Assembly: GCA_943329075.2 (NCBI GenBank)
Contig: CALQCM020000017.1
Location: 1-64,000 of the forward strand
Source: Chitinophaga pinensis
GTDB taxonomy: Bacteria > Pseudomonadota > Gammaproteobacteria > Burkholderiales > SG8-41
Length of the DNA: 64,000 nucleotides
Direction of reading: 5' to 3'
Shown here: positions 1-64,000 of the stretch, piece by piece
Layout: every line of letters starts with the position of its first letter
Numbering within the stretch: the first letter of the stretch is position 1
The notes under the pieces: generated by a model
What the model was told of the DNA's origin: nothing
What the model saw: only the letters and a program-made list of their open reading frames with translations
Databases searched by the model: none
Program-made: the position numbers and the translations under genes

Positions 1-148
1 ACTGACCGCTGCAATTAACGAGTATGTCGGTTTGCACAACAAAAATCCCAAGCCTTTTGTCTGGACTGCCAAGGCCAATGACATCCTTGCCAAAGTCATT
101 CGCGCCAACAGCCGTTTAAGTTCCAAACAGAATGAAGCACTACACTAG
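1..148 (+). CDS. IS630-family transposase, C-terminal fragment (5' end outside window)
   Basis: The frame from base 2 is open and ends at TAG 146-148, giving 48 residues. It contains the block NPKPFVWTA followed by ILAKVIRA, which is typical of the last 50 residues of IS630-family DDE transposases. Only the tail is in the window, so it cannot be judged whether the element is intact. It marks the left edge of the window as a site of past transposition. Confidence 0.75.
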   Translation, partial: LTAAINEYVGLHNKNPKPFVWTAKANDILAKVIRANSRLSSKQNEALH

Positions 149-155
149 ATAGCCG

Positions 156-434
156 CTACGAGTGTTTGTGTCCTGCACTTGCACTATTTGCCGGTGCTGT
201 TCCCGGGGCGGGTTTGGGATAGCGGATAACGACGACTTGTTCATCGGTTTCGAACCAGAATTCGCCGTGTAACCCATTGGCATCACCGGTGATCAACAAG
301 ATCAGGCCGTCCTCCTCGCGAACTTCGGTGACGGTTTCCCAGGCGAATGTTGGATGGGAGCTGCTCCCAGTACCGTTATAGACGTGGTCGTTCACCCGCA
401 CCTCCGACGCCACCACACTTATTTTGTTGGTCAT
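156..434 (-). CDS. Small hypothetical protein ending in a VIRYP motif
   Basis: This frame encodes 92 residues from ATG 434, which has an AGGA-type ribosome site about 8 bases upstream; a longer start at 560 lacks one. There is no signal peptide or membrane helix. The core (ending GEFWFETDEQVVVIRYP) is rich in beta-forming residues and the tail is an Ala/Pro/Ser linker ending HKHS. The VIRYP string recalls the repeated FVRYP unit of the secreted protein at 5838-6254, which may be chance. It converges on the IS630 tail 8 bases away. I do not recognise a family. Confidence 0.5.
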   Translation of the reverse strand: MTNKISVVASEVRVNDHVYNGTGSSSHPTFAWETVTEVREEDGLILLITGDANGLHGEFWFETDEQVVVIRYPKPAPGTAPANSASAGHKHS

Positions 435-572
435 GATCGGTGTCCTGTCTGTCAATACTGCACGCAAACAGCCTCGCAACCGCGAAGGTGGAGCAGCGAT
501 ACCGGATGCCTCCGAGGCTGGTATGAGCATCCTCCCGTAGAGTAGTCTCGTCGCCATCACGGGTAAAGGGTT

Positions 573-956
573 TTAATTGCTACTGCGCACCTCGATTGTT
601 TCTTGGCGGGCGTGGAGCTGTGTTCCGAATGCGCGACTGTGCGCCAGCAGGTCCTCGCATATCACATTCCATTGCGGGTCGAGGCACGATAGCAGCGCCG
701 GTGGAACGTTAACGCCGGTTTTTACCGGCAGCAGATAACAATCGTGCAATCCGTTCTTATCGATGGCGGCGCCGAACAGGAACGACTTGAGCGTTTCGCC
801 GGTAAAAAACGTTGTCCCTGTATCGAACAGAAGATTGGCGCAGCAGCTGCTTCGCGTAGCCTCGCCATCATTCCCCCCGAGGCCGCATAATGTGGTAATT
901 CGTTGATCTGACCGAGAAACGAAGTCACTATACAGTCTACAGTCGCGTGTAAGCAC
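573..956 (-). CDS. Possible small hypothetical ORF
   Basis: A 127-codon frame starting at GTG 956. The C-terminal half (from about residue 40, ANLLFDTGTTFFTGETLKS) looks protein-like, while the N-terminal part is cysteine- and arginine-rich and may not be real. The start codon lies in a perfect hairpin (956-971) and no good ribosome site is seen. It could be a decayed gene whose true start has been lost. No family is recognised. Confidence 0.25.
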   Translation of the reverse strand: MLTRDCRLYSDFVSRSDQRITTLCGLGGNDGEATRSSCCANLLFDTGTTFFTGETLKSFLFGAAIDKNGLHDCYLLPVKTGVNVPPALLSCLDPQWNVICEDLLAHSRAFGTQLHARQETIEVRSSN

Positions 957-971
957 TCGAAAAGTTTCGAG
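956..971. repeat. Perfect hairpin CTCGAAA-AG-TTTCGAG
   Basis: Seven-base arms flank a two-base loop between the doubtful ORF at 573-956 and the gene at 1098. No T-run follows on either side, so it is not a standard intrinsic terminator. It could be an operator; role unknown. Confidence 0.35.
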
Positions 972-1097
972 AGTTCACTTAATATACGTTAATCCGCATC
1001 GGTCACGCCGCTGGCATGTGGAGCGACAACATGCGTGGTGCAGTTTTAACGCGGGCGACCCGTTATTGATCGGGAAACCCATAGGAGGATCAAGTAA

Positions 1098-1319
1098 GTG
1101 AAGAGAAAATTCACATTGCGGTTTGATGAGACGAAGAACAAATGGGTCCTGAAGCACGATCCCACTGAGAAAATCATCAGGGTCTTTGATACTAAAGAGG
1201 ATAGCACCAGAGCGGGTGTGTTACGCAGCGCACTGGGACGGCAGGGCGGGATCGTAATAGTCCGGACCAAGACTGGCACTTTTGAGGAAGAGAGGAACTT
1301 CCCGGGGATGGGCAGTTGA
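1098..1319 (+). CDS. DUF2188-like small protein
   Basis: The gene encodes 73 residues from GTG 1098, preceded by a strong AGGAGG site at 1083-1088. The pattern of an N-terminal beta strand (FTLRFDETKNKWVLKH), a central helix and a GGIVIVRTKTG strand matches the general shape of DUF2188 proteins, which are small, single-domain and of unknown function. The stop codon lies two bases before the ATG of the next gene, suggesting a two-gene operon. Family assignment is from memory of the fold pattern and is moderate. Confidence 0.55.
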   Translation: MKRKFTLRFDETKNKWVLKHDPTEKIIRVFDTKEDSTRAGVLRSALGRQGGIVIVRTKTGTFEEERNFPGMGS

Positions 1320-1321
1320 CC

Positions 1322-1501
1322 ATGGGCAACAATCCCTCGAAAACCAAACGCTGCCCCGTGTGCAAGCTGTGGATTGATTCCGCCACTGCGCGGCCGTTGT
1401 CACGAACGCTTGTGGGGGGCGGTGTCCGCCTTGTTTGTCCGGACTGCTTTGCCAGGGGTATGGCGGTGAGGAAGGCCGTTCAGGAAACGGATAGTCGTTA
1501 G
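1322..1501 (+). CDS. Small zinc-ribbon-like protein
   Basis: The gene encodes 59 residues from ATG 1322; an in-frame TTG at 1316 would overlap the upstream stop. Two CxxC pairs, CPVC near residue 11 and CPDC near residue 40, are spaced as in a treble-clef or zinc-ribbon knuckle, so zinc binding is likely. It follows the DUF2188-like gene directly and is probably co-transcribed. A role in nucleic-acid or protein binding is possible but not shown. Confidence 0.5.
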   Translation: MGNNPSKTKRCPVCKLWIDSATARPLSRTLVGGGVRLVCPDCFARGMAVRKAVQETDSR

Positions 1502-1614
1502 GCTCGTTGAGTGTAATCGGTCTACCTGCAAGGCGATGGGTTTGAGGGCCGTATCCGGACGTTCAGCGAGTATGGCGTTACACTGACGCCCGGTTAACCC
1601 CCAGGAGCCTCACC

Positions 1615-1830
1615 ATGGCCAGTTCAGACCGTGAAGTCGTCGTCGTAGACATCAAGATCCCCTTTTTTTCGATGGTCATCCTCATGGTCAAATGGGCCAT
1701 CGCAGCGATACCCGCCGTGATGATCCTGTTCTTCATTGGTGGACTAATGGCAACGGTCGTCGGAATGATTTTTGGGGCTGGGTGGCACCACTGGAACTGG
1801 GGTGGGGTGGGGCCTGGGACGGGGATGTGA
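1615..1830 (+). CDS. Small inner-membrane protein
   Basis: The gene encodes 71 residues from ATG 1615 with a CCAGGAG site. A charged N-terminus (DREVVVVDIK) precedes two predicted membrane helices at about residues 17-38 and 40-58. The tail is rich in Trp, His and Gly (GWHHWNWGG), which could bind metal or sit at the interface. I do not recognise a family. Repeat copy A begins 15 bases after its stop. Confidence 0.5.
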   Translation: MASSDREVVVVDIKIPFFSMVILMVKWAIAAIPAVMILFFIGGLMATVVGMIFGAGWHHWNWGGVGPGTGM

Positions 1831-1845
1831 CCTTTGGGGGGCGTG

Positions 1846-1943
1846 CGGCGGGCGCGTTGCGGAACAAGGGCAGAGGCGTTTACTGCTCCGCGAACGTACC
1901 GCGATTCTTTGCGCCGAACTGATTGGCAATTCCACCACCGGCG
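1846..1943 (+). repeat. 98-bp dispersed repeat, copy A
   Basis: This stretch matches 5723-5820 without gaps, with 9 mismatches in 98 positions (about 91 percent). Both copies stay open in the same forward frame and encode nearly the same peptide (LLLRER ... ELIGNSTTG). The copies lie in the same orientation on either side of the SDR/Bug block. Its origin is unknown: a fragment of a coding gene or a short mobile repeat are both possible. Confidence 0.75.
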
Positions 1944-2049
1944 CCGATTGCGCGTTAACCGGTGTTTGTCGAGTGGCGGTGGTGGTCAATGGCAGATTGG
2001 CACAACCTGCCGAGCCTGATCGAATTGGAATCAGCGGTAACGATTCTGT

Positions 2050-2820
2050 TTAGACAAAGACCATGCCGCCATTAATCGGTATGGTTTGCCCTGTGATGTA
2101 GCTGCCCTTCTCTGAGGCGAGAAAGGTGCACATTTCGGCGATTTCTTCAGCGCGGCCACGTCGTTGTGCTGGAACGTGCTCGCGAATCCAGCGGTCAAAG
2201 TAGTCGGGATCCAAATCCGGTTGCTGGTCCCATGACACCGGTTTAGGTGTGTTTTCCATATGCCCCGGCGCGACGTGGTTGCAGGTGATGCCCTGGTCGC
2301 CGAGTTCGTTGGCGATGGCTCGCGTGAGTCCAATGATCCCTGCTTTGGCGGCGGCATTGGCTGATTTGAATTTCGAACCGCGGATGCCGGCAACGCCCCC
2401 GATGTTAATGATGCGGCCCCATTTCTTTTCCATCATCGGTTTGGCGAATTCGCGTATGCAGTAAAAGGCGCTGTAGAGGCTGGTCTTCATGACTTCTTCC
2501 CAGCGTTCATCGGTAGTGTCGAGAAGTTTGCTCATTGGAGCGATGCCGACACTGTTAACCAGAATATCGACGACCCCGATTTCACGCGCTGCCTGTTCCG
2601 CCATCGACCGCACCTGACGGCTGTCTGTTACGTCCGCAACGATCAGGGTTGCTTTGCGGCCGAGCGCACGCACTGCGCGCACCGTTTCCTCGCCCTCGGC
2701 AACGCTGCTTCTGACGTTGATGACGACATCCGCTCCCTCGCGCGCGTAAGCTTGTGCGATAGCGGCGCCAATATTGCGGCCTGAGCCGGTGATCAAAGCG
2801 ACGTGTCCTTGCAGCAGCAT
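2050..2820 (-). CDS. SDR-family protein with atypical active site
   Basis: The protein (256 aa) has the short-chain dehydrogenase/reductase fold: a TGSGRNIG dinucleotide-binding turn at residues 11-18, NSVG at 89-92 in place of NNAG, and a C-terminal ITGQTIPINGG strand typical of FabG-like members. The Ser-Tyr-Lys triad is damaged: the usual Ser position reads NIGGVAG (141-142 are Gly) and the YxxxK position reads N155-AAA-K159. Only the Lys remains. It may be a non-catalytic or divergent SDR. It is transcribed away from the Bug gene at 2932, with 111 bases between the starts. Confidence 0.85.
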   Translation of the reverse strand: MLLQGHVALITGSGRNIGAAIAQAYAREGADVVINVRSSVAEGEETVRAVRALGRKATLIVADVTDSRQVRSMAEQAAREIGVVDILVNSVGIAPMSKLLDTTDERWEEVMKTSLYSAFYCIREFAKPMMEKKWGRIINIGGVAGIRGSKFKSANAAAKAGIIGLTRAIANELGDQGITCNHVAPGHMENTPKPVSWDQQPDLDPDYFDRWIREHVPAQRRGRAEEIAEMCTFLASEKGSYITGQTIPINGGMVFV

Positions 2821-2931
2821 GATGGTTCCCTAGGTTCTGTGTGAACGTTTTATTTGGTGGCCATGATACTACCGTACGCGCGATGTCGATGATGATCGGG
2901 TATGATTTGCGGAACTGATTGGATCGAAAAT

Positions 2932-3909
2932 ATGACGAAATTGATTTTCAGCGGTGCGCGTTTGATGGTTGCAGCGATATTGATCTCGGCGTGTGCGGGT
3001 GCTGTGGCGGAGGTGTATCCGACCAAGCCGATACGCATGGTGGTTGGTTTTTCAACGGGCGGCGGACCGGACATTGTGGGGCGATTGATCGCGCCCAAGA
3101 TGGCGGAAATTCTCGGGCAGCAGGTGGTCGTTGACAACCGACCGGGCGCGGGCGGGAGTATTGCCGAAGAAATTGTAGTCAAATCGGCACCCGACGGTTA
3201 TACGATACTGGCTTGCTCAAACAGTCTTTCGATCAATCCGAGTCTGTACAAGAATCTACCCTATGTACCGCTGCGCGACCTTGCGCCAGTGAGCCTAACC
3301 GGAATCAGCGGGCAAATGCTTGTGGTTGCGCGCGCACTCCAGGCGAGATCGATCGAAGAGGTGATCGCACTGGCGAAATCGAAACCCGGACAGTTGACGT
3401 ACGGGTCGTCAGGCAATGGCTCGGGCTCACATCTGTCGGGCGAATTGTTCAAGGTCATGACCGGCGTACAAATCACCCATGTCCCGTACAAAGGCGGCGG
3501 ACAGGGTGTGGTTGCGCTGTTGAGCGGCGATGTTTCGATGATGTTTGCCGCGGCAGCGCCGGCGCTGCCATTTGTAAACTCCGGGCGTATGAAGGCGCTG
3601 GCAGTGACCACCGCAAAACGCATGGCCGCCGCGCCTGACGTGCCGACAATGGACGAAGCGGGGGTCAAAGGTTATGAGTCATTTCCGTGGTACGGCGTAT
3701 TGGCGCCTGCGGGAACGCCCAAGCCGGTGATAGACCGCCTCAATGCAGCAGTGATTGCCGCAGTAAAGTCGCCTGAGTTGAAGGATCGCTACGCGACGCT
3801 TGGCGTCGAACCGGCCAGCGGTACGCCTGCGGAATTCAGGCGATTTGCCGAAGTCGAACTCAAAAAATGGGCGCAGGTTGTCAGGCAGGGGGCATTGAGA
3901 GCGGATTGA
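2932..3909 (+). CDS. Bug-family tripartite tricarboxylate transporter receptor
   Basis: Bug (TctC-like) proteins are periplasmic receptors that clamp small carboxylates between two lobes. This one is 325 aa from ATG 2932 (a start at 2902 would add ten residues ahead of the signal). The signal peptide ends near residue 26; ISAC at about residues 18-21 also fits a weak lipobox. The mature domain opens with YPTKPIRMVVGF. The N-lobe loop is STGGGPDIVGR where PGGxxD is usual, and the hinge motif HVPYKGGGQG is present. It pairs divergently with the SDR gene. Ligand unknown. Confidence 0.92.
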   Translation: MTKLIFSGARLMVAAILISACAGAVAEVYPTKPIRMVVGFSTGGGPDIVGRLIAPKMAEILGQQVVVDNRPGAGGSIAEEIVVKSAPDGYTILACSNSLSINPSLYKNLPYVPLRDLAPVSLTGISGQMLVVARALQARSIEEVIALAKSKPGQLTYGSSGNGSGSHLSGELFKVMTGVQITHVPYKGGGQGVVALLSGDVSMMFAAAAPALPFVNSGRMKALAVTTAKRMAAAPDVPTMDEAGVKGYESFPWYGVLAPAGTPKPVIDRLNAAVIAAVKSPELKDRYATLGVEPASGTPAEFRRFAEVELKKWAQVVRQGALRAD

Positions 3910-4450
3910 ATAGAATGAATCCGGGATGCTCAAAAAATAGGAGGCACTGAAAATGCGGTAGTTTTGGGCTGCAAGGGTTCTCGCCCAGAACTCAATTTGT
4001 ACGGCACGTATGCCGTAAAACTTCGGTAATTGCGGTGCATTAGCGGAGCACGGTGGCGCTGTCGTTGGCGAGGTTCGCCATTGTGCTTGCTCGTTTCGAC
4101 GGTGCTGGCGGACGCCTTGGGCTTATGAATTACAAAATTTATTATCACTCAACCTGATCTGCCACCGAGATCGCGGCAATACAATGCTCTTCCTATTTTT
4201 TGACCATACGAGTTTCTTCCCATGCAACCTTCTCTCCAGAGAATGATGCACTTGGTTTTTGCGCGCATCAACGTATACGCGTTCGGCAAAAAATGGAAAA
4301 CACATGATAAAACGGACATTCAACCACAGCAGTTAGATTGCATTGACCTCGAGTTTGGGCGCACTCAACGCAGGTGAGCAGATCTCCCAATCAGGATAGA
4401 GGCATTGCTCGATCAATGCGCCCGGCATCCCCCCGAGGGGCGGGGCAGGG
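3910..4450. other. 541-bp intergenic region without a supported gene
   Basis: The region lies between two convergent Bug genes. A good ribosome site (AGGAGG at about 3940) is followed by ATG-CGG-TAG, a two-codon frame, suggesting a truncated gene start. A small hairpin ACGGCA-CGTA-TGCCGT is at 4001-4016. Other frames lack ribosome sites and protein-like composition. No RNA gene is recognised. Confidence 0.5.
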
Positions 4451-5455
4451 CTAATCGGCGCGTATGCCTCTCTCACGGATCAATTTACCCAGCTTGGATA
4501 CGTCACCGGTTAGCTGTTCATAAAACTCTTTACCTGTATTGCCAACCACTTCGATGCCCTGGTTGAAAAAATATTGCTTCACCTCAGGTTGCTGAATGAT
4601 CGAAACGATTTCGCGATTTAATTTTTCGATAATCAGGGACGGGGTCATGGCGGGGGCCATGACGCCATACCAAATGCTTGATTCAAAGCCCGGCATTCCC
4701 GCTTCGGCTAATGTCGGCCACTGTGGCACCAGACTCGAACGCCCCGGGCTGGTGACGCCCAGAACGCGAAGCCGCCCGCTGGTGACATGGGGACGCGCAA
4801 GGAAAACAGCCGGAAATAAAATCTGTATCTCGTTGCCCATCAAAGCGGCAATTGCCGGAGCGATTCCCTTGTAGGGGATGTGCGTCATATCTATCCGGGC
4901 ATTGGCTTTGAATAATTCGCCGGCCAGGTGTATCGGACTACCGGCGCCGGATGAGCCGAAATTTATCCTCGTCGGGTTACTTTTCGCGTAGGAGATAAAT
5001 GCTTGAACCGATGTTGCAGGGAAAGAGGCGTTCAGCACTGCAACCAAGGGCGAGATCCCGACCAATGTTATTGGGGTGAATGACTTTACGGCATCAAACG
5101 ACAACTTTGGGTATAAAGCGGGGTAGGCAGCCTGGGTGCTCATAGCGATGAGTAGTGTGTGGCCATCAGGGTCAGCCCTTGAGGCCATTTCAGTCGCGAG
5201 GATGCCTGCCGCAGCCGGTCGATTGTCGATCACCACGGATTGTCCGAGACGTTCCGAGAGTTGGCTGCCGATTTGTCGTGCGATTAAATCGGAGCCTCCT
5301 CCCGGAGCGAACGGCACCAGTATACGGACCGGCTTCTGCGGATAACTGGTGGCGGAATATGCGGTTGAGAAAAGGAATGCCGGGGATAAGAAAAACGTGA
5401 TTGCCAAAAGCAATAAGAATAGGTTTTCTGAAGGCGTCTGTTTTTGTTTGTGCAT
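4451..5455 (-). CDS. Bug-family receptor
   Basis: The protein is 334 aa from ATG 5455, chosen because GAGGA lies 8 bases upstream; an earlier ATG at 5470 has none. A long hydrophobic signal segment (FLLLLAITFFLSPAFLF) precedes SYPQKPVRILVPFAPGGGSDL, the canonical Bug N-terminus with an intact PGGGSD loop. The hinge motif is HIPYKGIAPA and the C-terminus ends in RGIRAD. The gene stands alone on the minus strand with no enzyme beside it, so its ligand context is missing. Confidence 0.92.
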   Translation of the reverse strand: MHKQKQTPSENLFLLLLAITFFLSPAFLFSTAYSATSYPQKPVRILVPFAPGGGSDLIARQIGSQLSERLGQSVVIDNRPAAAGILATEMASRADPDGHTLLIAMSTQAAYPALYPKLSFDAVKSFTPITLVGISPLVAVLNASFPATSVQAFISYAKSNPTRINFGSSGAGSPIHLAGELFKANARIDMTHIPYKGIAPAIAALMGNEIQILFPAVFLARPHVTSGRLRVLGVTSPGRSSLVPQWPTLAEAGMPGFESSIWYGVMAPAMTPSLIIEKLNREIVSIIQQPEVKQYFFNQGIEVVGNTGKEFYEQLTGDVSKLGKLIRERGIRAD

Positions 5456-5722
5456 CCCGGGATTCCTCAAAACGTTATGCCGATGGTCAGGCCAGATGGC
5501 GGACGCTTCAAGAGGTCGTCATGCCGAGGTGATAAGAGTATTGCATTTCTCCGGCTGCGGATATTTAATCAAGGCCGGACGGGTTTCATGGTCTTTCCCG
5601 ATCCCTTATTTACCCATCCCAAATAAAACTAGTCAATGATATTTGGTGCTGGTCTAAAAAATTAGGGGCGAGATTCAACGGTTCATGTTGGTGCGACCAA
5701 TAAGCGTTGGCAATATTCCTGA

Positions 5723-5820
5723 CGGCGGGCGCGTTGAGCAACAAGGGCAGAGGAATTTACTGCTCCGCGAACGTGCCGCGATGCTTTGCACCGAGCTGAT
5801 CGGCAATTCCACCACCGGCG
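5723..5820 (+). repeat. 98-bp dispersed repeat, copy B
   Basis: Partner of the copy at 1846-1943. It ends 17 bases from the stop codon of the RYP-repeat gene and is read toward it. The open frame continues across the copy (RNLLLRERAAMLCTEL) and then into unrelated antisense sequence, so no complete gene is present. Confidence 0.75.
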
Positions 5821-5837
5821 GGGTGTGCGGCTGTTCC

Positions 5838-6254
5838 TTAAGGTGTCGTGCCTGCCAGCGGGTTGTTGATGTTCAGGGTTCCACTCTTCACGGAAGCCGC
5901 GAGCTGGATGCGGCGGTTCGGCGGCGGATATCTTACAAATCGATTGCTGTCTTCGGCCGATGCGACGGGCGGGTATCTTGTCAGGCCATTGTTTTCGGTG
6001 TTCGAATCGAGTGGCGGATATCTGACGAAATTAGCGCTTTCCACAGTCGAATTACTCGTCGGGTGACGCACCGCGTGGGCGTCGTTGTGTTGGCCGGTTT
6101 TCGCGCTCGTCGCCGGTGTTGTCTCATCGCCTGGCTGCACGGGATATCGAACGAAATAGGCTTCACCTGCGGCATTTGAAAATGGCACGCTGCCGGTCAG
6201 AAATAGTGTTGCTGCAGTCAATGCCAGAATCTTCGTGCTGACCATGTTTTTCAT
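5838..6254 (-). CDS. Secreted protein with 15-residue RYP repeats
   Basis: The protein is 138 aa from ATG 6254, which follows AGGAG by about 10 bases. A Sec signal peptide (residues 1-28, cleavage near SNAA) leads into a low-complexity region. The motif (F/T/V)-R-(Y/H)-P occurs five times, with RYP or RHP at about 36, 63, 78, 93 and 108; the last four are exactly 15 residues apart. Linkers are rich in Ser, Asn, Asp and Glu, and the tail is basic. No domain is recognised. It is probably exported to the periplasm or surface; function unknown. Confidence 0.65.
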   Translation of the reverse strand: MKNMVSTKILALTAATLFLTGSVPFSNAAGEAYFVRYPVQPGDETTPATSAKTGQHNDAHAVRHPTSNSTVESANFVRYPPLDSNTENNGLTRYPPVASAEDSNRFVRYPPPNRRIQLAASVKSGTLNINNPLAGTTP

Positions 6255-6727
6255 GCCTTTGCACTCCTGTGTGGATGCGACAACCCGGATCCAGCGCCTG
6301 CTGGGTCTATTCACGAAAGATGTAGCAAAGGATGTGCCTGTTATTCAAAGCATGCAGAATCAACACGTTATATACATTCTGCCATTTTAATGACGTTTCA
6401 TCGGTGCGCTTTTTATGCCGCGAGCGTCGTCATTTTTGTGACCGAGATTCGATGGCGCTGAGGTTTTTCCTTCAATCACAGGGAATTTGCCGAACACCGG
6501 CGGCGCTTTTTGGGGCGCGCACTAGATTTTGGTGGTTCTGAATCTGTAAACGCTAGATGTTGTGGGGTTCGCGTAGAGCGCCAGAATCAATAATAAAAAG
6601 CTGGCGTAACGCATTAAAAACATGTGAAATGTTGATAATATTGAATGTGTCAATCAGTAATTCAGCACACCGTAGTGTTACGCCAAAACGGTCATACATT
6701 CAGTAAAAAAAAGCATAAGAGGCCAGG
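6255..6727. promoter_or_regulatory. Upstream region of the ParA-like operon with inverted repeat
   Basis: This 470-bp AT-rich stretch lies between the divergent RYP-repeat gene and the ParA-like operon and carries no supported gene. A 9-bp inverted repeat, TGGCGTAAC at 6602-6610 and GTTACGCCA at 6677-6685, lies 40-120 bases before the start codon at 6728. A smaller repeat AACAT-GTGAA-ATGTT lies between them. A regulator or the operon's own ATPase could bind here; that is inference. Confidence 0.4.
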
Positions 6728-7570
6728 ATGAGCGCTGTAAAGATTCTGATTACCAGCCAAAAAGGTGGCGTCGGCAAAAGTACTATCTCCGCCAACCTTG
6801 CAGCTTATTTTTCGGACGTAAAATTCAAACGCGTTACCCTGATCGATTTCGACCATCAGGCAACCGCGAGTTACTGGATGAAGCGCTGCATCTTCCGGGC
6901 TGCGGTCAGGATCTGCGATGCTCTTTCTTATAAGTCCTCAGGGCTGAGCTTATTAAAAGCGAAGGAGGAGTTGCGAATCGCGAGTGCCGCCTCGGATATC
7001 GTAATTGCTGACCTGACCTGGGTTGATATTTTTCCGGATAGCTTTTTCTTTGATTATGACTTGATCATTATTCCATCGTCGCTGTCCGGTATTGAACTGG
7101 CAAGCGCAACGGATTTCTTGACCCGGTTTGCCCCGGTTTTCAATTCGCGCAATCTGCATACGCCCCAGATCATCCTGATGCCGAACCGCTTGCTCGACAT
7201 TAATAATTACCGGACCTTCTTTAACAATTGCGGCTTTCCGGTTCCATTCAGCCTGACCAGCCCGATCATGTTTTCAAAGCCGGCGCAGGAGTCGTTTGGC
7301 GAGACTTATTTTTTCAAGAGCGGCGACAGTGCGCTGAAAGAGTCATTTCTGGTCGTCTGCAAGGAAATCGAAGAGTTGGTCAGTGATCTCGTCGTGAGAA
7401 AAAACAAGAAAATGCAAACCCTGACAGGGGTTGCCTCCATCAAGCGTTCGAATGGCGGGGGACTGCTCGATAAGTTTATAGCGAGCCGCAATGCTGTCAG
7501 GAAAGAGGAGGCCGTGCCCGCTCCCCGCATGAAAGCCGAACACAAATGGTTTGGATTTCTTCAACGCTAG
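6728..7570 (+). CDS. ParA/MinD-family ATPase
   Basis: The protein (280 aa) is a P-loop ATPase of the ParA family. Visible motifs are the deviant Walker A KGGVGKST at residues 14-21, the Walker A-prime motif LIDFDHQATASYW at about 38-50, and a Walker B-like strand IVIADLTW near residue 91. Such ATPases dimerise on ATP, bind DNA or membrane and position plasmids, chemoreceptors or other cargo. The C-terminal 60 residues are basic and Gly/Ser-containing, ending HKWFGFLQR. No ParB gene or parS-like array is seen. It heads a three-gene operon with a coiled-coil and a membrane protein. Confidence 0.88.
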   Translation: MSAVKILITSQKGGVGKSTISANLAAYFSDVKFKRVTLIDFDHQATASYWMKRCIFRAAVRICDALSYKSSGLSLLKAKEELRIASAASDIVIADLTWVDIFPDSFFFDYDLIIIPSSLSGIELASATDFLTRFAPVFNSRNLHTPQIILMPNRLLDINNYRTFFNNCGFPVPFSLTSPIMFSKPAQESFGETYFFKSGDSALKESFLVVCKEIEELVSDLVVRKNKKMQTLTGVASIKRSNGGGLLDKFIASRNAVRKEEAVPAPRMKAEHKWFGFLQR

Positions 7571-7617
7571 AGATCCCGGAAGATTCACAACACGGGTAAA
7601 TTGAAAAGCGACCAACG

Positions 7618-8250
7618 ATGAAACATTTCGATCCAAGTATTGGCTGGAAATCGCCGGTTGTTTCTCTGGGACTTGAGAAAAAATCCCGAGCAACGGGAGC
7701 CGGGAGCGATGACGCTGACCAAAGCGCATCCCATGGTTTGGATGCCCCGGTTGGCGAGCATTCTGCCGCTACCAGTACTATTTTTCATTTCAGCCGCTTC
7801 GGTAACCCGCTGCGTATTTCGGGATTCGACACGGTAGACGGCGATGCGGCCGCGGTGGAAGATAAATCCGCGCCGGTTGCGGAGCCTGCGCAGGAAGTGG
7901 CGCAGGGGTCTGCGGCTCAAAGTCCGCTGGCGTTACTTTCTTTCAGCACCGCCATTAATGAGATGTTTTCTGCGCTCGCAATTCGTGACGGGCAGTCAAA
8001 TGAGTTGCAAGACGTCGTAGAGAGCATGCGTCATTTGTCGGTGAAACTGGACGAAAAGCAGCGCCTCGAAGAAATCCTCGGTAGTGTCAACGAGGAAATT
8101 GCCGCCTTAAGGAATACGCTTGATGAGCGGGTGCTGGCTGCGCATGCACGGGAAAAGCAGGCATTAACGGCCAGCAAAGTCCGGGTCGAGCTCATGCAAG
8201 AACTGGTGAGTTCCCTTGTGATGTCCGGTGAGGTTCGGCACAAAAAATGA
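7618..8250 (+). CDS. Hypothetical coiled-coil protein in ParA operon
   Basis: The protein is 210 aa and starts 47 bases after the ATPase gene. Residues 1-25 are basic (K11, K21, K22, R24), residues 25-100 are an acidic Ala-rich, probably disordered segment, and residues 120-200 form a charged heptad-like helix typical of a coiled coil (QRLEEILGSVNEEIAALRNT). The layout resembles partners of orphan ParA ATPases, where a basic N-terminal peptide stimulates ATP hydrolysis and the coil dimerises, but no family is recognised. Its stop overlaps the next start as ATGA. Confidence 0.7.
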   Translation: MKHFDPSIGWKSPVVSLGLEKKSRATGAGSDDADQSASHGLDAPVGEHSAATSTIFHFSRFGNPLRISGFDTVDGDAAAVEDKSAPVAEPAQEVAQGSAAQSPLALLSFSTAINEMFSALAIRDGQSNELQDVVESMRHLSVKLDEKQRLEEILGSVNEEIAALRNTLDERVLAAHAREKQALTASKVRVELMQELVSSLVMSGEVRHKK

Positions 8251-8699
8251 AACCGCTCAGAGCGTTCGAGTTTTCTTTGTGGGTTGTATTGACCCATTGG
8301 TATGCACTGATTTTGGTGATTGTTTTCGAATGCACACACAGCGGCACTGGCTGGATAGCGGAAGTGCCGAGGGATTACTGGCTTGCCGAAGTCGTTGATG
8401 GCCTGGCTGGCGGCAAGGTGCAGGCCGGCGCGCTGTTGGTGTTTTGCTTGTACGCGCTGATAACAGTCAGCGCTTTGGTGTTGGTATACATTTTCGCCAA
8501 AATTGCAGCCAATGCGATCGGCACCCTTAAACGCAAAGCTGACTTGAAGATAACGGCCGCCGGGTCCGCGACGTCTTCCTCCGTGGCGGCAGCCGACGAC
8601 AGTGATATCGGGACGCTGCTGGTCACGCGTCCCGATCTGCAAGCGCATATCGAGAATTTCAGGAATCAGATGAGAAAAGTCTCGGGAAATCCGGGATAG
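8247..8699 (+). CDS. Two-helix membrane protein in ParA operon
   Basis: The protein is 150 aa and starts inside the upstream stop (ATGA overlap), which implies translational coupling. Predicted membrane helices are at about residues 9-28 and 59-86, separated by a short loop; a cytoplasmic or periplasmic tail of about 60 residues follows, with an Ala/Ser linker and a final helix. It is a plausible membrane anchor or cargo for the coiled-coil protein and the ParA-like ATPase. No family is recognised. A small CACC-AAAAA-GGTG hairpin lies downstream near 8858. Confidence 0.7.
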   Translation: MKPLRAFEFSLWVVLTHWYALILVIVFECTHSGTGWIAEVPRDYWLAEVVDGLAGGKVQAGALLVFCLYALITVSALVLVYIFAKIAANAIGTLKRKADLKITAAGSATSSSVAAADDSDIGTLLVTRPDLQAHIENFRNQMRKVSGNPG

Positions 8700-8898
8700 G
8701 CGAGATTAAGCGGGTGCTACAACCCGGTGCCGCGACAGGTGTTCGCGACGGACGGCGGGATGCCCCGAATACGTGCAAGGCGATCGGGAACATCTAGCTC
8801 CACGGGGTCACGGTGTCGTGGCGGATCGATTGTTGCCGTTAATTGAAAATCTCATCACCAAAAAGGTGAATGTGAGGGCGACTGTAGTGGGGTGATGC

Positions 8899-9885
8899 TT
8901 ATTTTTCCCCTAACAACGCCTTCGCCGTGAGCGTGCACAATTGCTCACGTTCACTAGGCGTAAGCCCTGGTATTGCATCAATGGCTCCGATGGGATCAAC
9001 AGGTCCCATGTCAAAGGGATGATCAGTGCCGATCACCACGCGGTCCGCACCGACCATGTTGATCAAGTGGCGCGTTGCACGCGGTTAGTGAGTGAGCGAA
9101 TCGAAATAAAAGCGACGCAACAGGTCACGCGGTGACGTCTGCGAGTTCTTCTTCGGTTCGGAGCGCACGCTGTGGCCATGAACGAAACGACCAATCTGGT
9201 ATGGCACGTATCCGCCCCCATGCGCGAGGACAATGCGCAGCTGCTTTAGCTCATCGAGCGCCCCACTGAACATGAGGTTCGCCACCATGAGCGTTGTGTC
9301 TAGCGGAAAACCGACAAAATTGGACAAGTAGTAATCGTCCATGCCGCCGTGCGCAATACACTGGTACGGATGTGCAAAGATAAAACAGCCAAGCTGCTCT
9401 ATTGTCTTCAAAACCTTCCGAAATCGAGGGTGTGCGAGTGTGTCGCCTTCAATCGACGTGGCAATTTCTACGCCTTTGAATCCATATTCCTTAACTACGC
9501 GCTCAAGTTCCGCAATTGCGGCATCTGGATCCTGCATCGGCAGGTGCGCCATACCGCGCAGCCGATCCGGGCGCACTTCGACCATTTGCGCGATTCCGTC
9601 ATTTGCCAGTATGGCAACCTCTAGGCCTTTATCTGGACTGAGCCCATAAAAATAGATCGGGGGCGCAACTGAAATGACTGAGACATCGAGGCCTACTCGA
9701 TCCATCCACTCAACCTTGGCATCGGCATCGTAGAACTCTGGCTTGAGTTCTGCCTGAGGACCATGCACCGCGAAGTAGCGTTTGCCATCTTTCACTTCGA
9801 TCCTGGTGCCGTAGCGGTCTGGATTTAGCTCGATCGCATCCATTACAGTGCGCGGAACAACATGGGAATGAATATCGATGTTCAT
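8899..9885 (-). pseudogene. Amidohydrolase 2 (ACMSD-like) interrupted by one in-frame TAA
   Basis: From ATG 9885 the frame encodes an amidohydrolase_2-family enzyme (metal-dependent decarboxylase/hydrolase of the ACMSD type): N-terminal metal motif DIHSH, mid-protein FIFAHP and AHGGGYVPYQIGR. At 9085-9087 a TAA follows FYFDSLTH. The same frame then continues for 61 codons (VVIGTDHPFDMG to LLGEK) and ends at 8899-8901. The intact paralogue at 29665 has Asp at the stop position and matches across it. No frameshift is needed. The last 62 residues include the conserved GTD metal ligand, so the truncated form is probably inactive unless the stop is read through. It is last in a minus-strand operon. 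Confidence 0.85.
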
Positions 9886-9929
9886 ATTTCTTTGGGTCCT
9901 TGAATGCCTCGCACGTAGAGGTTTGATTG

Positions 9930-10961
9930 TTAGCCAATGAGGAGTGCGGCTCTGCCGATGATTTTTCCCTGCTCGATTTTCTCGTGCAGGGCCTCTGCGT
10001 CTGCAAGGCGGCGTATGTCGCTCACGATCGGCCACACCTCACGGCGCGCTACCAGTTCGAGCGCGTCGAATATGTCGCTGCGAGTGACGTAACGGCTGCC
10101 GAGCAGTTCCTGCTCGTTTAACATCAGGTTGAGAGAGGCAAAACTTACGGGCTGTCCTGCGCCGCCCAACGTAACCAGACGGCCGTGGCGTCCCAGCGCC
10201 TTCACCGCAGCCTCGAGCGTGGAAGTCGAGGAAACATAGTCGATCGCCACGTCGACGCCTTTGCCGTTGGTGAGATCGAGCAGCGCCTGCACAACATTGT
10301 TTGCCGCCACATCGACCACTTCGTCAGCGCCCGCTTTTCGACAGGCGTCGAGTTTATCCGACCCACGGTCGACCGCGATCACCCGTGCGCGCGCCCATTT
10401 GGCGAGCATCACCTGGTGAATGCCGAGACCGCCGCCGGCACCGAATACCGCCACGGTTTCGCCGGCCTTCACGCGCGCCCGCCGTAGTACCTTGTAGGGC
10501 GTGGCGAGCGCATCGGTCACGACGCCTACCTCGGCAGGGTGTGCTTTGTAATCCAGAGTCTGTGGCAATTTCAGGAAAATGTGCGCCGGCAGTTTGATGT
10601 ATTCGGCGTAGCCGCCGTCGCAACTGATACCGACATTGCCGCCGGAGTTTTCGCACAGCGGCTCGAAATTGGTCAGGCAGGGGCGGCAATGACCGCAATT
10701 GAGATAGTAATAGGCGGTGACGCCGTCGCCGATCGCAAGGCCGCTGACGCCGGCACCCACGGCGACGATTTCACCGGTGATTTCGTGACCAATGATGCGC
10801 GGGAACTTCGCGGTGATGCGGCCCGCCTTGATGTGCTGGATGGTGAGGCCGGAGCCGCAGGCCAGCACGCGTGCCACTGCTTCGCCCGGGCCGGCGACCG
10901 GGTCAGGCACATTGACCAGTTCGAAGGGCGTTTTAGGCGCATTAAGGACGAGGGCTTTCAT
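9930..10961 (-). CDS. Zinc-type alcohol dehydrogenase family protein
   Basis: The protein (343 aa) is a medium-chain dehydrogenase/reductase. It has GHEITGEIVAVG, the four-cysteine structural zinc lobe (NCGHCRPC...LC at about 92-107) and a Rossmann turn VFGAGGGLG. The catalytic N-terminal Cys is retained in LACGSG although the usual CRTD-type follow-up residues are not. It would oxidise an alcohol or reduce an aldehyde with NAD(P). It lies 21 bases downstream of the acyl-CoA dehydrogenase and 44 bases upstream of the broken amidohydrolase, in one likely transcript. Confidence 0.88.
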   Translation of the reverse strand: MKALVLNAPKTPFELVNVPDPVAGPGEAVARVLACGSGLTIQHIKAGRITAKFPRIIGHEITGEIVAVGAGVSGLAIGDGVTAYYYLNCGHCRPCLTNFEPLCENSGGNVGISCDGGYAEYIKLPAHIFLKLPQTLDYKAHPAEVGVVTDALATPYKVLRRARVKAGETVAVFGAGGGLGIHQVMLAKWARARVIAVDRGSDKLDACRKAGADEVVDVAANNVVQALLDLTNGKGVDVAIDYVSSTSTLEAAVKALGRHGRLVTLGGAGQPVSFASLNLMLNEQELLGSRYVTRSDIFDALELVARREVWPIVSDIRRLADAEALHEKIEQGKIIGRAALLIG

Positions 10962-10982
10962 CGAGGTCCACCTACCTTCGAT

Positions 10983-12167
10983 CTAGTCGTTGAATATGAA
11001 ATTGGCAGCTTTAAGGAACAGCGTTCGGTTGACGCCGTCCGAATGCAGGAACGCTGCCGCATCGCGTACTAGTTTCTCAACGCCGAATTCCTTCATGTAA
11101 CCGTGGCCGCCGTGGATTTCGAGCGTCCAGGTAGCGATCTTCCATGCCGCTTGCGACGCCATCGCCTTGGGCAGCGTGCCGAGCGTTTTGTCCCAACCAT
11201 GTTCCTGATGGTCGGCGAGCCAGCACGCGCGGTGGATGTACGAGCGGGAGGCGTCCATCAGCATGCGCATTTCGGCAAGTTGCGCACGGATGCCGTCGTG
11301 CTCGATGATCGGTTTGCCACCCTGCACACGCAACTTTGCCCATCCAACCGCCTTTTCATAGAGCGCACCCGCAACGCCGATAATGGAGGCGGCAGCGTAG
11401 CCGTTTGATTGCGGGAAAAACTCGGCGAGTACGCCGAAACCCTTGCCGGGCACGCCAACTACGTTTTCGTCCGGTATAAAGCAATCCTGAAAAATTAGTT
11501 CGGCGTTGTTGGCCAGGCGTTCTCCCATCTTGTCGTGCACCCGGCCGATGGTGAAGCCGGGGCGGCCGCGTTCGAGCAGGAAGCAGGTGGAACCTTCGGC
11601 GAGCGGCTTGCCTTTTTCAGTCTGCACGAATAGCAGATAGAAGCTTGCGCGATTGCCGTTAGAGATGAAATGTTTCATGCCATTGACGATCCAACCACCC
11701 TTAGTCTTTTCGGCGGTGGTGCGAAACGGCGTAGGGTGAGGCAGGAAATAGTTCGAGGCGTTATCTGGTTCAGTGATGCCAATACCGAGCATGCCCTGCG
11801 GGTCGGCGGCGAATTCCGGTAATACGCGAGCGCGCTGCTCTTCATTGAGTGCTTTCTCCATGATCTGCGCTATCTTGAGGGTCTGCGCGAAAATCACCGA
11901 TACTCCCAGATCGCCCTTGGCCAGTTCCTCGATTACCATCGAGGTAGTTAGTGAATCGGTGCCGAGGCCACCGTATTTTTCGGAAAGCGTCATGGTGCGA
12001 ATGCCGACCTCATTGGCCTTTTCAACAATCTCAAAGGAATAGCATTTGGCGGGGTCAGGGTCTGCATCCAGTTTGGCTGCTCGCGGAGTTACTTCTTCCT
12101 TAACAAAGCGCTTGACCGTGTCCAGAATCGCTGCCTGATCCTGATTCATAATAAAAATGGGTTCCAT
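10983..12167 (-). CDS. Acyl-CoA dehydrogenase family protein
   Basis: The protein is 394 aa from ATG 12167 (GAGAG site upstream; a further start at 12224 lacks one). It has the three-domain acyl-CoA dehydrogenase layout: helical N-domain with YGGLGTD, mid beta-domain with ITEPDNASNYF and MKHFISNG, and C-terminal helices with IHGGHGYMKEFGVEKLVRD. FAD-dependent alpha,beta-desaturation of a CoA thioester is expected. The site where medium-chain enzymes carry the catalytic Glu (YEGT) reads SDGV here, so the base may be Asp or lie elsewhere. It belongs with the alcohol dehydrogenase and amidohydrolase downstream. Confidence 0.9.
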   Translation of the reverse strand: MEPIFIMNQDQAAILDTVKRFVKEEVTPRAAKLDADPDPAKCYSFEIVEKANEVGIRTMTLSEKYGGLGTDSLTTSMVIEELAKGDLGVSVIFAQTLKIAQIMEKALNEEQRARVLPEFAADPQGMLGIGITEPDNASNYFLPHPTPFRTTAEKTKGGWIVNGMKHFISNGNRASFYLLFVQTEKGKPLAEGSTCFLLERGRPGFTIGRVHDKMGERLANNAELIFQDCFIPDENVVGVPGKGFGVLAEFFPQSNGYAAASIIGVAGALYEKAVGWAKLRVQGGKPIIEHDGIRAQLAEMRMLMDASRSYIHRACWLADHQEHGWDKTLGTLPKAMASQAAWKIATWTLEIHGGHGYMKEFGVEKLVRDAAAFLHSDGVNRTLFLKAANFIFND

Positions 12168-12507
12168 TGTGGGTCTCTCTTTTTTAGTGATTAGCTGTTG
12201 ACGCCGCATCTTGAAAAAATCCAACCGATATTCTTTGGTAGGTGCAGTTCGCCACGAAATCTAAATTAGCCATTTTATTTTCCGCGCCGGTCCTCGGTAA
12301 ACCAGTCGAACAGCGCATTGCAAAAATTGCTGATAAGACGCTGCAATTCGGTATATTTCTCGTGCCAAATGACGTCATTTTCGTGTCTCAGGCTGCTTAA
12401 CTTGACGCCACTGTACGGGGATGCTGGACTGCTGCGTTGGTTGTTGTTTATCCAAATACATGTCCCGTATCTCAGTTGCCCGTGCAGATGCATCATTACA
12501 ATGCAAA
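12168..12507. other. Intergenic region with a 14-bp palindrome
   Basis: This 340-bp gap separates the Bug gene from the acyl-CoA dehydrogenase. It holds the perfect palindrome AAATGACGTCATTT at 12367-12380, a possible operator. A short minus-strand frame around 12275-12400 (HEKYTELQRLISNF) looks protein-like but has no start signal and may be a gene remnant. No RNA gene is seen. Confidence 0.4.
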
Positions 12508-13476
12508 TTAGTCTGCCTTGATGCCAGCATCTTTAATGATTGTTTTCATTTTGGCACTGTCGTTTCGAATGAGGCGGCCTAATTCGTCTGGGCTAAATAA
12601 GCTGGGCTCGAGTCCGAGTTGTAACAAGCGTTCACGAACGGTGCCATCACTCAGCGCTTTGTTTGTTTCGGTATTGAGAAATTGAATGACCGCCTTCGGC
12701 GTGGAGTGTGGCGCGAAGAATGCGGTATACGTAAAAAACACAAATCCAGGGACCCCGGCTTCGATGATTGTTGGTGCGTCCGGCAGCAGCGTCGAACGCT
12801 TTTCCGCCGGGACCCCGAGCGCGCGTAGCCTGCCATCGCGGATGAAAGAGAGAACTGGCGCTATGCCACTGAACATGATCGGCACTCGACCGCTAACAAC
12901 TTCCAATCCTGCCTGTGCGGCACCGCGAAACGGGACGTGCGTCATTGAGGTGCCTGTTGCCGACTTGAATAACTCCATGGCGAGATGCTGCGCATTGCCG
13001 TTGCCGCCCGAGGCAAAATCGATTTTTCTAGGCTGCGCTTTCGCCAATGCAACGAGTTCGGCGACCGATTTGGCGGGCAGGGACGGGCTTGAGACTAGGG
13101 CGTAAGCGACTTTAGCGACCATGGCGACCGGCTCGAAGCCCTTGACCGGATCGTATGGAATTTTCGAATATAAGTAGGGTATCTGTGTCAGCAGACCATC
13201 ATTAAGGCTGCCGATGGTATATCCATCGGGCACCGCATTTTCGAGGCGTTCCGTGCCAATGAGACCCGCGGCACCGGGCATATTTACCAGGACGAACTGC
13301 TGTTTCCTGTTCTCTGACATCTTCTGCGTGACGATACGCACCATGACATCTGACGCGCTTCCTGCCTGCTGTGGAAGCACGATAAGAATCGGCTTGTTTG
13401 GATAATCCTGTCCATGCGCCGCTGTAGCGAAAAGGGCGCCCGCGCTCAGAACCTTCAGTAATTTTCCGATCTTCAT
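12508..13476 (-). CDS. Bug-family receptor (QAGS-loop variant)
   Basis: The protein is 322 aa with a good GAGGAAG site before ATG 13476. The signal peptide ends near AAHGQ, followed by DYPNKPILIVLP. The N-lobe loop is QQAGSASDVMVR instead of PGGxxDxxAR, a variant shared with the Bug proteins at 15625 and 17512. The hinge motif reads HVPFRGAAQA and the end is AGIKAD. It lies just downstream of the alcohol dehydrogenase at 13507 on the same strand, so receptor and enzyme probably serve one substrate. Confidence 0.92.
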   Translation of the reverse strand: MKIGKLLKVLSAGALFATAAHGQDYPNKPILIVLPQQAGSASDVMVRIVTQKMSENRKQQFVLVNMPGAAGLIGTERLENAVPDGYTIGSLNDGLLTQIPYLYSKIPYDPVKGFEPVAMVAKVAYALVSSPSLPAKSVAELVALAKAQPRKIDFASGGNGNAQHLAMELFKSATGTSMTHVPFRGAAQAGLEVVSGRVPIMFSGIAPVLSFIRDGRLRALGVPAEKRSTLLPDAPTIIEAGVPGFVFFTYTAFFAPHSTPKAVIQFLNTETNKALSDGTVRERLLQLGLEPSLFSPDELGRLIRNDSAKMKTIIKDAGIKAD

Positions 13477-13506
13477 ACTGGTTTCTTCCTCAGGACTGCT
13501 GCTGGA

Positions 13507-14541
13507 TTAGTTATCGGATTCTGCGTCGATGATGATGCGCAAAATTCTGCTCGGGTTTCCTTCGTATTCGGCAAACGCCTCTGCGGTGCGATTGAGCGGA
13601 TATGTGGTCGTGATAAATCCCGCCACATCAATCTTTCCAGATGCAACCAGTTCAATCGAGGCATTAATGTCGGCCGGCGTCAACGCGCGCGATCCGATAA
13701 TGCTGATCTCCTTGAAATACAGCGGAAACGTGCTTACTCCCTGGATCGGCTCGTGACTTAGCGAAAATGAACAGAAGCGGCCGCCGGGACGCAGCATGTC
13801 TATGCCTGCGCGCACCGTTTGGGCACCGCCCGCGGTGTCGATGACGATGTCGGCGCCGAACCCGCCAGTGAGTCTAAGTACCTCGTCGACAGCTGCCTCG
13901 GCACTGCATTCAACCGCGTGACGAGCGCCCATGCTTATAGCGCGGTCAAGTTTCCAGCGCGTGCGCGAAACCGCGATGACTGGCGCACATCCGGTCAGTG
14001 CCGCAAGCCGGGTATGTAACAGACCGGCTGTGCCTTGGCCCAGCACAACCACTGATTCACCCGGCGCCAAGTGGGCGCGTTCCTGGGCGTGGCGCACAGT
14101 TGCCAGCGTTTCGATGATGGTCGCCTCTGGCATTGGCAGATGATCGGGCAGGGGGAAAAGGTAACGAGGATCAAGACTCACAAACTGATTGAGCGACCCC
14201 TCGACCTCGCGTCCGAATAGGCCGGCATTGCGACAAAGATGATCGAGCCCGCGCATGCAGGAATCGCAGTGGCCGCAGGTCAACACTGGATTGATCAACA
14301 CCTTCTGGCCCACTGTCAGTGCGGTGTTGTCGTCCGCGATCGAGCTGATTGTGCCGGTCGCCTCATGGCCGAGAACGATCGGGTATTGCAATTTGCCGTT
14401 GCCGCCCATGAACATATCAAGATCGGTATGACAGACCGCGGTGGCCGCGATTTTGACAATGACTTCACCGTCGCGCGCGGCGGGGCGCGGGCGTTTACAG
14501 ATGTCGAACTGTCTGGGCGCTTTCAGCACGACAGACTGCAT
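13507..14541 (-). CDS. Zinc-dependent alcohol dehydrogenase
   Basis: The protein is 344 aa from ATG 14541, preceded by GAGGAG. All zinc ligands are visible: catalytic CHTD (Cys37), GHEATG, and the structural lobe TCGHCDSC...LC. The cofactor turn is VLGQGTAGLL. An NAD(P)-dependent alcohol or polyol dehydrogenase is expected. It is the first gene of the minus-strand module and is divergent from the IclR regulator; a 19-bp palindrome sits 30 bases before its start, which suggests direct IclR control. Confidence 0.9.
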   Translation of the reverse strand: MQSVVLKAPRQFDICKRPRPAARDGEVIVKIAATAVCHTDLDMFMGGNGKLQYPIVLGHEATGTISSIADDNTALTVGQKVLINPVLTCGHCDSCMRGLDHLCRNAGLFGREVEGSLNQFVSLDPRYLFPLPDHLPMPEATIIETLATVRHAQERAHLAPGESVVVLGQGTAGLLHTRLAALTGCAPVIAVSRTRWKLDRAISMGARHAVECSAEAAVDEVLRLTGGFGADIVIDTAGGAQTVRAGIDMLRPGGRFCSFSLSHEPIQGVSTFPLYFKEISIIGSRALTPADINASIELVASGKIDVAGFITTTYPLNRTAEAFAEYEGNPSRILRIIIDAESDN

Positions 14542-14571
14542 GCGGTCTCTCCTCATTTAAGATTTCTATAG

Positions 14572-14590
14572 CGTCTCATAATATGAGACG
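14572..14590. promoter_or_regulatory. 19-bp palindrome, probable IclR operator 1
   Basis: CGTCTCATAATATGAGACG is a perfect 9+1+9 palindrome. It lies 31 bases upstream of the alcohol dehydrogenase start at 14541, and a second copy of its core is at 14673. Placement between a divergent IclR gene and its neighbours fits an operator. Confidence 0.65.
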
Positions 14591-14672
14591 ACTATTTCAT
14601 AGAAGTCGACCAGATCTTACTTGATGAATTCAATCAAAGAAAGTATCCTTAAAATCAATAGCGGTCAAGATA

Positions 14673-14687
14673 TCTCATAATATGAGA
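14673..14687. promoter_or_regulatory. 15-bp palindrome overlapping the IclR start, probable operator 2
   Basis: TCTCATAATATGAGA repeats the core of the site at 14572, with centres 99 bases apart. The ATG of the regulator gene at 14682 lies inside the palindrome, so binding here would block expression of the regulator itself. A pair of sites this far apart could also allow looping. Confidence 0.6.
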
Positions 14688-15611
14688 CAAAAAAACCAAT
14701 CCAAAAACCTTACCGTAGTTCCCGTGACGGCCGTCACAGCACTAAATCGGCCGATGACCGAGGGCGCACAAAGCATCAAGCGTGCATTCATGATCATGCG
14801 CATCGTCGTTGCGCATGGCGAGACTGGGGCTAATCTGAAAAGCGTTGCCACCGAAAGCGGGTTGCACCGCGCGACCGCGCATAGGATTCTGTCCGCGCTC
14901 GTCGATGAGGGGGCGCTTGAGTTTGACGTCGCAACTCTGCGCTACCGACTTGGCGTTGAAATATTCTCGTTCGGGGCGGCCATGGGTGAGCGTTTCGATA
15001 TCAGAAACCTGGCACGAACTGCTCTCGAGGAACTTAGCAACAAAACGCGTGATACCGTATATCTCGGAGTGCGCAGCGGTTTTGACGGACTATGTATCGA
15101 CATGTGCGAGGGAGATTTCCCGGTCAAAACACTGCGCTTGCATATCCGCGACCGCTGGCCCCTTGGCATTGGTGCATTCACCATGCCGCTGCTGGCCTAC
15201 CTGCCGGATGCGGAAGTGGCGGAAATCATTCGGCGCAATGCACCGCGACTGGTCGATCAAAAAGACCACACACCGGAGATCTTGTTTAAGGGGGTTCAGG
15301 AGACCCGTAATCGTGGTTTTGCGGTGAATTACATAATGGCCTACCCGGGCATGTGCGGCATCGGCGTACCCATATTGGATCAGCATGGCCGGCCGCTGGC
15401 GTCGCTCTGCGTGGTCGCCACAATCCAGCGTATGGACGAGAAGCGGCAGGCATCGATTACCCAGGCAATGTGGGCAAAATCAAAGCAAATTGCCGATATG
15501 TGGCACAGCGTCCGCGAAGTCAAGGGACCGACTGAAAACTGGAAGGTCGATAACTCAAGCCAACAGAGGGTGAAATTGAGCGCGCAACAGCTGGCGATGC
15601 CCTTGCGATAA
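14682..15611 (+). CDS. IclR-family transcriptional regulator
   Basis: The protein is 309 aa if started at ATG 14682; a later ATG at 14754 gives a protein beginning MTEGAQSIKRAF, closer to the usual IclR start. Neither has a clear ribosome site. The winged-helix domain spans about residues 28-95 (TESGLHRATAHRILSAL). The rest is the IclR effector domain, with the family pattern NYIMAYPGMCGIGVPILD near residue 220. It likely senses the substrate or an intermediate of the surrounding Bug/dehydrogenase genes and represses itself and the divergent operon. Confidence 0.88.
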   Translation: MRQKNQSKNLTVVPVTAVTALNRPMTEGAQSIKRAFMIMRIVVAHGETGANLKSVATESGLHRATAHRILSALVDEGALEFDVATLRYRLGVEIFSFGAAMGERFDIRNLARTALEELSNKTRDTVYLGVRSGFDGLCIDMCEGDFPVKTLRLHIRDRWPLGIGAFTMPLLAYLPDAEVAEIIRRNAPRLVDQKDHTPEILFKGVQETRNRGFAVNYIMAYPGMCGIGVPILDQHGRPLASLCVVATIQRMDEKRQASITQAMWAKSKQIADMWHSVREVKGPTENWKVDNSSQQRVKLSAQQLAMPLR

Positions 15612-15624
15612 CTATGGAGGAGTC

Positions 15625-16605
15625 ATGGGAGAAAGCACTGCAGGTATGAAGGTTGTATTCGTATCGATGGCGGTCTTGTGCCTGGCAACGCAGGCGTGGA
15701 GCCAAGCCTATCCGGCAAAGCCGATCCTGATCACGGTTGGATTGCAGGCGGCCACCGGGTCTGATATCGCGGTCAGATCGGTCGCGGAACGCCTGGGTCC
15801 TCTGCTGAACCAGCAAATCGTGATCGAGAATCTACCCGGCGCAAGTGGCATCGTTGCTGCGGTGAAGGTCGCCAAGGCGGCGCCCGACGGCTATAACCTA
15901 GTGGCGCTCAGCAATGCGGCACTGACGATATTACCGAATATCGAACCCAAGCCGCCGTACGATCCGCTCAGGGATTTCATGCCGATCGCGTTCGTGGCTT
16001 CTATCCCCAGCGTTTTGTTCGTCAATCCCGGCGTTCCGGCCAAAACCGTCCGTGAATTCATTGCGCTGGCGAAAAGCAAACCCGGCGTTATGACTTACGC
16101 CTCTGGCGGTAACGGCAGCGTTCAGCACTTGGCGACAGAAATATTCAAGTCGATGGCTGGCATCGATCTGGTGCACGTGCCCTATAAGGGAAGTATGCAG
16201 GCAACGCTCGACGTACTCAGCGGCCGGGTCGACGCCGGGTTTCAGGGTATCAGCACTGTGCTCCAGTTTGTTCAATCGGGAAAACTGCGCGCGTTGGCTT
16301 GGAGCGGCGACAAGCGCAATGCGTTGTTTCCGGATATGCCAACCATCGAAGAGTCCGGTTTGCCGGGTTTTACCTACGAACCATGGACTGCGATCCTCGG
16401 ACCGGCTGCGATGCCGAAAGACATTGTGACTCGCCTCTACACTGAAGCGCGCAAGGTGGTAAGCCAGCCTGACCTGGTCAAAAGGTGGAGCGGTCAGGGG
16501 CTTGAACCCAAAGACGTCACACCCGAGCAAATTGCGGCGATGATTCGCGAAGAGTCAGGTCGAAACGCGAAGGTGATCGCGGAGAAAGGGATCCGCGCGG
16601 AATGA
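15625..16605 (+). CDS. Bug-family receptor (QAAT-loop variant)
   Basis: The protein is 326 aa from ATG 15625 (GGAGGAG close upstream); ATG 15646 is an alternative. The signal region ends at AWSQ, followed by AYPAKPILITVG. The N-lobe loop reads LQAATGSDIAVRS, lacking PGG, and the hinge is HVPYKGSMQA. It starts 13 bases after the IclR gene, so it is probably in the same transcript. The end is EKGIRAE. Its loop groups it with the receptors at 12508 and 17512, which suggests related ligands. Confidence 0.92.
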   Translation: MGESTAGMKVVFVSMAVLCLATQAWSQAYPAKPILITVGLQAATGSDIAVRSVAERLGPLLNQQIVIENLPGASGIVAAVKVAKAAPDGYNLVALSNAALTILPNIEPKPPYDPLRDFMPIAFVASIPSVLFVNPGVPAKTVREFIALAKSKPGVMTYASGGNGSVQHLATEIFKSMAGIDLVHVPYKGSMQATLDVLSGRVDAGFQGISTVLQFVQSGKLRALAWSGDKRNALFPDMPTIEESGLPGFTYEPWTAILGPAAMPKDIVTRLYTEARKVVSQPDLVKRWSGQGLEPKDVTPEQIAAMIREESGRNAKVIAEKGIRAE

Positions 16606-16656
16606 TGCTAGGGCGCGCCGGTACAAATTAACTTTAAACGGACAGAAAGTTGGGAC

Positions 16657-17472
16657 ATGACGACGGAAAAAGACCTCAGTTCAGAAGACATCATGGCACG
16701 CTTCATCGCAGAACGCGGTGATCTGTTTGAAGAGTTCCATCTGATGGCACGTGAACTGCCGGAGACGGTCAATTTGATACGCCGTACGGCCGGTTACGTA
16801 CACTTCTACGAAAACCAGACGACATCCGACCAGGAATTATCGGGTCCAATGCGCGAACTCATTGCGACCTGTCAGTTGTGCGCAAAGAATGACGATCGGT
16901 TCGCGCCTAACCACGTGCGACGTCTGTATCGGATGGGTATCAACAATCGGCTGATACTGGAGGCGGCGTGCTGTATCGCGCCAATTGTCGGCTGGTCTAC
17001 GATCGCCCATGTGGCGCAGGCTATATTGACCGCAAACGACCCGAAATATCCATTCGGTGAACTGCCGGCCGATGGCGAGCCAAAAGAATTGACTCCATTT
17101 CCGGAATTGAAACTTGGCCGCACCCGGGTTGCAGCGACTGACGACAGCTTGGGTCAGACACCGGAGTGGCGCTACGTCGCAGAGATCGATCCTGAGTTGG
17201 CGCGCCGTGCAACTGAATTTGTCGATCATTGCCTAGTCGCTGAAGGTGGCAAGGAGCCACTGCTCGGCCCCGGTGTTCGCGAACTAATTTCGATTGCGGC
17301 CTTGTGTGCTCGCGGTGAAGCCGAATTCGCCGCGCATCATATTCGGCGGGCCTACTCATACGGCATGAGCCGCCGTCAAGTGCTTGAGGCGATATCCTGC
17401 GTATTACCAATGACCGGGGCGCTGACGGTCCAAATTGGCGTCCGCGCGATGCGCGAGGCCGAAAAACGCTGA
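16657..17472 (+). CDS. Duplicated carboxymuconolactone-decarboxylase-like protein
   Basis: The protein is 271 aa and contains two CMD/AhpD-like helical units, near residues 65-130 (MRELIATCQLCAKN...NHVRRLYRMG) and 205-270 (VRELISIAALCARGE...HHIRRAYSYG). The AhpD CxxC redox pair is absent, so a lactone decarboxylase or binding role is more likely than peroxidase support. No signal peptide is seen. It sits between two Bug genes, and a CMD-family gene recurs at 20634 and 35237, always near Bug genes. Confidence 0.75.
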   Translation: MTTEKDLSSEDIMARFIAERGDLFEEFHLMARELPETVNLIRRTAGYVHFYENQTTSDQELSGPMRELIATCQLCAKNDDRFAPNHVRRLYRMGINNRLILEAACCIAPIVGWSTIAHVAQAILTANDPKYPFGELPADGEPKELTPFPELKLGRTRVAATDDSLGQTPEWRYVAEIDPELARRATEFVDHCLVAEGGKEPLLGPGVRELISIAALCARGEAEFAAHHIRRAYSYGMSRRQVLEAISCVLPMTGALTVQIGVRAMREAEKR

Positions 17473-17511
17473 TTCAATTGTTTTGATGGGTTTTAGGTGC
17501 AGAGGAGCATT

Positions 17512-18480
17512 ATGAAATTGTTTCTCGTGGCAAGCAGTTTTTTGTTTGGGGCTTTGATCCCATATGCGACGCAGGCGCAAACTTATCCGGCGAAGACGAT
17601 ACAGATCCTGCTTCCGCTACAGGCGGGCAGTGCAGGTGACGTCGCGGTGCGGGTCGTCGCTCAGAAAATATCGGAGAACGTCAAACAACAGATTGTCATT
17701 GAAAACCAGCCGGGTGCCGCTGGCTTGATCGGCGCGCAACGTCTTGCGCGCATGGTGCCCGACGGCTATGTAATTGGTGGTCTTAGTGACAGTGTCGTGA
17801 ACTATGCGCCGAGCCTCGCCGAAAAGCCCGGATTCGACCCAATAAGCGATTTTGCGCCGATCAGCCTGATCTGCACGATTCCCTGGGTTCTCGTCTCCCA
17901 TCCCGCACTTCCGGTTAAGGACGTGCGCGGGTTCATAGTGTTGGCCAAATCGACGCCCGGAAAGATCGATTACTCTTCTGCCGGCAACGGTAGCCCGCAC
18001 CATATAGTGATGGAATTGTTCAAACGGGCTACTGGAATAGACGTGCATCACATCCCTTACCGCGGGGCTGCTCAGGCCATCGTCGATGTGGTGGCCGGGC
18101 AGGTCTCGGTTGCATTCTCGGCAACTGTGGTCCCATTGCCGCATATCAAGGACGGCAAACTCAGAGCGCTGGGTGTTCCTAGCGACAAACGCTCGGCGCT
18201 GCTGCCTGAGGTGCCGACCTTTGTCGAGAGCGGGGTGGCTGGATTTCAGTTTGATACCTGGATTGGCATGTTTGCGCCAAAGGGGACGCCAAAAGCAGTG
18301 ATCGACCGGTTGAATGCGGAAATGGCCACGGCAGTGGCGGACCACGCAATCCAGAGCCGTCTAACCGGGATGTCGCTGGAGCCACGCAGTTCGAGCCCGG
18401 AAGAACTCGGCAATCGGACAATCGATGGATACGCGCGGGTGTACAGAATTATCAAGGAAGCAAATATTAAGGCGGATTGA
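17512..18480 (+). CDS. Bug-family receptor (QAGS-loop variant)
   Basis: The protein is 322 aa from ATG 17512, eight bases after AGAGGAG. A signal peptide ends at ATQAQ, followed by TYPAKTIQILLP. The N-lobe loop is LQAGSAGDVAVRV and the hinge is HIPYRGAAQA. It ends in EANIKAD. It lies between a CMD-like gene and a TRAP receptor-like gene in one plus-strand run under the IclR region. Its closest relatives in the window, by loop sequence, are the receptors at 12508 and 15625. Confidence 0.92.
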   Translation: MKLFLVASSFLFGALIPYATQAQTYPAKTIQILLPLQAGSAGDVAVRVVAQKISENVKQQIVIENQPGAAGLIGAQRLARMVPDGYVIGGLSDSVVNYAPSLAEKPGFDPISDFAPISLICTIPWVLVSHPALPVKDVRGFIVLAKSTPGKIDYSSAGNGSPHHIVMELFKRATGIDVHHIPYRGAAQAIVDVVAGQVSVAFSATVVPLPHIKDGKLRALGVPSDKRSALLPEVPTFVESGVAGFQFDTWIGMFAPKGTPKAVIDRLNAEMATAVADHAIQSRLTGMSLEPRSSSPEELGNRTIDGYARVYRIIKEANIKAD

Positions 18481-18517
18481 TCATTTCTGATTGTATTACC
18501 TTGAAAGGGGAACATCG

Positions 18518-19465
18518 ATGTCTGTGACAGCCGGAAAGAGCGCAAAGTTTCATTACGTTTGCGCACATGATATGCGTATCGAGAATCCGCTGGATATTCG
18601 GCTCAAGCAGATGTGGAACGCGGTGCGCGAGGAAACCAACGGGGTGCTTGAGGTCGAGACGATTCCTTGGGGGGCGGCCGGTCCGTCAAAAGCTTCCCTG
18701 ACAAAATTGCTGAACAACGAGATTGGCTTTCACATGGTGTCTGGAATGCCGTTGTCGACGATTGCGCCGGTTGCAGCGATGGAGGGGCTGCCATTCGCTT
18801 ATCGAAACGAGGAGGAGGCTTGCCGCATTTTCGACGGAGAATTCGGCAATTATCTTCGCAAGGAAATAGCTGCCAAGGGCCTTGTCGTGTTCCCCAACAT
18901 CTGGCCGCAGGGCTTTAACCAGATTACCAGCAGCACCGTGCCAATCCGTACGGTTGAAGATCTCGACGGTTTTAAGCTGCGCATCGCACAGGTTCCGTAC
19001 AAACTCGATTTATTCAGTTCGCTCGGATGCGATCCGCAGCAGATTTTTTATCAAGCTGTCTACGACAATCTGAAAAGCGGTGCTGCCTCGGGACAGGAAA
19101 CGCCGTATCTCTACGTGGAAATGGATAAGTTTGTGGACGTGCAGAAGTATTTGAGCGTAACAAACCACCGTTTGGGATCGTTCTGGATGTGCGCGCATCC
19201 CGACAGCTGGAACGCATTGCCGCAAAACGTGCGCGATAACGTCGAACACAATGCAAAGAAATATGTCGCGCTGTTCCGCGATGATATGGTCAAAGCCAAC
19301 GCCGAGGCCGCCGAGCGTCTCAAGTCAAGACTGATATTCAACACTGTGGATACATCGACATTCGTTGAGCGACTCAAGAAGAACGGCTTCTACCAGCGTT
19401 GCCGCAAGCAATTCGGCGAGAAGGCGTGGACACTATTGGAATCGCAACGCGGTCCCCTGCCGTAA
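18518..19465 (+). CDS. TRAP DctP-like solute-binding protein lacking a signal peptide
   Basis: The protein is 315 aa from ATG 18518 (AAAGGGG upstream). The DctP fold is clear: FHYVCAHDM near the start, the ligand-arginine region GFKLRIAQVPYKL at about 155-167, and YDNLKSGAASGQETP near 190. DctP proteins are normally periplasmic, but the N-terminus (MSVTAGKSAKFHY) is polar and the frame upstream adds only nine more residues, so there is no Sec or Tat signal. No DctQ or DctM is nearby. It may be a cytoplasmic binding or enzyme-like derivative. It is flanked by Bug genes. Confidence 0.82.
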   Translation: MSVTAGKSAKFHYVCAHDMRIENPLDIRLKQMWNAVREETNGVLEVETIPWGAAGPSKASLTKLLNNEIGFHMVSGMPLSTIAPVAAMEGLPFAYRNEEEACRIFDGEFGNYLRKEIAAKGLVVFPNIWPQGFNQITSSTVPIRTVEDLDGFKLRIAQVPYKLDLFSSLGCDPQQIFYQAVYDNLKSGAASGQETPYLYVEMDKFVDVQKYLSVTNHRLGSFWMCAHPDSWNALPQNVRDNVEHNAKKYVALFRDDMVKANAEAAERLKSRLIFNTVDTSTFVERLKKNGFYQRCRKQFGEKAWTLLESQRGPLP

Positions 19466-19588
19466 ATTCCCCCGGCGTAATGGCAATCGCACCTAAGACG
19501 AGTGTTCGAATGTGATGTCCTCATTGCTTCAAAAAGTAATGGCATTAGTAATTTTTGATAAGCATGTTTATTTCCGGGGGGAGTGACA

Positions 19589-20599
19589 ATGCGTCACGCA
19601 ATTAAAACGCTACTGTTTCGGGGGCTGTCTGGCGCTTTCGGCGTCGGATTGGCGGTATCAATTAGCCTGCCTGTTACTGCGCATGCGCAGCAGGCCATCA
19701 ATTGGCCTGTTCGACCTGTAAAAATTATCGTTCCAGAGCCGCCCGGCGGCGGCATGGATGTCGGGGCGCGGTTGGTGGGAGCGCTACTCTCCGCTGAATT
19801 GGGGCAGCCTTTTGTAATTGAGAATCTCCCGGGGGCGGCCAACACGGTTGGCACGGCAGCAGTGGCGAGAGCGAAGCCGGATGGCTATACGTTGCTGCAT
19901 ACCTCCCAGTCGGCAATTTGCATTGTCCCGCTGGTCAGCAAGAATACGGCGTACAAGGTCACCGATTTGGTGCCCATCGGCCAGAGTATGGCGACGACCA
20001 ATACTTTTGTGATCAACCCGGCCAATTTTCCGGCAAGGTCGCTGCCGGAGTTAATCAAGCTGTTGAAGGCGAACCCAGGAAAGTATACATACGGTAGTTC
20101 GGGGGTAGCCGGATGGAGCCATCTGATTCACGAACTGTTCATGCTGAAAACAGGCACGCAGATTACCCACGTACCCTACGGAGGGGCGGCTGCCGTCAAG
20201 ATCGCACTGCTTGGAGGGCAGGTACACATGGGCATTGTTTCGACAACGGTGGTGCTCGAGGAGATCCGGAACGGCAGACTCTACGCGATCGCTGTGCCAA
20301 CGCCAGAGCGGCTTCCGGAACTGCCTAACGTGCCAGCAATTAATGAAACGGTTCCTGATTTTGGTGGTCTGAAGACCTGGAACGGATTTTTTGCGCCTGC
20401 CGGAACCCCCCGGCCAATCATCGAAAAGCTCAGCAAACTTCTTGCCACCTACATTCATAACCCACAGGTGGAAGAACGCATAAAAAACATGGGGGCAACA
20501 TCCGTTGGCTCAAGCCCGGAAGAGTTTGCGGCACTGATCAAGCGTGAAACGGAGATCTGGAAAAACGTGATCAGCGACCGGAACATTTCGCTGGAATGA
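19589..20599 (+). CDS. Bug-family receptor
   Basis: The protein is 336 aa from ATG 19589, after GGGGGGAG. The long signal peptide runs to about residue 34 (TAHAQ). The mature part begins NWPVRPVKIIVP with loop PPGGGMDVGAR. The hinge reads HVPYGGAAAV, with Gly in place of the usual Lys. The end, RNISLE, differs from the common IRAD ending. It begins a subset with the CMD-like gene at 20634 and the EthD-like gene at 21486. Confidence 0.92.
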   Translation: MRHAIKTLLFRGLSGAFGVGLAVSISLPVTAHAQQAINWPVRPVKIIVPEPPGGGMDVGARLVGALLSAELGQPFVIENLPGAANTVGTAAVARAKPDGYTLLHTSQSAICIVPLVSKNTAYKVTDLVPIGQSMATTNTFVINPANFPARSLPELIKLLKANPGKYTYGSSGVAGWSHLIHELFMLKTGTQITHVPYGGAAAVKIALLGGQVHMGIVSTTVVLEEIRNGRLYAIAVPTPERLPELPNVPAINETVPDFGGLKTWNGFFAPAGTPRPIIEKLSKLLATYIHNPQVEERIKNMGATSVGSSPEEFAALIKRETEIWKNVISDRNISLE

Positions 20600-20633
20600 A
20601 CTTTTTCCACTACAAATCAGAAACGAGCGCGAA

Positions 20634-21446
20634 ATGAAAAGCCAGTCGGATTTCAAAACAAAGATCGATGCCCATTTCAATCATGTATGGGCCGTGTATG
20701 AAGAGCATCTTGCCGGACGAGGGGTGCTCAGCAATCGAATTCGAAGTCTTGCGATTATCGGACAGTGCGCGACCATGGGGGAAGACGAAGAGGTCGAGTC
20801 TCAAGTACGACAAGCGCTTGAGTCGGAAGCGGCGGCCCCGATTGAAATCCTTGAGGTGATACTTCAGGCGCGCATTTATGTTGGAAAACCGCGCATCGAT
20901 CGCGCGCTGAAACGTTTTTTCAGCGTTTGCGAAGAACGGAAGATCGCGATCGAAGAACTGACCCGGGAGGTTGGACCTGCTGGCTGGCAGGACAAGCGGA
21001 GTCTGGATGAGGAACGCGAGCGCTGGCTGGTTAGCATCGAGGACTTTCCTCAACGGGATGCTTTGATTAAAAAATACGGATGGGAGGGGATGAGCATCGG
21101 TATGATGATGCAACCTGTTAATTTCCCGAGCGTAATAAGCAAGTGCGATGTCCTCGATCCGACCTATGCAAAGCCGTGGATCGATGTGGTGCACGCAGGC
21201 ATGTATGCGCGTCCAGTGCTCAGCCAAAAAGACCGTACGCTTATCATGATTGCAGATGTCGTTAGCATCGGAGAATTTACGCAGGCACGTTTTCACATGG
21301 CTAATGCAATCAAACTTGGCATCCGGCCGAAGGAGGTTCTTGAGATATGCTGGCTGGCAACTCTTTACGCTGGCATGCCGAAGCTTTATTCGGCATTCAT
21401 GTTGAAAGAAGTGCTCGACGAGCTTGGCGTCGGGATTGAGGACTGA
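20634..21446 (+). CDS. Carboxymuconolactone-decarboxylase-like protein
   Basis: The protein is 270 aa with no signal peptide. Two helical CMD-like units are suggested: residues 35-95 (NRIRSLAIIGQCATMGED) and 190-260 (KDRTLIMIADVVSIGEF...HMANAIKLGIRPKEVLE). It is more divergent than the protein at 16657 and has no CxxC pair. It starts 34 bases after a Bug gene and is followed by an EthD-like gene. Decarboxylation or rearrangement of a lactone or keto acid is possible but not shown. Confidence 0.68.
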   Translation: MKSQSDFKTKIDAHFNHVWAVYEEHLAGRGVLSNRIRSLAIIGQCATMGEDEEVESQVRQALESEAAAPIEILEVILQARIYVGKPRIDRALKRFFSVCEERKIAIEELTREVGPAGWQDKRSLDEERERWLVSIEDFPQRDALIKKYGWEGMSIGMMMQPVNFPSVISKCDVLDPTYAKPWIDVVHAGMYARPVLSQKDRTLIMIADVVSIGEFTQARFHMANAIKLGIRPKEVLEICWLATLYAGMPKLYSAFMLKEVLDELGVGIED

Positions 21447-21485
21447 GCTTTGCGTCCGACAATTTGATTTAAGAGGGGAAGCAGA

Positions 21486-22220
21486 ATGGATCTGGGTATT
21501 TGGGCAACGTGGTACAACATTCCTGACGAATCGCGCGACCGATACATTGAATGGGCGCACTCTACCTATTTGCCGTATCTGCGCCAGATTCCGGGTTATT
21601 CATGGGTCGCTCACTACCGTCATCAGGGTGGCGGCGCCAAAATGAAAAAAGTCGAAGAGACTGTTGTCGGGCGTACCACCGACGACGTCGGTAATGGCAG
21701 TCAATATGTCGTTCTGGTCGGCGCCCCTTCGCCGCATACTTTCTTCAAGCCGGCCATTCAGGATATAGTTTTTCCGGAAACGTTTGAAAAGATGCTGGGT
21801 ATGCGGCAAGGTGTCCGAACGGCGGTCTTCGTGGAGGAGGCGAGGGTCAACGGTCCTGCCGATGGTAAGGAAGGGCCGGGATCTACGCCGGGGCCCGTGA
21901 TTCAATTAGGCACGTTCCGGATGCGCACGGTCGAACAGGATTTTGACCTGGGGCGTTGGTATGCACAGTTTCGCCTACCGTACATGGCGCAGATGCCTGG
22001 TTGCATAGGCTCACGCAAACTCGCTGGGGTTGCCGGTTGGGCAAAACACGGTGTTCTGTATGAATTTGAATCGCTGGAAGCGCGCTTAAAACACTTTGAG
22101 GATCCGCACGAATCGCTCTCCCTCGACCCTACGCACTGGAGTTCGCGTATTACAGGAAATACCGTGCACACGCCGGGATCGCCGACTATCGGAACTCGAA
22201 TATGGCCACCTATACAGTAA
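21486..22220 (+). CDS. EthD-like dimeric alpha/beta-barrel protein
   Basis: The protein is 244 aa with a GAGGGGAAG site before ATG 21486. Two ferredoxin-like units are suggested, the first around residues 1-90 (WATWYNIPDESRDRYIEWAH ... YLRQIPGYSWVAHY) and the second around 135-215 (DLGRWYAQFRLPYMAQMPGCIGSRKL). This is the pattern of EthD or related stress-responsive barrel proteins, which isomerise or degrade small aromatic or polyketide molecules. No exact family is recognised. It closes the IclR-linked run, just before the IS1595 element. Confidence 0.6.
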   Translation: MDLGIWATWYNIPDESRDRYIEWAHSTYLPYLRQIPGYSWVAHYRHQGGGAKMKKVEETVVGRTTDDVGNGSQYVVLVGAPSPHTFFKPAIQDIVFPETFEKMLGMRQGVRTAVFVEEARVNGPADGKEGPGSTPGPVIQLGTFRMRTVEQDFDLGRWYAQFRLPYMAQMPGCIGSRKLAGVAGWAKHGVLYEFESLEARLKHFEDPHESLSLDPTHWSSRITGNTVHTPGSPTIGTRIWPPIQ

Positions 22221-22237
22221 AAGAGCAGTGTTATTTG

Positions 22238-23289
22238 TACCTGATTAGCAATGAACGGCAGTCAACCGGATCAAGCGTAATGGTTGTGGTTTAGCGCTGG
22301 CGGCAGCGACCAAGAGACGTGTCTGTAGTGAGCGCAGGTCGAAGCGCCAGTTAAAACGATAGCAAAACGCAGCAAGATAGCATGCCGCGTATTTTCGGAA
22401 GTCGAACGCATGGTAGCAACCCAGCAGGCTGGTCATAAGATTGCCGAGGACGGTGTTAATCCACTTGGACTCCGGCACATCCATTGGCTTACTTCCCGCG
22501 CTAACGGTCGGCAGGTGGCTACAACCTGCTTCTGTGACAGCACTAAAGCAGGCAAGGCCATCGGAGAACACCGCGCTTCCCAGAGCCAAATAATTTTTTA
22601 CCAAAGCGGCCACTGCCTTGAGCGTGAATCCAGGGATAGGTTTAAGCCTCACGTGCAGTTTCCGATGCTCTTCGGTCGGCGACACGGCTGCAATGAAAGC
22701 AACCTTGTTCTCCAAGATGCGCCCGAACTTAGCACCAGCCCGCTCACCGCCGAGGTAGGCATCACTAATCTGGACTTTGCCTTCAATCCGATAGCGAATT
22801 GCACAATCGGAGATTACCTGCCTCAGCTTGTGCTAAATCAACCAAGCGGTTGGGTAACTCAAGCCCAGCTGGCGATTCAATGCCAAGGTCGACAGTCCCG
22901 TCTTGGTTTGGCTGATCAGGTAAATCGGCAAAAGAAAAATCGTCAATGGTAATTGGGTGGCCTGAAATACCGTTCCGGAAATCAGCGAAGCTTGATGTAG
23001 GCAACTGTTGCACTGAAAAACCTTGCGGGCACCATCGCGCACAGCGTAATGAGATGCGTGAGCGCAATGCGGGCAACGAAAACCGTTTGGCCAGCAAGCC
23101 GCTACCAGCGCCTGCTCGCATTGCGCTTCGGTACCGTAACCATTCAGAAATTCCGGCATCGACAGTCCTTGTTGAAATTGAATTTGATTCATTGCTATCG
23201 TGCGTCCCTCCAGTTGTCCTCTGAAGGGCACTTTATGATCAGCCAAGCTCGACAGATGAGCTTGGTTGACGTTCATTGCTAATCAGGTA
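22238..23289 (-). mobile_element. IS1595-family insertion sequence (decayed)
   Basis: A perfect 20-bp inverted repeat, 22238-22257 against 23270-23289 (TACCTGATTAGCAATGAACG), bounds a single transposase gene. No clear target duplication is seen next to these ends (GTTATTTG on the left, TCTGTATG on the right), so the true ends may be slightly different or the flanks have changed. Confidence 0.85.
22245..23192 (-). pseudogene. IS1595-family transposase with in-frame amber codon
   Basis: The reading frame from ATG 23192 (GGAGGG upstream; an ATG at 23276 lies in the terminal repeat) has the IS1595 order: N-terminal zinc-ribbon cysteines CPHC and CNSC, a helix-turn-helix-like LSYPTAWLI, then ISDAYLGGE with the first catalytic Asp, FSDGLACF with the second, and WINTVLGNL. 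One TAG at 22833-22835 interrupts it between AWLI and HKLRQV, where relatives have an extra His or Gln. The frame is otherwise whole from end to end, so the inactivation is recent. Confidence 0.85.
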
Positions 23290-23421
23290 TCTGTATGATT
23301 TACAAAAATGACAGTGCTGATATTGCATATTGAAAGGAGATGAAAGAGAAGTCCGTATGTTATGAGGTTACATAGTATTTAATTTCGAATAAATTTTAGT
23401 ACGAAATAAATTACTTTTGAG

Positions 23422-24402
23422 GTGATGTCTGTGAACTTGAAAATAATACTTAAGCTGCTCGGATTTGTATTCGTACTGATTGGTTCTTCGAACGCGGTAG
23501 CGCAAAATTATCCAATGAAAAGCATTCGCGTTATTATTCCAACTGCTCCTGGAGACGGTTGCGATATTCTTTCGAGGTTGGTTGGTCAAAAACTTACCGA
23601 AAAACTAGGGTGGCAGTTTGCCGTTGATAATCGACCAGGTGCGGCGCAACAGTTAGGATTGCAGTTGCTAGCGCAGGCCGCGCCTGACGGATACACCCTA
23701 GGGTGCGGGCAGAGCGGTAACATGGTTATCGTGCCGCATACTTATAAAAAAGTTCCATACGATATCTTCAAAGATTTTTCGCCAGTAGCATTAATGGGAT
23801 CTAATTATCTAGCTCTCGCAGTACATCCAGCGGTACCGTTTAGGAGCGTGAATGATTTGATTCGGTATGCAAAAGCAAATAGAGGGAAACTTACTTTTGG
23901 CAATACCGGTGAAGGGGCATTTTTACACCTTGCCACAGAGCTACTAAGTAAAGAGTCTGGCTTTAGTTACTTGAACGTACCATTCAAGAGTACTACAGCA
24001 CTGATCACCGATATCATTGGGGGGCGTGTAGATGCGATCCTGGGCCCCTTCAACACTCTGCATCCTTACGTAACTGCAGGACGATTAAAACTACTCGCTA
24101 CAGCTCGTGAGACACGGGCGCCAAACTATCCTGATATTCCAACAATTGCTGAGAGCGTTCCAGGATTTTCATCAGGGGGTTGGTTCGGGTTAATTGCGCC
24201 TAGTGGTGTTCCGAAGGAAGTGCTTCTTACGCTCAATAGGGAGGTGAACGCGATTTTAAATCTACCAGATATCAGGGATAAGTTAACTGTACTCGGGCTA
24301 GAAGCTCATGCGGACTCTGCGGAATCGTTTGGTAACACCATTCGGGCGGATTACGCTAAATGGGGAAAACTAACTAAAGATATTAAGTATATTCCACAGT
24401 GA
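23422..24402 (+). CDS. Bug-family receptor (AT-rich segment)
   Basis: The protein is up to 326 aa; GTG 23422, ATG 23425 and GTG 23431 are all possible starts near GAGGTGA, and 23431 has the best spacing. The signal ends at AVAQ, followed by NYPMKSIRVIIP. The loop is APGDGCDILSR, with Asp breaking PGG, and the hinge is NVPFKSTTAL, without Lys-Gly. The end, KYIPQ, is unusual. Codon use is much more AT-rich than in the receptors upstream. It precedes an FrsA-like hydrolase by 90 bases. Confidence 0.9.
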   Translation: MMSVNLKIILKLLGFVFVLIGSSNAVAQNYPMKSIRVIIPTAPGDGCDILSRLVGQKLTEKLGWQFAVDNRPGAAQQLGLQLLAQAAPDGYTLGCGQSGNMVIVPHTYKKVPYDIFKDFSPVALMGSNYLALAVHPAVPFRSVNDLIRYAKANRGKLTFGNTGEGAFLHLATELLSKESGFSYLNVPFKSTTALITDIIGGRVDAILGPFNTLHPYVTAGRLKLLATARETRAPNYPDIPTIAESVPGFSSGGWFGLIAPSGVPKEVLLTLNREVNAILNLPDIRDKLTVLGLEAHADSAESFGNTIRADYAKWGKLTKDIKYIPQ

Positions 24403-24492
24403 ATTAAAGACTCTATTTCAATCTTTTCTGCGCGTAGTGTGCCAATCCTAAACAATATTAAGTATTTGAATGAACTTTTATGAGAGACAAAA

Positions 24493-25638
24493 ATGTTTGA
24501 ATATTTCCCTAAAAACTATACATGGAGTTTTTCCGCTGTTCGCGCAATTGGTACTGGTGGTTCGGTATCCGAGGTGCATGAGGCGTGCAGAAACCTACAT
24601 GAAGCCTCGCTTCGGAATGATCGATCGGCGCAGGAAGAGTGGTTTAAATGCTGGAGTCGTTTAGGGGATCGGATAAATCAGCTTGCGAAGGATGATGAAG
24701 ACGCCGGAAATATCATCAGTGCCGGCGGTAAATATCGGAGGGCCAATATTTACCTTTCCATGGCCGAGAGAATGCTTCCCCATCCGCATCCTTGGAGAGA
24801 GGACGGTTGCAAAAAAGCCCTCGTGGCCTTTGAGAAGTCAATTAAGTTGCGGCTTGAGCCGGCAGAATTGGTAAAAATCCAGTTCGAAGGAAAGCATATA
24901 CCCGCAATTTATTCAAAAGCACCAGGGCAGGGCCCCCGTCCATGCTTGGTTCATTTTAATGGTTTTGATTCGGTAAAAGAGGCTTGCTATCACCTGACGG
25001 CGGAAGAGTTTCGTAAGCGCGGTATTTCAGTTCTGTATATTGATCAGCCTGGTACAGGCGAGGCATTGTTTCCCAACAAAATGTATGGGCGAGCCGACAC
25101 TGAGACGCCAGCGGCTACTTGCGTTGATTATTTGCAGGCTCGAGGAGATGTGGACGCAAAGCGTATTGGTGTAATGGGGTTAAGCCTTGGTGGGTATTAT
25201 GCGCCCCGAGCTGCGGCGTTCGAAAAGCGGTTTAGCTGTTGTGTAGCTTGGGGTGCTAATTGGAATTTCGGTGAACGAAGCAAACTGCGGCTAGCTGGAA
25301 CTGGTGGTGAAATGGCGCAGCCGGATTATGCGAATCGACTGCAGTGGGTGTTTGGAAAGGATACGCTGGAAGATGCATTGGCTACTGCCAAGGGTCTTAC
25401 TTTGGAGGGGGTTGCAGAAAAGATTACTTGTCCATTGTTAGTGGTACACGGTGAGAACGATCGTATCATTCCACTATGGGAAGCAGAAAAAACAGTGGCG
25501 GCTGCGATTAACAGTCCAGATCTTACCTATAGAATCTTCACCTTCGCGGAAGGCGGGGAGGATCATTGCCAATTTGATAACCATTCTTTAGGTGTCGACT
25601 ATATAACTGACTGGGTTGCTAAACGTTTTTCGAAATAA
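24493..25638 (+). CDS. Alpha/beta hydrolase, FrsA / pseudooxynicotine-hydrolase-like
   Basis: The protein is 381 aa from ATG 24493 (GAGAG upstream). An N-terminal helical cap of about 130 residues precedes the hydrolase core. The nucleophile elbow is GLSLGG (Ser231), with probable acid Asp323 in HGENDRIIPLW and His358 in GEDHCQF. This arrangement matches FrsA-like esterases and 2,6-dihydroxypseudooxynicotine hydrolase, which cleave C-C or ester bonds. It has no signal peptide. The Bug receptor just upstream probably supplies its substrate. Confidence 0.82.
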   Translation: MFEYFPKNYTWSFSAVRAIGTGGSVSEVHEACRNLHEASLRNDRSAQEEWFKCWSRLGDRINQLAKDDEDAGNIISAGGKYRRANIYLSMAERMLPHPHPWREDGCKKALVAFEKSIKLRLEPAELVKIQFEGKHIPAIYSKAPGQGPRPCLVHFNGFDSVKEACYHLTAEEFRKRGISVLYIDQPGTGEALFPNKMYGRADTETPAATCVDYLQARGDVDAKRIGVMGLSLGGYYAPRAAAFEKRFSCCVAWGANWNFGERSKLRLAGTGGEMAQPDYANRLQWVFGKDTLEDALATAKGLTLEGVAEKITCPLLVVHGENDRIIPLWEAEKTVAAAINSPDLTYRIFTFAEGGEDHCQFDNHSLGVDYITDWVAKRFSK

Positions 25639-26059
25639 GAGGGCAACTATTTTAGTGAGCCTAATTAAATATTGCCAATAATCACCCACCGTTAATTTAT
25701 TGACACAATTAATAGTGGTCGTGGCGGGAACTTTTAATTGGCTCTAAGACCCATTGAAAATTCCAATTAATTTGCAACGGAAAGTATCTGGAATTGTATT
25801 CGTCCAAGGCCATTGCTTAAGGAACCTCTGATTAAGCTGATTCCGTTCATGGTTCGACAAGCTCACCACGAACGGGATCAGCAATTTACCGTTCGTCCTG
25901 AGCCTGTCGAAGGACTTGATCAGAGGTTCCTTAATTATGTAGGGGGCTAGCCACTTTATTTAATAATTAGATCTGCTAATTGTTCAACGAATAATCTGTT
26001 GATTACGGTGTTTGAGCCAAAGTTGGAACAATGCGAAGGTCTATCCTCTGGAGGTCTGT
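25639..26059. other. Intergenic region carrying a BIME-like repeat
   Basis: This 420-bp AT-rich gap between the hydrolase and the next Bug gene contains no supported gene. Its main feature is the 118-bp inverted-repeat element at 25817-25934. The last bases, GGAGGTCTGT, form the ribosome site of the gene at 26060. Confidence 0.5.
25817..25934. repeat. BIME/MITE-like inverted-repeat element
   Basis: Perfect 16-bp outer arms TTAAGGAACCTCTGAT (25817-25832) and their complement (25919-25934) enclose two REP-like units: one with GTTCGACAAGCTCACCACGA and one with GTTCGTCCTGAGCCTGTCGA. The inner units resemble the GTTCGTGGTGAGCTTGTCGAAC-type repeats common between genes in many proteobacteria. The element could be a RAYT-mobilised REP pair or a small non-autonomous transposon; no transposase is nearby. 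Confidence 0.75.
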
Positions 26060-27028
26060 ATGCAACGTCTGATCCTTATTATTTTTTGTAATGTTTTTGT
26101 CCTGAACTGCAACGCACAAGATTTCCCGTCGCGAACAATTAACCTTATCGTGCCAAATCCCCCAGGAGGCATGAACCAGATACACGCACAACCGTTGGGC
26201 GCCGTTATAGAAAAACTATATAAACAACCGGCTCCAGTAATCAATAAACCTGGAGGAACTGCAGCTGCTGGCACTGGTTTTGTCGCCAATCAACCGCCGG
26301 ATGGATATACCCTGTTGGTTACAACGCCGAACCTTTATCTTGCCGTTGAAAAAGACAAGCTATTTGGCATTCAGTCACCATATACATTGAGTCAAATAGC
26401 GCCGGTCGCGCTATTGAGTGCTGATCCATTAGCAATCTGCGTGCAAGCCGAAAACCCGATCAAATCGGTGAAAGATCTGATCGCCGCAGCGAAGGCTAAG
26501 CAGGGGGCTATGTCGTTTTCATCATCCGGGCCCTACGGAATAATTCATGTGCCAACAGCCATGTTTATGGATTCGTCTGGCATTAACATGCGTCATGTTC
26601 CGACCACGGGTGGCGGACCAGCCATAGTTCAACTGCTCGGTGGACACGTCGATTTGACGCTTGGCGGCGTGGCTGCAGTTTACTCGTATTTAAAATCGGG
26701 GAAATTTAGAGCCCTGGCACTTACCGATATTAAACGATCCCCTTTGTTGGCTGACATACCGACGCTCAAAGAGATGAGTATCGACGTCGAAGCGTATTTG
26801 TGGGTTGGCTTATTTACAGCTGCCAATGTTCCGCCGCCAACGTTTTCAAAGCTACGCGATGTAATAAAAAAATCAGTTTCAGATCAATCATTTAAAGATG
26901 CTATGGCTAACGTACAAGTTGCAATAGATTATCGTGATGCGCCAGAGTTTAAAACATTTTTCGATGCGGATTATAAGAGGCTTGCAGGCGGGGTTAAAGC
27001 CATCGGGCGTTTGGAAGAGCATCGGTAA
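26060..27028 (+). CDS. Bug-family receptor, divergent N-lobe
   Basis: The protein is 322 aa from ATG 26060, directly after GGAGGTCTGT; an ATG at 26012 has no such site. The signal ends at NCNAQ, followed by DFPSRTINLIVP. The loop is PNPPGGMNQIHAQ, where the ligand Asp of PGGxxD is Asn or Gln, and the hinge is HVPTTGGGPA, without Tyr-Lys. These changes suggest a ligand different from a simple carboxylate. It lies 200 bases before the racemase-superfamily gene. Confidence 0.9.
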   Translation: MQRLILIIFCNVFVLNCNAQDFPSRTINLIVPNPPGGMNQIHAQPLGAVIEKLYKQPAPVINKPGGTAAAGTGFVANQPPDGYTLLVTTPNLYLAVEKDKLFGIQSPYTLSQIAPVALLSADPLAICVQAENPIKSVKDLIAAAKAKQGAMSFSSSGPYGIIHVPTAMFMDSSGINMRHVPTTGGGPAIVQLLGGHVDLTLGGVAAVYSYLKSGKFRALALTDIKRSPLLADIPTLKEMSIDVEAYLWVGLFTAANVPPPTFSKLRDVIKKSVSDQSFKDAMANVQVAIDYRDAPEFKTFFDADYKRLAGGVKAIGRLEEHR

Positions 27029-27231
27029 ATAATGTTATATGGCAACAATCAATGCGGCAGGTTTGTATTAAATTTATTCTATTTCGTATCACGCCTGTTA
27101 TTTTTATTTCATAAATTCGCGGCGGGAAATGAAGTATTTCCGAGGCTTTCCACGCCGTAAGCTTTCGGGAAAAATATTTTAGTGTTTTGTGTTTTATTAA
27201 ATACGAAAATTGCTATAAACGAAATGGAAAA

Positions 27232-28086
27232 ATGAAAATGGAATATCGATTTTTATTCATTCAATCTTTTCACCTTTCATCAACCTCTAGCTACACCTTG
27301 AGGATCGTTGAGGAAGGTAAGGAGGCGCGGTTGGTTAACTATAACGAGGTTAAACATTTACTCGAAAACGTTCAATGGGACCTCAACCCTGGACCGCTAG
27401 CGCCTTATGGGGATTGGCCTGTAGAAACGCGAGAGGAATTTTGCCTGGTGGCTGCAGGTAGGTTGCCAATAGTGCGCGAGGCATGTCAGAGTGGAAAATA
27501 CAATGCGATAGTTCTGCTTGGTGGAGGTGAGCCAGGATTTCAAGAATCGAGAGAGATCGCCCGTGCATTTGGTATACCCGTGACGGCGTGCGCATTCTCA
27601 CAGATGCATTTTGCATCAATGCTTGGTAACAAGTTCAGTGTGATTGATCTTGCCGAAAATCATAATATGTATTACTACAATCTCGTGGTGCAGCATCAGT
27701 TTACCAATCGTTGCGCGTCGATCCGGAATATTAATTTCCCATTGCCAAGGCCCGGTTCGACTAGTCAGCGTTCGCTGCGTGAAGAACAGGACCGGGCTAT
27801 TCGCGGCGAAAGTTCTGAAATGTTGGAGGCGGCGGTTACTGAAGCAGTTGCAGCTATTGAAGAGGACGGAGCTGAAGTAATAACATTTGGTTGTTCGGCA
27901 ACTTTCTGGTTGCGTCCATATCTGCAGGCTAGGCTGACAGAAATGGGTTGGGAGATTCCCGTTCTAGAGGGATATGGTTGTGCAATAAGTTTGGCAAAAA
28001 CAATGGTTGATCTTGGGGTAAACGCGAGTGGTCTAATGTTCCCAAGTGATAGTCCGAAGAAGTGGCGTCGGAAAAAGGTGTTTTGA
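27232..28086 (+). CDS. Asp/Glu racemase-superfamily protein with one catalytic Cys
   Basis: The protein is 284 aa from ATG 27232 (ATG 27238 also possible). The racemase-type fold shows in NAIVLLGGGEPGFQ (91-104), GIPVTACAFSQM (114-125) and EVITFGCSATFWL (215-227). Hydantoin and Asp/Glu racemases use two cysteines; here the first position is Gly (97-99) and only Cys221 remains. The same loss is known in arylmalonate decarboxylase, so a decarboxylase or isomerase acting on an organic acid is plausible. It lies in the AT-rich segment downstream of a Bug receptor. Confidence 0.75.
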   Translation: MKMEYRFLFIQSFHLSSTSSYTLRIVEEGKEARLVNYNEVKHLLENVQWDLNPGPLAPYGDWPVETREEFCLVAAGRLPIVREACQSGKYNAIVLLGGGEPGFQESREIARAFGIPVTACAFSQMHFASMLGNKFSVIDLAENHNMYYYNLVVQHQFTNRCASIRNINFPLPRPGSTSQRSLREEQDRAIRGESSEMLEAAVTEAVAAIEEDGAEVITFGCSATFWLRPYLQARLTEMGWEIPVLEGYGCAISLAKTMVDLGVNASGLMFPSDSPKKWRRKKVF

Positions 28087-28307
28087 GCGATCCTAGAAGC
28101 CCGTCGGACTTGAAGCATTTTTCATAAAAATGAGCGTTTTCCAACAAAAGGTCATTTCGAAGAATTGGAACGCGTTGTGGCGCGTTCTAGTGCGGTCTGT
28201 TATCCGGAATCGGCTATAAGGCTCGACGTCCCACCGTTTTTGAGGCGTCGCAAGAATACGGTTGCCAAACCCATGAGACGGGCGGCCATCATGCCAAAAT
28301 GCATTCG

Positions 28308-28484
28308 TCGTTTCCGGGTTACTACGGACTCGCCTCGAACTCATCTGAGTCAAAAAGCAAGCTTGCCCAGGTTGAGTTAAGTGCGACAACTAATACGTCG
28401 TCTGAATTTTCTAATTTTGTCGGGGCTGAATATGAGAAATGGGGGCGTGTTATTAAAGATGCCAATGTTAGTGTGCAGCAATGA
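28308..28484 (+). pseudogene. Bug-family receptor, 3' remnant
   Basis: The frame ending at 28484 retains the Bug C-terminus: FPGYYGLAS, a run resembling KLAQLGLEATTNTPEEF (here KLAQVELSATTNTSSEF), then AEYEKWGRVIKDANV. Everything before the last 60 residues is missing or scrambled. It lies 180 bases before an intact Bug gene and may be the scar of an earlier duplication or deletion. Confidence 0.7.
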
Positions 28485-28663
28485 CACCTGGCATAGCGGT
28501 ATTTCGTAACGAGCTTGTTAACAAGAGTATCCTTTGTCGCAATTTCATTGTTGGCGAGGGTGCTCTGTGCTGCGCCACTTTGCCCAAGGGTCCCCCGCCA
28601 ACCGGGGGGGGGCGAGAGTGATTCAGAGGGGCTGCGTCGTAAATTCATCAAGATGAGGCTGCA

Positions 28664-29632
28664 ATGCTGACAATTCGTTTCGCAATTTGCATCATCGGCG
28701 TGGCGCTTGCGTCATTCGTTTGCGCACAGCCTTATCCATCTAAGCTGATCCGCATCGTCAATCCATTTCCGGCCGGCGGCCCTGCCGACACACTGGTGCG
28801 GCCGATCGCCCAGCGCATGGGCGAGGGCTTGAAGGTGCAATGCCTCGTCGACAATCGTCCGGGGGTCAACGGCATCATCGGCACTGAGTTGGTCGTCAAA
28901 TCCCCTGCCGATGGTTACACGCTGGTGGTGGGTTCGACGAGTTCGCTGCCGATGAACGCGGCAATTTATCCAAAGATGCCGTTCGATCCGGTCAGGGACC
29001 TCGCGCCGGTTTCGGCGTTTTCATATACGCCGCAGGTGTTGGTGGTGCATCCCTCGGTGCCGGCACATTCAGTGAAAGAGTTGATCGCGCTCGGCCGCGC
29101 GCACCTGGGCCAGTTGATCTACGCCTCGCCGAGCATTGGCGCATCGCCACATTTCGCCGCTGAAATGTTCAGCGCGATGACCGGCGTGAAAATGCTGCAC
29201 GTGCCGTACCGCGGCGGCGCGCTGGTGATGCCAGATCTCATCGCCGGTCGCGTGATGCTGTATTTCGATTCGCTGCAGAATGCGACACCGTATATCCGCG
29301 CGGGCCGAGTGCGCGCGCTCGGCGTCGCCGCGCCTAAGCGCGTGCAGTCTGCGCCCGACATACCAACGATCGCCGAGTCAGGTCTGCCGGGTTTCGAGGT
29401 GGGTACGCTGTTCGGGTTGCTCGCTCCCGCCGCCACGCCGCGCGAGATCGTGATGCGGTTGCATGCCGAAGTGGTGCGCGTGCTGGCGCTGCCGGATATC
29501 CACGAGCGCCTCGTGAATTCGGGCGCCGAAGTCCTCGGCAACACGCCGGAAGAGTTTGCCGCGATCATCAGGGCGGACATGGTAAAGTGGGCGAGAGTTG
29601 CGCGCGACGCAAATATCAGAGCTGATCAGTAA
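28664..29632 (+). CDS. Bug-family receptor
   Basis: The protein is 322 aa with ATGAGG upstream of ATG 28664. The signal ends at FVCAQ, followed by PYPSKLIRIVNP. The loop is FPAGGPADTLVRP, with an Ala-Gly-Gly version of PGG, and the hinge is HVPYRGGALV. The segment GSTSSLPMNAAIYPKMPFDP is nearly the same as in the receptor at 41294, suggesting a recent common ancestor. It is followed 33 bases later by an amidohydrolase, a clear receptor-enzyme pair. Confidence 0.92.
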   Translation: MLTIRFAICIIGVALASFVCAQPYPSKLIRIVNPFPAGGPADTLVRPIAQRMGEGLKVQCLVDNRPGVNGIIGTELVVKSPADGYTLVVGSTSSLPMNAAIYPKMPFDPVRDLAPVSAFSYTPQVLVVHPSVPAHSVKELIALGRAHLGQLIYASPSIGASPHFAAEMFSAMTGVKMLHVPYRGGALVMPDLIAGRVMLYFDSLQNATPYIRAGRVRALGVAAPKRVQSAPDIPTIAESGLPGFEVGTLFGLLAPAATPREIVMRLHAEVVRVLALPDIHERLVNSGAEVLGNTPEEFAAIIRADMVKWARVARDANIRADQ

Positions 29633-29664
29633 ATACTGCGTTGCGAAATGAAACGGGAAGATTC

Positions 29665-30675
29665 ATGAGCGTGATCGATCTGCATACCCACGTTATTCCG
29701 CCAAACGTGATCGATGCGCTGTTGCGCGCGCCGGAGCGCTTCGGCGTCAAAGGCAAAACCGAACATGGCATCCGCGTAGTCAAGCGCGATGGCGCGCTCT
29801 ATTTCGAGCGCAGCAACCATCTGCACGAAATAAATCGGGAGCTCTACGACGCGGATGCCAAGATCGGGGCGATGGACCGCATGCGCATCGATATCTCGGT
29901 GCTGTCGGTCGCGCCGCCGACTTATTTCTACGAACTCGACGCTGAGGCAGGGCTCGCCGCGGCGCGGCTCAGCAACGACGGCATCGCCCAATTGGTGGCG
30001 AAATATCCGGCACGGTTGCGCGGCATGGCGACCTTGCCGATGCAGGACCCGGATGCCGCGATCGCCGAACTCGAGCGCGTGGTCAAAGAATATAAATTCA
30101 AAGGTATTGAGATCGGCACCAACGTTCGCGACGAGCAACTCTCGGATAATAAATATAGGCCACTACTGAAAGCAATCGAGCAGTTCGGTTGTTTTGTGTT
30201 CGCGCATCCGGTGACCTGCGTGGCGAAGGGCGGCATGGCCGGCTACGAGCTTTTCAACACCATCGGCAATCCGCTAGACGAAACGATCATGTTCGCGCAC
30301 CTCGCATTCACCGGCGCGCTCGATGACTTGAAGACGCTGCGTTTCCTGATTCCGCACGGCGGCGGCTATATTCCGTACCAGATCGGGCGCTTCGATCGTG
30401 CGCACAAATACCGTGCTGCTGCGCATGCCGATACCAAAACAAGTCCTGGCGAATGTTTCCGCCGGTTTTACTTTGACGCGCTGACGCACGACCCACTCTC
30501 AACGCGGCTGCTGATCGACCGCGCGGGTGCCGACCACGTAGTGATCGGCACTGACAATCCTTTCGACATGGGTTACTTCGATCCGCTTGCCGAGCTCGAT
30601 GCAATTCCGAACCTGACCGCGCAGGAGCGCGCGCAGATATGCAGCGAGACTGCGCGAGTGTTACTTGGTGAGTAA
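29665..30675 (+). CDS. Amidohydrolase 2 family (ACMSD-like) enzyme
   Basis: The protein is 336 aa from ATG 29665 (GGGAAG upstream). It is a TIM-barrel metal enzyme: DLHTH at residues 5-9, FVFAHP near 177, IPHGGGYIPYQIGR near 228-241 and GTDNPFDMG near 291. These supply the His and Asp ligands for zinc as in ACMSD and related decarboxylases. It is the intact paralogue of the broken gene at 8899-9885. Its partner is the Bug receptor immediately upstream. Confidence 0.9.
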   Translation: MSVIDLHTHVIPPNVIDALLRAPERFGVKGKTEHGIRVVKRDGALYFERSNHLHEINRELYDADAKIGAMDRMRIDISVLSVAPPTYFYELDAEAGLAAARLSNDGIAQLVAKYPARLRGMATLPMQDPDAAIAELERVVKEYKFKGIEIGTNVRDEQLSDNKYRPLLKAIEQFGCFVFAHPVTCVAKGGMAGYELFNTIGNPLDETIMFAHLAFTGALDDLKTLRFLIPHGGGYIPYQIGRFDRAHKYRAAAHADTKTSPGECFRRFYFDALTHDPLSTRLLIDRAGADHVVIGTDNPFDMGYFDPLAELDAIPNLTAQERAQICSETARVLLGE

Positions 30676-30766
30676 CTGTAGCAAGGCGGCGTGAGCAGCA
30701 TCAATCGCGTTGCTGGACAGTACGCGCTTGCCCCGCCATTCATTCACGAAGCCGAGCGCGGATGAA

Positions 30767-31747
30767 TCACTGCGGCGTCAGTCCGATCTGATTGACCAGA
30801 CGGCGGTGGAATTCGATGTCATCACTGATCGTCTTGCGAAACTCCTGCGGAGTGGAACCGACGCCGACGAAACCCTGGTCGGCGAACGCGCGCTTCGTTT
30901 CCGGATCGTCCAATGCCCTGATCACCTCGCTACGGATACGCGTCACGTACTCGGTCGGCGTGCCTGCTGGGAACCACATGCCGTACCAGACTACATACGA
31001 GTAGCCTTTGAGCCCCGCTTCGTCAATCGTCGGCAAATCCGGGAGTTGGTTCCAGCGCATTTGGCCCGTGATGCCGAGGGCACGTAGCCTGCCAGAACGG
31101 ATATGCTCAAGCGCGAGCGTTCCGACCATGATGAACATGTCGATGCGCCCGGTCATGAGATCCATGATGGCGCCGCCGGTTCCCTTGTAGGGCACGTGCG
31201 TGATCTGTGTGCCGGCCAACATGTTGAACGACTCGGTCGCTAGATGCACGACCGCGCCCACTCCGGTGGAGCCATAGGTGAGTTTTCCCGGCTGCGCTTT
31301 CGCCAGCGCAATAAGTTCCTTGATCGAATGCGCCGGCACGTTTGGGTGAACGACGAGGACAAATCCAACGCTGCGCGCTGCCAGCGTGATCGGTGAGAAG
31401 TCCTTCACCGGGTCGTAGGGCAGGCTTTTCATGACGCTAGGCAGGCTCGCGTGGCCGGAACTTGTGAGCAGGATCGTATAGCCGTCTGGCGGCGACTTGG
31501 CGACGATATCGGTGCCGATTGCGCCACCCGCGCCGGCACGGTTGTCGATGAACATGTTCTGGCCGATCGCCGGCGAAATCTTCCGTCCGAGCGCGAGTCC
31601 GACGGCGTCGATCCCGCCAGGGACAAACGGCACCACCATGCGGATCGGCCTAGACGGGTAGTCCCCCGCCGCCTGTCCGAAGCTTGCCGCAGGCGCACAT
31701 GCAATCAACCCGGCACACAAGTACACAGCCGATCTAGAACTGAACAT
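30767..31747 (-). CDS. Bug-family receptor
   Basis: The protein is 326 aa with a near-perfect AAGGAGGAGC before ATG 31747. The signal peptide runs to about residue 25 (SFGQA), followed by DYPSRPIRMVVPF. The loop is VPGGIDAVGLALGR, one residue shorter than usual before the Asp, and the hinge is HVPYKGTGGA. It converges on the amidohydrolase at 29665. A Gfo/Idh gene lies 230 bases upstream on the same strand. Confidence 0.92.
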   Translation of the reverse strand: MFSSRSAVYLCAGLIACAPAASFGQAAGDYPSRPIRMVVPFVPGGIDAVGLALGRKISPAIGQNMFIDNRAGAGGAIGTDIVAKSPPDGYTILLTSSGHASLPSVMKSLPYDPVKDFSPITLAARSVGFVLVVHPNVPAHSIKELIALAKAQPGKLTYGSTGVGAVVHLATESFNMLAGTQITHVPYKGTGGAIMDLMTGRIDMFIMVGTLALEHIRSGRLRALGITGQMRWNQLPDLPTIDEAGLKGYSYVVWYGMWFPAGTPTEYVTRIRSEVIRALDDPETKRAFADQGFVGVGSTPQEFRKTISDDIEFHRRLVNQIGLTPQ

Positions 31748-31980
31748 GCTCCTCCTTGCGCTGATTATCGGCAGCCATCATGCGCATCGCATTCGCGGCG
31801 CGCGTTCGGCGCAGTTTGTTATTTATTCACCCATTCGCACAGATTCGTGCCGGAATCTGGAGACATCAGTTCGACACTCATATTCATTTTGCGAACTGGC
31901 AAATTCTAACCTGAACAAGCATTCCCGGCACAGCCTTGCCACTTCTGTGGCTTGATTTGGCAATCGGCATTCCACAGGAT

Positions 31981-33033
31981 TTAATCGAGAAGGCCGTCGA
32001 TTACCTGATCCTCGGCACCGATGAGTGGATGTTTTTCGTCGGCTAGTGGCAACGCGACGAAGTCGCCGCTTTGCGCGGATTGATAGGCGGCGGTGACGAT
32101 TTCGGCGACGGCGAGCCCGTTGTGCACGCCGCTTTGCGGAACGCGGTCGTGGACGATGCAGTCGATCAGGTGCTGCACCGTGGATTCTCGCGGTGGCAGC
32201 GGCGCCGCCGGCAGTGTGAGGCGCGCACCGTTGACCGTGTAGTCGTCGTTGTCGATGCGCACGTAGCGTCCGTCGCATACGAGGTCCACCGTGTTGACGA
32301 CGGGCAGTTCGCGCGGAACCTTGGTACGGCCCGTTACCGTGCGCGTCGAGAAACTGCCGTAATCGCATACCAGCGTGGCAAAGTCTTCGGTGCCGAACTG
32401 GCGGTACTCGTCCCAGTAGAGATTTTCCATCAAACAGTGCACGCGCCGCGGCATGCCGAATACACTGTAGACGTAATCGACGGCGTGGCTGCCGTTGTTC
32501 ATCAGTTCGCCACCGCCGTTTATGCGCGCGGGGGTCGGGTAGCTTACGTATCGCATCAGGTCGCTGTCGGGATAGTGTCGGATCCAGTGATGGCTAAAAG
32601 AGGCAACCTTCGCGTATTCGCCGCTCTTCACCGCCTGTGCGAGTTTGGCTAGCGAGGCCTGGAAGCGCAGTGGATAGGTCAGCACGATCTTGACGCGCGC
32701 GTGTTCGGCGGCATGCGCGATTTCGCGCGCTTCCTGCACGCTGCGTCCGATCGGTTTGTCGACCAGAACGTGCTTGCCGCAGGCGATCGCTTTGAGGATC
32801 AGCGTCCGCTTCAGGTAGAAATCGGTAGCAATGCAAACGAAATCGACGTTGGGGTCTTCGAGCACCGCGTCGTAGTCTGCTGCGCATTTTATCTTGAAGC
32901 GCTGTTCGAGGGAGGCCGCTTTTTCCGAATGGTGTTCGGCGACCGCGACGATTTGGCAATCGCTGCGTTCCTCAAAGATTGGGCCGAACAGCATCTGGTG
33001 CGCGCGGTTGCCGATGAGTCCGACGCGGAACAT
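31981..33033 (-). CDS. Gfo/Idh/MocA-family oxidoreductase
   Basis: The protein is 350 aa. The N-terminal Rossmann domain begins FRVGLIGNRAHQ and carries the family motif LVDKPIGRSVQEA at about 92-104, whose Lys is usually catalytic. The C-terminal beta-sheet domain includes NNGSHAVDYVYSVFG, where His-Asp is also typical of the active site. NAD(P)-dependent oxidation of a sugar, inositol or related polyol is expected. It lies between two Bug genes on the minus strand, 50 bases after the one at 33084. Confidence 0.9.
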   Translation of the reverse strand: MFRVGLIGNRAHQMLFGPIFEERSDCQIVAVAEHHSEKAASLEQRFKIKCAADYDAVLEDPNVDFVCIATDFYLKRTLILKAIACGKHVLVDKPIGRSVQEAREIAHAAEHARVKIVLTYPLRFQASLAKLAQAVKSGEYAKVASFSHHWIRHYPDSDLMRYVSYPTPARINGGGELMNNGSHAVDYVYSVFGMPRRVHCLMENLYWDEYRQFGTEDFATLVCDYGSFSTRTVTGRTKVPRELPVVNTVDLVCDGRYVRIDNDDYTVNGARLTLPAAPLPPRESTVQHLIDCIVHDRVPQSGVHNGLAVAEIVTAAYQSAQSGDFVALPLADEKHPLIGAEDQVIDGLLD

Positions 33034-33083
33034 ATCAGCTCGCGGTTATTGATTGAGAATTGGAGGCAGGCATGCAAGAGCCG

Positions 33084-34058
33084 CTATTCGGTCACAATGC
33101 CGACGTCCTTGATCAGCCTGGCCATGCGCGCGACATCAGTGCGTACCAACTCATCGAATTCCGCGGGCGTGCTGGGACGCGGTGTCGCACCTAGCGTGAG
33201 CAGGCGGTCTTTGACGTCCTGCAGCCCGAGGATGCGGCCGACTTCGTTTGCTAATTTGTCCTTGATCGGTTTTGGCGTGCCGGCCGGCGCAAGCAGTCCG
33301 TACCATACGCTGAAATCGAAGCCGGGCATGCCGGACTCGGCCATCGTCGGCACCTCGGGGAGCGCCGGCGAGCGGTACTTTGTGCTCACCGCCAGCGCAG
33401 TAAGTCGGTTCGCCTTGATCAGCGCCACTGCCGACGACACCGAGGAGAACACAAATTGGACGTTGCCGGCAATGATGTTGGTCAGCGCGTCCGGCATCGT
33501 TTTGTACGGCACGTGCATTGGCTTGACGCCGGCCGCCTGGTTGAAGAGCTCCGCATTGATATAGGCGGCGCTGCTGATGCCGGCCGATGCAAAGTTGACC
33601 TGGTCAGGGCGCGACTTGTTGTAGACGATCAGTTCGCGCATCGTTTTGACTTTGATCTGCGGCGCCACCACCAGCACGTTAGGCGCGTCGGACACCGAGG
33701 TAACGCCGGAAAAATCCTTCAGTGTGTCGTAAGGCAGCCTCTTGTAGTACGAGGCTGCAAACGCGTGCCCAACCGCAACGATGATCAGCGAGTGGCCGTC
33801 GGGGTTTGCGCGCGATAATATTTCGGTCGCGATGATGCCGCCGGCCCCGGTGCGGTTGTCCACAACCACACTCTCGCCCCAATTGTCTGCCATCTTCTGG
33901 CCGATCACGCGTGCGACAACGTCGGTGCCGCCGCCGACGCCAAATCCGCATAGAATGCGGATCGGCCGGTTCGGGAAATTGTTCTGTGCGAACGCGGTGC
34001 CGTTCGCGAGCAGCGCAAACGCGACGAATGCTGCTAAGAAGTATTTGTGCATGTTCAT
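33084..34058 (-). CDS. Bug-family receptor
   Basis: The protein is 324 aa, with ATG 34058 overlapping the stop of the upstream Bug gene (ATGA), so the two are probably translationally coupled. The signal ends at TAFAQ, followed by NFPNRPIRILCGF. The loop is GVGGGTDVVAR and the hinge is HVPYKTMPDA. It ends in DVGIVTE. Its loop and the SDAPNVLVVAPQ strand resemble the receptor at 47744. Two adjacent receptors feeding one Gfo/Idh enzyme may bind related ligands. Confidence 0.92.
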   Translation of the reverse strand: MNMHKYFLAAFVAFALLANGTAFAQNNFPNRPIRILCGFGVGGGTDVVARVIGQKMADNWGESVVVDNRTGAGGIIATEILSRANPDGHSLIIVAVGHAFAASYYKRLPYDTLKDFSGVTSVSDAPNVLVVAPQIKVKTMRELIVYNKSRPDQVNFASAGISSAAYINAELFNQAAGVKPMHVPYKTMPDALTNIIAGNVQFVFSSVSSAVALIKANRLTALAVSTKYRSPALPEVPTMAESGMPGFDFSVWYGLLAPAGTPKPIKDKLANEVGRILGLQDVKDRLLTLGATPRPSTPAEFDELVRTDVARMARLIKDVGIVTE

Positions 34059-34978
34059 TGGGCCTTGATGTCAGCGACCTTGATTAGGCTGCCCCATTTG
34101 TCTATTTCCCGCTTAATCAGCGCAACAAATTCGTCCGGCGTGTCGCTGTTGGCCTTAAGACCGAGATCGAGCATGACCTTCGAGACCTTGGGATCGGCGA
34201 TCGCGCGCACCATCTCGCGGTTTAGCCGTTCGAGCGTGTCTTTCGGAATGCGCGCCGGCGCTATTAGGCCGTAGAACTGCGTCGATTCGTACCCCGGAAC
34301 ACCTGCTTCTTCCACCGTCGGAATTTCCGGTAATGCAGATGAGCGCTTAGAGTACGTCACCGCGAGCCCGCGCAGACGGCCGGCGCGCACCAGCGAAATC
34401 ACACTCGGCACGTTACCGAACATCAGAGTCGTTTTTTTTGACATCACGTCATCGACGGCGAGATCGCTTGTCGCGTAAGGAATGTGCAGCCATTTGACGC
34501 CGGTCATGTACTGAAACAGTTCGCCGGAAAAATGAATCATGGTGCCGACCCCCGACGACGCATAGGTTATTTGCCCAGGCCGCGCTCTCGAATATGCGAT
34601 CAATTCCTGCACTGATTTTGCCGGGAAGTCCGGATGCACGACGAGCATGTAGCCCGACAGCGCAGCGAGACTAACAGGGCTGAAGTCTGTTATCGGATCG
34701 TATGGCACCTGCGAAAGCAGTGGCATGACCGCATGCGTGCCGGAGCTGCCGAGCAGCAGCGTGTAGCCGTCGGCCGGCGCGTTCGCGACAACGCCTGTAC
34801 CGGTCACGCCGCTATTGCCACCGATCGCCTCGATGACGATCGGCTGGCCGAGTTGGTTGGTCAGCGTTTGTGCGATAACCCGCGCAACGTCGCCGGTGCC
34901 GCCACCCGGCGGAAACGGTGCGATCAAACGGATCGGTTTGTCAGGATATATCGCCACCTTACCCCGCGTGAATTCCAT
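34055..34978 (-). CDS. Bug-family receptor lacking a signal peptide
   Basis: The protein is 307 aa from ATG 34978. The mature Bug domain is complete, starting IYPDKPIRLIAPF with loop PPGGGTGDVAR and hinge HIPYATSDLA, and ends DIKAQ. Ahead of it are only nine polar residues (MEFTRGKVA), and the same frame upstream meets TAG after 17 codons with no hydrophobic stretch. Either the signal was lost, making an intracellular or silent protein, or the true 5' end was replaced by a rearrangement. Its stop overlaps the next Bug start. Confidence 0.88.
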   Translation of the reverse strand: MEFTRGKVAIYPDKPIRLIAPFPPGGGTGDVARVIAQTLTNQLGQPIVIEAIGGNSGVTGTGVVANAPADGYTLLLGSSGTHAVMPLLSQVPYDPITDFSPVSLAALSGYMLVVHPDFPAKSVQELIAYSRARPGQITYASSGVGTMIHFSGELFQYMTGVKWLHIPYATSDLAVDDVMSKKTTLMFGNVPSVISLVRAGRLRGLAVTYSKRSSALPEIPTVEEAGVPGYESTQFYGLIAPARIPKDTLERLNREMVRAIADPKVSKVMLDLGLKANSDTPDEFVALIKREIDKWGSLIKVADIKAQ

Positions 34979-35236
34979 AAACTCGAAGTGCCTGAAACAG
35001 AATTGTGACTGTTTGTGCTGCGCATTCTAACAGCTTTTTGGAGTTTGACGATTTCGCATGCATATGCTTTTCATGATAATGGCATTATTAACCTTTAACG
35101 AGTTACGTCGCCTGGTTCGGCCCGGAGATTCCGGTGCAGACGACCTACGGTTTCGCGTTATATGCGATGACAAGTGTTGCCACCGAGCGGGTTCAGTCAA
35201 AACTGAAATAGGTCACGCCGTGATTAAAGACGCGAT

Positions 35237-35794
35237 CTAGGCAACCGGCGGCAACGGTGGTTCAAGGCCTCCGGCGCCGAATTCGTGCGCGTTGATCATC
35301 ATTGCGATCATTGCATAATGGCCTATCAGCGCAGTGAGTTCGACCGTCCCTTTGATGCCGAAGCGGTCGAGCACGCGCTGATAGGTGGCGTTGCTGACGA
35401 AATGCGTTTCGTGGGCTTCGATGCAGTAATCATAGACAGATTCAGTGTCGCGGTCATCGAACAGCGGGCGCTTGCCGTGGCGGATGGCTTGGATGATGGA
35501 ATCGGGCAGGCCGCCCTTGCACGCATGCGGTTCGTGCGCGATCCATTCGTATTGGCAACTCGTATGGCGCGCAGTGATGAGGATAGCCATTTCGGAGAGC
35601 GCCGGCGGAAGGCTGTTGTAATAGCGCAGCGTTTCGCCGACCTGCTGCCAGCGTTCGAGAAACTCAGGGCAGTGCAGCGCCAGTTGATAGGGCGCGCCGA
35701 CGTGCTTGTCGCGGCTGCGGCCCTTGACAAAATCATGCACGCGTTTTTGCTCCGGTGTCATCGTTGATTCAGTGAGCAGGGGAATGCGCGGCAT
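35237..35794 (-). CDS. Carboxymuconolactone-decarboxylase-like protein
   Basis: The protein is 185 aa from ATG 35794 (GAGGC upstream), and its start overlaps the end of the PEP-mutase-like gene by nothing but sits 8 bases from it in the same direction. The CMD signature is LSEMAILITARHTSCQYEWIAH, followed by the conserved GLPDSIIQAI turn. One Cys is present, not the CxxC of AhpD. It is a single-unit member, distinct from the two larger CMD proteins at 16657 and 20634. Probable partner in a short minus-strand operon. Confidence 0.85.
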   Translation of the reverse strand: MPRIPLLTESTMTPEQKRVHDFVKGRSRDKHVGAPYQLALHCPEFLERWQQVGETLRYYNSLPPALSEMAILITARHTSCQYEWIAHEPHACKGGLPDSIIQAIRHGKRPLFDDRDTESVYDYCIEAHETHFVSNATYQRVLDRFGIKGTVELTALIGHYAMIAMMINAHEFGAGGLEPPLPPVA

Positions 35795-35801
35795 GGCGGC
35801 C

Positions 35802-36668
35802 TCAGCTTTTGGTGTAGCGCGTTTCCATCGCGCGGTAGTCATCGATACGATTGAGTTCGTTGATCTCGGTGAACAGCATCAATTCTTTAAGATGGTTGGC
35901 GGTGGTGCCGTCGCGCTTGAGCGCCTGCAATGCGCGTTCTACGCCAGCGGCAGCGGCGAACAGCACCAGTGGGCCGTAATCGACCAGCGCAGCGCCCATG
36001 GTCTGCAACGTTGGAATTGGTACCAGCGGTGTTTTGCCGCCTTCAACCATGTTGATCCAAGAGGGCCCCTTAGTTTCCTTGATGATGCGCTGGATGTCGG
36101 CTTCGGTGGCGGGGGCTTCGATAAAAATCATGTCGGCGCCGGCTTCGACGTACCTGTTGGCGCGTTTGATTGCGTCATCGAGGCCATGGATGGCGATTGA
36201 ATCGACGCGAGCGGTGATGACGAAATCCGGGTCGTGGCGGGCATCAATGGCAGCGCGGATTTTTTCCACCATTTCATCCGCGGTGATCACCTGCTTGCCG
36301 GCGAGGTGGCCGCAGCGCTTTGGATAGACCTGGTCTTCGAGGTTGACGCCGGCCACGCCGATCGATTCGTATTCGCGCACCGTACGGTAGGTGTTGAGTG
36401 CATTACCGAAACCGCAACCGCCATCGCCGATGACGGGGATGTTCACCGCCTTGACGACTTTTTCAAGGATGTTGGTCATTTCCGTCAGTGTGACCAGTCC
36501 CATGTCGGGCATGCCGAGCAGGCTGGCCGAAACGCCGTAGTCGTGTACGAAGGTCAGGTCGAAGCCGGCACGTTCGACGAGTTTGGCCGACAGCGCATCG
36601 TAGGCGCCGACCATCACTGCGATTTCCGGACGTTTGATGAGTTCACGGTAACGGGTTGTCATTTGCAT
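35802..36668 (-). CDS. Isocitrate lyase / PEP mutase-family protein
   Basis: The protein is 288 aa from ATG 36668 (GTGGAG upstream); an ORF start at 36743 is not supported. It has the ICL/PEP-mutase barrel: AYDALSAKLVERAGFD near the start, IGDGGCGFGN at about 84-93, NLEDQVYPKRCGH at about 111-123 (the KKCGH loop in a KRCGH form), and FIEAPATE near 176. Enzymes of this family cleave or form C-C or C-P bonds beside carboxylates, such as 2-methylisocitrate or oxaloacetate. Divergent from the Bug gene at 36757. Confidence 0.9.
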   Translation of the reverse strand: MQMTTRYRELIKRPEIAVMVGAYDALSAKLVERAGFDLTFVHDYGVSASLLGMPDMGLVTLTEMTNILEKVVKAVNIPVIGDGGCGFGNALNTYRTVREYESIGVAGVNLEDQVYPKRCGHLAGKQVITADEMVEKIRAAIDARHDPDFVITARVDSIAIHGLDDAIKRANRYVEAGADMIFIEAPATEADIQRIIKETKGPSWINMVEGGKTPLVPIPTLQTMGAALVDYGPLVLFAAAAGVERALQALKRDGTTANHLKELMLFTEINELNRIDDYRAMETRYTKS

Positions 36669-36756
36669 GCGAATACTCCACAATTGAAAAAAAAAAGGCT
36701 GGGGAATTCTAGCAGATGGTTTCGACCGGTCGTTCATTCCCAATTGAGGTGAAAAA

Positions 36757-37728
36757 GTGAAGTGGTTGACGTCATGGCGTATGCCAGCCGGCGTGTTTTT
36801 GTTGTGCCTGCCGTTGATGGTGGTGGCGCAATCCTATCCGGTAAAACCGATTCGTCTGATCGTGCCTTCTGCGCCCGGCGGGGGGGCCGATGTTACCGCT
36901 CGCATTATCGCGCCGGAATTGTCCGTACTGCTGCGTCAGCCGGTGGTGATTGAGAACCGCGCCGGTGCGGGCACCATGATTGGCGGCGAAGCGGTGGCGC
37001 GCGCCGCGCCCGACGGTTACACGCTGCTCTTGGCGACAGCGCCGCTGTCGATCAATCCGGCGATGTACAAAAAGGTGCCCTACGATGCGACGCGCGATTT
37101 CGCGCACATCGCGCAGGTGGTGGCGCTGCCTAACCTGCTGGTTGCGCATCCCTCTATGCCGGTGAAAAATATCAGGGAATTGATTGCGTTTGCGAAGACG
37201 CGCCCAGGCCAATTGAGTTTCGCATCCGCCGGCATCGGCACCGCGCCACATCTTTTTTTCGAACTTTTTCTCGATATGACCAGTTTGAAGATCGCGCACG
37301 TCCCATATAAGGGGGCGGGGCAGGGCGTGATCGATGTCATGTCGGGCCATGTGCAACTGATGTCGCCAACCATCTTTGCGGCCTTGCCGCATTTGCGCAC
37401 CGGCCGATTGCGCGGACTTGGCGTCACCACGGCGAAACGCGTTGCTGGCGCCCCTGAGATACCAACCATTGCGGAGGCCGGCGTGCCCGGCTACGAGGCG
37501 AGCAACTGGTTTGGTGTCAGCGCGCCGGCTAACACGCCGCGCACGATTACACTGTTGTTATCGGCGTCGATTGCGCGTGTATTGCAACGATCCGACATCC
37601 GCGCCCGCATTGTCGAAGACGGCGCTGAACCGGTGGGCAACTCGCCCGATGAATTCACCGCCTACGTCAAGAGCGAAACTGTGAAGTGGGGCAAGGTCGC
37701 AAGGCGCGCGGGAATCGAACCCGAATGA
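36757..37728 (+). CDS. Bug-family receptor
   Basis: The protein is 323 aa with GTG 36757 as start, just after TTGAGGTGAAAAA. The signal peptide ends at VVAQ, followed by SYPVKPIRLIVP. The loop is APGGGADVTAR and the hinge is HVPYKGAGQG. Its stop TGA overlaps the ATG of the 2-hydroxyacid dehydrogenase (37725), so receptor and enzyme are translated together. This gene leads a plus-strand run to 43450 that codes for four enzymes. Confidence 0.93.
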   Translation: MKWLTSWRMPAGVFLLCLPLMVVAQSYPVKPIRLIVPSAPGGGADVTARIIAPELSVLLRQPVVIENRAGAGTMIGGEAVARAAPDGYTLLLATAPLSINPAMYKKVPYDATRDFAHIAQVVALPNLLVAHPSMPVKNIRELIAFAKTRPGQLSFASAGIGTAPHLFFELFLDMTSLKIAHVPYKGAGQGVIDVMSGHVQLMSPTIFAALPHLRTGRLRGLGVTTAKRVAGAPEIPTIAEAGVPGYEASNWFGVSAPANTPRTITLLLSASIARVLQRSDIRARIVEDGAEPVGNSPDEFTAYVKSETVKWGKVARRAGIEPE

Positions 37729-38819
37729 GCGCCCGGCGCGTGCTGCTGGTCGAGGACGACCCCTATCCGCGTATTTTGCGCGTGGTGCTTGATCCCGATA
37801 CGCCGGACGATCTGTGTGCTGCTTTTGCCCACATGCTCGCACATGAGTTGCCGGATTTCCACGCTTGGTGTTCGGAGGTGCGCAGCGAGGCGGCGGGATT
37901 GTTTCCCTGCGAAGTACGCATGGTGGCGTCGCAGGAGCAATTGCGGGCGCAACTATCCGATGCGGATGCCGTGGTGCTTGAATCGCTGCGCCTTGGTACG
38001 GACGAGTTGGCGCAGGCGCCGCGCCTGAGGGTGGTACAGAAATACGGCGTTCTGCTCGGTAACATCGACACGGTTGCCTGTGACCGCCGCGGTGTCAAAA
38101 TCTGCACGCTTAATCGGCGCGCCAACGCATCGTGTGCGGAACACGCGCTGGCGATGATGCTGATGCTAGCGCGTCAGTTGCATCGTATCAACGGTTTGAT
38201 CAGCGCAGAGCAGCTCGGTGCCGCCGGTTATGTGCCCGCCGTCGGCGCCGATGCCTTCGATAAACGCGTACCGGGTTCCGCCTGGGCGCGGGTGACTTCG
38301 CTGGGCATCTTGCGCGATACCACGCTGGGTATAGTCGGTTGTGGTGAGATCGGGCGCGAATTGGCGCTGCGCGCCGCGGCGTTTGGTATGCGGATTGCCT
38401 ACACGCAACGTCATCCGCTTGCGCCTGAGGACGAGCGTAAATTTAATGCGCGTTACCTTGCGCTGGACGAACTACTCGCGACCTCTGATTGGGTCAGTCT
38501 GCACGTGCCGGAGAACGACGCGACGCGCGGCATGATCGGCAGCCGACAGTTCGCAATGATGAAGAAGGGGGCGCGTCTGATTAATGTTTCGCGCGCGAGC
38601 CTGATCGAGCGCAATGCCCTGATTGATGCGCTCGAATCGGGGCGGCTGGCCGGTTGTGCACTCGACGCCCAATATGCGGAACCCGGCAGCGCTGCCGATC
38701 GGTTACTAGATTTTCACCAAGTGATTTTGACGCCCCATACGGCCGGGCAGCCGCGCGCGCTCGGGTTGGCCGATTTTCGCGACGTGATCATCAACATTGC
38801 GCAGGCGCTGGCGGTGTGA
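37725..38819 (+). CDS. D-isomer-specific 2-hydroxyacid dehydrogenase
   Basis: The protein is 364 aa from ATG 37725, inside the stop of the Bug gene. The NAD-binding domain shows TLGIVGCGEIGRELALR near residue 203. Catalytic residues are visible: Arg in INVSRASLIER, the Glu in the AEPGSA region and His in LTPHTAGQ. An N-terminal extension of about 35 residues precedes the usual start of the catalytic domain. It interconverts a 2-keto acid and a D-2-hydroxy acid, a good match for an imported carboxylate. It is followed by a TauD-like gene after 68 bases. Confidence 0.9.
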   Translation: MSARRVLLVEDDPYPRILRVVLDPDTPDDLCAAFAHMLAHELPDFHAWCSEVRSEAAGLFPCEVRMVASQEQLRAQLSDADAVVLESLRLGTDELAQAPRLRVVQKYGVLLGNIDTVACDRRGVKICTLNRRANASCAEHALAMMLMLARQLHRINGLISAEQLGAAGYVPAVGADAFDKRVPGSAWARVTSLGILRDTTLGIVGCGEIGRELALRAAAFGMRIAYTQRHPLAPEDERKFNARYLALDELLATSDWVSLHVPENDATRGMIGSRQFAMMKKGARLINVSRASLIERNALIDALESGRLAGCALDAQYAEPGSAADRLLDFHQVILTPHTAGQPRALGLADFRDVIINIAQALAV

Positions 38820-38887
38820 TGTCCCGTTAGTGGTTGCAAAGCGTTGCGCTGCTGATGATTTTTCAATGCCATAAAAAAGGGGGGACG

Positions 38888-39820
38888 ATGATGACCACGC
38901 TCTTCGCAAAAGACGAAAAGCAGGATTTTAAGGTGTTGCCGCTCGCTGCCGATATCGGCGCCGAGATTGTAGGTATTGATTTGTCGCGGCCGCTGGATGT
39001 CGCAACTTTCAACGCGGTGCGCGATGTGTTTTTCAAATATTCAGTAGTGCTGTTTCGCGACCAGAGTATCACCGAGCAGCAGCAGATTGATTTCAGTCGC
39101 CGCTTCGGCGAGCTTGAGATTCACGTGCTCAAACAGTTTTTGCATTCGCAGCATCCGGAAATTTTATTGATTTCGAATATCGTCGAGGATGGCAAGAACA
39201 TCGGTATCGTCGACGCCGGCCGTTACTGGCATTCAGATCTTTGCTACAAACCGGTGCCGAGCATGGCCTCGGCGTTGTATGCGATCGAGATCCCGCAGGA
39301 CGAAGCCGGCAATGTGCGTGGCGACACTCTGTTCGCCAGTGTGGCTGCGTCGTACGACGCCCTGCCAGAGCCACTTAAGGAACGTATTTCAGGTCTCAAG
39401 GCGCTGCACAGTCTCGAGCACACCTTCGACCGATCGCGCAAGGACGCGGATATCCGCACCGAACAGATTGACACCGGTAAAATCCAACGCACCAGTGTGA
39501 CCGCTGCGCAGAAGAAGGTTGCCGAGGCGGTGCATCCGGTGGTCCGCACTCATCCGGTGACCGGGCGTAAAAGTATTTACGTCAATGATTCAACCACGGT
39601 GAACATCGTTGGCGTTTCCGCGAGCGAAAGCGAAGACATTCTGGGAGAGTTGCGGGCGCGATGCATCCGTCCAGATTTTATCTATCGGCACCAGTGGCGA
39701 CTGGGCGATCTGCTGATGTGGGACAACTGTTCCTCGCAGCACCAGGCCGTCGCCGACTACGCCTGGCCGCAACGCCGCCGCATGCACCGCACGACGATTA
39801 CCGGAACGGTGCCGTTCTAA
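38888..39820 (+). CDS. TauD/TfdA-family Fe(II)/2-oxoglutarate dioxygenase
   Basis: The protein is 310 aa from ATG 38888 (AAAGGGGGGA upstream). The facial triad is visible: His115 and Asp117 in RYWHSDLCY and a distal His in WDNCSSQHQA, with a 2-oxoglutarate-binding Arg near the C-terminus (RRMHRTTITG). The fold matches taurine and 2,4-D dioxygenases. It would hydroxylate or split an organic acid or ether while oxidising 2-oxoglutarate. In the Bug-led run it comes between the hydroxyacid dehydrogenase and the HMGL-like gene. Confidence 0.92.
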   Translation: MMTTLFAKDEKQDFKVLPLAADIGAEIVGIDLSRPLDVATFNAVRDVFFKYSVVLFRDQSITEQQQIDFSRRFGELEIHVLKQFLHSQHPEILLISNIVEDGKNIGIVDAGRYWHSDLCYKPVPSMASALYAIEIPQDEAGNVRGDTLFASVAASYDALPEPLKERISGLKALHSLEHTFDRSRKDADIRTEQIDTGKIQRTSVTAAQKKVAEAVHPVVRTHPVTGRKSIYVNDSTTVNIVGVSASESEDILGELRARCIRPDFIYRHQWRLGDLLMWDNCSSQHQAVADYAWPQRRRMHRTTITGTVPF

Positions 39821-39915
39821 ACGCGTTTTTGAAGCCCTCCTGCCGGCAAGGCGGAAGGTGAGACCAAAGTGATTCGCTTATGCGCATCATCTAACTATTA
39901 AAGCAAGGAGCCAGT

Positions 39916-41151
39916 ATGACGCAGGGTCCGCATTATCGTGAAGGCAAGTGGGCGGTAAGTCCCTACAACTACGATGCCAAGGTCAACGCCGGCAAACACA
40001 TGCCGAAGAAGGTGCAGTTGCTCGACCTGACGCTGCGCGAAGGCCGTCAGGTTGAGGGCGTGTCGCTGCGCCTCGAAGACGTGCTCGAATATGCACGTCG
40101 CGCAGACGCGGTCGGCATTGAGGTGATCGAAATGCACCACGACGAGCCGGAGGAAATCCGCCAAGTTAAAAAGCTCGGCCTTAATCTGAAAATCCAGGCG
40201 CTGGTTCATCCGACCTCGTCGCTCAATCCGAAAACCTGTGCGGAAGAAGTTGAACATTTGATTTCCGATGGTGCCGATATCATCTGCCTGTCGGTGGTTG
40301 GCTCTGACTATAACTTTGGCCTTGTCGAATCGATGGCGGGGATGAAGATGTCGCGCGAGGAGTATCTCAACATCACCTGCGAGGGCGTGCGCCACGCCAA
40401 GAAGAAGGGTGCCTGCGTCAATGCCATTGTCACTGATTTTTCGCGTATGGATATTGAATGGCTGAAAACCATCACCCGGCGGCTGGCGGAAGCGGGCGTC
40501 GATATCCTGCGTCTGGACGACATCTGCGCCCCGTGCAAGCCGGCGGTTTACCAGCACCATGCGCGGGAGGTGAAGCAGACCATCGGCAGTATTCCGCTGG
40601 CAATCCACAGTCATAACGACTTCGATCTCGGCCTCGCCGGGCAGCTCGCCGCGCTTGAGGGCGGCGCTGAAATACTGGAAGGTAGCGTCAACGGTATGGG
40701 GGAACGCGCCGGCGTGCCAAATATCGCTACTCTGGCGGCGACGCTGGAAATGTTCTACGGCTACAACACCGGCATCAAACTCGATGCGATGCAGGAGTTT
40801 TCAGAATTCGTCGCGGACGTCTGGAATCAGCCGATCCCACCGCACAACGCAGTGACCGGGCGCACCGCATTCTCACATTGCGTCGAGGTACACTATGTGT
40901 TGCCCAAAGACGGGCAATATGCATTTAACGCATGGACGCCGAACGTCACCGGACATGCCGAATTTGTGCCGATGTGTCATTACTCAGGGATGTACGCGGT
41001 CAAGCGCAAGGCGCAGACATTGGGGCTAGGCGAGTTGACCAGCGCGGGCGCCAAAGAAGTTCTCGAGCATGTGCGCAAGGAACTGCGCCTGCGCCGCACC
41101 GCGCTGTCTGACCAGTTATTTACGGAGCTTGTGCGCGACGCGATGCGCTAG
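39916..41151 (+). CDS. HMG-CoA lyase / 2-isopropylmalate synthase-like enzyme
   Basis: The protein is 411 aa with AAGGAGCC before ATG 39916. It is a DRE-TIM metallolyase: the signature is VQLLDLTLREGRQVEG at about 33-48, and the metal ligands appear as AIHSHND near 231. The family includes 2-isopropylmalate, homocitrate and citramalate synthases and HMG-CoA lyase, all acting on 2-keto acids and acyl-CoAs. The length and the EIEMHHDEPEEI-like strand are not those of LeuA itself. Probably part of the pathway served by the surrounding receptors. Confidence 0.85.
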   Translation: MTQGPHYREGKWAVSPYNYDAKVNAGKHMPKKVQLLDLTLREGRQVEGVSLRLEDVLEYARRADAVGIEVIEMHHDEPEEIRQVKKLGLNLKIQALVHPTSSLNPKTCAEEVEHLISDGADIICLSVVGSDYNFGLVESMAGMKMSREEYLNITCEGVRHAKKKGACVNAIVTDFSRMDIEWLKTITRRLAEAGVDILRLDDICAPCKPAVYQHHAREVKQTIGSIPLAIHSHNDFDLGLAGQLAALEGGAEILEGSVNGMGERAGVPNIATLAATLEMFYGYNTGIKLDAMQEFSEFVADVWNQPIPPHNAVTGRTAFSHCVEVHYVLPKDGQYAFNAWTPNVTGHAEFVPMCHYSGMYAVKRKAQTLGLGELTSAGAKEVLEHVRKELRLRRTALSDQLFTELVRDAMR

Positions 41152-41293
41152 GCTATTTAAAGTTATAGCCCGGAATATGCAATGCTGCTTCCGGGCTGCG
41201 ACGATCTGGGGGCGCATGGCGCACTGCAACTATTCGCGGTCGCCGGGACTCGCACGCCAGGGGTCGCTGACCAGAAAATTAGGGGTATTTGAG

Positions 41294-42256
41294 ATGATTC
41301 GTCTGAGCGCTGTAATCGCAGCCGTTTTTTTGTTTGGCGCGGCCGCGTTGGCCCAAACCTATCCGTCAAAACCGGTGCGCGTGATTCTGCCTTATCCGCC
41401 CGGCGGCAGTTCGGATCCGCTGGTGCGTGCCATGGCGCAGAAGCTTGGCGATGGTTTCAAGGTCAACTTCGTTGTTGATAACCGGCCTGGTGCTAACGGC
41501 ATCATCGGCACCGAAATACTGGTCAAGTCGCCGCCTGATGGTTACACGATAGCGCTGGGATCGACCAGCACTATGCCGATGAATGCGGCGATCTACGCCA
41601 AACTACCATACGATCCGCTCAAGGATTTTGCTTTTATTTCGAGCTTTTCGTTCACGCCGCTGATTCTGGTCGTGCACCCCTCGGTGCCCGTGAAATCGGT
41701 CAAGGAGTTCATCGTGCTGGCGAAGGCGAAAACCAACCAAGTCGTCTATGCCTCGTTTGGTGTCGGTGGTGTGGCACATTTCGGTGCCGAGCTCTTCAGT
41801 CACATGGCTGGTATCAAGATGATCCATGTGCCGTACAAGGGTAGCGGTCCTTCGACGATCGATCTGCTGGCCGGTCAGGTGATGGCGTCGTTTGATACGA
41901 TGCAGAACGCCATGCCTTACGTGCGCGCCGGTCGCATGCGCGGGCTGGGCATCGCCTCGCTAAAACGTTCGACTGTGGCGCCCGAGATTCCAACCATCGA
42001 CGAAACAGGCGTCAAGGGGTATGAGGTTGGCACCATGTTCGGTCTCGTTGCTCCGGCCGGCACGCCGCGCGAAATTATCATGAAGCTCAATGCCGAGATG
42101 GAGCGTGCTGTGACGCACCCCGATGTCACGAAGATGATGATACCGGTGGGTACCGAGCCGATGCACAACACGCCGGAAGAATTTGCCGAAATCATTCGCA
42201 AGGACATGCCCAAGTGGGCAAAAGTTGCGCGTGATGCGAGCATGCATGCAGAGTAG
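41294..42256 (+). CDS. Bug-family receptor
   Basis: The protein is 320 aa from ATG 41294 (GGGGTATTTGAG upstream); longer upstream frames lack a signal. The signal peptide ends at ALAQ, followed by TYPSKPVRVILPY. The loop is PPGGSSDPLVR and the hinge is HVPYKGSGPS. The stretch GSTSTMPMNAAIYAKLPYDP is almost the same as in the receptor at 28664. It sits between the HMGL-like enzyme and the Ldh2-type dehydrogenase and ends DASMHAE. Confidence 0.93.
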   Translation: MIRLSAVIAAVFLFGAAALAQTYPSKPVRVILPYPPGGSSDPLVRAMAQKLGDGFKVNFVVDNRPGANGIIGTEILVKSPPDGYTIALGSTSTMPMNAAIYAKLPYDPLKDFAFISSFSFTPLILVVHPSVPVKSVKEFIVLAKAKTNQVVYASFGVGGVAHFGAELFSHMAGIKMIHVPYKGSGPSTIDLLAGQVMASFDTMQNAMPYVRAGRMRGLGIASLKRSTVAPEIPTIDETGVKGYEVGTMFGLVAPAGTPREIIMKLNAEMERAVTHPDVTKMMIPVGTEPMHNTPEEFAEIIRKDMPKWAKVARDASMHAE

Positions 42257-42442
42257 ACGGCAGTGAATACCTTGAATATCCCGGCATTGCGTCGTCCCCG
42301 TCGTTACCTCTCTGCGGGGGCGGCAAGAGGTAGACGCGTATCGCTGTCTCGTTGGTCGCACGGTTCTGCACCCTTGTGAGGAACGGTGGACTGAAGCGGC
42401 TGTTCGTGCATCCGTTGGTTAGTTGTTTGATTGGAGGTCGAG

Positions 42443-43450
42443 ATGGCATCCCCTGATACCGTGCGCCTCAGTGCAGACGCTGCCAGCGCGCTCGCCGTGC
42501 GGGTGATCCATCGGGCGGGATACAGCCTTGATGAGTCCGAAGTCATTGCCGGAAGTCTGCTGGATGCGGAGTTGTGCGGTTATCCAGCCCTGGGGCTGGC
42601 GCGTTCGATCACGATTGCCGAAGACGAGCGCACGCAAGCGCCGCGCAGTCCGGTGAGTGTGGTGCATGAGACGCCGGTTTCGGCGCAGATCGACGGCGGG
42701 GGTTACGTCGGTGTCTATTCGTTGAACTTTGCAGTGGATGTCGCACTTGAGAAGGCCCGCGCCAACGGGTTTGCGCTGGTCGGTCTGCATAACAGTTATT
42801 TCAGTGGTCGCAATGCCTATTATGTCGAAAAGATAGCGCGCGCCGGCTATGCAGTGATTCATACCGCATCGAGTGAACCCTACGTCGCGCCGCTTGGCGG
42901 GCGTGAATGCGCCTTCGGCACCAATCCGTTTTCGGTTGGCCTGCCTGGCGACCCCGATCCTTGCCTCTTCGATATGGGCACGTCGGCGATCACCCGTGGC
43001 GAGGTCGTTCTGGCCTCACGGCTTAATGAATTGCTGCCGCCGGGGGTGGCGATCGATGCCGGCGGCTTGCCGACGCTGAATGCAGCGGAGGCCTTGAAGG
43101 GCGCGATTTTGCCGTTCGGTGGTAACCAGGCGCACAAGGGATACGGTCTCTCGTTCATGATTCAGGCTCTCGGCATGCTTGGAGGTACCGGCCGTACTGA
43201 GGGCCGTGCGAAGCATTTTGGTTTTATGTTTATCGTTTTCGATCCGGCGTTGCTGATGCCGGCAGATCAATTTCGCGCGCAATTGGCCGAATTGATTGCC
43301 GCGGTAAAGTCGACACCGCGCAAGGCGGGGGTTGAAGCAATCCGTATTCCGTCAGAGCGTGCGTTTGCGGAGCGTGCACGTCGCCGGTGCGATGGCATCG
43401 TGCTTGAGCGCCGCTTGCATCAGCGCTTGCTGGCGCTCGGCGGCTCCTGA
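42443..43450 (+). CDS. Ldh2/malate-lactate dehydrogenase family oxidoreductase
   Basis: The protein is 335 aa from ATG 42443 directly after GGAGGTCG. It belongs to the Ldh_2 family of NAD(P)-dependent dehydrogenases that act on malate, L-sulfolactate, ureidoglycolate or similar 2-hydroxy acids. Typical strands are NSYFSGRNAYYVEKIARAGY and FGTNPFSVGLPGDPDP, then HKGYGLSFMIQALGML. It closes the run that began with the Bug gene at 36757 and would provide a second, L-type 2-hydroxyacid oxidation. Confidence 0.88.
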   Translation: MASPDTVRLSADAASALAVRVIHRAGYSLDESEVIAGSLLDAELCGYPALGLARSITIAEDERTQAPRSPVSVVHETPVSAQIDGGGYVGVYSLNFAVDVALEKARANGFALVGLHNSYFSGRNAYYVEKIARAGYAVIHTASSEPYVAPLGGRECAFGTNPFSVGLPGDPDPCLFDMGTSAITRGEVVLASRLNELLPPGVAIDAGGLPTLNAAEALKGAILPFGGNQAHKGYGLSFMIQALGMLGGTGRTEGRAKHFGFMFIVFDPALLMPADQFRAQLAELIAAVKSTPRKAGVEAIRIPSERAFAERARRRCDGIVLERRLHQRLLALGGS

Positions 43451-43595
43451 GGCGGGCTCTTACCGCTTTCGCTGCGTAAAAAGTTAATTCACTTAGGACC
43501 GCAGATCAGGATCCATCGGTATTAAGTTGACAGTATCAGCGCGCATCGATATCTTGTTGTCCGTATATCCATATGACAAGATTTTCTACATTTAT

Positions 43596-44057
43596 ATGTC
43601 AAATGCTCCCCCTGCAACTCACCACGAACAGATCGGCCTTTGCACCGCGCGATTGAAGGCTGGCGATGCCATACCGGTCAGCGCCCACCGCACGGTCAGC
43701 GATTTCGACAATATTGCAGTTTCCTTGCTGGCCATGAATACGCACCCGGCGCACACCGATTACACCTATGCAAAGCAGAGCCAATTCGGCAAACCGCTGG
43801 TAGTCAGCCCGTTCCTGCTGTCTTCATTGGTGGCGTTTGTGACAAACGAACTACGCGACGTCACGATTGACGGCTACGAAATCCACGACCTCGCTTTCGG
43901 CAAGCCGATCCATCCCGGCGAGACGATTACGGCTGAGGCGACGGTTGAAGTAGCGGGCGCCGCCCGGCTCGTCTGCGCTGTGACCGGCCGCAAGGCGGAC
44001 GGTGAGGAATTCGCGCGATTCCGTCTGCTACTTGATATTAGTGCGGTCCAATCATGA
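43596..44057 (+). CDS. MaoC-like hot-dog domain protein
   Basis: The protein is 153 aa from ATG 43596; no strong ribosome site is visible. The MaoC/hot-dog pattern appears in TVSDFDNIAVSLLAMNTHPAHTDYTYAKQ and later HPGETITAEATVEV. The Asp/His pair expected in hydratases is probably in THPAHTD. It would hydrate an enoyl-CoA as a dimer or with the protein encoded next. Its stop overlaps the second MaoC-like start (ATGA). Confidence 0.85.
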   Translation: MSNAPPATHHEQIGLCTARLKAGDAIPVSAHRTVSDFDNIAVSLLAMNTHPAHTDYTYAKQSQFGKPLVVSPFLLSSLVAFVTNELRDVTIDGYEIHDLAFGKPIHPGETITAEATVEVAGAARLVCAVTGRKADGEEFARFRLLLDISAVQS

Positions 44058-44536
44058 ACACCACGCGCTACCAATATCCGGGGTATTTTGAGGACTTTCA
44101 ACCAGGCATCGTGATCGCGCACGCGCAGCGCCGTGTCGTTACCGAAACCGACAATCTGCTGTTCTCGCGTCTGTCAGGGCACGAGCACCCGTCGCTATTT
44201 CCCTATGCGGCCGGTGCGCCGCAGCCGGTTGCTGTCTTGCCGTTTCTCCTGCTGTCGATCTGTGGTGGAATCGCGGTGCGTGCCACCAGCCAGGGCGCGA
44301 TCGCCAATCTCGGATGGGAATACGTGCGATTTCCGCAGCACGCGCACGTTGGCGATGAACTGCGCGCGGTCACTAGCATCGATAGCAAGCGGTTGTCAAA
44401 AAGCAACCCGGCGCGCGGGGTCGTGACCATAATCACCTACGGGCTGAACCAGCACGATGCAGTCGTGCTCGAGGCTAAACGCTCTTTTCTGGTGCGCACA
44501 CGTGTGCCGGCAACCAACGGAGATCAAAAGCAATGA
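44054..44536 (+). CDS. MaoC-like hot-dog domain protein
   Basis: The protein is 160 aa and is coupled to the preceding gene by ATGA. It shows the same plan: YFEDFQPGIVIAHAQRRV then FSRLSGHEHPSLFPYAAG and a helix LPFLLLSICGGIAVRATSQG, with HAHVGDELRAV as the common second strand. Two different MaoC-type chains side by side often make one heteromeric enoyl-CoA hydratase. The stop also overlaps the CaiB/BaiF start. Confidence 0.85.
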   Translation: MNTTRYQYPGYFEDFQPGIVIAHAQRRVVTETDNLLFSRLSGHEHPSLFPYAAGAPQPVAVLPFLLLSICGGIAVRATSQGAIANLGWEYVRFPQHAHVGDELRAVTSIDSKRLSKSNPARGVVTIITYGLNQHDAVVLEAKRSFLVRTRVPATNGDQKQ

Positions 44537-45726
44537 AGCTGCTACAAGGCGTGCGCGTATTGGCAGTCGAGCAGTATGGCGCGGGACCCTTCGGTTCGTT
44601 GCAACTCGCCCAACTGGGCGCCGACGTGGTCAAGATCGAAAATCTGCGCGAGAAAGGCGACACCGGGCGGCATGTGCGACGTGACAGCGAGAAACTGCCC
44701 GACAATGATTCGCTATTTTTTCAGACCTTCAATCTCGGCAAACGCTCGATCCTGATTGACCTGCAAACCGCCGAAGGCCAGCGCATTCTTCGCGAGCTTG
44801 CACGCGACGCGGACGCCGTGATGAACAATCTGCGCGGTGACACGCAGGAGAAACTCGGGATCACCTACACGAAGCTGAAGGACGTCAACCCGCGTATTGT
44901 CTGCGTGCACCTCACAGCCTACGGCCGGCGCGGCTCGCGCAAGACCTGGCCCGGCTACGACTACCTTATGCAGAGCGAAGCAGGCTACCTGTCTGTGACC
45001 GGCGAGCCTGACAGCCCGCCGACACGCATGGGCCTTTCGATCGTCGACCAATCAGCTGGCGTGCAGGCCGCACTGGCGCTTGTCTCCGGCGTGCTCAACG
45101 CTCGTACGAACGGCATTGGTTGCGATCTCGACGTCAGCCTCTACTCGACGGCCATCGCCAATCTCAGCTATCTCGCAACCTGGTATATGAACCTCGGCCA
45201 TGTGCAGGGCCGCGAGCCGCGCTCGAGCCATCCGAACCTGACGCCTAGCCAGCTCTACCGAACCGCCGACGGTTGGCTATTCATCATGGGCAACAAGGAG
45301 AAATTCTGGCCGGTACTGCTTGAGGCCCTCGGTAATCCCGCCGAGTTGTGCGACGCGCGCTTTTCGACTTTCGACGGCCGCTTTAAGCACCGCGCTGAGA
45401 TCACGCAAAAGCTGGATGCCGTCTTCATGCAGCAGTCCACCGCTAACTGGGTGTCAAAACTTGCCGGTAAGCTGCCGATTTCGCCGGTCCTCGATATCGG
45501 ACAGGCGCTGGGGAACCCGTTCGCTGTGGAGATGGGCCGGCTCGGCACGGTCGAGCATGTGAGCGGCGCAGTCAAGGTGTTGGCGCCCGCCACTGAGATC
45601 AACGGCGCGCCCATCGCGCAGACCGCAGCACCGGCTGCCGGCGAGCACACCGACGCAATTCTTACCTCGATCGGCTACAGCGCCGAGCGCATTGGCGAGC
45701 TGCGCGCGAACAGCGTGGTGCGCTGA
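44533..45726 (+). CDS. CaiB/BaiF-family CoA-transferase
   Basis: The protein is 397 aa and overlaps the previous gene by ATGA. It is a Family III CoA-transferase: N-terminal GVRVLAVEQYGAGPFGSLQLAQ, LGADVVKIENLREKGD, and the catalytic Asp in GLSIVDQSAGVQAALAL near residue 173. CoA is moved from a donor thioester to a free carboxylate, the usual first step for activating an imported acid. The MaoC pair just upstream could then hydrate the product. Confidence 0.93.
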   Translation: MKLLQGVRVLAVEQYGAGPFGSLQLAQLGADVVKIENLREKGDTGRHVRRDSEKLPDNDSLFFQTFNLGKRSILIDLQTAEGQRILRELARDADAVMNNLRGDTQEKLGITYTKLKDVNPRIVCVHLTAYGRRGSRKTWPGYDYLMQSEAGYLSVTGEPDSPPTRMGLSIVDQSAGVQAALALVSGVLNARTNGIGCDLDVSLYSTAIANLSYLATWYMNLGHVQGREPRSSHPNLTPSQLYRTADGWLFIMGNKEKFWPVLLEALGNPAELCDARFSTFDGRFKHRAEITQKLDAVFMQQSTANWVSKLAGKLPISPVLDIGQALGNPFAVEMGRLGTVEHVSGAVKVLAPATEINGAPIAQTAAPAAGEHTDAILTSIGYSAERIGELRANSVVR

Positions 45727-46499
45727 TGGCGGTTGAGCCGCGCGGCGAAGACGGTATTCCGCTCTACGTCAAGGTCGCCGCCGACCTCGAGATAGGCATT
45801 CTCGGCGGCCGCCATAATGTCGGAGAACTGCTTCCGAACGAGGCACAGTTGCAGCAGCGCTACGGCGTAAGCCGCTTCACCATTCGCGAGGCACTGAGCC
45901 GGCTTCAGGCGAAAGGCGTGCTCGAAAAGCGTCACGGCGTCGGCACTCGTGTGGTGTCGGCGCCGCCGCAGCGGCGGATAGCCTACGCGGTCGACGGGCT
46001 CGATGCCCTCGCACAGTCCGCGCAGCAGGCGCGGCTCGACAAGATCGACAGCGAGCGACGGCGCTTGCGCCCGGACGAGGCCTGTGGGCTTGGTCTCGAC
46101 CGCACGCGCGCTTATCTGGTGATCCGTGCGCGCCGCGTGCTGGTTGGCGATCCGCACCACCAACTTGCCTTCGTCAAGGTCTACATACCGCTCGCCTATG
46201 CGGCGATTGCCGACGAAATCGGCCGCAGTTCCGAACTGGTAATCCGGCTGATCGAGAGTCGCTGCGGCGTCGTGGTCGACCGCATCCGGCAGGAAATCAC
46301 TGCGCCGAAGCTGAACCCAGTTCTGCGCCGCGAAATGCGCACGCTTGGCATCGCGGTATCCGAGCGGGCGCTGGTTGCACGCCGCGTTTACCTTGACAAG
46401 GGAGGTGCGCCGCTTGAATGCACCGAAAGCGTATTCATCGACCCCGATTTCACCTTCGTTACCACGCTGTCGCGCACGCTCGACAAAACGCGCGTCTGA
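45726..46499 (+). CDS. GntR-family transcriptional regulator (HutC/UTRA type)
   Basis: The protein is 257 aa and its ATG shares a base with the CaiB stop. The winged helix-turn-helix covers about residues 12-75 (NEAQLQQRYGVSRFTIREAL). The C-terminal region of about 165 residues fits a UTRA ligand domain, with FVKVYIPLAYAAIADEIG and GGAPLECTESVFIDPDF. It is most likely the local repressor of the MaoC-MaoC-CaiB-Bug set, made from the same transcript. Confidence 0.9.
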   Translation: MAVEPRGEDGIPLYVKVAADLEIGILGGRHNVGELLPNEAQLQQRYGVSRFTIREALSRLQAKGVLEKRHGVGTRVVSAPPQRRIAYAVDGLDALAQSAQQARLDKIDSERRRLRPDEACGLGLDRTRAYLVIRARRVLVGDPHHQLAFVKVYIPLAYAAIADEIGRSSELVIRLIESRCGVVVDRIRQEITAPKLNPVLRREMRTLGIAVSERALVARRVYLDKGGAPLECTESVFIDPDFTFVTTLSRTLDKTRV

Positions 46500-46528
46500 G
46501 CGCTGATAATCTGATCCGGAGTTCTGCC

Positions 46529-47524
46529 ATGTCTTGTTACAGAAACACGATACTCTGCATGCTTGCGCTACTCGCGGTGCAGGGGCCCGCCATCGCACAG
46601 GTCGCGCGCGACACCGCCGCCGATTACCCCAACAAGACGGTGCGGCTGGTGGTGCCGTTCACTCCGGGCGCCTCAAACGATATCACCTCACGCCTGATTG
46701 CGGGAAAGCTGGTGCAGGCGTGGGGACAGCAGATCGTGATCGACAACCGCGCCGGCGCTGGCGGTGCGGTTGGCGCTGAAACTGTCGCGCGGGCGACGCC
46801 TGACGGCTACACACTGCTCGCTTCTAACCCGGGGCCAAATGTCAACAATCCGGTCATGCTCAAGAAACCCGGTTACCACGTCGAGGATTTTTCCTCTGTT
46901 GTAATCTATGGCTACACCCCGCTAATCATCGCCGCCAATCCGTCGTTCAAGCCGCGCAACCCGCGCGAGCTCGCCGATTACCTGAAGGCAAATCCCGCCG
47001 CAGTCAGTTGGGGCTCAACCGGCACTGGCGGCAGTGCCCATATCGCGCTGGCATTGTTCCAGGTGGCCACCGGTGTTGACGTCATTCACGTCCCCTACAA
47101 GGGCGCCGCACCCGGTCTCAACGAACTGGTTGGCGGCATGATCCCGCTCTTTTACACGACACTGACATCGGCCGACGTGCATATTAAAAGTGGCCGCCTG
47201 CGGATTCTCGGCGTCGCGGCGCCCAAACGGTTGACACAACTTCCGGAGGCGCCAACACTCGCTGAATTCGGTATCAAAAACGCCGAAGCCATTAACTGGT
47301 TCGGACTCGCCGCGCCGGCGAAAACGCCGCGCGCGATCATCGACAAGCTGAATCGCGAGGTCAACCGAGTTATGGCCATGCCGGATGTCCGCGTACGCAT
47401 GGACCAACTTGGTGTTGAAACATTCGGCGGTTCGGCGAGCGATGCCGACGAATTTGTCCGCAAGGAAGTTGTGCGCTTGCGCCAACTTATGCAGACCGGA
47501 CTGATCGCGCCGATCGACGGTTAA
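46529..47524 (+). CDS. Bug-family receptor
   Basis: The protein is 331 aa from ATG 46529, with GGAG upstream; the start is 30 bases after the GntR gene. The signal ends at AIAQ and is followed by a short insert before DYPNKTVRLVVPF. The loop is FTPGASNDITSR and the hinge is HVPYKGAAPG. The end, LIAPIDG, lacks the usual IRAD. It closes the MaoC-CaiB-GntR operon and is followed by a clear terminator. Confidence 0.93.
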   Translation: MSCYRNTILCMLALLAVQGPAIAQVARDTAADYPNKTVRLVVPFTPGASNDITSRLIAGKLVQAWGQQIVIDNRAGAGGAVGAETVARATPDGYTLLASNPGPNVNNPVMLKKPGYHVEDFSSVVIYGYTPLIIAANPSFKPRNPRELADYLKANPAAVSWGSTGTGGSAHIALALFQVATGVDVIHVPYKGAAPGLNELVGGMIPLFYTTLTSADVHIKSGRLRILGVAAPKRLTQLPEAPTLAEFGIKNAEAINWFGLAAPAKTPRAIIDKLNREVNRVMAMPDVRVRMDQLGVETFGGSASDADEFVRKEVVRLRQLMQTGLIAPIDG

Positions 47525-47682
47525 ATTCAGTTTGCATGATTCGGTGAGGGTAATAATCGCGGTAACCGTCTCAGGGCGGGGGCCATATTGCAGTGCGTGG
47601 CGCCAAAGCAAACGGCGACGGTGCGATTCCTGATTTAGGGAGGCTCGCTAATGGAAGAATATGCTGCCTGGCTGCGGTAATG

Positions 47683-47713
47683 AAAAAGGCCACCTTGAAG
47701 GTGGCCTTTTTTT
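47683..47713. terminator. Intrinsic terminator, bidirectional
   Basis: A long stem AAAAAGGCCACCTT with its complement around a minimal loop is followed by a run of T on the plus strand and preceded by a run of A. It can end both the plus-strand Bug operon and the minus-strand Bug gene at 47744, which converge here. Confidence 0.9.
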
Positions 47714-47743
47714 CGGTGTTCCCGCCGGCTCCATCCAGCGACG

Positions 47744-48718
47744 CTAATCGATGCGTATATTCGCAGCCTTGGCGATTTTTACCATGCGCGCCATTTCTTC
47801 TCTTGTAAACGCATCTAACTGCTCCGGAGTGGTGGTCTTCGGCGTTGCACCTTGTGTTGCTAATTTTTCGACCATATCAGGTGCAGTTAGTGCCTGCGCG
47901 ACGTCTTTGGCAATCTTGTCTTTTATCTGCTTAGGCGTATTTGCAGCCGCAAAGAGTGCATAGAAGCCACCAAAGTCAAAACCAGGAAGGCCTGATTCGG
48001 CCATAGTAGGCAAATTTGGCATCGCAGGTGAACGGACTTTTGTGCTCAAGGCTATTCCTGTTAATTTTCCTGACTGAATAATAGTTATTACCGTTGAAAT
48101 TGGATTGAAAGCGTAGTGAATGTTGCCATCAGCGCCCATTGCGCTACCCATCGCATCTGGCGAACCTTTAAAGGGAACGTGAACGACATCTAAGCCGGCC
48201 GCGAGTTTGAACATTTCGCCAGTTAAGTGGGTTGCTGTTCCAACGCCGGATGACGCATAGTTGATCAATCCAGGCTTTGACTTAATTAAAACGATAAGTT
48301 CCTTCAAGGTTTTAACATTTAAGGAATTACTAGCCACTAGAATATTAGGTACGTCGCCAAGGTAGGTAATTCCAGAAAAATCTTTTGCCGTATCGTATGG
48401 CAACGAGCTCAAAATTGCTGGGTTAAGCGCGTGGCCATTCGAAACTACCATTAGGGTGTGCCCATCGGGAGGGGAGCGCTTTACTAGCTCAGCTGCAATG
48501 GATCCGCTAGCCCCGGGACGGTTTTCGGTAACTACGGGCTGCCCCCAGGTTTCGCTAAGTTTCTGCCCGATTGTGCGGGCGAGAAAATCAGTTCCACTGC
48601 CGGGAGTGAACCCAACCAAAATACGTACTTGCTTGTTTGGAAAATGATCTTGCGCGTGCGCTGAACTTACACCAAGAGCCAGAAAGGCAGCCAGCATCAA
48701 ACTATTATTATTAGACAT
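47744..48718 (-). CDS. Bug-family receptor (AT-rich codon use)
   Basis: The protein is 324 aa with GGGGGAAAG before ATG 48718. The signal ends at AHAQ, followed by HFPNKQVRILVGF. The loop is FTPGSGTDFLAR, with Ser replacing one Gly of PGG, and the hinge is HVPFKGSPDA. Its codons are clearly more AT-rich than in nearby genes, like the receptor at 23422, which suggests separate acquisition. No enzyme is next to it on its strand within 400 bases. Confidence 0.93.
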   Translation of the reverse strand: MSNNNSLMLAAFLALGVSSAHAQDHFPNKQVRILVGFTPGSGTDFLARTIGQKLSETWGQPVVTENRPGASGSIAAELVKRSPPDGHTLMVVSNGHALNPAILSSLPYDTAKDFSGITYLGDVPNILVASNSLNVKTLKELIVLIKSKPGLINYASSGVGTATHLTGEMFKLAAGLDVVHVPFKGSPDAMGSAMGADGNIHYAFNPISTVITIIQSGKLTGIALSTKVRSPAMPNLPTMAESGLPGFDFGGFYALFAAANTPKQIKDKIAKDVAQALTAPDMVEKLATQGATPKTTTPEQLDAFTREEMARMVKIAKAANIRID

Positions 48719-49157
48719 TGCTTTCCCCCGTTAAACACGTTAATTGAAGTGTAATGACCTATGCAGAAGGTGACCTGTTGCATTAAATAATTGACGAGTA
48801 TGGCCAGGCAAGTAGCTTTTTGTCGCTTTCAAAGCCCCTCATCAATTGAGCGCCGGGTGACAACTCTTTCGGCCCCCTGTTGATTTTTACAGGATTGTGA
48901 GCCAAGTTTTTATTGAATTCTGAACCACCCGATTCAATGTTTATTATGCATCATGTTGTGGATATTTTCTGACTCGCAGCTTATTTTTGGTTCAAATTGG
49001 GCTGTTTTTGTGGATGCCCGCCAAATTTTAAACTGAGTCTTGTGGGCTGAACTGCCCCTTGCTGGTTGTATCAGTAACTTTATCCTTTTGCCCTCATCGA
49101 ATGGCATTGATTTATAAATACGGGCGCTAGCTTCAAGTTCTACTCAGGTACTTGAAC
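48719..49157. other. Intergenic region with possible IS21-like terminal repeats
   Basis: No gene is supported in these 440 bases. At 48879-48927 two related units of about 22 bases follow each other (TTTTTACAGGATTGTGAGCCA and then TTTTTATTGAATTCTGAACCA). Repeated units of this kind occur at IS21-family ends, so it may be a scar of such an element; no istA or istB remnant is seen. Confidence 0.35.
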
Positions 49158-50444
49158 TTAATCCCACGGAAGGTGAAGGCGAGTCCAACGCGCCCACATC
49201 AGCAGATCGTCATCACCATCAAAGCGCCCGGCCAATTGTAAGCCTAGTGGAAGGCCATTCAGGCCATGCCCGAACGGCAGATTTACGCATGGCACGCCAA
49301 GGAGGGTCCAGATCCGATTGAAGATAGAGCTACCGTTAGTCTTGAGACCCAATGGCGCCTCATTCGGCCCGCTCAGCGTTAGTAAAAAATCATGGTCTTG
49401 CATCCGTGTTGAAAATTCACCGCGGCATTCATGGGCCAACTTCCGAGCGGCGTCATAAGTGGCGCGCGGAATTTGCCATCCCTCTTCGATTTTGGGCAGG
49501 AAAGTGCGGCTGATCAGGTCTGAATGATTGAAATATTCCCATGCTAGCGCACGTGCTGCTTCATAAAGCGCGATTGTGGAGTGCGCCTCATAGAGGCCAT
49601 CAGCCTTTGGCGACAGGCTTACATTACTTACAGAAGCACCTGCATTTGCAAGTAAGGCCGCGGCATGATCAAGGTTCTCACGCGACGCCAAATCAGCATC
49701 ATGCCAATGCGCCGTATGCACGACACCGATGCGTGGCATGCGGGTGGCGCTCTTGCCAATCTGCACAGCACGTCCTGAAATAACATGAAGCCCCAGCGCC
49801 ACATCCTCGACGCTGCGCGCAATCAGGCCAATGGTGTCGAGCGTTTCAGCCGAGAATTTGAGTCCCGCACGATTCATGGAGTTGAATGTCGGCTTGAGTC
49901 CGACGACTCCGCAGTAGGCGGCCGGTCGAATGGTCGAACCGCCGGTTTGAGTACCAATCGCAAGCGGCATCATGTAATCCGCGACCCCGGCGGCCGAGCC
50001 GCTCGACGAGCCGCCGGGGGTGTGCGCCGGATTGTGCGGATTGCGGGTTTGCGCCGGGTGAATATTGGCGAATTCAGTGGTGACGGTCTTGCCGAGAATT
50101 ACGCAACCGGCCTCGCGCAGCAGCGCAACGCAGCCTGCGTCCGCCCTAGGTCGGTGTCCGCGGTAGATCGGCGAACCGTATTCGCTCGGCATGTCCGCTG
50201 TATCAAGCACGTCCTTGATGCCGACAGGCACGCCGTGCAGCGCGCTGCGCGGCGATTGCAGGTCACAGGCACGCGCCTGCGCAAGAGCCAGTTCGGCATC
50301 GAGAAAGGTCCACGCCCGCACCTGCGGTTCGCGTGCGCTGATGCGTTCAAGACAGGAGCGAACCAGCGCTTCGCTGGTGAGTTCACCTCGCGCGATGCGT
50401 TGCGCGGCTTCGACTGCATGGAGTTCGCAGGGTTCTTGCGACAT
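49158..50444 (-). CDS. Amidase signature family hydrolase
   Basis: The protein is 428 aa from ATG 50444; the ORF continues upstream to 50615 without support. The Lys-Ser(cis)-Ser triad is visible: Lys77 in VPVGIKDVLD, Ser146 in PGGSSSGSAAG and Ser170 in TQTGGSTIRPA, the normal 24-residue spacing between serines. Amide or ester hydrolysis in the cytoplasm is expected; the family does not reveal the substrate. It lies on the same strand as the Bug gene at 47744 but 440 bases away. Confidence 0.92.
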   Translation of the reverse strand: MSQEPCELHAVEAAQRIARGELTSEALVRSCLERISAREPQVRAWTFLDAELALAQARACDLQSPRSALHGVPVGIKDVLDTADMPSEYGSPIYRGHRPRADAGCVALLREAGCVILGKTVTTEFANIHPAQTRNPHNPAHTPGGSSSGSAAGVADYMMPLAIGTQTGGSTIRPAAYCGVVGLKPTFNSMNRAGLKFSAETLDTIGLIARSVEDVALGLHVISGRAVQIGKSATRMPRIGVVHTAHWHDADLASRENLDHAAALLANAGASVSNVSLSPKADGLYEAHSTIALYEAARALAWEYFNHSDLISRTFLPKIEEGWQIPRATYDAARKLAHECRGEFSTRMQDHDFLLTLSGPNEAPLGLKTNGSSIFNRIWTLLGVPCVNLPFGHGLNGLPLGLQLAGRFDGDDDLLMWARWTRLHLPWD

Positions 50445-50541
50445 GATGATGGTTTGCCTCGCTTCGAAACGAACGACGCCTATTGTATATGGGCGTGCTA
50501 CGCAAAGCCTATTCAGCGTTATCCCCGCAGGAGGAAAATCG

Positions 50542-50676
50542 ATAAAACAGAAAATCGGGTTCGTCGGCGTTGGTCTCAAGGTTACACCCCTTGCGCGGCA
50601 TTTTATCGGCGCCAACTATCCCGTCGTCGTCCACGATGTCGGTCTGGCGAAAGTTGACGCCATTGTGCTTTGCTAG
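50542..50676 (+). pseudogene. 3-hydroxyisobutyrate dehydrogenase-like N-terminal fragment
   Basis: A good ribosome site (CAGGAGGAAAATCG) precedes ATA, where ATG is expected, and the frame reads KIGFVGVGLKVTPLARHF ... VVVHDVGLAKVD, the NAD-binding N-terminus of the 3-hydroxyisobutyrate / 6-phosphogluconate dehydrogenase family (usual form GxGxMGxPMAxN). It stops after 44 codons, where a fragment of another gene begins. The start mutation and the truncation make it inactive. Confidence 0.8.
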
Positions 50677-51025
50677 CCGAGCGGCATCATCACCGGGAAC
50701 GCGTGCATCGGCAGGTTCGATGGTTCAAAACACCAGCAGTATCCGCTGATATCAACAACACCAGACTGCACTCCCTTAATTACGTCGCTTGGCTTCACGA
50801 TCGAGCCGCCGTAGGTCGCGATGAATTCGACCTTGTGCCTCGCGCGTACGGCGACGCGCCTGATCACCCGGCACGAAAAGGGTGCTGACCAGGTTGATCC
50901 AGGTGGCGACATCGTGGATGTCCCGAGGCGATGGTCAGTTTGAGGTCTTCGGCGGAGAGGCCGCGTTGGTTGTGCTGCCGAAAATAAAAAAATGCACATG
51001 CCAGTCCGAATCTTTTGATGCTCAT
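50677..51025 (-). pseudogene. TRAP DctP-like receptor, frameshifted and truncated
   Basis: The minus-strand remnant starts at ATG 51025 (MSIKRFGLACAFF), runs through AEDLKLTIASGHP, shifts frame to DVATWINLVSTLFVPG, and shifts again to KVEFIATYGGSIVKPSDVI, then GYCWCFEPSNLPMHAFPVMMP. These are three consecutive pieces of one DctP-like solute receptor. The sequence ends abruptly at the other fragment (50542-50676), so about two thirds of the gene is gone. Confidence 0.75.
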
Positions 51026-51099
51026 GCCAACCCTCGAGATTTGACAGGAACGAACGGTTGTTTTTGGTGTGGTATTCTCTTACCTCAGCCATTGCAATC

Positions 51100-52188
51100 A
51101 TGCCGCTGGCTTTCTCGACTGGTGCCACGTTGCGACAAGCGTCCCGCTGCATTCCCGTCTCCATCCTCACGGGTTTCCTCGGCAGCGGCAAGACGACTTT
51201 GCTCTGCCAACTGCTGACGCATCCCCAAATGCGCAGCACGGCGGTGCTCGTCAATGAGTTTGGCGACATCGGTATCGACGACCTGCTGCTCAAACAGATC
51301 GCGCCCAACGTTGTGCTGCTCGAATCCGGCTGCATTTGCTGCACCATTGGCGACGATCTGGCCTCCAGCCTGCTACAGTTGCTCGGCCAGCGTGAAGCGG
51401 GGGAGGTTCCGGAATTCGACCGAGTGATCATCGAAACGACGGGATTGGCCGATCCTGCCCCCGTTTTGCAGGGTTTCATGGGGCCAACCTTGATGGCGAC
51501 GCCTTTCAGGATGGCCGGCGTGATCACAACGGTCGATGCAATCCACGGCAGCAGCCAACTCGACACGCATGCGGAATCGATCAAGCAGGCGGCGATCGCC
51601 GATCGGCTGGTGATCACGAAGTCGGACCTCGCAGCTGAAACATCAGTGCAGAACCTAATCAAACGGCTGCAGCGTATCAATCCGACAGCGCAAATCTACC
51701 AAGTCGCCAACGGTTGCATCGAACCGGGAAAACTGCTCGATACAGGCCTGTGGAATCCGCAAACCAAGGGCATCGACATTCCGCGCTGGCTCAACGACCA
51801 CGCACTGGGCAGCCCGGGTTATTTGCGCTCCGCGGTGCAGGGCTCACTATCGGCAACGTCCCATCATGACGACAACATCGATACATTTTTCCTAACATGG
51901 GACGCACCCGTGCGCTATACCGAATTCGCCGACTGCCTTGACCGTATGCTCGCCACGCACGGCGAGCGATTACTGCGCGTCAAGGGCATACTTAATATTG
52001 AAGGCGCGTCAGCACCAGTGGTGGTGCATGGCGTGCAGAAAATGTTCCATCCGCCGGTGCAACTACCGGCGTGGCCCGACGCCACGCGCGGCTCGAAGCT
52101 TGTTTTCATCACGCAGAACCTGTCGCGCTCGATCATCGAAAACTTTTTGGCTGCAATTGTGCGGGCACCGGTGCCGCCACGGCACTAG
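51100..52188 (+). CDS. CobW/COG0523-family G3E GTPase
   Basis: The protein is 362 aa from ATG 51100. The P-loop is GFLGSGKTT at residues 25-33, the metal-binding motif is GCICCTIG with CxCC at 78-81, ETTGLADPAPVL follows as the Walker B and switch region, and TKSDLA is the NKxD-type base motif. These proteins are metal chaperones that insert zinc, cobalt or other metals into target enzymes. A CobW_C domain follows (DNIDTFFLTWDAPV onward). The target could be one of the metal-dependent hydrolases next to it, such as the dihydropyrimidinase-like enzyme. Confidence 0.92.
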   Translation: MPLAFSTGATLRQASRCIPVSILTGFLGSGKTTLLCQLLTHPQMRSTAVLVNEFGDIGIDDLLLKQIAPNVVLLESGCICCTIGDDLASSLLQLLGQREAGEVPEFDRVIIETTGLADPAPVLQGFMGPTLMATPFRMAGVITTVDAIHGSSQLDTHAESIKQAAIADRLVITKSDLAAETSVQNLIKRLQRINPTAQIYQVANGCIEPGKLLDTGLWNPQTKGIDIPRWLNDHALGSPGYLRSAVQGSLSATSHHDDNIDTFFLTWDAPVRYTEFADCLDRMLATHGERLLRVKGILNIEGASAPVVVHGVQKMFHPPVQLPAWPDATRGSKLVFITQNLSRSIIENFLAAIVRAPVPPRH

Positions 52189-52201
52189 CGCCACGGCAAG
52201 G

Positions 52202-53008
52202 TCAGAACGGCAGATCAGTGCCGTCACGCATTTCAAATAGCGCCGGCGGCGGCACCAGAAATTCACCATCTGGGTTGTGGTCGTCGCGCCGCGCCGCGCT
52301 TGAGGCAAGCACGCAATCCACCGCCATCGGAGTGCCGATGTCGTAGGCGGCTGCGCACAGGCAGCCGGACCACTTCGGGTGCGTCATCGCATCGATCGGG
52401 CGGTGCGCCAGATCGGACAAACGCCGGGCGTCGATGCAGCGTGCGGGACTGCTAGCCGGCACGAGGTTATCCGGTTGCGAGCAGAGCGTCATCCGCATAC
52501 CACAATCGCGTGCGATTTCCGCCATCTCTTTTATGCCTGCGCGCGTGTCGCCATCGATTGCACCTACGCCCGGCAGGCCCGTTGAAACGGTAACCTCGTC
52601 GGTGGCGCCGCGCAGCTTGTTCGCGATGGCAGCGAAGTTGTGCAGCTGTGTTTTCTGCGGGAGGGCTGCGGCGCCGGCCGGTGCATAGCGCCAGACCGCG
52701 CAGCGCGGTCCGTAAGCCGCCTCCAGCGCGTGCATGCTGCGCACCGCGTTGTCCGAGTCTGTACCGATGCTGTATTGAACGACGAAGGCAAAATCCCGCC
52801 GGTAGATTTCCTTGAGCGCATCGAGAAAAGGGGTGGCATCCTTGGTCCAGAAAACGAAACCGTCGACGGCGTCGCGAGTCAGTTCGACACGGTGAAACTG
52901 CAGGCCGTTGGAATCGAAGGTGCGACAGAAGCCCGCGTCGAGGCGCCGCATGAACCAGCGCCCGTAGAACGCAGGTATGTCGTCGCTGTAACTGGCCGAG
53001 ACGATCAA
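52202..53008 (-). CDS. DUF1848-like protein
   Basis: The protein is 268 aa with no signal peptide. The opening IVSASYSDDIPAFYGRWF and the segment DAVDGFVFWTKDATPFLD are characteristic of DUF1848 (usual start: ISASRRTDIPAFY). The C-terminal cysteine cluster, C-x-C near SGCLCAAAYDIG, fits the metal or iron-sulfur site proposed for the family. Function is unknown. It overlaps nothing and lies just upstream, on the same strand, of nothing related; the CobW gene faces it with a 13-base gap. Confidence 0.75.
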   Translation of the reverse strand: MIVSASYSDDIPAFYGRWFMRRLDAGFCRTFDSNGLQFHRVELTRDAVDGFVFWTKDATPFLDALKEIYRRDFAFVVQYSIGTDSDNAVRSMHALEAAYGPRCAVWRYAPAGAAALPQKTQLHNFAAIANKLRGATDEVTVSTGLPGVGAIDGDTRAGIKEMAEIARDCGMRMTLCSQPDNLVPASSPARCIDARRLSDLAHRPIDAMTHPKWSGCLCAAAYDIGTPMAVDCVLASSAARRDDHNPDGEFLVPPPALFEMRDGTDLPF

Positions 53009-53056
53009 TGCGGCAGGCTCCCCCGGATCGGTGCCACGCGCGCCCGACTAGCGCCG

Positions 53057-54478
53057 CTAGCTCGCCGGACCGCTCAGGATGGCGTCGGCAATCTTGCGCT
53101 TAAGCTGCTTGCCATCGGTAAGCACACCGTGGAATTTCTTGCCTTCCACCATGACTTTGCCGCGCAGGATCGTCATTTCAGGCCACGCCGAGACTTCGTA
53201 TCCTTCCCACGGGCTGTAGTCGGACTCGTGCAGATCCTCGACACGTATTTTGCGGTTGGCGGCCGGGTCGAGCACGACGATGTCGGCGTCGCTGCCAACG
53301 GCAATGGCGCCCTTACGCGGATAGAGGCCAAAAATGCGCGCCGCGTTTGCCGAAGTCAGATTGACGAAGCGCAGCAGCGACTCGCCGCGCTTGGCGACGA
53401 TCTCGTTATACATCACGGACAACCGCGGTTCGACGCCGTTATGACCGCCGAGCGTGTTGTCAATCTTGTTTTCCTTGATCTTAGGCGCGAGCGGCGTACA
53501 AATGCCGTCAGTGGCGATCGCGCTAATGGCGCCGGTCTTGATCATGCCTTCCCACAGCGCGGCGCGATCATCCTCGCCCTTCAGCGACGGATAAGTGTGA
53601 TAAATCTGGCCGTTCGGACGTTTGTAGGCTTCGCTCGTCAGCAGCGCGTAATGGTGCAGCGTCTCGCCGTAAATCGGGAAACCCTTGCGCCGCGATTCAG
53701 CGATCGCCTCGACGCCGGTACGCGCGCTCGTGTGCATCATGTAAAGCGCGGCGGCTTCAACGTTTTCCGCGAGCCGGATGATGCGCCGGAAAGATAGATC
53801 TTCGGACAGCGTATTGTGGACTTCCGGCATATTTTCGAAGCCGGTACGGCCTTCGCGTCCGAGCTTGCGGTACATGTGCATGACGATGTCGTTGTCTTCG
53901 GCGTGTATGCAAGCGATACCACCTTCGCGCGCGAGGATCTGCAGGATCTCCCAGATATCGCCGTAATCGACTTTCCAATCCGAACGACGCGGCAGGCCGT
54001 CGGTGGTGTAGATCTTGATGCTCGGGTAACCGGCCTGCACGACCTCGGGCAGTTCGCCAAGGATTTCCAGCGGAATTTTGCCGTTAAGCAACACGTGATA
54101 GGCGTAGTCGCAATGGCACTGGTTGGTCCAATCAACTTCGCGATTTTCGATCGTCTGCCGCATGGTTTCGCCCTGTTTCCAGATCGCGAAATCGATGATC
54201 GTCGTGGTTCCGCCAAACAGCGCCGCGCGGCTGATGTGATCGGGCCCCGCACTGTAAATTTGCGTGCCGGGATTCTGCCATTTGCAGTGCAGATGCGGAT
54301 CGAGGCCACCCGGAATCACGATCTTACCGGTGGCATCGATAACGCGCACGGCATCGCCCGCCTTGAGCGTGCCGGGCATGGCGAGCGCAGCGATTTTGCC
54401 GTCCTGAACGCCTATATCCCAGTTCCCCGGACCCAATGGAGTTACGACACGGTCGCTGCGAATGATTAGATCAAGCAT
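53057..54478 (-). CDS. Dihydropyrimidinase/hydantoinase-family amidohydrolase
   Basis: The protein is 473 aa, the usual length for D-hydantoinases. The first zinc ligands are His62 and His64 in DPHLHCKW, the carboxylated Lys is in PSIKIYTTDG near residue 155, and CIHAEDND supplies another His. Hydrolysis of a cyclic amide (hydantoin, dihydropyrimidine or a lactam) to a carbamoyl acid is expected. It is divergent from the enolase-superfamily gene at 54653, and the CobW-type chaperone 870 bases away could serve it. Confidence 0.92.
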   Translation of the reverse strand: MLDLIIRSDRVVTPLGPGNWDIGVQDGKIAALAMPGTLKAGDAVRVIDATGKIVIPGGLDPHLHCKWQNPGTQIYSAGPDHISRAALFGGTTTIIDFAIWKQGETMRQTIENREVDWTNQCHCDYAYHVLLNGKIPLEILGELPEVVQAGYPSIKIYTTDGLPRRSDWKVDYGDIWEILQILAREGGIACIHAEDNDIVMHMYRKLGREGRTGFENMPEVHNTLSEDLSFRRIIRLAENVEAAALYMMHTSARTGVEAIAESRRKGFPIYGETLHHYALLTSEAYKRPNGQIYHTYPSLKGEDDRAALWEGMIKTGAISAIATDGICTPLAPKIKENKIDNTLGGHNGVEPRLSVMYNEIVAKRGESLLRFVNLTSANAARIFGLYPRKGAIAVGSDADIVVLDPAANRKIRVEDLHESDYSPWEGYEVSAWPEMTILRGKVMVEGKKFHGVLTDGKQLKRKIADAILSGPAS

Positions 54479-54652
54479 TTTCGGGCTCTCTTTTCGATTT
54501 AGTGCGGATTTTGCATTCTAGCTTGGGAGAGTGTAATTCGGAAGTGCAAACCGCTGCAGTACAGACGGGCGACGCCAACGGTAAGAGCCTGCAAGATGAT
54601 TATCAACTCTGGTAACCTAGACTCTGTTTTCAAACCGAAGAGCCAAGAATCG

Positions 54653-55807
54653 ATGAATACGTCGAAGTCGAAGCGAACCCCGCTGAATGCCGAACCGTTG
54701 ATGATTCGCCGCGTCGACGCGATACCGGTAGCGATCCCCCTCACCAAACCGATCGTAATGGGGGGCGGACAGAGATACGAGCACTCGGAGAGTTTGATCG
54801 TCAGGATAGAGGCCGCCAATGGCTTGGTGGGATGGGGTGAAGCTTCGGCAGCGCCGACAATGACCGGCGACATGCTCGCAGGCATGGTGCAGGCGGTCGA
54901 ACAGCACCTTGCGCCGCTTCTGGTCGGGAGCAACGCTCTGCTGCGCGCGCAACTGGCGCACAAGTTGTCGCGCGCCGTTATCGGCAATACGGGACCAAAG
55001 GCTGCCTGCGACGTTGCACTCCATGATCTGGCCGGCCGCCATCTTGGCGTGCCCCTCGTCGAGCTGCTCGGCGGCAAAGCGCGGGAGTCCGTGTGTGCGC
55101 TATCGCAGTTGGGGAATTCCCGCGTCGAAGACGATATTGCCGAGGCCAGAACGAGGCGGCGCGAAGGCTATAGATTCTTCAAACTCAAAGTCGGAGTTAA
55201 ACCGGTCGAAGAGGAGATCGGTGGCGTGCATGCGCTCAGAAAGGCACTCGGCCCCGACGTAATACTGTGCGCGGACGCGAACATGAGCATGACTCCTTCA
55301 AGCGCGCGCAAGTTTGTACTGGGGGCCGCCGATGCCAATATCCTGTTTCTCGAGCAGCCGCTCCGCGATCACGATCTGGTTGGCGCGCTTGCGCTTGCGC
55401 GCATGAGCCCGATCCCTTTGTGCGCGGACGAGTCTGCACACAGCTTGGAAAGCATCATGAACTGGCGAAGTGCGGGTGCGATCGCGGGCGTCACACTGAA
55501 GACAATCAAGCTCGGCGGCATGGCGTCGACTGCGCGTGCCGCGATCGTATGCGATGCACTGGGCATGTCACTCAATCTCGCAAGTAAGACCGGAGAATCA
55601 AGCATAGGCGCTGCCGCGCTCGTGCACCTGAGCTACGCGATTCCCAATATCGACTGGGGCATCAACATTACCAATCAATACCTATCGACTGACCTCGTGC
55701 GGCAACCGATCGGACAAAAAGGCGGTAGCGTGGAATGTCCGACCGCGCCGGGCCTCGGCATCGATGTGGATGAGCGCGCGATCGCGCGCTTCAAGGTTGT
55801 CAGCTAG
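54653..55807 (+). CDS. Mandelate racemase / muconate lactonizing enzyme-family protein
   Basis: The protein is 384 aa from ATG 54653; ATG 54701 is also possible. It is an enolase-superfamily enzyme: N-terminal capping domain with GWGEASAAP, the active-site KLKVG strand (FFKLKVG), then LCADANMS, FLEQPL and LCADESAH for the Mg ligands, and KTIKLGG near the C-terminus. Acid sugar dehydration, cycloisomerisation or dipeptide epimerisation are the possibilities. It converges on the amidase at 55808 with no gap. Confidence 0.9.
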   Translation: MNTSKSKRTPLNAEPLMIRRVDAIPVAIPLTKPIVMGGGQRYEHSESLIVRIEAANGLVGWGEASAAPTMTGDMLAGMVQAVEQHLAPLLVGSNALLRAQLAHKLSRAVIGNTGPKAACDVALHDLAGRHLGVPLVELLGGKARESVCALSQLGNSRVEDDIAEARTRRREGYRFFKLKVGVKPVEEEIGGVHALRKALGPDVILCADANMSMTPSSARKFVLGAADANILFLEQPLRDHDLVGALALARMSPIPLCADESAHSLESIMNWRSAGAIAGVTLKTIKLGGMASTARAAIVCDALGMSLNLASKTGESSIGAAALVHLSYAIPNIDWGINITNQYLSTDLVRQPIGQKGGSVECPTAPGLGIDVDERAIARFKVVS

Positions 55808-57436
55808 CTACTTCGGAAACGCGAAAACCATGGCGGGCTCGACCGCGCGCGCGTGATTGCGCGCTATGCGATCGGCCATTGCTAGCGCATACGGAGCGGC
55901 GCTCACCAACATCTCGCGGCTGCGTGCATCGAGTTTCAAACCCGCACGCTGCGCCGCGGTTTGGATAAACGCAAGCGTTGTCGCGTCAGGTTCCTGCACC
56001 GCCGGCTCCGGCTGTAACCTGATCGGCGTTGAAGTTCCCCCACGCTCGAGCCGTGGTCGCTGCGAACGCCATGCCGTGGCTTTTTCATAGGCGTGACCGA
56101 GGCGAAGTACGGCATCGTCGCGAAACGGCGCTGCGGCGATTTGCATGCCGAGCGGCAGACCATTTGCGGCAAAACCGTTGCACACAGACATCGCCGGACC
56201 ACCGGTTACGTTGAAAATATTGTAGATACTTGGCTTACTCCAGAACTCGATTCCCTTGAATTGATCCAGACGCGGTGCCGGGCCCGACCCGGCTGTCAGC
56301 ATCACATCGAAATCGCGGTAAACCGGCTTCATTTCCTGCAGCATGATTTGGCGTTCGCGCTGCGCCTGCACGTAGTCGGTTCCCTGAAACAGACACCCCG
56401 GCAGAACCTTGCGCAGGAATTCGGTCCCGAAATTGCCAGCCCGATTCATCAAATCCATCTGATGATTGGAAAACAACTCGCACTCCGCGATTACCATCCT
56501 TACGTCATGATAGGCGTGCATCGGCCGCACGCGAATGTCGCGGCAGACTGCCCCGAGCCCGGTGAGAACATGCACTGCTTCATCCATGGCGCGCGCCAGT
56601 TCGGCGTTGACCGGAAGATCTTCTTCCCAGAAGTGGCGGATGACGCCGATGCGCATGCCGCGGACGTCAGTCGTTAATCCGGCACGGTAATCGGGTATCG
56701 ATGCTGCAATGCTGCCGGGATCCGCCGCGTCGTGGCTGGCGATAGCCTGCAGCAAGATCGCGCAGTCTTCGACAGTCCAAGCCATCGGGCCGCAAGTATC
56801 AAATGAATAAGAGTTCGGTATGACGCCCCGTCGGCTAACTAGGCCGTAAGTCGGCTTGAGGCCAACCAGACCGCCGAGGGCAGCAGGATTGCGGATCGAT
56901 GCGCCGGTGTCGGAACCCAGTGCGCCGAGCACTAAGCCGGCGGCGACGGCGGCGGCCGATCCACTGCTTGAACCGCCAATATAGTGCTCGACGTTCCAGG
57001 GATTCCGCGGGATGGGCCATGGCAGATCGTGTGATGGGCCCCCGATGGCGAACTCGTGGGTGCCGAGTTTTCCCATCAATATGGCCCCGCTCGCATAAAG
57101 CATGGCGGTGGCAGCCGAATCTTCGATCGGGACGTTGTCGATTAAAATCTTCGAATGCGCCGTGGTGCGGATGCCGGCTGTGTTGTAGATGTCCTTGAGA
57201 CCGAACGGAATCCCGTGCAAGGGACCTCGCCAGTGACCGGCGCAGATCGCCGCTTCGGCATCGCGTGCCTGACTGAGCGCGAGTTCAGGTGTTGGCGTAA
57301 TGAAAGCATGGATTTGTGGATCGAGCGTCTCGATCCGCTCGAGCAACCTGCGGGTCAATTCCACCGGCGAGAGCTTGCGGGACTTGAGCAACTCGCCGGC
57401 TTGGGCGATTGTCAGGAAATCGGTATCTGGAATCAT
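55808..57436 (-). CDS. Amidase signature family hydrolase
   Basis: The protein is 542 aa. The triad is Lys81 (PFGLKDIYN), Ser156 (IGGSSSGSAAA) and Ser180 (SDTGASIRNPA). A C-terminal extension of about 60 residues beyond the conserved domain (QRAGLKLDARS and onward) is longer than in the amidase at 49158. It is likely a cytoplasmic amide hydrolase. Its stop codon abuts the end of the enolase-superfamily gene, and the Bug gene at 57578 lies 140 bases upstream of its start on the same strand. Confidence 0.92.
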   Translation of the reverse strand: MIPDTDFLTIAQAGELLKSRKLSPVELTRRLLERIETLDPQIHAFITPTPELALSQARDAEAAICAGHWRGPLHGIPFGLKDIYNTAGIRTTAHSKILIDNVPIEDSAATAMLYASGAILMGKLGTHEFAIGGPSHDLPWPIPRNPWNVEHYIGGSSSGSAAAVAAGLVLGALGSDTGASIRNPAALGGLVGLKPTYGLVSRRGVIPNSYSFDTCGPMAWTVEDCAILLQAIASHDAADPGSIAASIPDYRAGLTTDVRGMRIGVIRHFWEEDLPVNAELARAMDEAVHVLTGLGAVCRDIRVRPMHAYHDVRMVIAECELFSNHQMDLMNRAGNFGTEFLRKVLPGCLFQGTDYVQAQRERQIMLQEMKPVYRDFDVMLTAGSGPAPRLDQFKGIEFWSKPSIYNIFNVTGGPAMSVCNGFAANGLPLGMQIAAAPFRDDAVLRLGHAYEKATAWRSQRPRLERGGTSTPIRLQPEPAVQEPDATTLAFIQTAAQRAGLKLDARSREMLVSAAPYALAMADRIARNHARAVEPAMVFAFPK

Positions 57437-57577
57437 CGCGACCTCAAGTGGGTGATGCGCAGGGGGATCTGCGAATAGCTCGAATGGAAGCTGCCGGCGC
57501 GTCCACCGCGGGTGACTACAACATGATCGAACAACGGCAGTAGCAGTGCGTGGAAGTGAGGGCGGCTTGCATTTCCT

Positions 57578-58558
57578 TCACTGTGCATATGGCTTCAGGA
57601 TAGGCTCCCACCGCTTGATTTCTGCCTTGTAGAATGCGCTGAACTCATCAGCGCTGCTCCACGATGATTCTGCCCCCAATGCAGCCATTCGATCCCGCAG
57701 GTTCGGATCCTGCAAGGCTTTTTGCATTTCCGAGTTCAGCTTTGACACGATCGGACGCGGGAGGCCACCGGGCCCCCAAATCGCGTACCACGTGGAGTAA
57801 TTAAAGCGCGCCAGTCCTGCTTCGGCCATGGTCGGTACTTCGGGCAGAAGCGCCGACCGTTTTACCGTGCTGACTCCCAAGGCACGCAGCTTACCTGAAG
57901 AAATAAGCGCAATGCTGGACGCGATCGGCGCAAACGATAGGTCAATCATGCCTGCCGCCAGGTCGACGAGTGCGGGGGCCGAGCCCCGGTACGATACGTT
58001 CACGAGCTTAATGCCGGCAGCGATTTGAAAATACTCGCTGCATACATGATCGGAACCGCCAATGCCGCCGGATCCGTAATTAAGTTGGCCCGGGCGCGAG
58101 TTTGCCAGTTGAATTAGTTCCTGTACCGTTTTCACGGGCGACCCGAAACTAACTGTCAGTACGTTCGGGCTGATTGCAATCAAGCTTAGCGGCGTGAAAT
58201 CCTTGATCGAGTCATATGGCAGCTTCTTATAGAGCGTTTCGTTGAAAGCCATGGAAAGGCTGCTAACCAACAACGTATACCCATCCGGCGCAGCTTTCGC
58301 GACGATGGCCGCGCCGATGATGCTCCCAGCGCCAGTGCGATTGTCCACCACGAATGACTGGCTTGTTGATCCCGACAGCCTCGCGCCAACCAATCGTGCC
58401 ATTAAATCTATTCCACCACCGGAAGCCTGAGGTACGACTATGCGGACCGCTTTGTTCGGAAAAGCGTCAACAGATTCGGCAGCGATAACCGGTAATACGC
58501 CGAGGTCGATAAGGACAGCAATGAAGGCCCACTTGCTTAACGAATTCAGTGAATACAT
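57578..58558 (-). CDS. Bug-family receptor
   Basis: The protein is 326 aa with GGGGCGGAAA before ATG 58558. The signal ends near VIAAE, followed by AFPNKAVRIVVP. The loop is QASGGGIDLMAR (Ser-Gly-Gly in place of PGG) and the hinge is NVSYRGSAPA, with Ser for Pro. The C-terminus, LKPYAQ, is not the common RAD form. It probably shares a transcript with the amidase at 55808. Confidence 0.92.
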   Translation of the reverse strand: MYSLNSLSKWAFIAVLIDLGVLPVIAAESVDAFPNKAVRIVVPQASGGGIDLMARLVGARLSGSTSQSFVVDNRTGAGSIIGAAIVAKAAPDGYTLLVSSLSMAFNETLYKKLPYDSIKDFTPLSLIAISPNVLTVSFGSPVKTVQELIQLANSRPGQLNYGSGGIGGSDHVCSEYFQIAAGIKLVNVSYRGSAPALVDLAAGMIDLSFAPIASSIALISSGKLRALGVSTVKRSALLPEVPTMAEAGLARFNYSTWYAIWGPGGLPRPIVSKLNSEMQKALQDPNLRDRMAALGAESSWSSADEFSAFYKAEIKRWEPILKPYAQ

Positions 58559-59309
58559 TTTCCGCCCCTATTCGAATCAACGAGAGCCGAACTGGCACCC
58601 GGATAAATCTGCCTTAACTGGCTAGCTGCAATTAAAAAGCTGCCTGCCCAACCGCAACATCGTCGACATGATACCCCACGGGATTTTGCCAACTGTTACT
58701 TCGATTTAAGCAACCCGAACCTAATTTAAGCATCCAACCTCATCATTTACATGATGCCCCTATGACTAAGCGCCGATCCAGGTCAACAACGGCAGTCCAC
58801 TGCGATATTTGAATTTCGTGACCAACCCCGGCGCAGTCGCGGATAAATCACCCACAAGAATCGGTGCGGATGGGTATATCAACGTGAAATATTGTCCTGG
58901 GACGTCACAGCTTTTGGCGTTCCATCACAACCAAAGAAAAAGGAACGCAATGCGTTACGTTATTTTCGTTCTGTTGCTGTCAAGCGATTACGGTAGTGCT
59001 TTGGGGACTTGGGTGTCCGTACCCTATGGATGACGCATCCGCCGGTCGATCTGCTCTATACCGGACATTCGCGACCCGGACCTAGGCTCGAACCAGGGAC
59101 ACAAGGATTCACAGGCCTGTTTAGGACTTCATAGGCGTCCAAATGACAATACGTGTTACAACAGGTCAATAAAACTCTGGGTCGTTGGAAAAACCGCTGC
59201 GTGTTCTGGAACACTTAGGCGCGCAATCCAAGCAAGCGGTTGCAGTCGGTCAGTGCATTACGTTATTGAATATTTCAGGGGCAAGATTTCTGTCTCTTAT
59301 GCATTTTTT
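58559..59309. other. 750-bp intergenic region; tRNA T-arm-like sequence
   Basis: No complete gene is supported. On the minus strand, 59081-59097 can fold as a full tRNA T-arm (5-bp stem CCTGG/CTAGG with one G-U pair, loop TTCGAGC). Neither a D-arm nor a matching acceptor stem is found, so this is at most the remnant of a tRNA 3' end. A 27-codon ORF lies at 58950. Confidence 0.4.
58950..59033 (+). CDS. Possible 27-residue hydrophobic peptide
   Basis: AAAGGAACGCA gives a strong ribosome site just before ATG 58950, and the frame (MRYVIFVLLL and 17 more residues) ends at 59033. It resembles a truncated signal peptide or a small membrane peptide. It may be the start of a gene lost in this gap. 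Low confidence. Confidence 0.25.
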   Translation: MRYVIFVLLLSSDYGSALGTWVSVPYG

Positions 59310-60446
59310 CTAAGAGGTTGTATCGACCACGATTTCGTCGCCATCGACTCGAAACTTATGCGGCACCTGGTCGGATACCCACTCAGTAAACTCAAGAATT
59401 TCAGCAAACTTTGGATCATTCCCTTTTATCTGGTAGGGCTGAGCGCGAGGATTGATATACGCTGGGTAGAACGACACGCGTTCTATACCTTTTTTGCTCA
59501 TTATAATTTTCGGCACCATGGTCATGCGGCAATGTGTTGGAAAGAAGTAGCGGCCGTTTGGCGCCAAACATTCTTTATCGATACGATGCCAGACCACATT
59601 CCAGTCGTAGCTGTTGGGTGAAGTCTTTGGGGAGCCAGTCGTCATGAAATTGCCGATGCTGTAGAAGCAGACCTTGCCCTTGTAGACTTCGATTGCCTTG
59701 ATCGAGTGTGCATGATGGCCCAGGATCAGGTCAGCGCCCGCATCAATTGCCGCGTGGGCGATTGGAGGCTGATAGGTGCAAATCGTTTTGGCGACGATGC
59801 GCATGCCCCAGTGGATGGTGACGATTACAACGTCTGCTTGCTGTTTTGCTTTCCTTACATCTTCCTTCAGAGCCTCGAGATCGTCTTCATACGGGGTTGA
59901 GATCACGCGTGGCGGGGAACCTGGTTGGAATTCCTCGGCGGCGAAATGCGTGTGTGCGCGCATTGGTGATACGCCGGATTTATTTTTTCCGGCGGCCTGG
60001 CCGTCCCGGAGCACTGAGCAATAGGCGAGGATCGCGATTTTGACGCCATTCTTTTCGACAATCGCTGGCTTGCGTGCCTCTTCGCCATCGCGTCCGGCGC
60101 CTATCACGATCTTACCCATACTGCGAAATAGATCGATAGAGTCGAGCAGGGCATCTGGCCCCCAGTCCATCGCATGGTTACTGGCGAGCGAAACAATATC
60201 GATCCCAGCGGCGTCCCAGACCCCGGCCATCTTCGGATGTAGGCGACTATGCTGGCCGCCCGGGCCATAGGCGTAGTTCGGAATTTCGCCGCGTTCTGAG
60301 TAGGTGCGTTCACACTGGCCGAGTCGGATATCTGCCTGCTGTAGCAGCGGTGAGATCAACTCGGCGAATTCTTCTGTGGGTTCGTAGACGGGGCCAATGT
60401 CACCGCCGGTCATCAGGGTTACGCTACTGCTTTTATTATCTGCCAT
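59310..60446 (-). CDS. CapA-family (PgsA-like) metallophosphatase-fold protein
   Basis: The protein is 378 aa. The CapA domain shows MTGGDIGP near the start, SLASNHAMDWG at about 89-99 and GHHAHSIKAIEVYKG near 252, which supply metal ligands of the calcineurin-like fold. No signal peptide is predicted, unlike the membrane-anchored PgsA of poly-gamma-glutamate synthesis. No capB or capC is nearby, so polymer synthesis is unlikely; a stand-alone hydrolase is more plausible. The Bug gene at 60475 is just upstream on the same strand, with 28 bases between them. Confidence 0.85.
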   Translation of the reverse strand: MADNKSSSVTLMTGGDIGPVYEPTEEFAELISPLLQQADIRLGQCERTYSERGEIPNYAYGPGGQHSRLHPKMAGVWDAAGIDIVSLASNHAMDWGPDALLDSIDLFRSMGKIVIGAGRDGEEARKPAIVEKNGVKIAILAYCSVLRDGQAAGKNKSGVSPMRAHTHFAAEEFQPGSPPRVISTPYEDDLEALKEDVRKAKQQADVVIVTIHWGMRIVAKTICTYQPPIAHAAIDAGADLILGHHAHSIKAIEVYKGKVCFYSIGNFMTTGSPKTSPNSYDWNVVWHRIDKECLAPNGRYFFPTHCRMTMVPKIIMSKKGIERVSFYPAYINPRAQPYQIKGNDPKFAEILEFTEWVSDQVPHKFRVDGDEIVVDTTS

Positions 60447-60474
60447 GGATATCTTTCTTTAGTTCACATTAACG

Positions 60475-61467
60475 CTATTCAATTCGCATGCCGGCCGCGC
60501 GCACCAACTTTGCGTACTTGGTGGTCTGATCAATCAGATATTGTTGTAGCAATTCAGGCGTGCTGCCGACGGGATCTGCACATTCTTCTTTAAGGCGCGC
60601 TTTAACGTCTTCGGTCCTTAAGATTCGGGCAATGGCCTGATTGATCAGGTTGACCACCATCTCTGGCGTACTGCGGGGCGCTAGTAGCCCGTAGGCAGAA
60701 CTGAATTCGAACCCCTTCAGGTTGCTCTCCTGTAGCGTCGGCACCTCAGGCAGGGCTTGTGCACGGCGTGCGCTCGTCACGGCGAGCAGACGCAGTTTTC
60801 CTGTTCGCACTAGCGGCAGTGCACTTAACGGAGAAACGATCATCATCTGGGAACCGCCTGACACCACATCGATGACCGCCTGTGTGATGCCGCGATAGGG
60901 AATGTGTACAACGTCGACGCCAGCTGTAATTTTGAAGAATTCCCCGGCGAAATGGGCGACCGTCCCATTGCCAGACGACGCATAGTTGATCTGGCCGGGT
61001 TTAGACTTTGCGAGCCTGATCAGGTCCTGCGCGTTCTTGACCGGCAGCGATGGATGTACGATCAGCAGAAATGGTGTTGATGCGATTAGTGTGATGGGCG
61101 AAAAATCCTTGATCGGATCGTAGGGAAGCTTGCGAAAGAGATTGGCGTTGATCGCGTGAGTGTCGTTTACGATCAGGATCGTGTAGCCATCGGGTGGCGC
61201 CTTCGCCGCTAGATCGGTTCCAATGATGCTGCCTGCGCCGGCGCGGTTATCGACCACGACCTGCTGCTGCAGTGCTACCGAGAGTTTCTGGCCGAAGAAG
61301 CGTGCCACCGTGTCGGCGCCGCCGCCAGCTGAAAATGGCGAGATCAGGCGAATCGGTTTGCTCGGGTAATCCTGTGCGACCACCGGAACTACTACAGAGG
61401 CGAAGAGGAATAAAATCGGCGTGCCAATGCTTCGCAATGCTACGCGAATGCTATTACGATGGTTCAT
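60475..61467 (-). CDS. Bug-family receptor
   Basis: The protein is 330 aa from ATG 61467, directly after CTGGAGGATATC; the longer ORF to 61656 lacks such a site. The signal ends at VVAQ, followed by DYPSKPIRLISPF. The loop is SAGGGADTVAR and the hinge is HIPYRGITQA. It ends AAGMRIE. It probably shares a transcript with the CapA-like gene and is divergent from the MmgE/PrpD gene at 61560. Confidence 0.93.
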   Translation of the reverse strand: MNHRNSIRVALRSIGTPILFLFASVVVPVVAQDYPSKPIRLISPFSAGGGADTVARFFGQKLSVALQQQVVVDNRAGAGSIIGTDLAAKAPPDGYTILIVNDTHAINANLFRKLPYDPIKDFSPITLIASTPFLLIVHPSLPVKNAQDLIRLAKSKPGQINYASSGNGTVAHFAGEFFKITAGVDVVHIPYRGITQAVIDVVSGGSQMMIVSPLSALPLVRTGKLRLLAVTSARRAQALPEVPTLQESNLKGFEFSSAYGLLAPRSTPEMVVNLINQAIARILRTEDVKARLKEECADPVGSTPELLQQYLIDQTTKYAKLVRAAGMRIE

Positions 61468-61559
61468 TGATATCCTCCAGAAGGTCGGAGGAATTGTAAA
61501 CCAGTAATTTATTGCCTTGGCGTCATTTCTGACAGAATCTGAGTGGAGTTCACACAATT

Positions 61560-62906
61560 TTGCACACACCGACTGCATCACAAACATTCTCCGCATTTGC
61601 CACCGGTCTTCGATATGAAGACATACCGGCACCGGTGGTTGCACGGGCCAAGGCATGCATTCTTGACACTATCGCGGCGTGCACCTTCGGTGCACAGTTA
61701 CCGTGGAGCCGCATGGTGATTGATCTGGCGACGGAAAATGGTGCGGCCGGCGACTCTTCGGTGCTCGGAACCCGGTTCAAGTTGCGCGCGCCGTTTGCAG
61801 CGCTTGCCAACGGCGCCACCGCGCATGCGTTCGAACTTGACAGCATGTGCCAGCCCAGCGTGGGTGCTCATCCAGGGGCAGGTCTGGTTGTGCCTGGTCT
61901 CGCTGTCGCCCAGGCGCGGCACAATAGCGGGCGCGAGCTGATTACGGCTTTTGTGGCTGGTTGCGAGGTGATGTACCGGATCGGCCATGCAGCACACCAC
62001 AGTAGCGAGAGAATGGGTTTTCATGCGCCTGGCCTACTTGGTGTTTTTGGCGGAGCGATCACCAGCGGGCTGTTGATGAAGCTGGATCCAGCGCAGCTCA
62101 TGCACGCGCTAGGGATTGCCGGATCTCTGACGGCCGGTGTGCTTGAGTTCTCAAAGTCCGGCGGTATGGTTAAGCGCCTCCATCTTGGACGTGCCGCAGA
62201 GGGGGCAATTACAGCGACTTTGCTGGCGAACAAAGGCTTTACCGGCCCGACGCAGGTGATTGAGGGCAGGTATGGCTTTTTAAATGTCTATTGCCGCGAT
62301 GCCGAGATTCCACTTTTGACTGCTGGATTGGGGGAAACATGGCGCACGCTAACCACCACGCTCAAGTGTTATGCCTGTCACAGCACCGCACATGTTCCGG
62401 TGACTGCTGCACTCGCGATAAAGTCGCGGGGTATCAACCCTGATGATATTGAATCCATCAGGGTTGCTGGCAGCGAAAAAATGGTTAGCCACCACAACAT
62501 CCCTGAACCAATGGAAATGTCGACGGCGCAGTACAGCGCGCCGTTCAGTGTCGCACTCGCTTTTTATCGCGATCCGCGAAATCCGGCGGTGTTTGATGAC
62601 TCTGCCCTGAATGATCCGGCGATTCGTGCACTGACCCGCAAGGTCAAATTGGCGGTGCGCACCGCGCGGCCGGGAGATACCACATTAGCGTCGCTTGTCA
62701 CCGTGTTAATGAAGGATGGACGTGAATTTTCCGAGGACTGCCAGTATTACCCGGGTATGCCGCAGCAACCTCTGACCGAGCAGCAACTTGCAACAAAGTT
62801 TCAAGCGTTAACCACGGCGATTCCTCAGGCACGCGCCGCCCGGCTATTCGAGCGCTGCATGGATCTCGAATCAGTCACCGATGTCGGGACCCTCGAGTTT
62901 TTCTGA
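61560..62906 (+). CDS. MmgE/PrpD-family protein
   Basis: The protein is 448 aa with TTG 61560 as likely start (GTGGAG 15-20 bases upstream, no nearer ATG in frame). The family pattern is clear: FSAFATGLRYEDIPAPVVARAK, then GATAHAFELDSMCQPSVGAHPGAGL near residue 80, and GGMVKRLHLGRAAEGAITATLLA. PrpD is a 2-methylcitrate dehydratase; other members act on aconitate or related tricarboxylates. Together with the neighbouring TcuA-like flavoprotein this suggests tricarboxylate or branched dicarboxylate metabolism. Confidence 0.9.
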   Translation: MHTPTASQTFSAFATGLRYEDIPAPVVARAKACILDTIAACTFGAQLPWSRMVIDLATENGAAGDSSVLGTRFKLRAPFAALANGATAHAFELDSMCQPSVGAHPGAGLVVPGLAVAQARHNSGRELITAFVAGCEVMYRIGHAAHHSSERMGFHAPGLLGVFGGAITSGLLMKLDPAQLMHALGIAGSLTAGVLEFSKSGGMVKRLHLGRAAEGAITATLLANKGFTGPTQVIEGRYGFLNVYCRDAEIPLLTAGLGETWRTLTTTLKCYACHSTAHVPVTAALAIKSRGINPDDIESIRVAGSEKMVSHHNIPEPMEMSTAQYSAPFSVALAFYRDPRNPAVFDDSALNDPAIRALTRKVKLAVRTARPGDTTLASLVTVLMKDGREFSEDCQYYPGMPQQPLTEQQLATKFQALTTAIPQARAARLFERCMDLESVTDVGTLEFF

Positions 62907-62955
62907 TAGCGTAGATGTTCGCTCCAGATTGTTTGGCGGAAGGCGGTAGTTCTGA

Positions 62956-64000
62956 TTAATTGATCGCCCCGGATTTGGTCGTTGCAAACGCGGCTGCCGA
63001 GGCGCCGGCAATTTTGCCGATTACTGCACCACTGGTGAGACCTGATCCACCGGGATAATTGAAATAGAAAATTCCGCCAACGACCTCGCCGGCGGCGAAC
63101 AATCCGGGAATCGGCGCCTCCATCACGTCCACAACTTCGGCGTTTGTGTTGATCTTTATGCCGCCAAATGTGAAGGTGATTCCACAGGTAACCGCATAGG
63201 CTTCGTATGGGGGGGTATCGAGTTTTTGCGCCCAGTTAGATTTCGGAATTGTCAGGCCAGTTGTGGTGAGTCCATCCTTGACTGTCGGGTTAAAGGTGCC
63301 GATTGAAGGGGCCGAGGCGTTGTATTCTTCAATGGTTTTGAGCGCAGCTGCGGCGTCGACACCTTCGAGCTTCGCGACCAGTTCCCCGAGAGTATTGGCT
63401 GATACCTTGGTGACCTGCCTGCTCTTGTATTCATCACGCAGAAGATGGGCGACTTTGGCATCGTAGACCTGCCATGCAAACTGGCCGGGTTGCTCCAGCA
63501 CGATATGGCCGTATTTTGCATACGTATAGGGCCGCAGGTCTGCGCCTTCGTCGACGAAACGTCGGCCGTTGGCATTGATCATTAGTCCGTACGGATATGA
63601 ATGGCGTTGGAAACTCGTGCGCAGCGCAACCTCACCGTAATCCGTCGCATATCGTTCCCAACTCACTGCATGGCAGCCAGACCAGTGGCCGTAGGCCTGA
63701 GCACCGACGTCGAGCGCGATCCGGATGCCATCTCCCGTGTTGAAGCGAGAGCCCCTGACTTTGGCGAGATCCCAGCCGCGCCCTAAATAGCGTGTACGCC
63801 ATTCTGCGTTGGCCTCAAATCCGCCGCAGGCCACAATGACCGCCTTGGCGTGATACTGCGTGACATTTCCGCCACTCGCCACTTCAACGCCGTGCACGCC
63901 GGCGCCGTCATGTAACAATCGGGTGACGCGGCTGTTATACGCAACCTTGACGCCTTCCCGCAGCGCTGCCGTGAACAGCGAATCGACCACCCCGATGCCA
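62956..64000 (-). CDS. FAD-dependent fumarate reductase/TcuA-like oxidoreductase (5' end outside window)
   Basis: The frame is open to the window edge, so the N-terminus with the FAD dinucleotide fold is missing; 347 codons are present. Typical parts are AVIVACGGFEAN, YGHWSGCHAVSWE, MINANGRRFVDEG and the C-terminal FAD loop GLFAAGEVVGGIFYFNYPGGSGLTSGAVIG (spread over two strings). The family includes fumarate reductase flavoproteins and the tricarballylate dehydrogenase TcuA; the match to TcuA is by recall of its sequence and is moderate. It converges on the MmgE/PrpD gene. Confidence 0.85.
   Translation of the reverse strand, partial: GIGVVDSLFTAALREGVKVAYNSRVTRLLHDGAGVHGVEVASGGNVTQYHAKAVIVACGGFEANAEWRTRYLGRGWDLAKVRGSRFNTGDGIRIALDVGAQAYGHWSGCHAVSWERYATDYGEVALRTSFQRHSYPYGLMINANGRRFVDEGADLRPYTYAKYGHIVLEQPGQFAWQVYDAKVAHLLRDEYKSRQVTKVSANTLGELVAKLEGVDAAAALKTIEEYNASAPSIGTFNPTVKDGLTTTGLTIPKSNWAQKLDTPPYEAYAVTCGITFTFGGIKINTNAEVVDVMEAPIPGLFAAGEVVGGIFYFNYPGGSGLTSGAVIGKIAGASAAAFATTKSGAIN

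Follow-up and report, generated by a model that had tools for sequence, protein, structure and literature searches.

Many ATPases of the ParA/MinD type count as orphans, since the diversity of their partners defeats recognition, and the partners that have been published contact the ATPase through a positively charged, disordered N-terminus (PMC10241942). In the McdAB, PpfA/TlpT, ParC and FlhG systems described there, an orphan ParA-type ATPase adjoins such a partner, and the adaptor differs by cargo (PMC10241942; for PpfA, PMC9178275). ParB is thought to stimulate its ATPase via an N-terminal arginine finger (PMC9178275). Two envelope-associated arrangements are relevant as well, the Myxococcus BacNOP-PadC-ParA system, in which ParA is tied to bactofilins via an adaptor (PMC5703909), and the bactofilin-M23 clusters of the BacA-LmdC kind (PMC10945521). 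A further source has one mention of a ParA family protein, in a section on effectors and immunity proteins (PMC13129497).

The locus described here lies in a stretch of 64,000 nucleotides (the window) from a 5-Mb draft genome that is 86% complete (G000; below, G denotes a genome, L a locus, CC the gene 2 family and f18 another family of the same order). It comprises three intact genes on the forward strand, each with an ATG start and zero internal stops: gene 1 (6728..7570), a ParA/MinD-type ATPase of 280 residues, as judged from Pfam and NCBIfam models, homologues and an AF2 model; gene 2 (7618..8250), a coiled-coil adaptor-like protein of 210 residues, assigned by a leave-one-out HMM search and AF2; and gene 3 (8247..8699), a small membrane protein of 150 residues found by a hydropathy scan and belonging to no recognised family. 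The tight linkage claimed in the earlier note is seen at both junctions, with 47 bases (7571-7617) separating genes 1 and 2 and an ATGA overlap (8247..8250) joining genes 2 and 3, and the same overlap occurs in a Limnohabitans locus, L080. On balance we think it probable that the trio is a ParA/MinD-type cargo-positioning ATPase with a swappable adaptor, in which gene 3 serves as membrane anchor or cargo, because the ParA fold and catalytic residues are kept and because the trio is complete in 15 genomes in three different arrangements.

The six flanking genes scanned encode transporter receptors (two TctC proteins) and metabolic enzymes (an amidohydrolase, two dehydrogenases and an acyl-CoA dehydrogenase); that the trio does not fit the transporter theme had been noted before. 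Thirteen of the 15 genomes of the genus, that of the window among them, have the adjoining amidohydrolase gene. In the two closest of them that were fetched, no window gene has a match except this amidohydrolase and one TctC-family gene (in L265, at 37-39% identity and with other ORFs between, such genes being numerous), and no empty insertion site for the trio could be demonstrated in them. A promoter scan returned two promoter-like sites where 2.2 were expected, and a terminator scan 14 terminator-like sites where 3.6 were expected, mostly inside genes.

Gene 1 is a ParA-like ATPase, as previously claimed, with Pfam CbiA (6.7e-14) and AAA_31 (1.5e-10) both over their cut-offs among a total of three Pfam cut-offs exceeded. 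For none of the 25 NCBIfam models shown, out of 29, does it reach the cut-off; this applies to the ParA and MinD models too, with 46.7 bits (2.6e-12) for ParA_partition (NF041546; cut-off 180 bits) and 29.2 bits for the bacterial MinD model TIGR01968 (cut-off 212.9 bits). The signature lysine, the Walker A' aspartate and a Rossmann-like fold place it with the ParA/MinD deviant Walker A ATPases. Its deviant Walker A motif, KGGVGKST (6761..6784, forward strand), includes the signature lysine K12, and K12-G-G-V-G-K17, D40, D42 and D95 are invariant in the 21 ParA rows aligned. A PADLOC match at 0.0042 covers residues 5-42, which are the P-loop, and anti-phage defence was rejected, as no PADLOC match is convincing.

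At the Walker B / switch II position gene 1 has DLTW (7010..7021, forward strand). The pattern D[LFIV]TW is present in 35/35 subfamily rows and in 0/10 other ParAs, five of which have D-x-P-P there by the pattern used. In a tree, a long branch with support of 100/99 splits the 35 subfamily ATPases, which were chosen by similarity to the window's gene 1, from the ten other ParAs. The window ATPase is itself a long branch whose nearest row is that of L080, at 40% identity, and monophyly of the trio ATPases is not resolved by these 35 plus ten rows. By sequence comparison, the gene 1 ATPase is a member of a distinct ParA subfamily. A basic C-terminal tail (7388..7567, forward strand) ends in FGFLQR; the last 60 residues have a net charge of +10, and model confidence is low towards the end, with the short terminal helix at pLDDT <50. 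A P-x-F-L-R/K-like C-terminus, by a loose pattern, is found in 23/34 relatives (the window being left out of the count), and this end might contact the membrane, as a MinD-like anchor would, or a polar protein.

The AF2 model of gene 1 (pTM 0.78, from 21 rows) has as its closest PDB fold TP228 ParA/ParF (5u1g, E 8.8e-10), with a TM score of 0.84 by target length and 0.64 by query length. Like the ATPase of the type Ib partition system TP228 ParF-ParG, it is a small ParA lacking an N-terminal HTH. This fold, together with the match of residues 2-54 to phrog_164 ('ParA-like partition protein', 3.7e-15), would also be in keeping with a leftover plasmid or prophage partition module made up of a ParA and a diverged ParB-like protein, and the TP228 partner ParG acts via an arginine-finger-like tail, going by a title cited in PMC9178275. 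That origin is very improbable, since a search of 72,556 plasmids and 50,697 phages gave no match to gene 1 and viral contigs gave no confirmed one, gene 2 has no match in plasmids or viral contigs, and no PHROG is found for genes 2 and 3. Furthermore, no parS-like site occurs in the window at up to three mismatches to the 16-base consensus, in agreement with the earlier note, and there are no iterated repeats around the trio. The trio thus differs from TP228 ParF-ParG, and from ParABS systems, in that neither a centromere site nor a plasmid match was found and in that gene 2, which has no family match, is predicted to consist of disorder and a helix only (in a model of low overall confidence), with no predicted DNA-binding fold.

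In Pfam, NCBIfam, PHROG and PADLOC, neither gene 2 nor gene 3 matches any family better than chance; HMM searches therefore bear out that no family is recognised for them, and the check for a plasmid or prophage partition module matching the two genes returned no such module. Gene 2 nevertheless has relatives, and its membership among them goes beyond chance because a profile built without the window recovers the window protein at E 7e-16, as against 0.69 for the runner-up, in a search of 510 ORFs from the genome of the window plus 510 shuffles. The AF2 model of gene 2 is of low confidence overall (pLDDT 64, pTM 0.33, four rows). Residues 13-102 lie under pLDDT 50, which is read as disorder, and residues 127-209 (7996..8244, forward strand) are predicted to form one long helix or coiled coil with a block mean pLDDT of 88-98 over 131-200, so the coil claimed for the middle protein is backed by the model. 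The basic N-terminus claimed for it stands narrowly, for the first 30 residues (net +3), and does not extend to the remainder, which has a net charge of -12.

Near its start, gene 2 carries the motif K-H-F-D-P-S-I-G-W (7621..7647, forward strand). The consensus [KR]x(0-1)[FY]xPxxGW is present in 26 of the 29 CC proteins whose loci were fetched with flanks, many of these rows coming from close relatives and so not being 26 independent events, and K or R stands one or two places ahead of the aromatic residue in 26/26 motif-bearing proteins. The motif recurs in the window, in the records of Limnohabitans type and in each of the two f18 paralogue groups. A looser pattern, restricted to the first 120 residues and applied to 1987 ORFs of at least 80 residues, matches 23 ORFs of at least 90 residues, every one of them a CC. 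Judged from sequence and model, gene 2 is a new adaptor-like family having a putatively disordered N-terminus with the motif followed by a predicted long coiled coil.

We propose that the N-terminal motif is a candidate ATPase-activating peptide and would be the natural contact with the ATPase, because published ParA/MinD partners use a positively charged, disordered N-terminus. In its charge, motif and AF2 model gene 2 resembles the partners of orphan ParA systems, being linked to an ATPase and having a basic, predicted disordered N-terminus, and in this respect the locus is like McdAB, PpfA/TlpT, ParC and FlhG. Unlike these systems, the trio has its own DLTW ParA subfamily, its own motif-bearing adaptor family and a membrane gene. 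By analogy, then, the general kind would already be known, the trio working like orphan ParA/MinD positioning systems. As far as the open-access literature was searched, the ParA subfamily, the motif adaptor family, the membrane gene and the links to T6SS and bactofilins are undescribed.

A search with gene 1 alone gave a match at E <= 1e-20 in 1/74 genomes of its own family, the window's only. The gene 1 profile matched 14/399 genomes in a sample of the order (the window, 11 f18 and two f32) and 1/369 in a sample of the class, again the window. A scan of genome contigs with gene 1 alone gave no relative, and an alignment-based scan gave 80 loci, three of them in the subfamily; the other 77, scoring 4e-10 or weaker, were taken as ordinary ParAs without individual reading, and ten of these entered the tree. 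The gene 2 profile matched 13/399 genomes of the order sample. Eight of these are strong matches, namely the window and seven members of f18, which had contributed sequences to the profile. The other five, from family f5, are weak (5.9e-5 to 9.2e-4) and are taken as chance coiled coils. All eight genomes with a strong CC are among the 14/399 that carry the subfamily ParA. A gene 2 match was also found in 17/26 f18 genomes and in 5/250 genomes of the family of the Limnohabitans MAG. Three of the loci come from named records, Limnohabitans sp. isolate 49638_E12 (L080), Limnohabitans sp. JirII-31 (L081) and Burkholderiaceae bacterium RJ.6 (L082). Because L082 coincides with the f18 contig L229, with matching gene sizes, the order is taken to be Burkholderiales.

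Among the 45 loci examined, the complete trio is present in the window and in 14 other genomes, that of L080 and 13 f18 genomes, where L082 and L229 are the same f18 contig, mirrored, and are counted once, and f18 genome G461 is counted as having a trio with gene 2 split over two frames. The genes occur in three arrangements: as one operon in the order 1-2-3 in the window; as a CC-membrane gene pair with an ATGA overlap, divergent from parA, in L080; and with CC antisense between parA and the membrane gene in the 13 f18 genomes. Such persistence of the three genes as neighbours, despite their rearrangement, speaks for a functional link. Conservation of the trio was thus borne out, homologues of the ParA-CC pair being accompanied by a two-helix membrane gene in 14 other genomes. 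The proposal of a positioning trio stands in its conserved basic motif partner and in the retention of a membrane gene; it is weakened by occurrence in 1/74 genomes of the window's own family and by four loci in which parA and CC occur with no membrane gene of such kind (L081, L225, L226 and the f18 locus L238). Of these four, L225 and L226 have parA and CC joined by an ATGA overlap, and in L081 the two genes share a single base. In G601 and G693 CC lies apart from parA, and one subfamily ParA is encoded elsewhere in each genome.

Gene 3 has two transmembrane regions by hydropathy, at about residues 9-27 and 64-82, followed by a polar tail, as expected from the two-helix membrane protein that had been claimed. 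Its relationship to the other trios' membrane proteins is less evident than that of gene 2 to its relatives. A membrane-protein profile built without L080 recovers the L080 gene at 2.8e-8, and in the corresponding search with a profile built without the window the window protein is absent from the matches up to E 10. Profile-profile comparison (hhalign) of gene 3 with the other membrane proteins gave P 0.013 and a probability of 3.4%, and 14/300 block-shuffled copies score equally high. Gene 3 agrees with the others in topology and place only, and in the alignment its loop and tail resemble theirs by eye; homology to the other trios' membrane proteins is probable but unproven. The membrane component of the earlier proposal accordingly stands for the two-TM gene beside parA-CC in 14 genomes, and homology of the window's own gene 3 is not demonstrable.

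These results bear on the alternative that the module has two genes, ParA and adaptor, with gene 3 unrelated and merely following, and that its mechanism has no membrane step. Such a module would explain both the lack of significant homology between the window's gene 3 and the conserved membrane proteins and the four ParA-CC pairs that have no membrane gene. It is unlikely in view of the two-TM protein encoded beside parA and CC in the 14 other genomes, the ATGA overlap with gene 2 both in the window and in L080, and the agreement of gene 3 in topology and, by eye, in loop and tail.

The neighbourhoods of the relatives point to more than one possible cargo, and no single cargo common to all loci was seen. 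The T6SS accessory proteins TagJ/HsiE are encoded beside tssB. In a similar way, six f18 loci (L042, L044, L239, L241, L242 and L243) have a gene for a CC paralogue immediately upstream of tssB-tssC-hcp, with Pfam VipA confirmed in L042, L241 and L243 and Hcp in L042. In three of these, L042, L044 and L243, a subfamily parA gene with the same orientation as the adaptor gene lies 5-6 kb upstream of it, and the genes between encode unrecognised proteins with hydrophobic stretches and an HTH protein, to which L042 and L044 add a response regulator and, encoded on the opposite strand, a histidine kinase. The motif is kept in the three T6SS-linked CC proteins with parA in the cluster and is missing in the three with no parA in the fetched stretch. 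Unlike TagJ/HsiE, the L042 CC has no Pfam family, three of the six clusters also include a ParA, and some ParA-CC genomes have no TssC. VipB (TssC) was found in 6/20 genomes tested; five are f18 (E <= 1e-123), and the sixth is G048, one genus relative of the window out of six tested, where it is a fragment at the end of a contig. The T6SS was rejected as cargo of the window trio, no TssC being found in G000 or in the ParA-CC genomes G423 and G447 (all three 84-86% complete). In the L081 stretch, FliR- and FlhB-family export genes are located about 5 kb further on.

A second set of neighbours is formed by bactofilins. A bactofilin gene is directly beside a subfamily parA in six loci (L037, L039, L040, L043, L046 and L049), and in four of these an M23 peptidase is encoded no more than about 3 kb away. 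Around the L080 trio there are genes for four bactofilins, two M23 peptidases and an HTH protein that weakly matches RodZ_C. L080 combines, around the trio, genes such as those of BacNOP-PadC-ParA and of the BacA-LmdC (M23) clusters, the bactofilin-PadC-ParA and bactofilin-M23 links being published (PMC5703909, PMC10945521). It is on this basis that gene 1 could instead have a regulatory role, in the manner of FleN/FlhG or PadC-bactofilin, and control the number, activity or assembly of an envelope complex such as an M23 peptidase/bactofilin complex without moving it. We regard this as improbable, as bactofilin is missing from three trio genomes (G217, G312 and G477) and none is near the window trio, the window's genome having two bactofilins away from the trio, one followed by an HTH_25 gene, and as no transcription-factor gene is present among the neighbouring genes scanned. 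Unlike BacNOP-PadC-ParA, moreover, the locus has a CC that is not ParB-like by any family match. Bactofilin as an obligate cargo was rejected, given the same absences.

Returning to the positioning of cargo by a ParA/MinD-type ATPase, we infer a mechanism in which the gene 1 ATPase would bind ATP, form a dimer and stay attached to a cellular matrix, either the nucleoid or the membrane. The disordered basic N-terminal motif of gene 2 (K2-H-F-D-P-S-I-G-W) would dock on the ATPase dimer and trigger hydrolysis, and the coiled coil would dimerise and carry the cargo. Gene 3 would be that cargo or its membrane end, such that the ATPase-adaptor pair would place a membrane-bound complex. On this reading, the most economical one, the ATPase end would be constant and the cargo end of the adaptor would vary between loci.

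More tentatively, the DLTW ParAs and motif adaptors may constitute one interchangeable Burkholderiales platform with the T6SS sheath, bactofilin/M23 and a membrane protein as cargos, coupled to one ATPase-tag chemistry through exchange of the adaptor's cargo end, a possibility to which we give somewhat less than even weight. No ParA-type positioning system for T6SS was found in the titles and abstracts of the open-access literature, and if the platform is real it would be, within the literature searched, the first system of the ParA type with T6SS placement as its dedicated task. The likely partners of this ParA subfamily share one short motif, which opens both partners and cargos to searches, and the proposed contact between peptide and ATPase becomes testable via one lysine. 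If the T6SS link holds, the system would be a candidate for how some bacteria choose the place of T6SS assembly.

Three type VI secretion (T6SS) clusters carry both a gene for a ParA of the window ATPase's subfamily (DLTW ParA, with D[LFIV]TW at Walker B) and a gene of the coiled-coil adaptor family to which the second gene of the trio belongs (L042, 209-9817; L044, 8837-18485; L243, 6919-16478). In all three the adaptor gene lies immediately 5' of tssB, the ParA gene is found 5-6 kb upstream of the adaptor gene, and an HTH protein is encoded between the two, accompanied only in L042 and L044 by a two-component pair. At three further loci (L239, L241 and L242) the tssB-linked adaptor lacks the N-terminal [FY]xPxxGW motif and the fetched stretch contains no ParA. 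An unrecognised protein is common to L042 (7968-8858), L044 (9709-10617) and the Limnohabitans sp. JirII-31 locus L081 (12780-14231), where it has a SPOR domain and its gene is adjoined by FlhB- and FliR-family genes.

Elsewhere, the DLTW ParA gene immediately adjoins a bactofilin gene (L037, L039, L040, L043, L046 and L049), with an M23 peptidase gene near the pair in four of these six loci and no coiled-coil adaptor gene found at any of them. In another group (L038, L045, L050 and L051) the DLTW ParA is followed by an unrecognised protein of ~190-210 aa, the L038 copy of which matched no Pfam family. The window's own genome encodes a second bactofilin, followed by an HTH_25 gene (L223, 8639-9385), and several TctC/Bug-type receptors (window 2902-3909 and 4451-5470; L223 4811-6902).

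The product of the divergent neighbour of the trio (window 5838-6314, minus strand), in which an RYPP motif recurs, appears to have a signal sequence; no family was found for it. In genome G461 the trio's adaptor gene is split over two overlapping frames (L237, 8599-9469), reflecting either a frameshift or an assembly error.

A TssC (VipB) fragment is encoded at a contig end in a genus relative (G048, C24, 3-128; L057), and therefore some T6SS is present in the window's genus.
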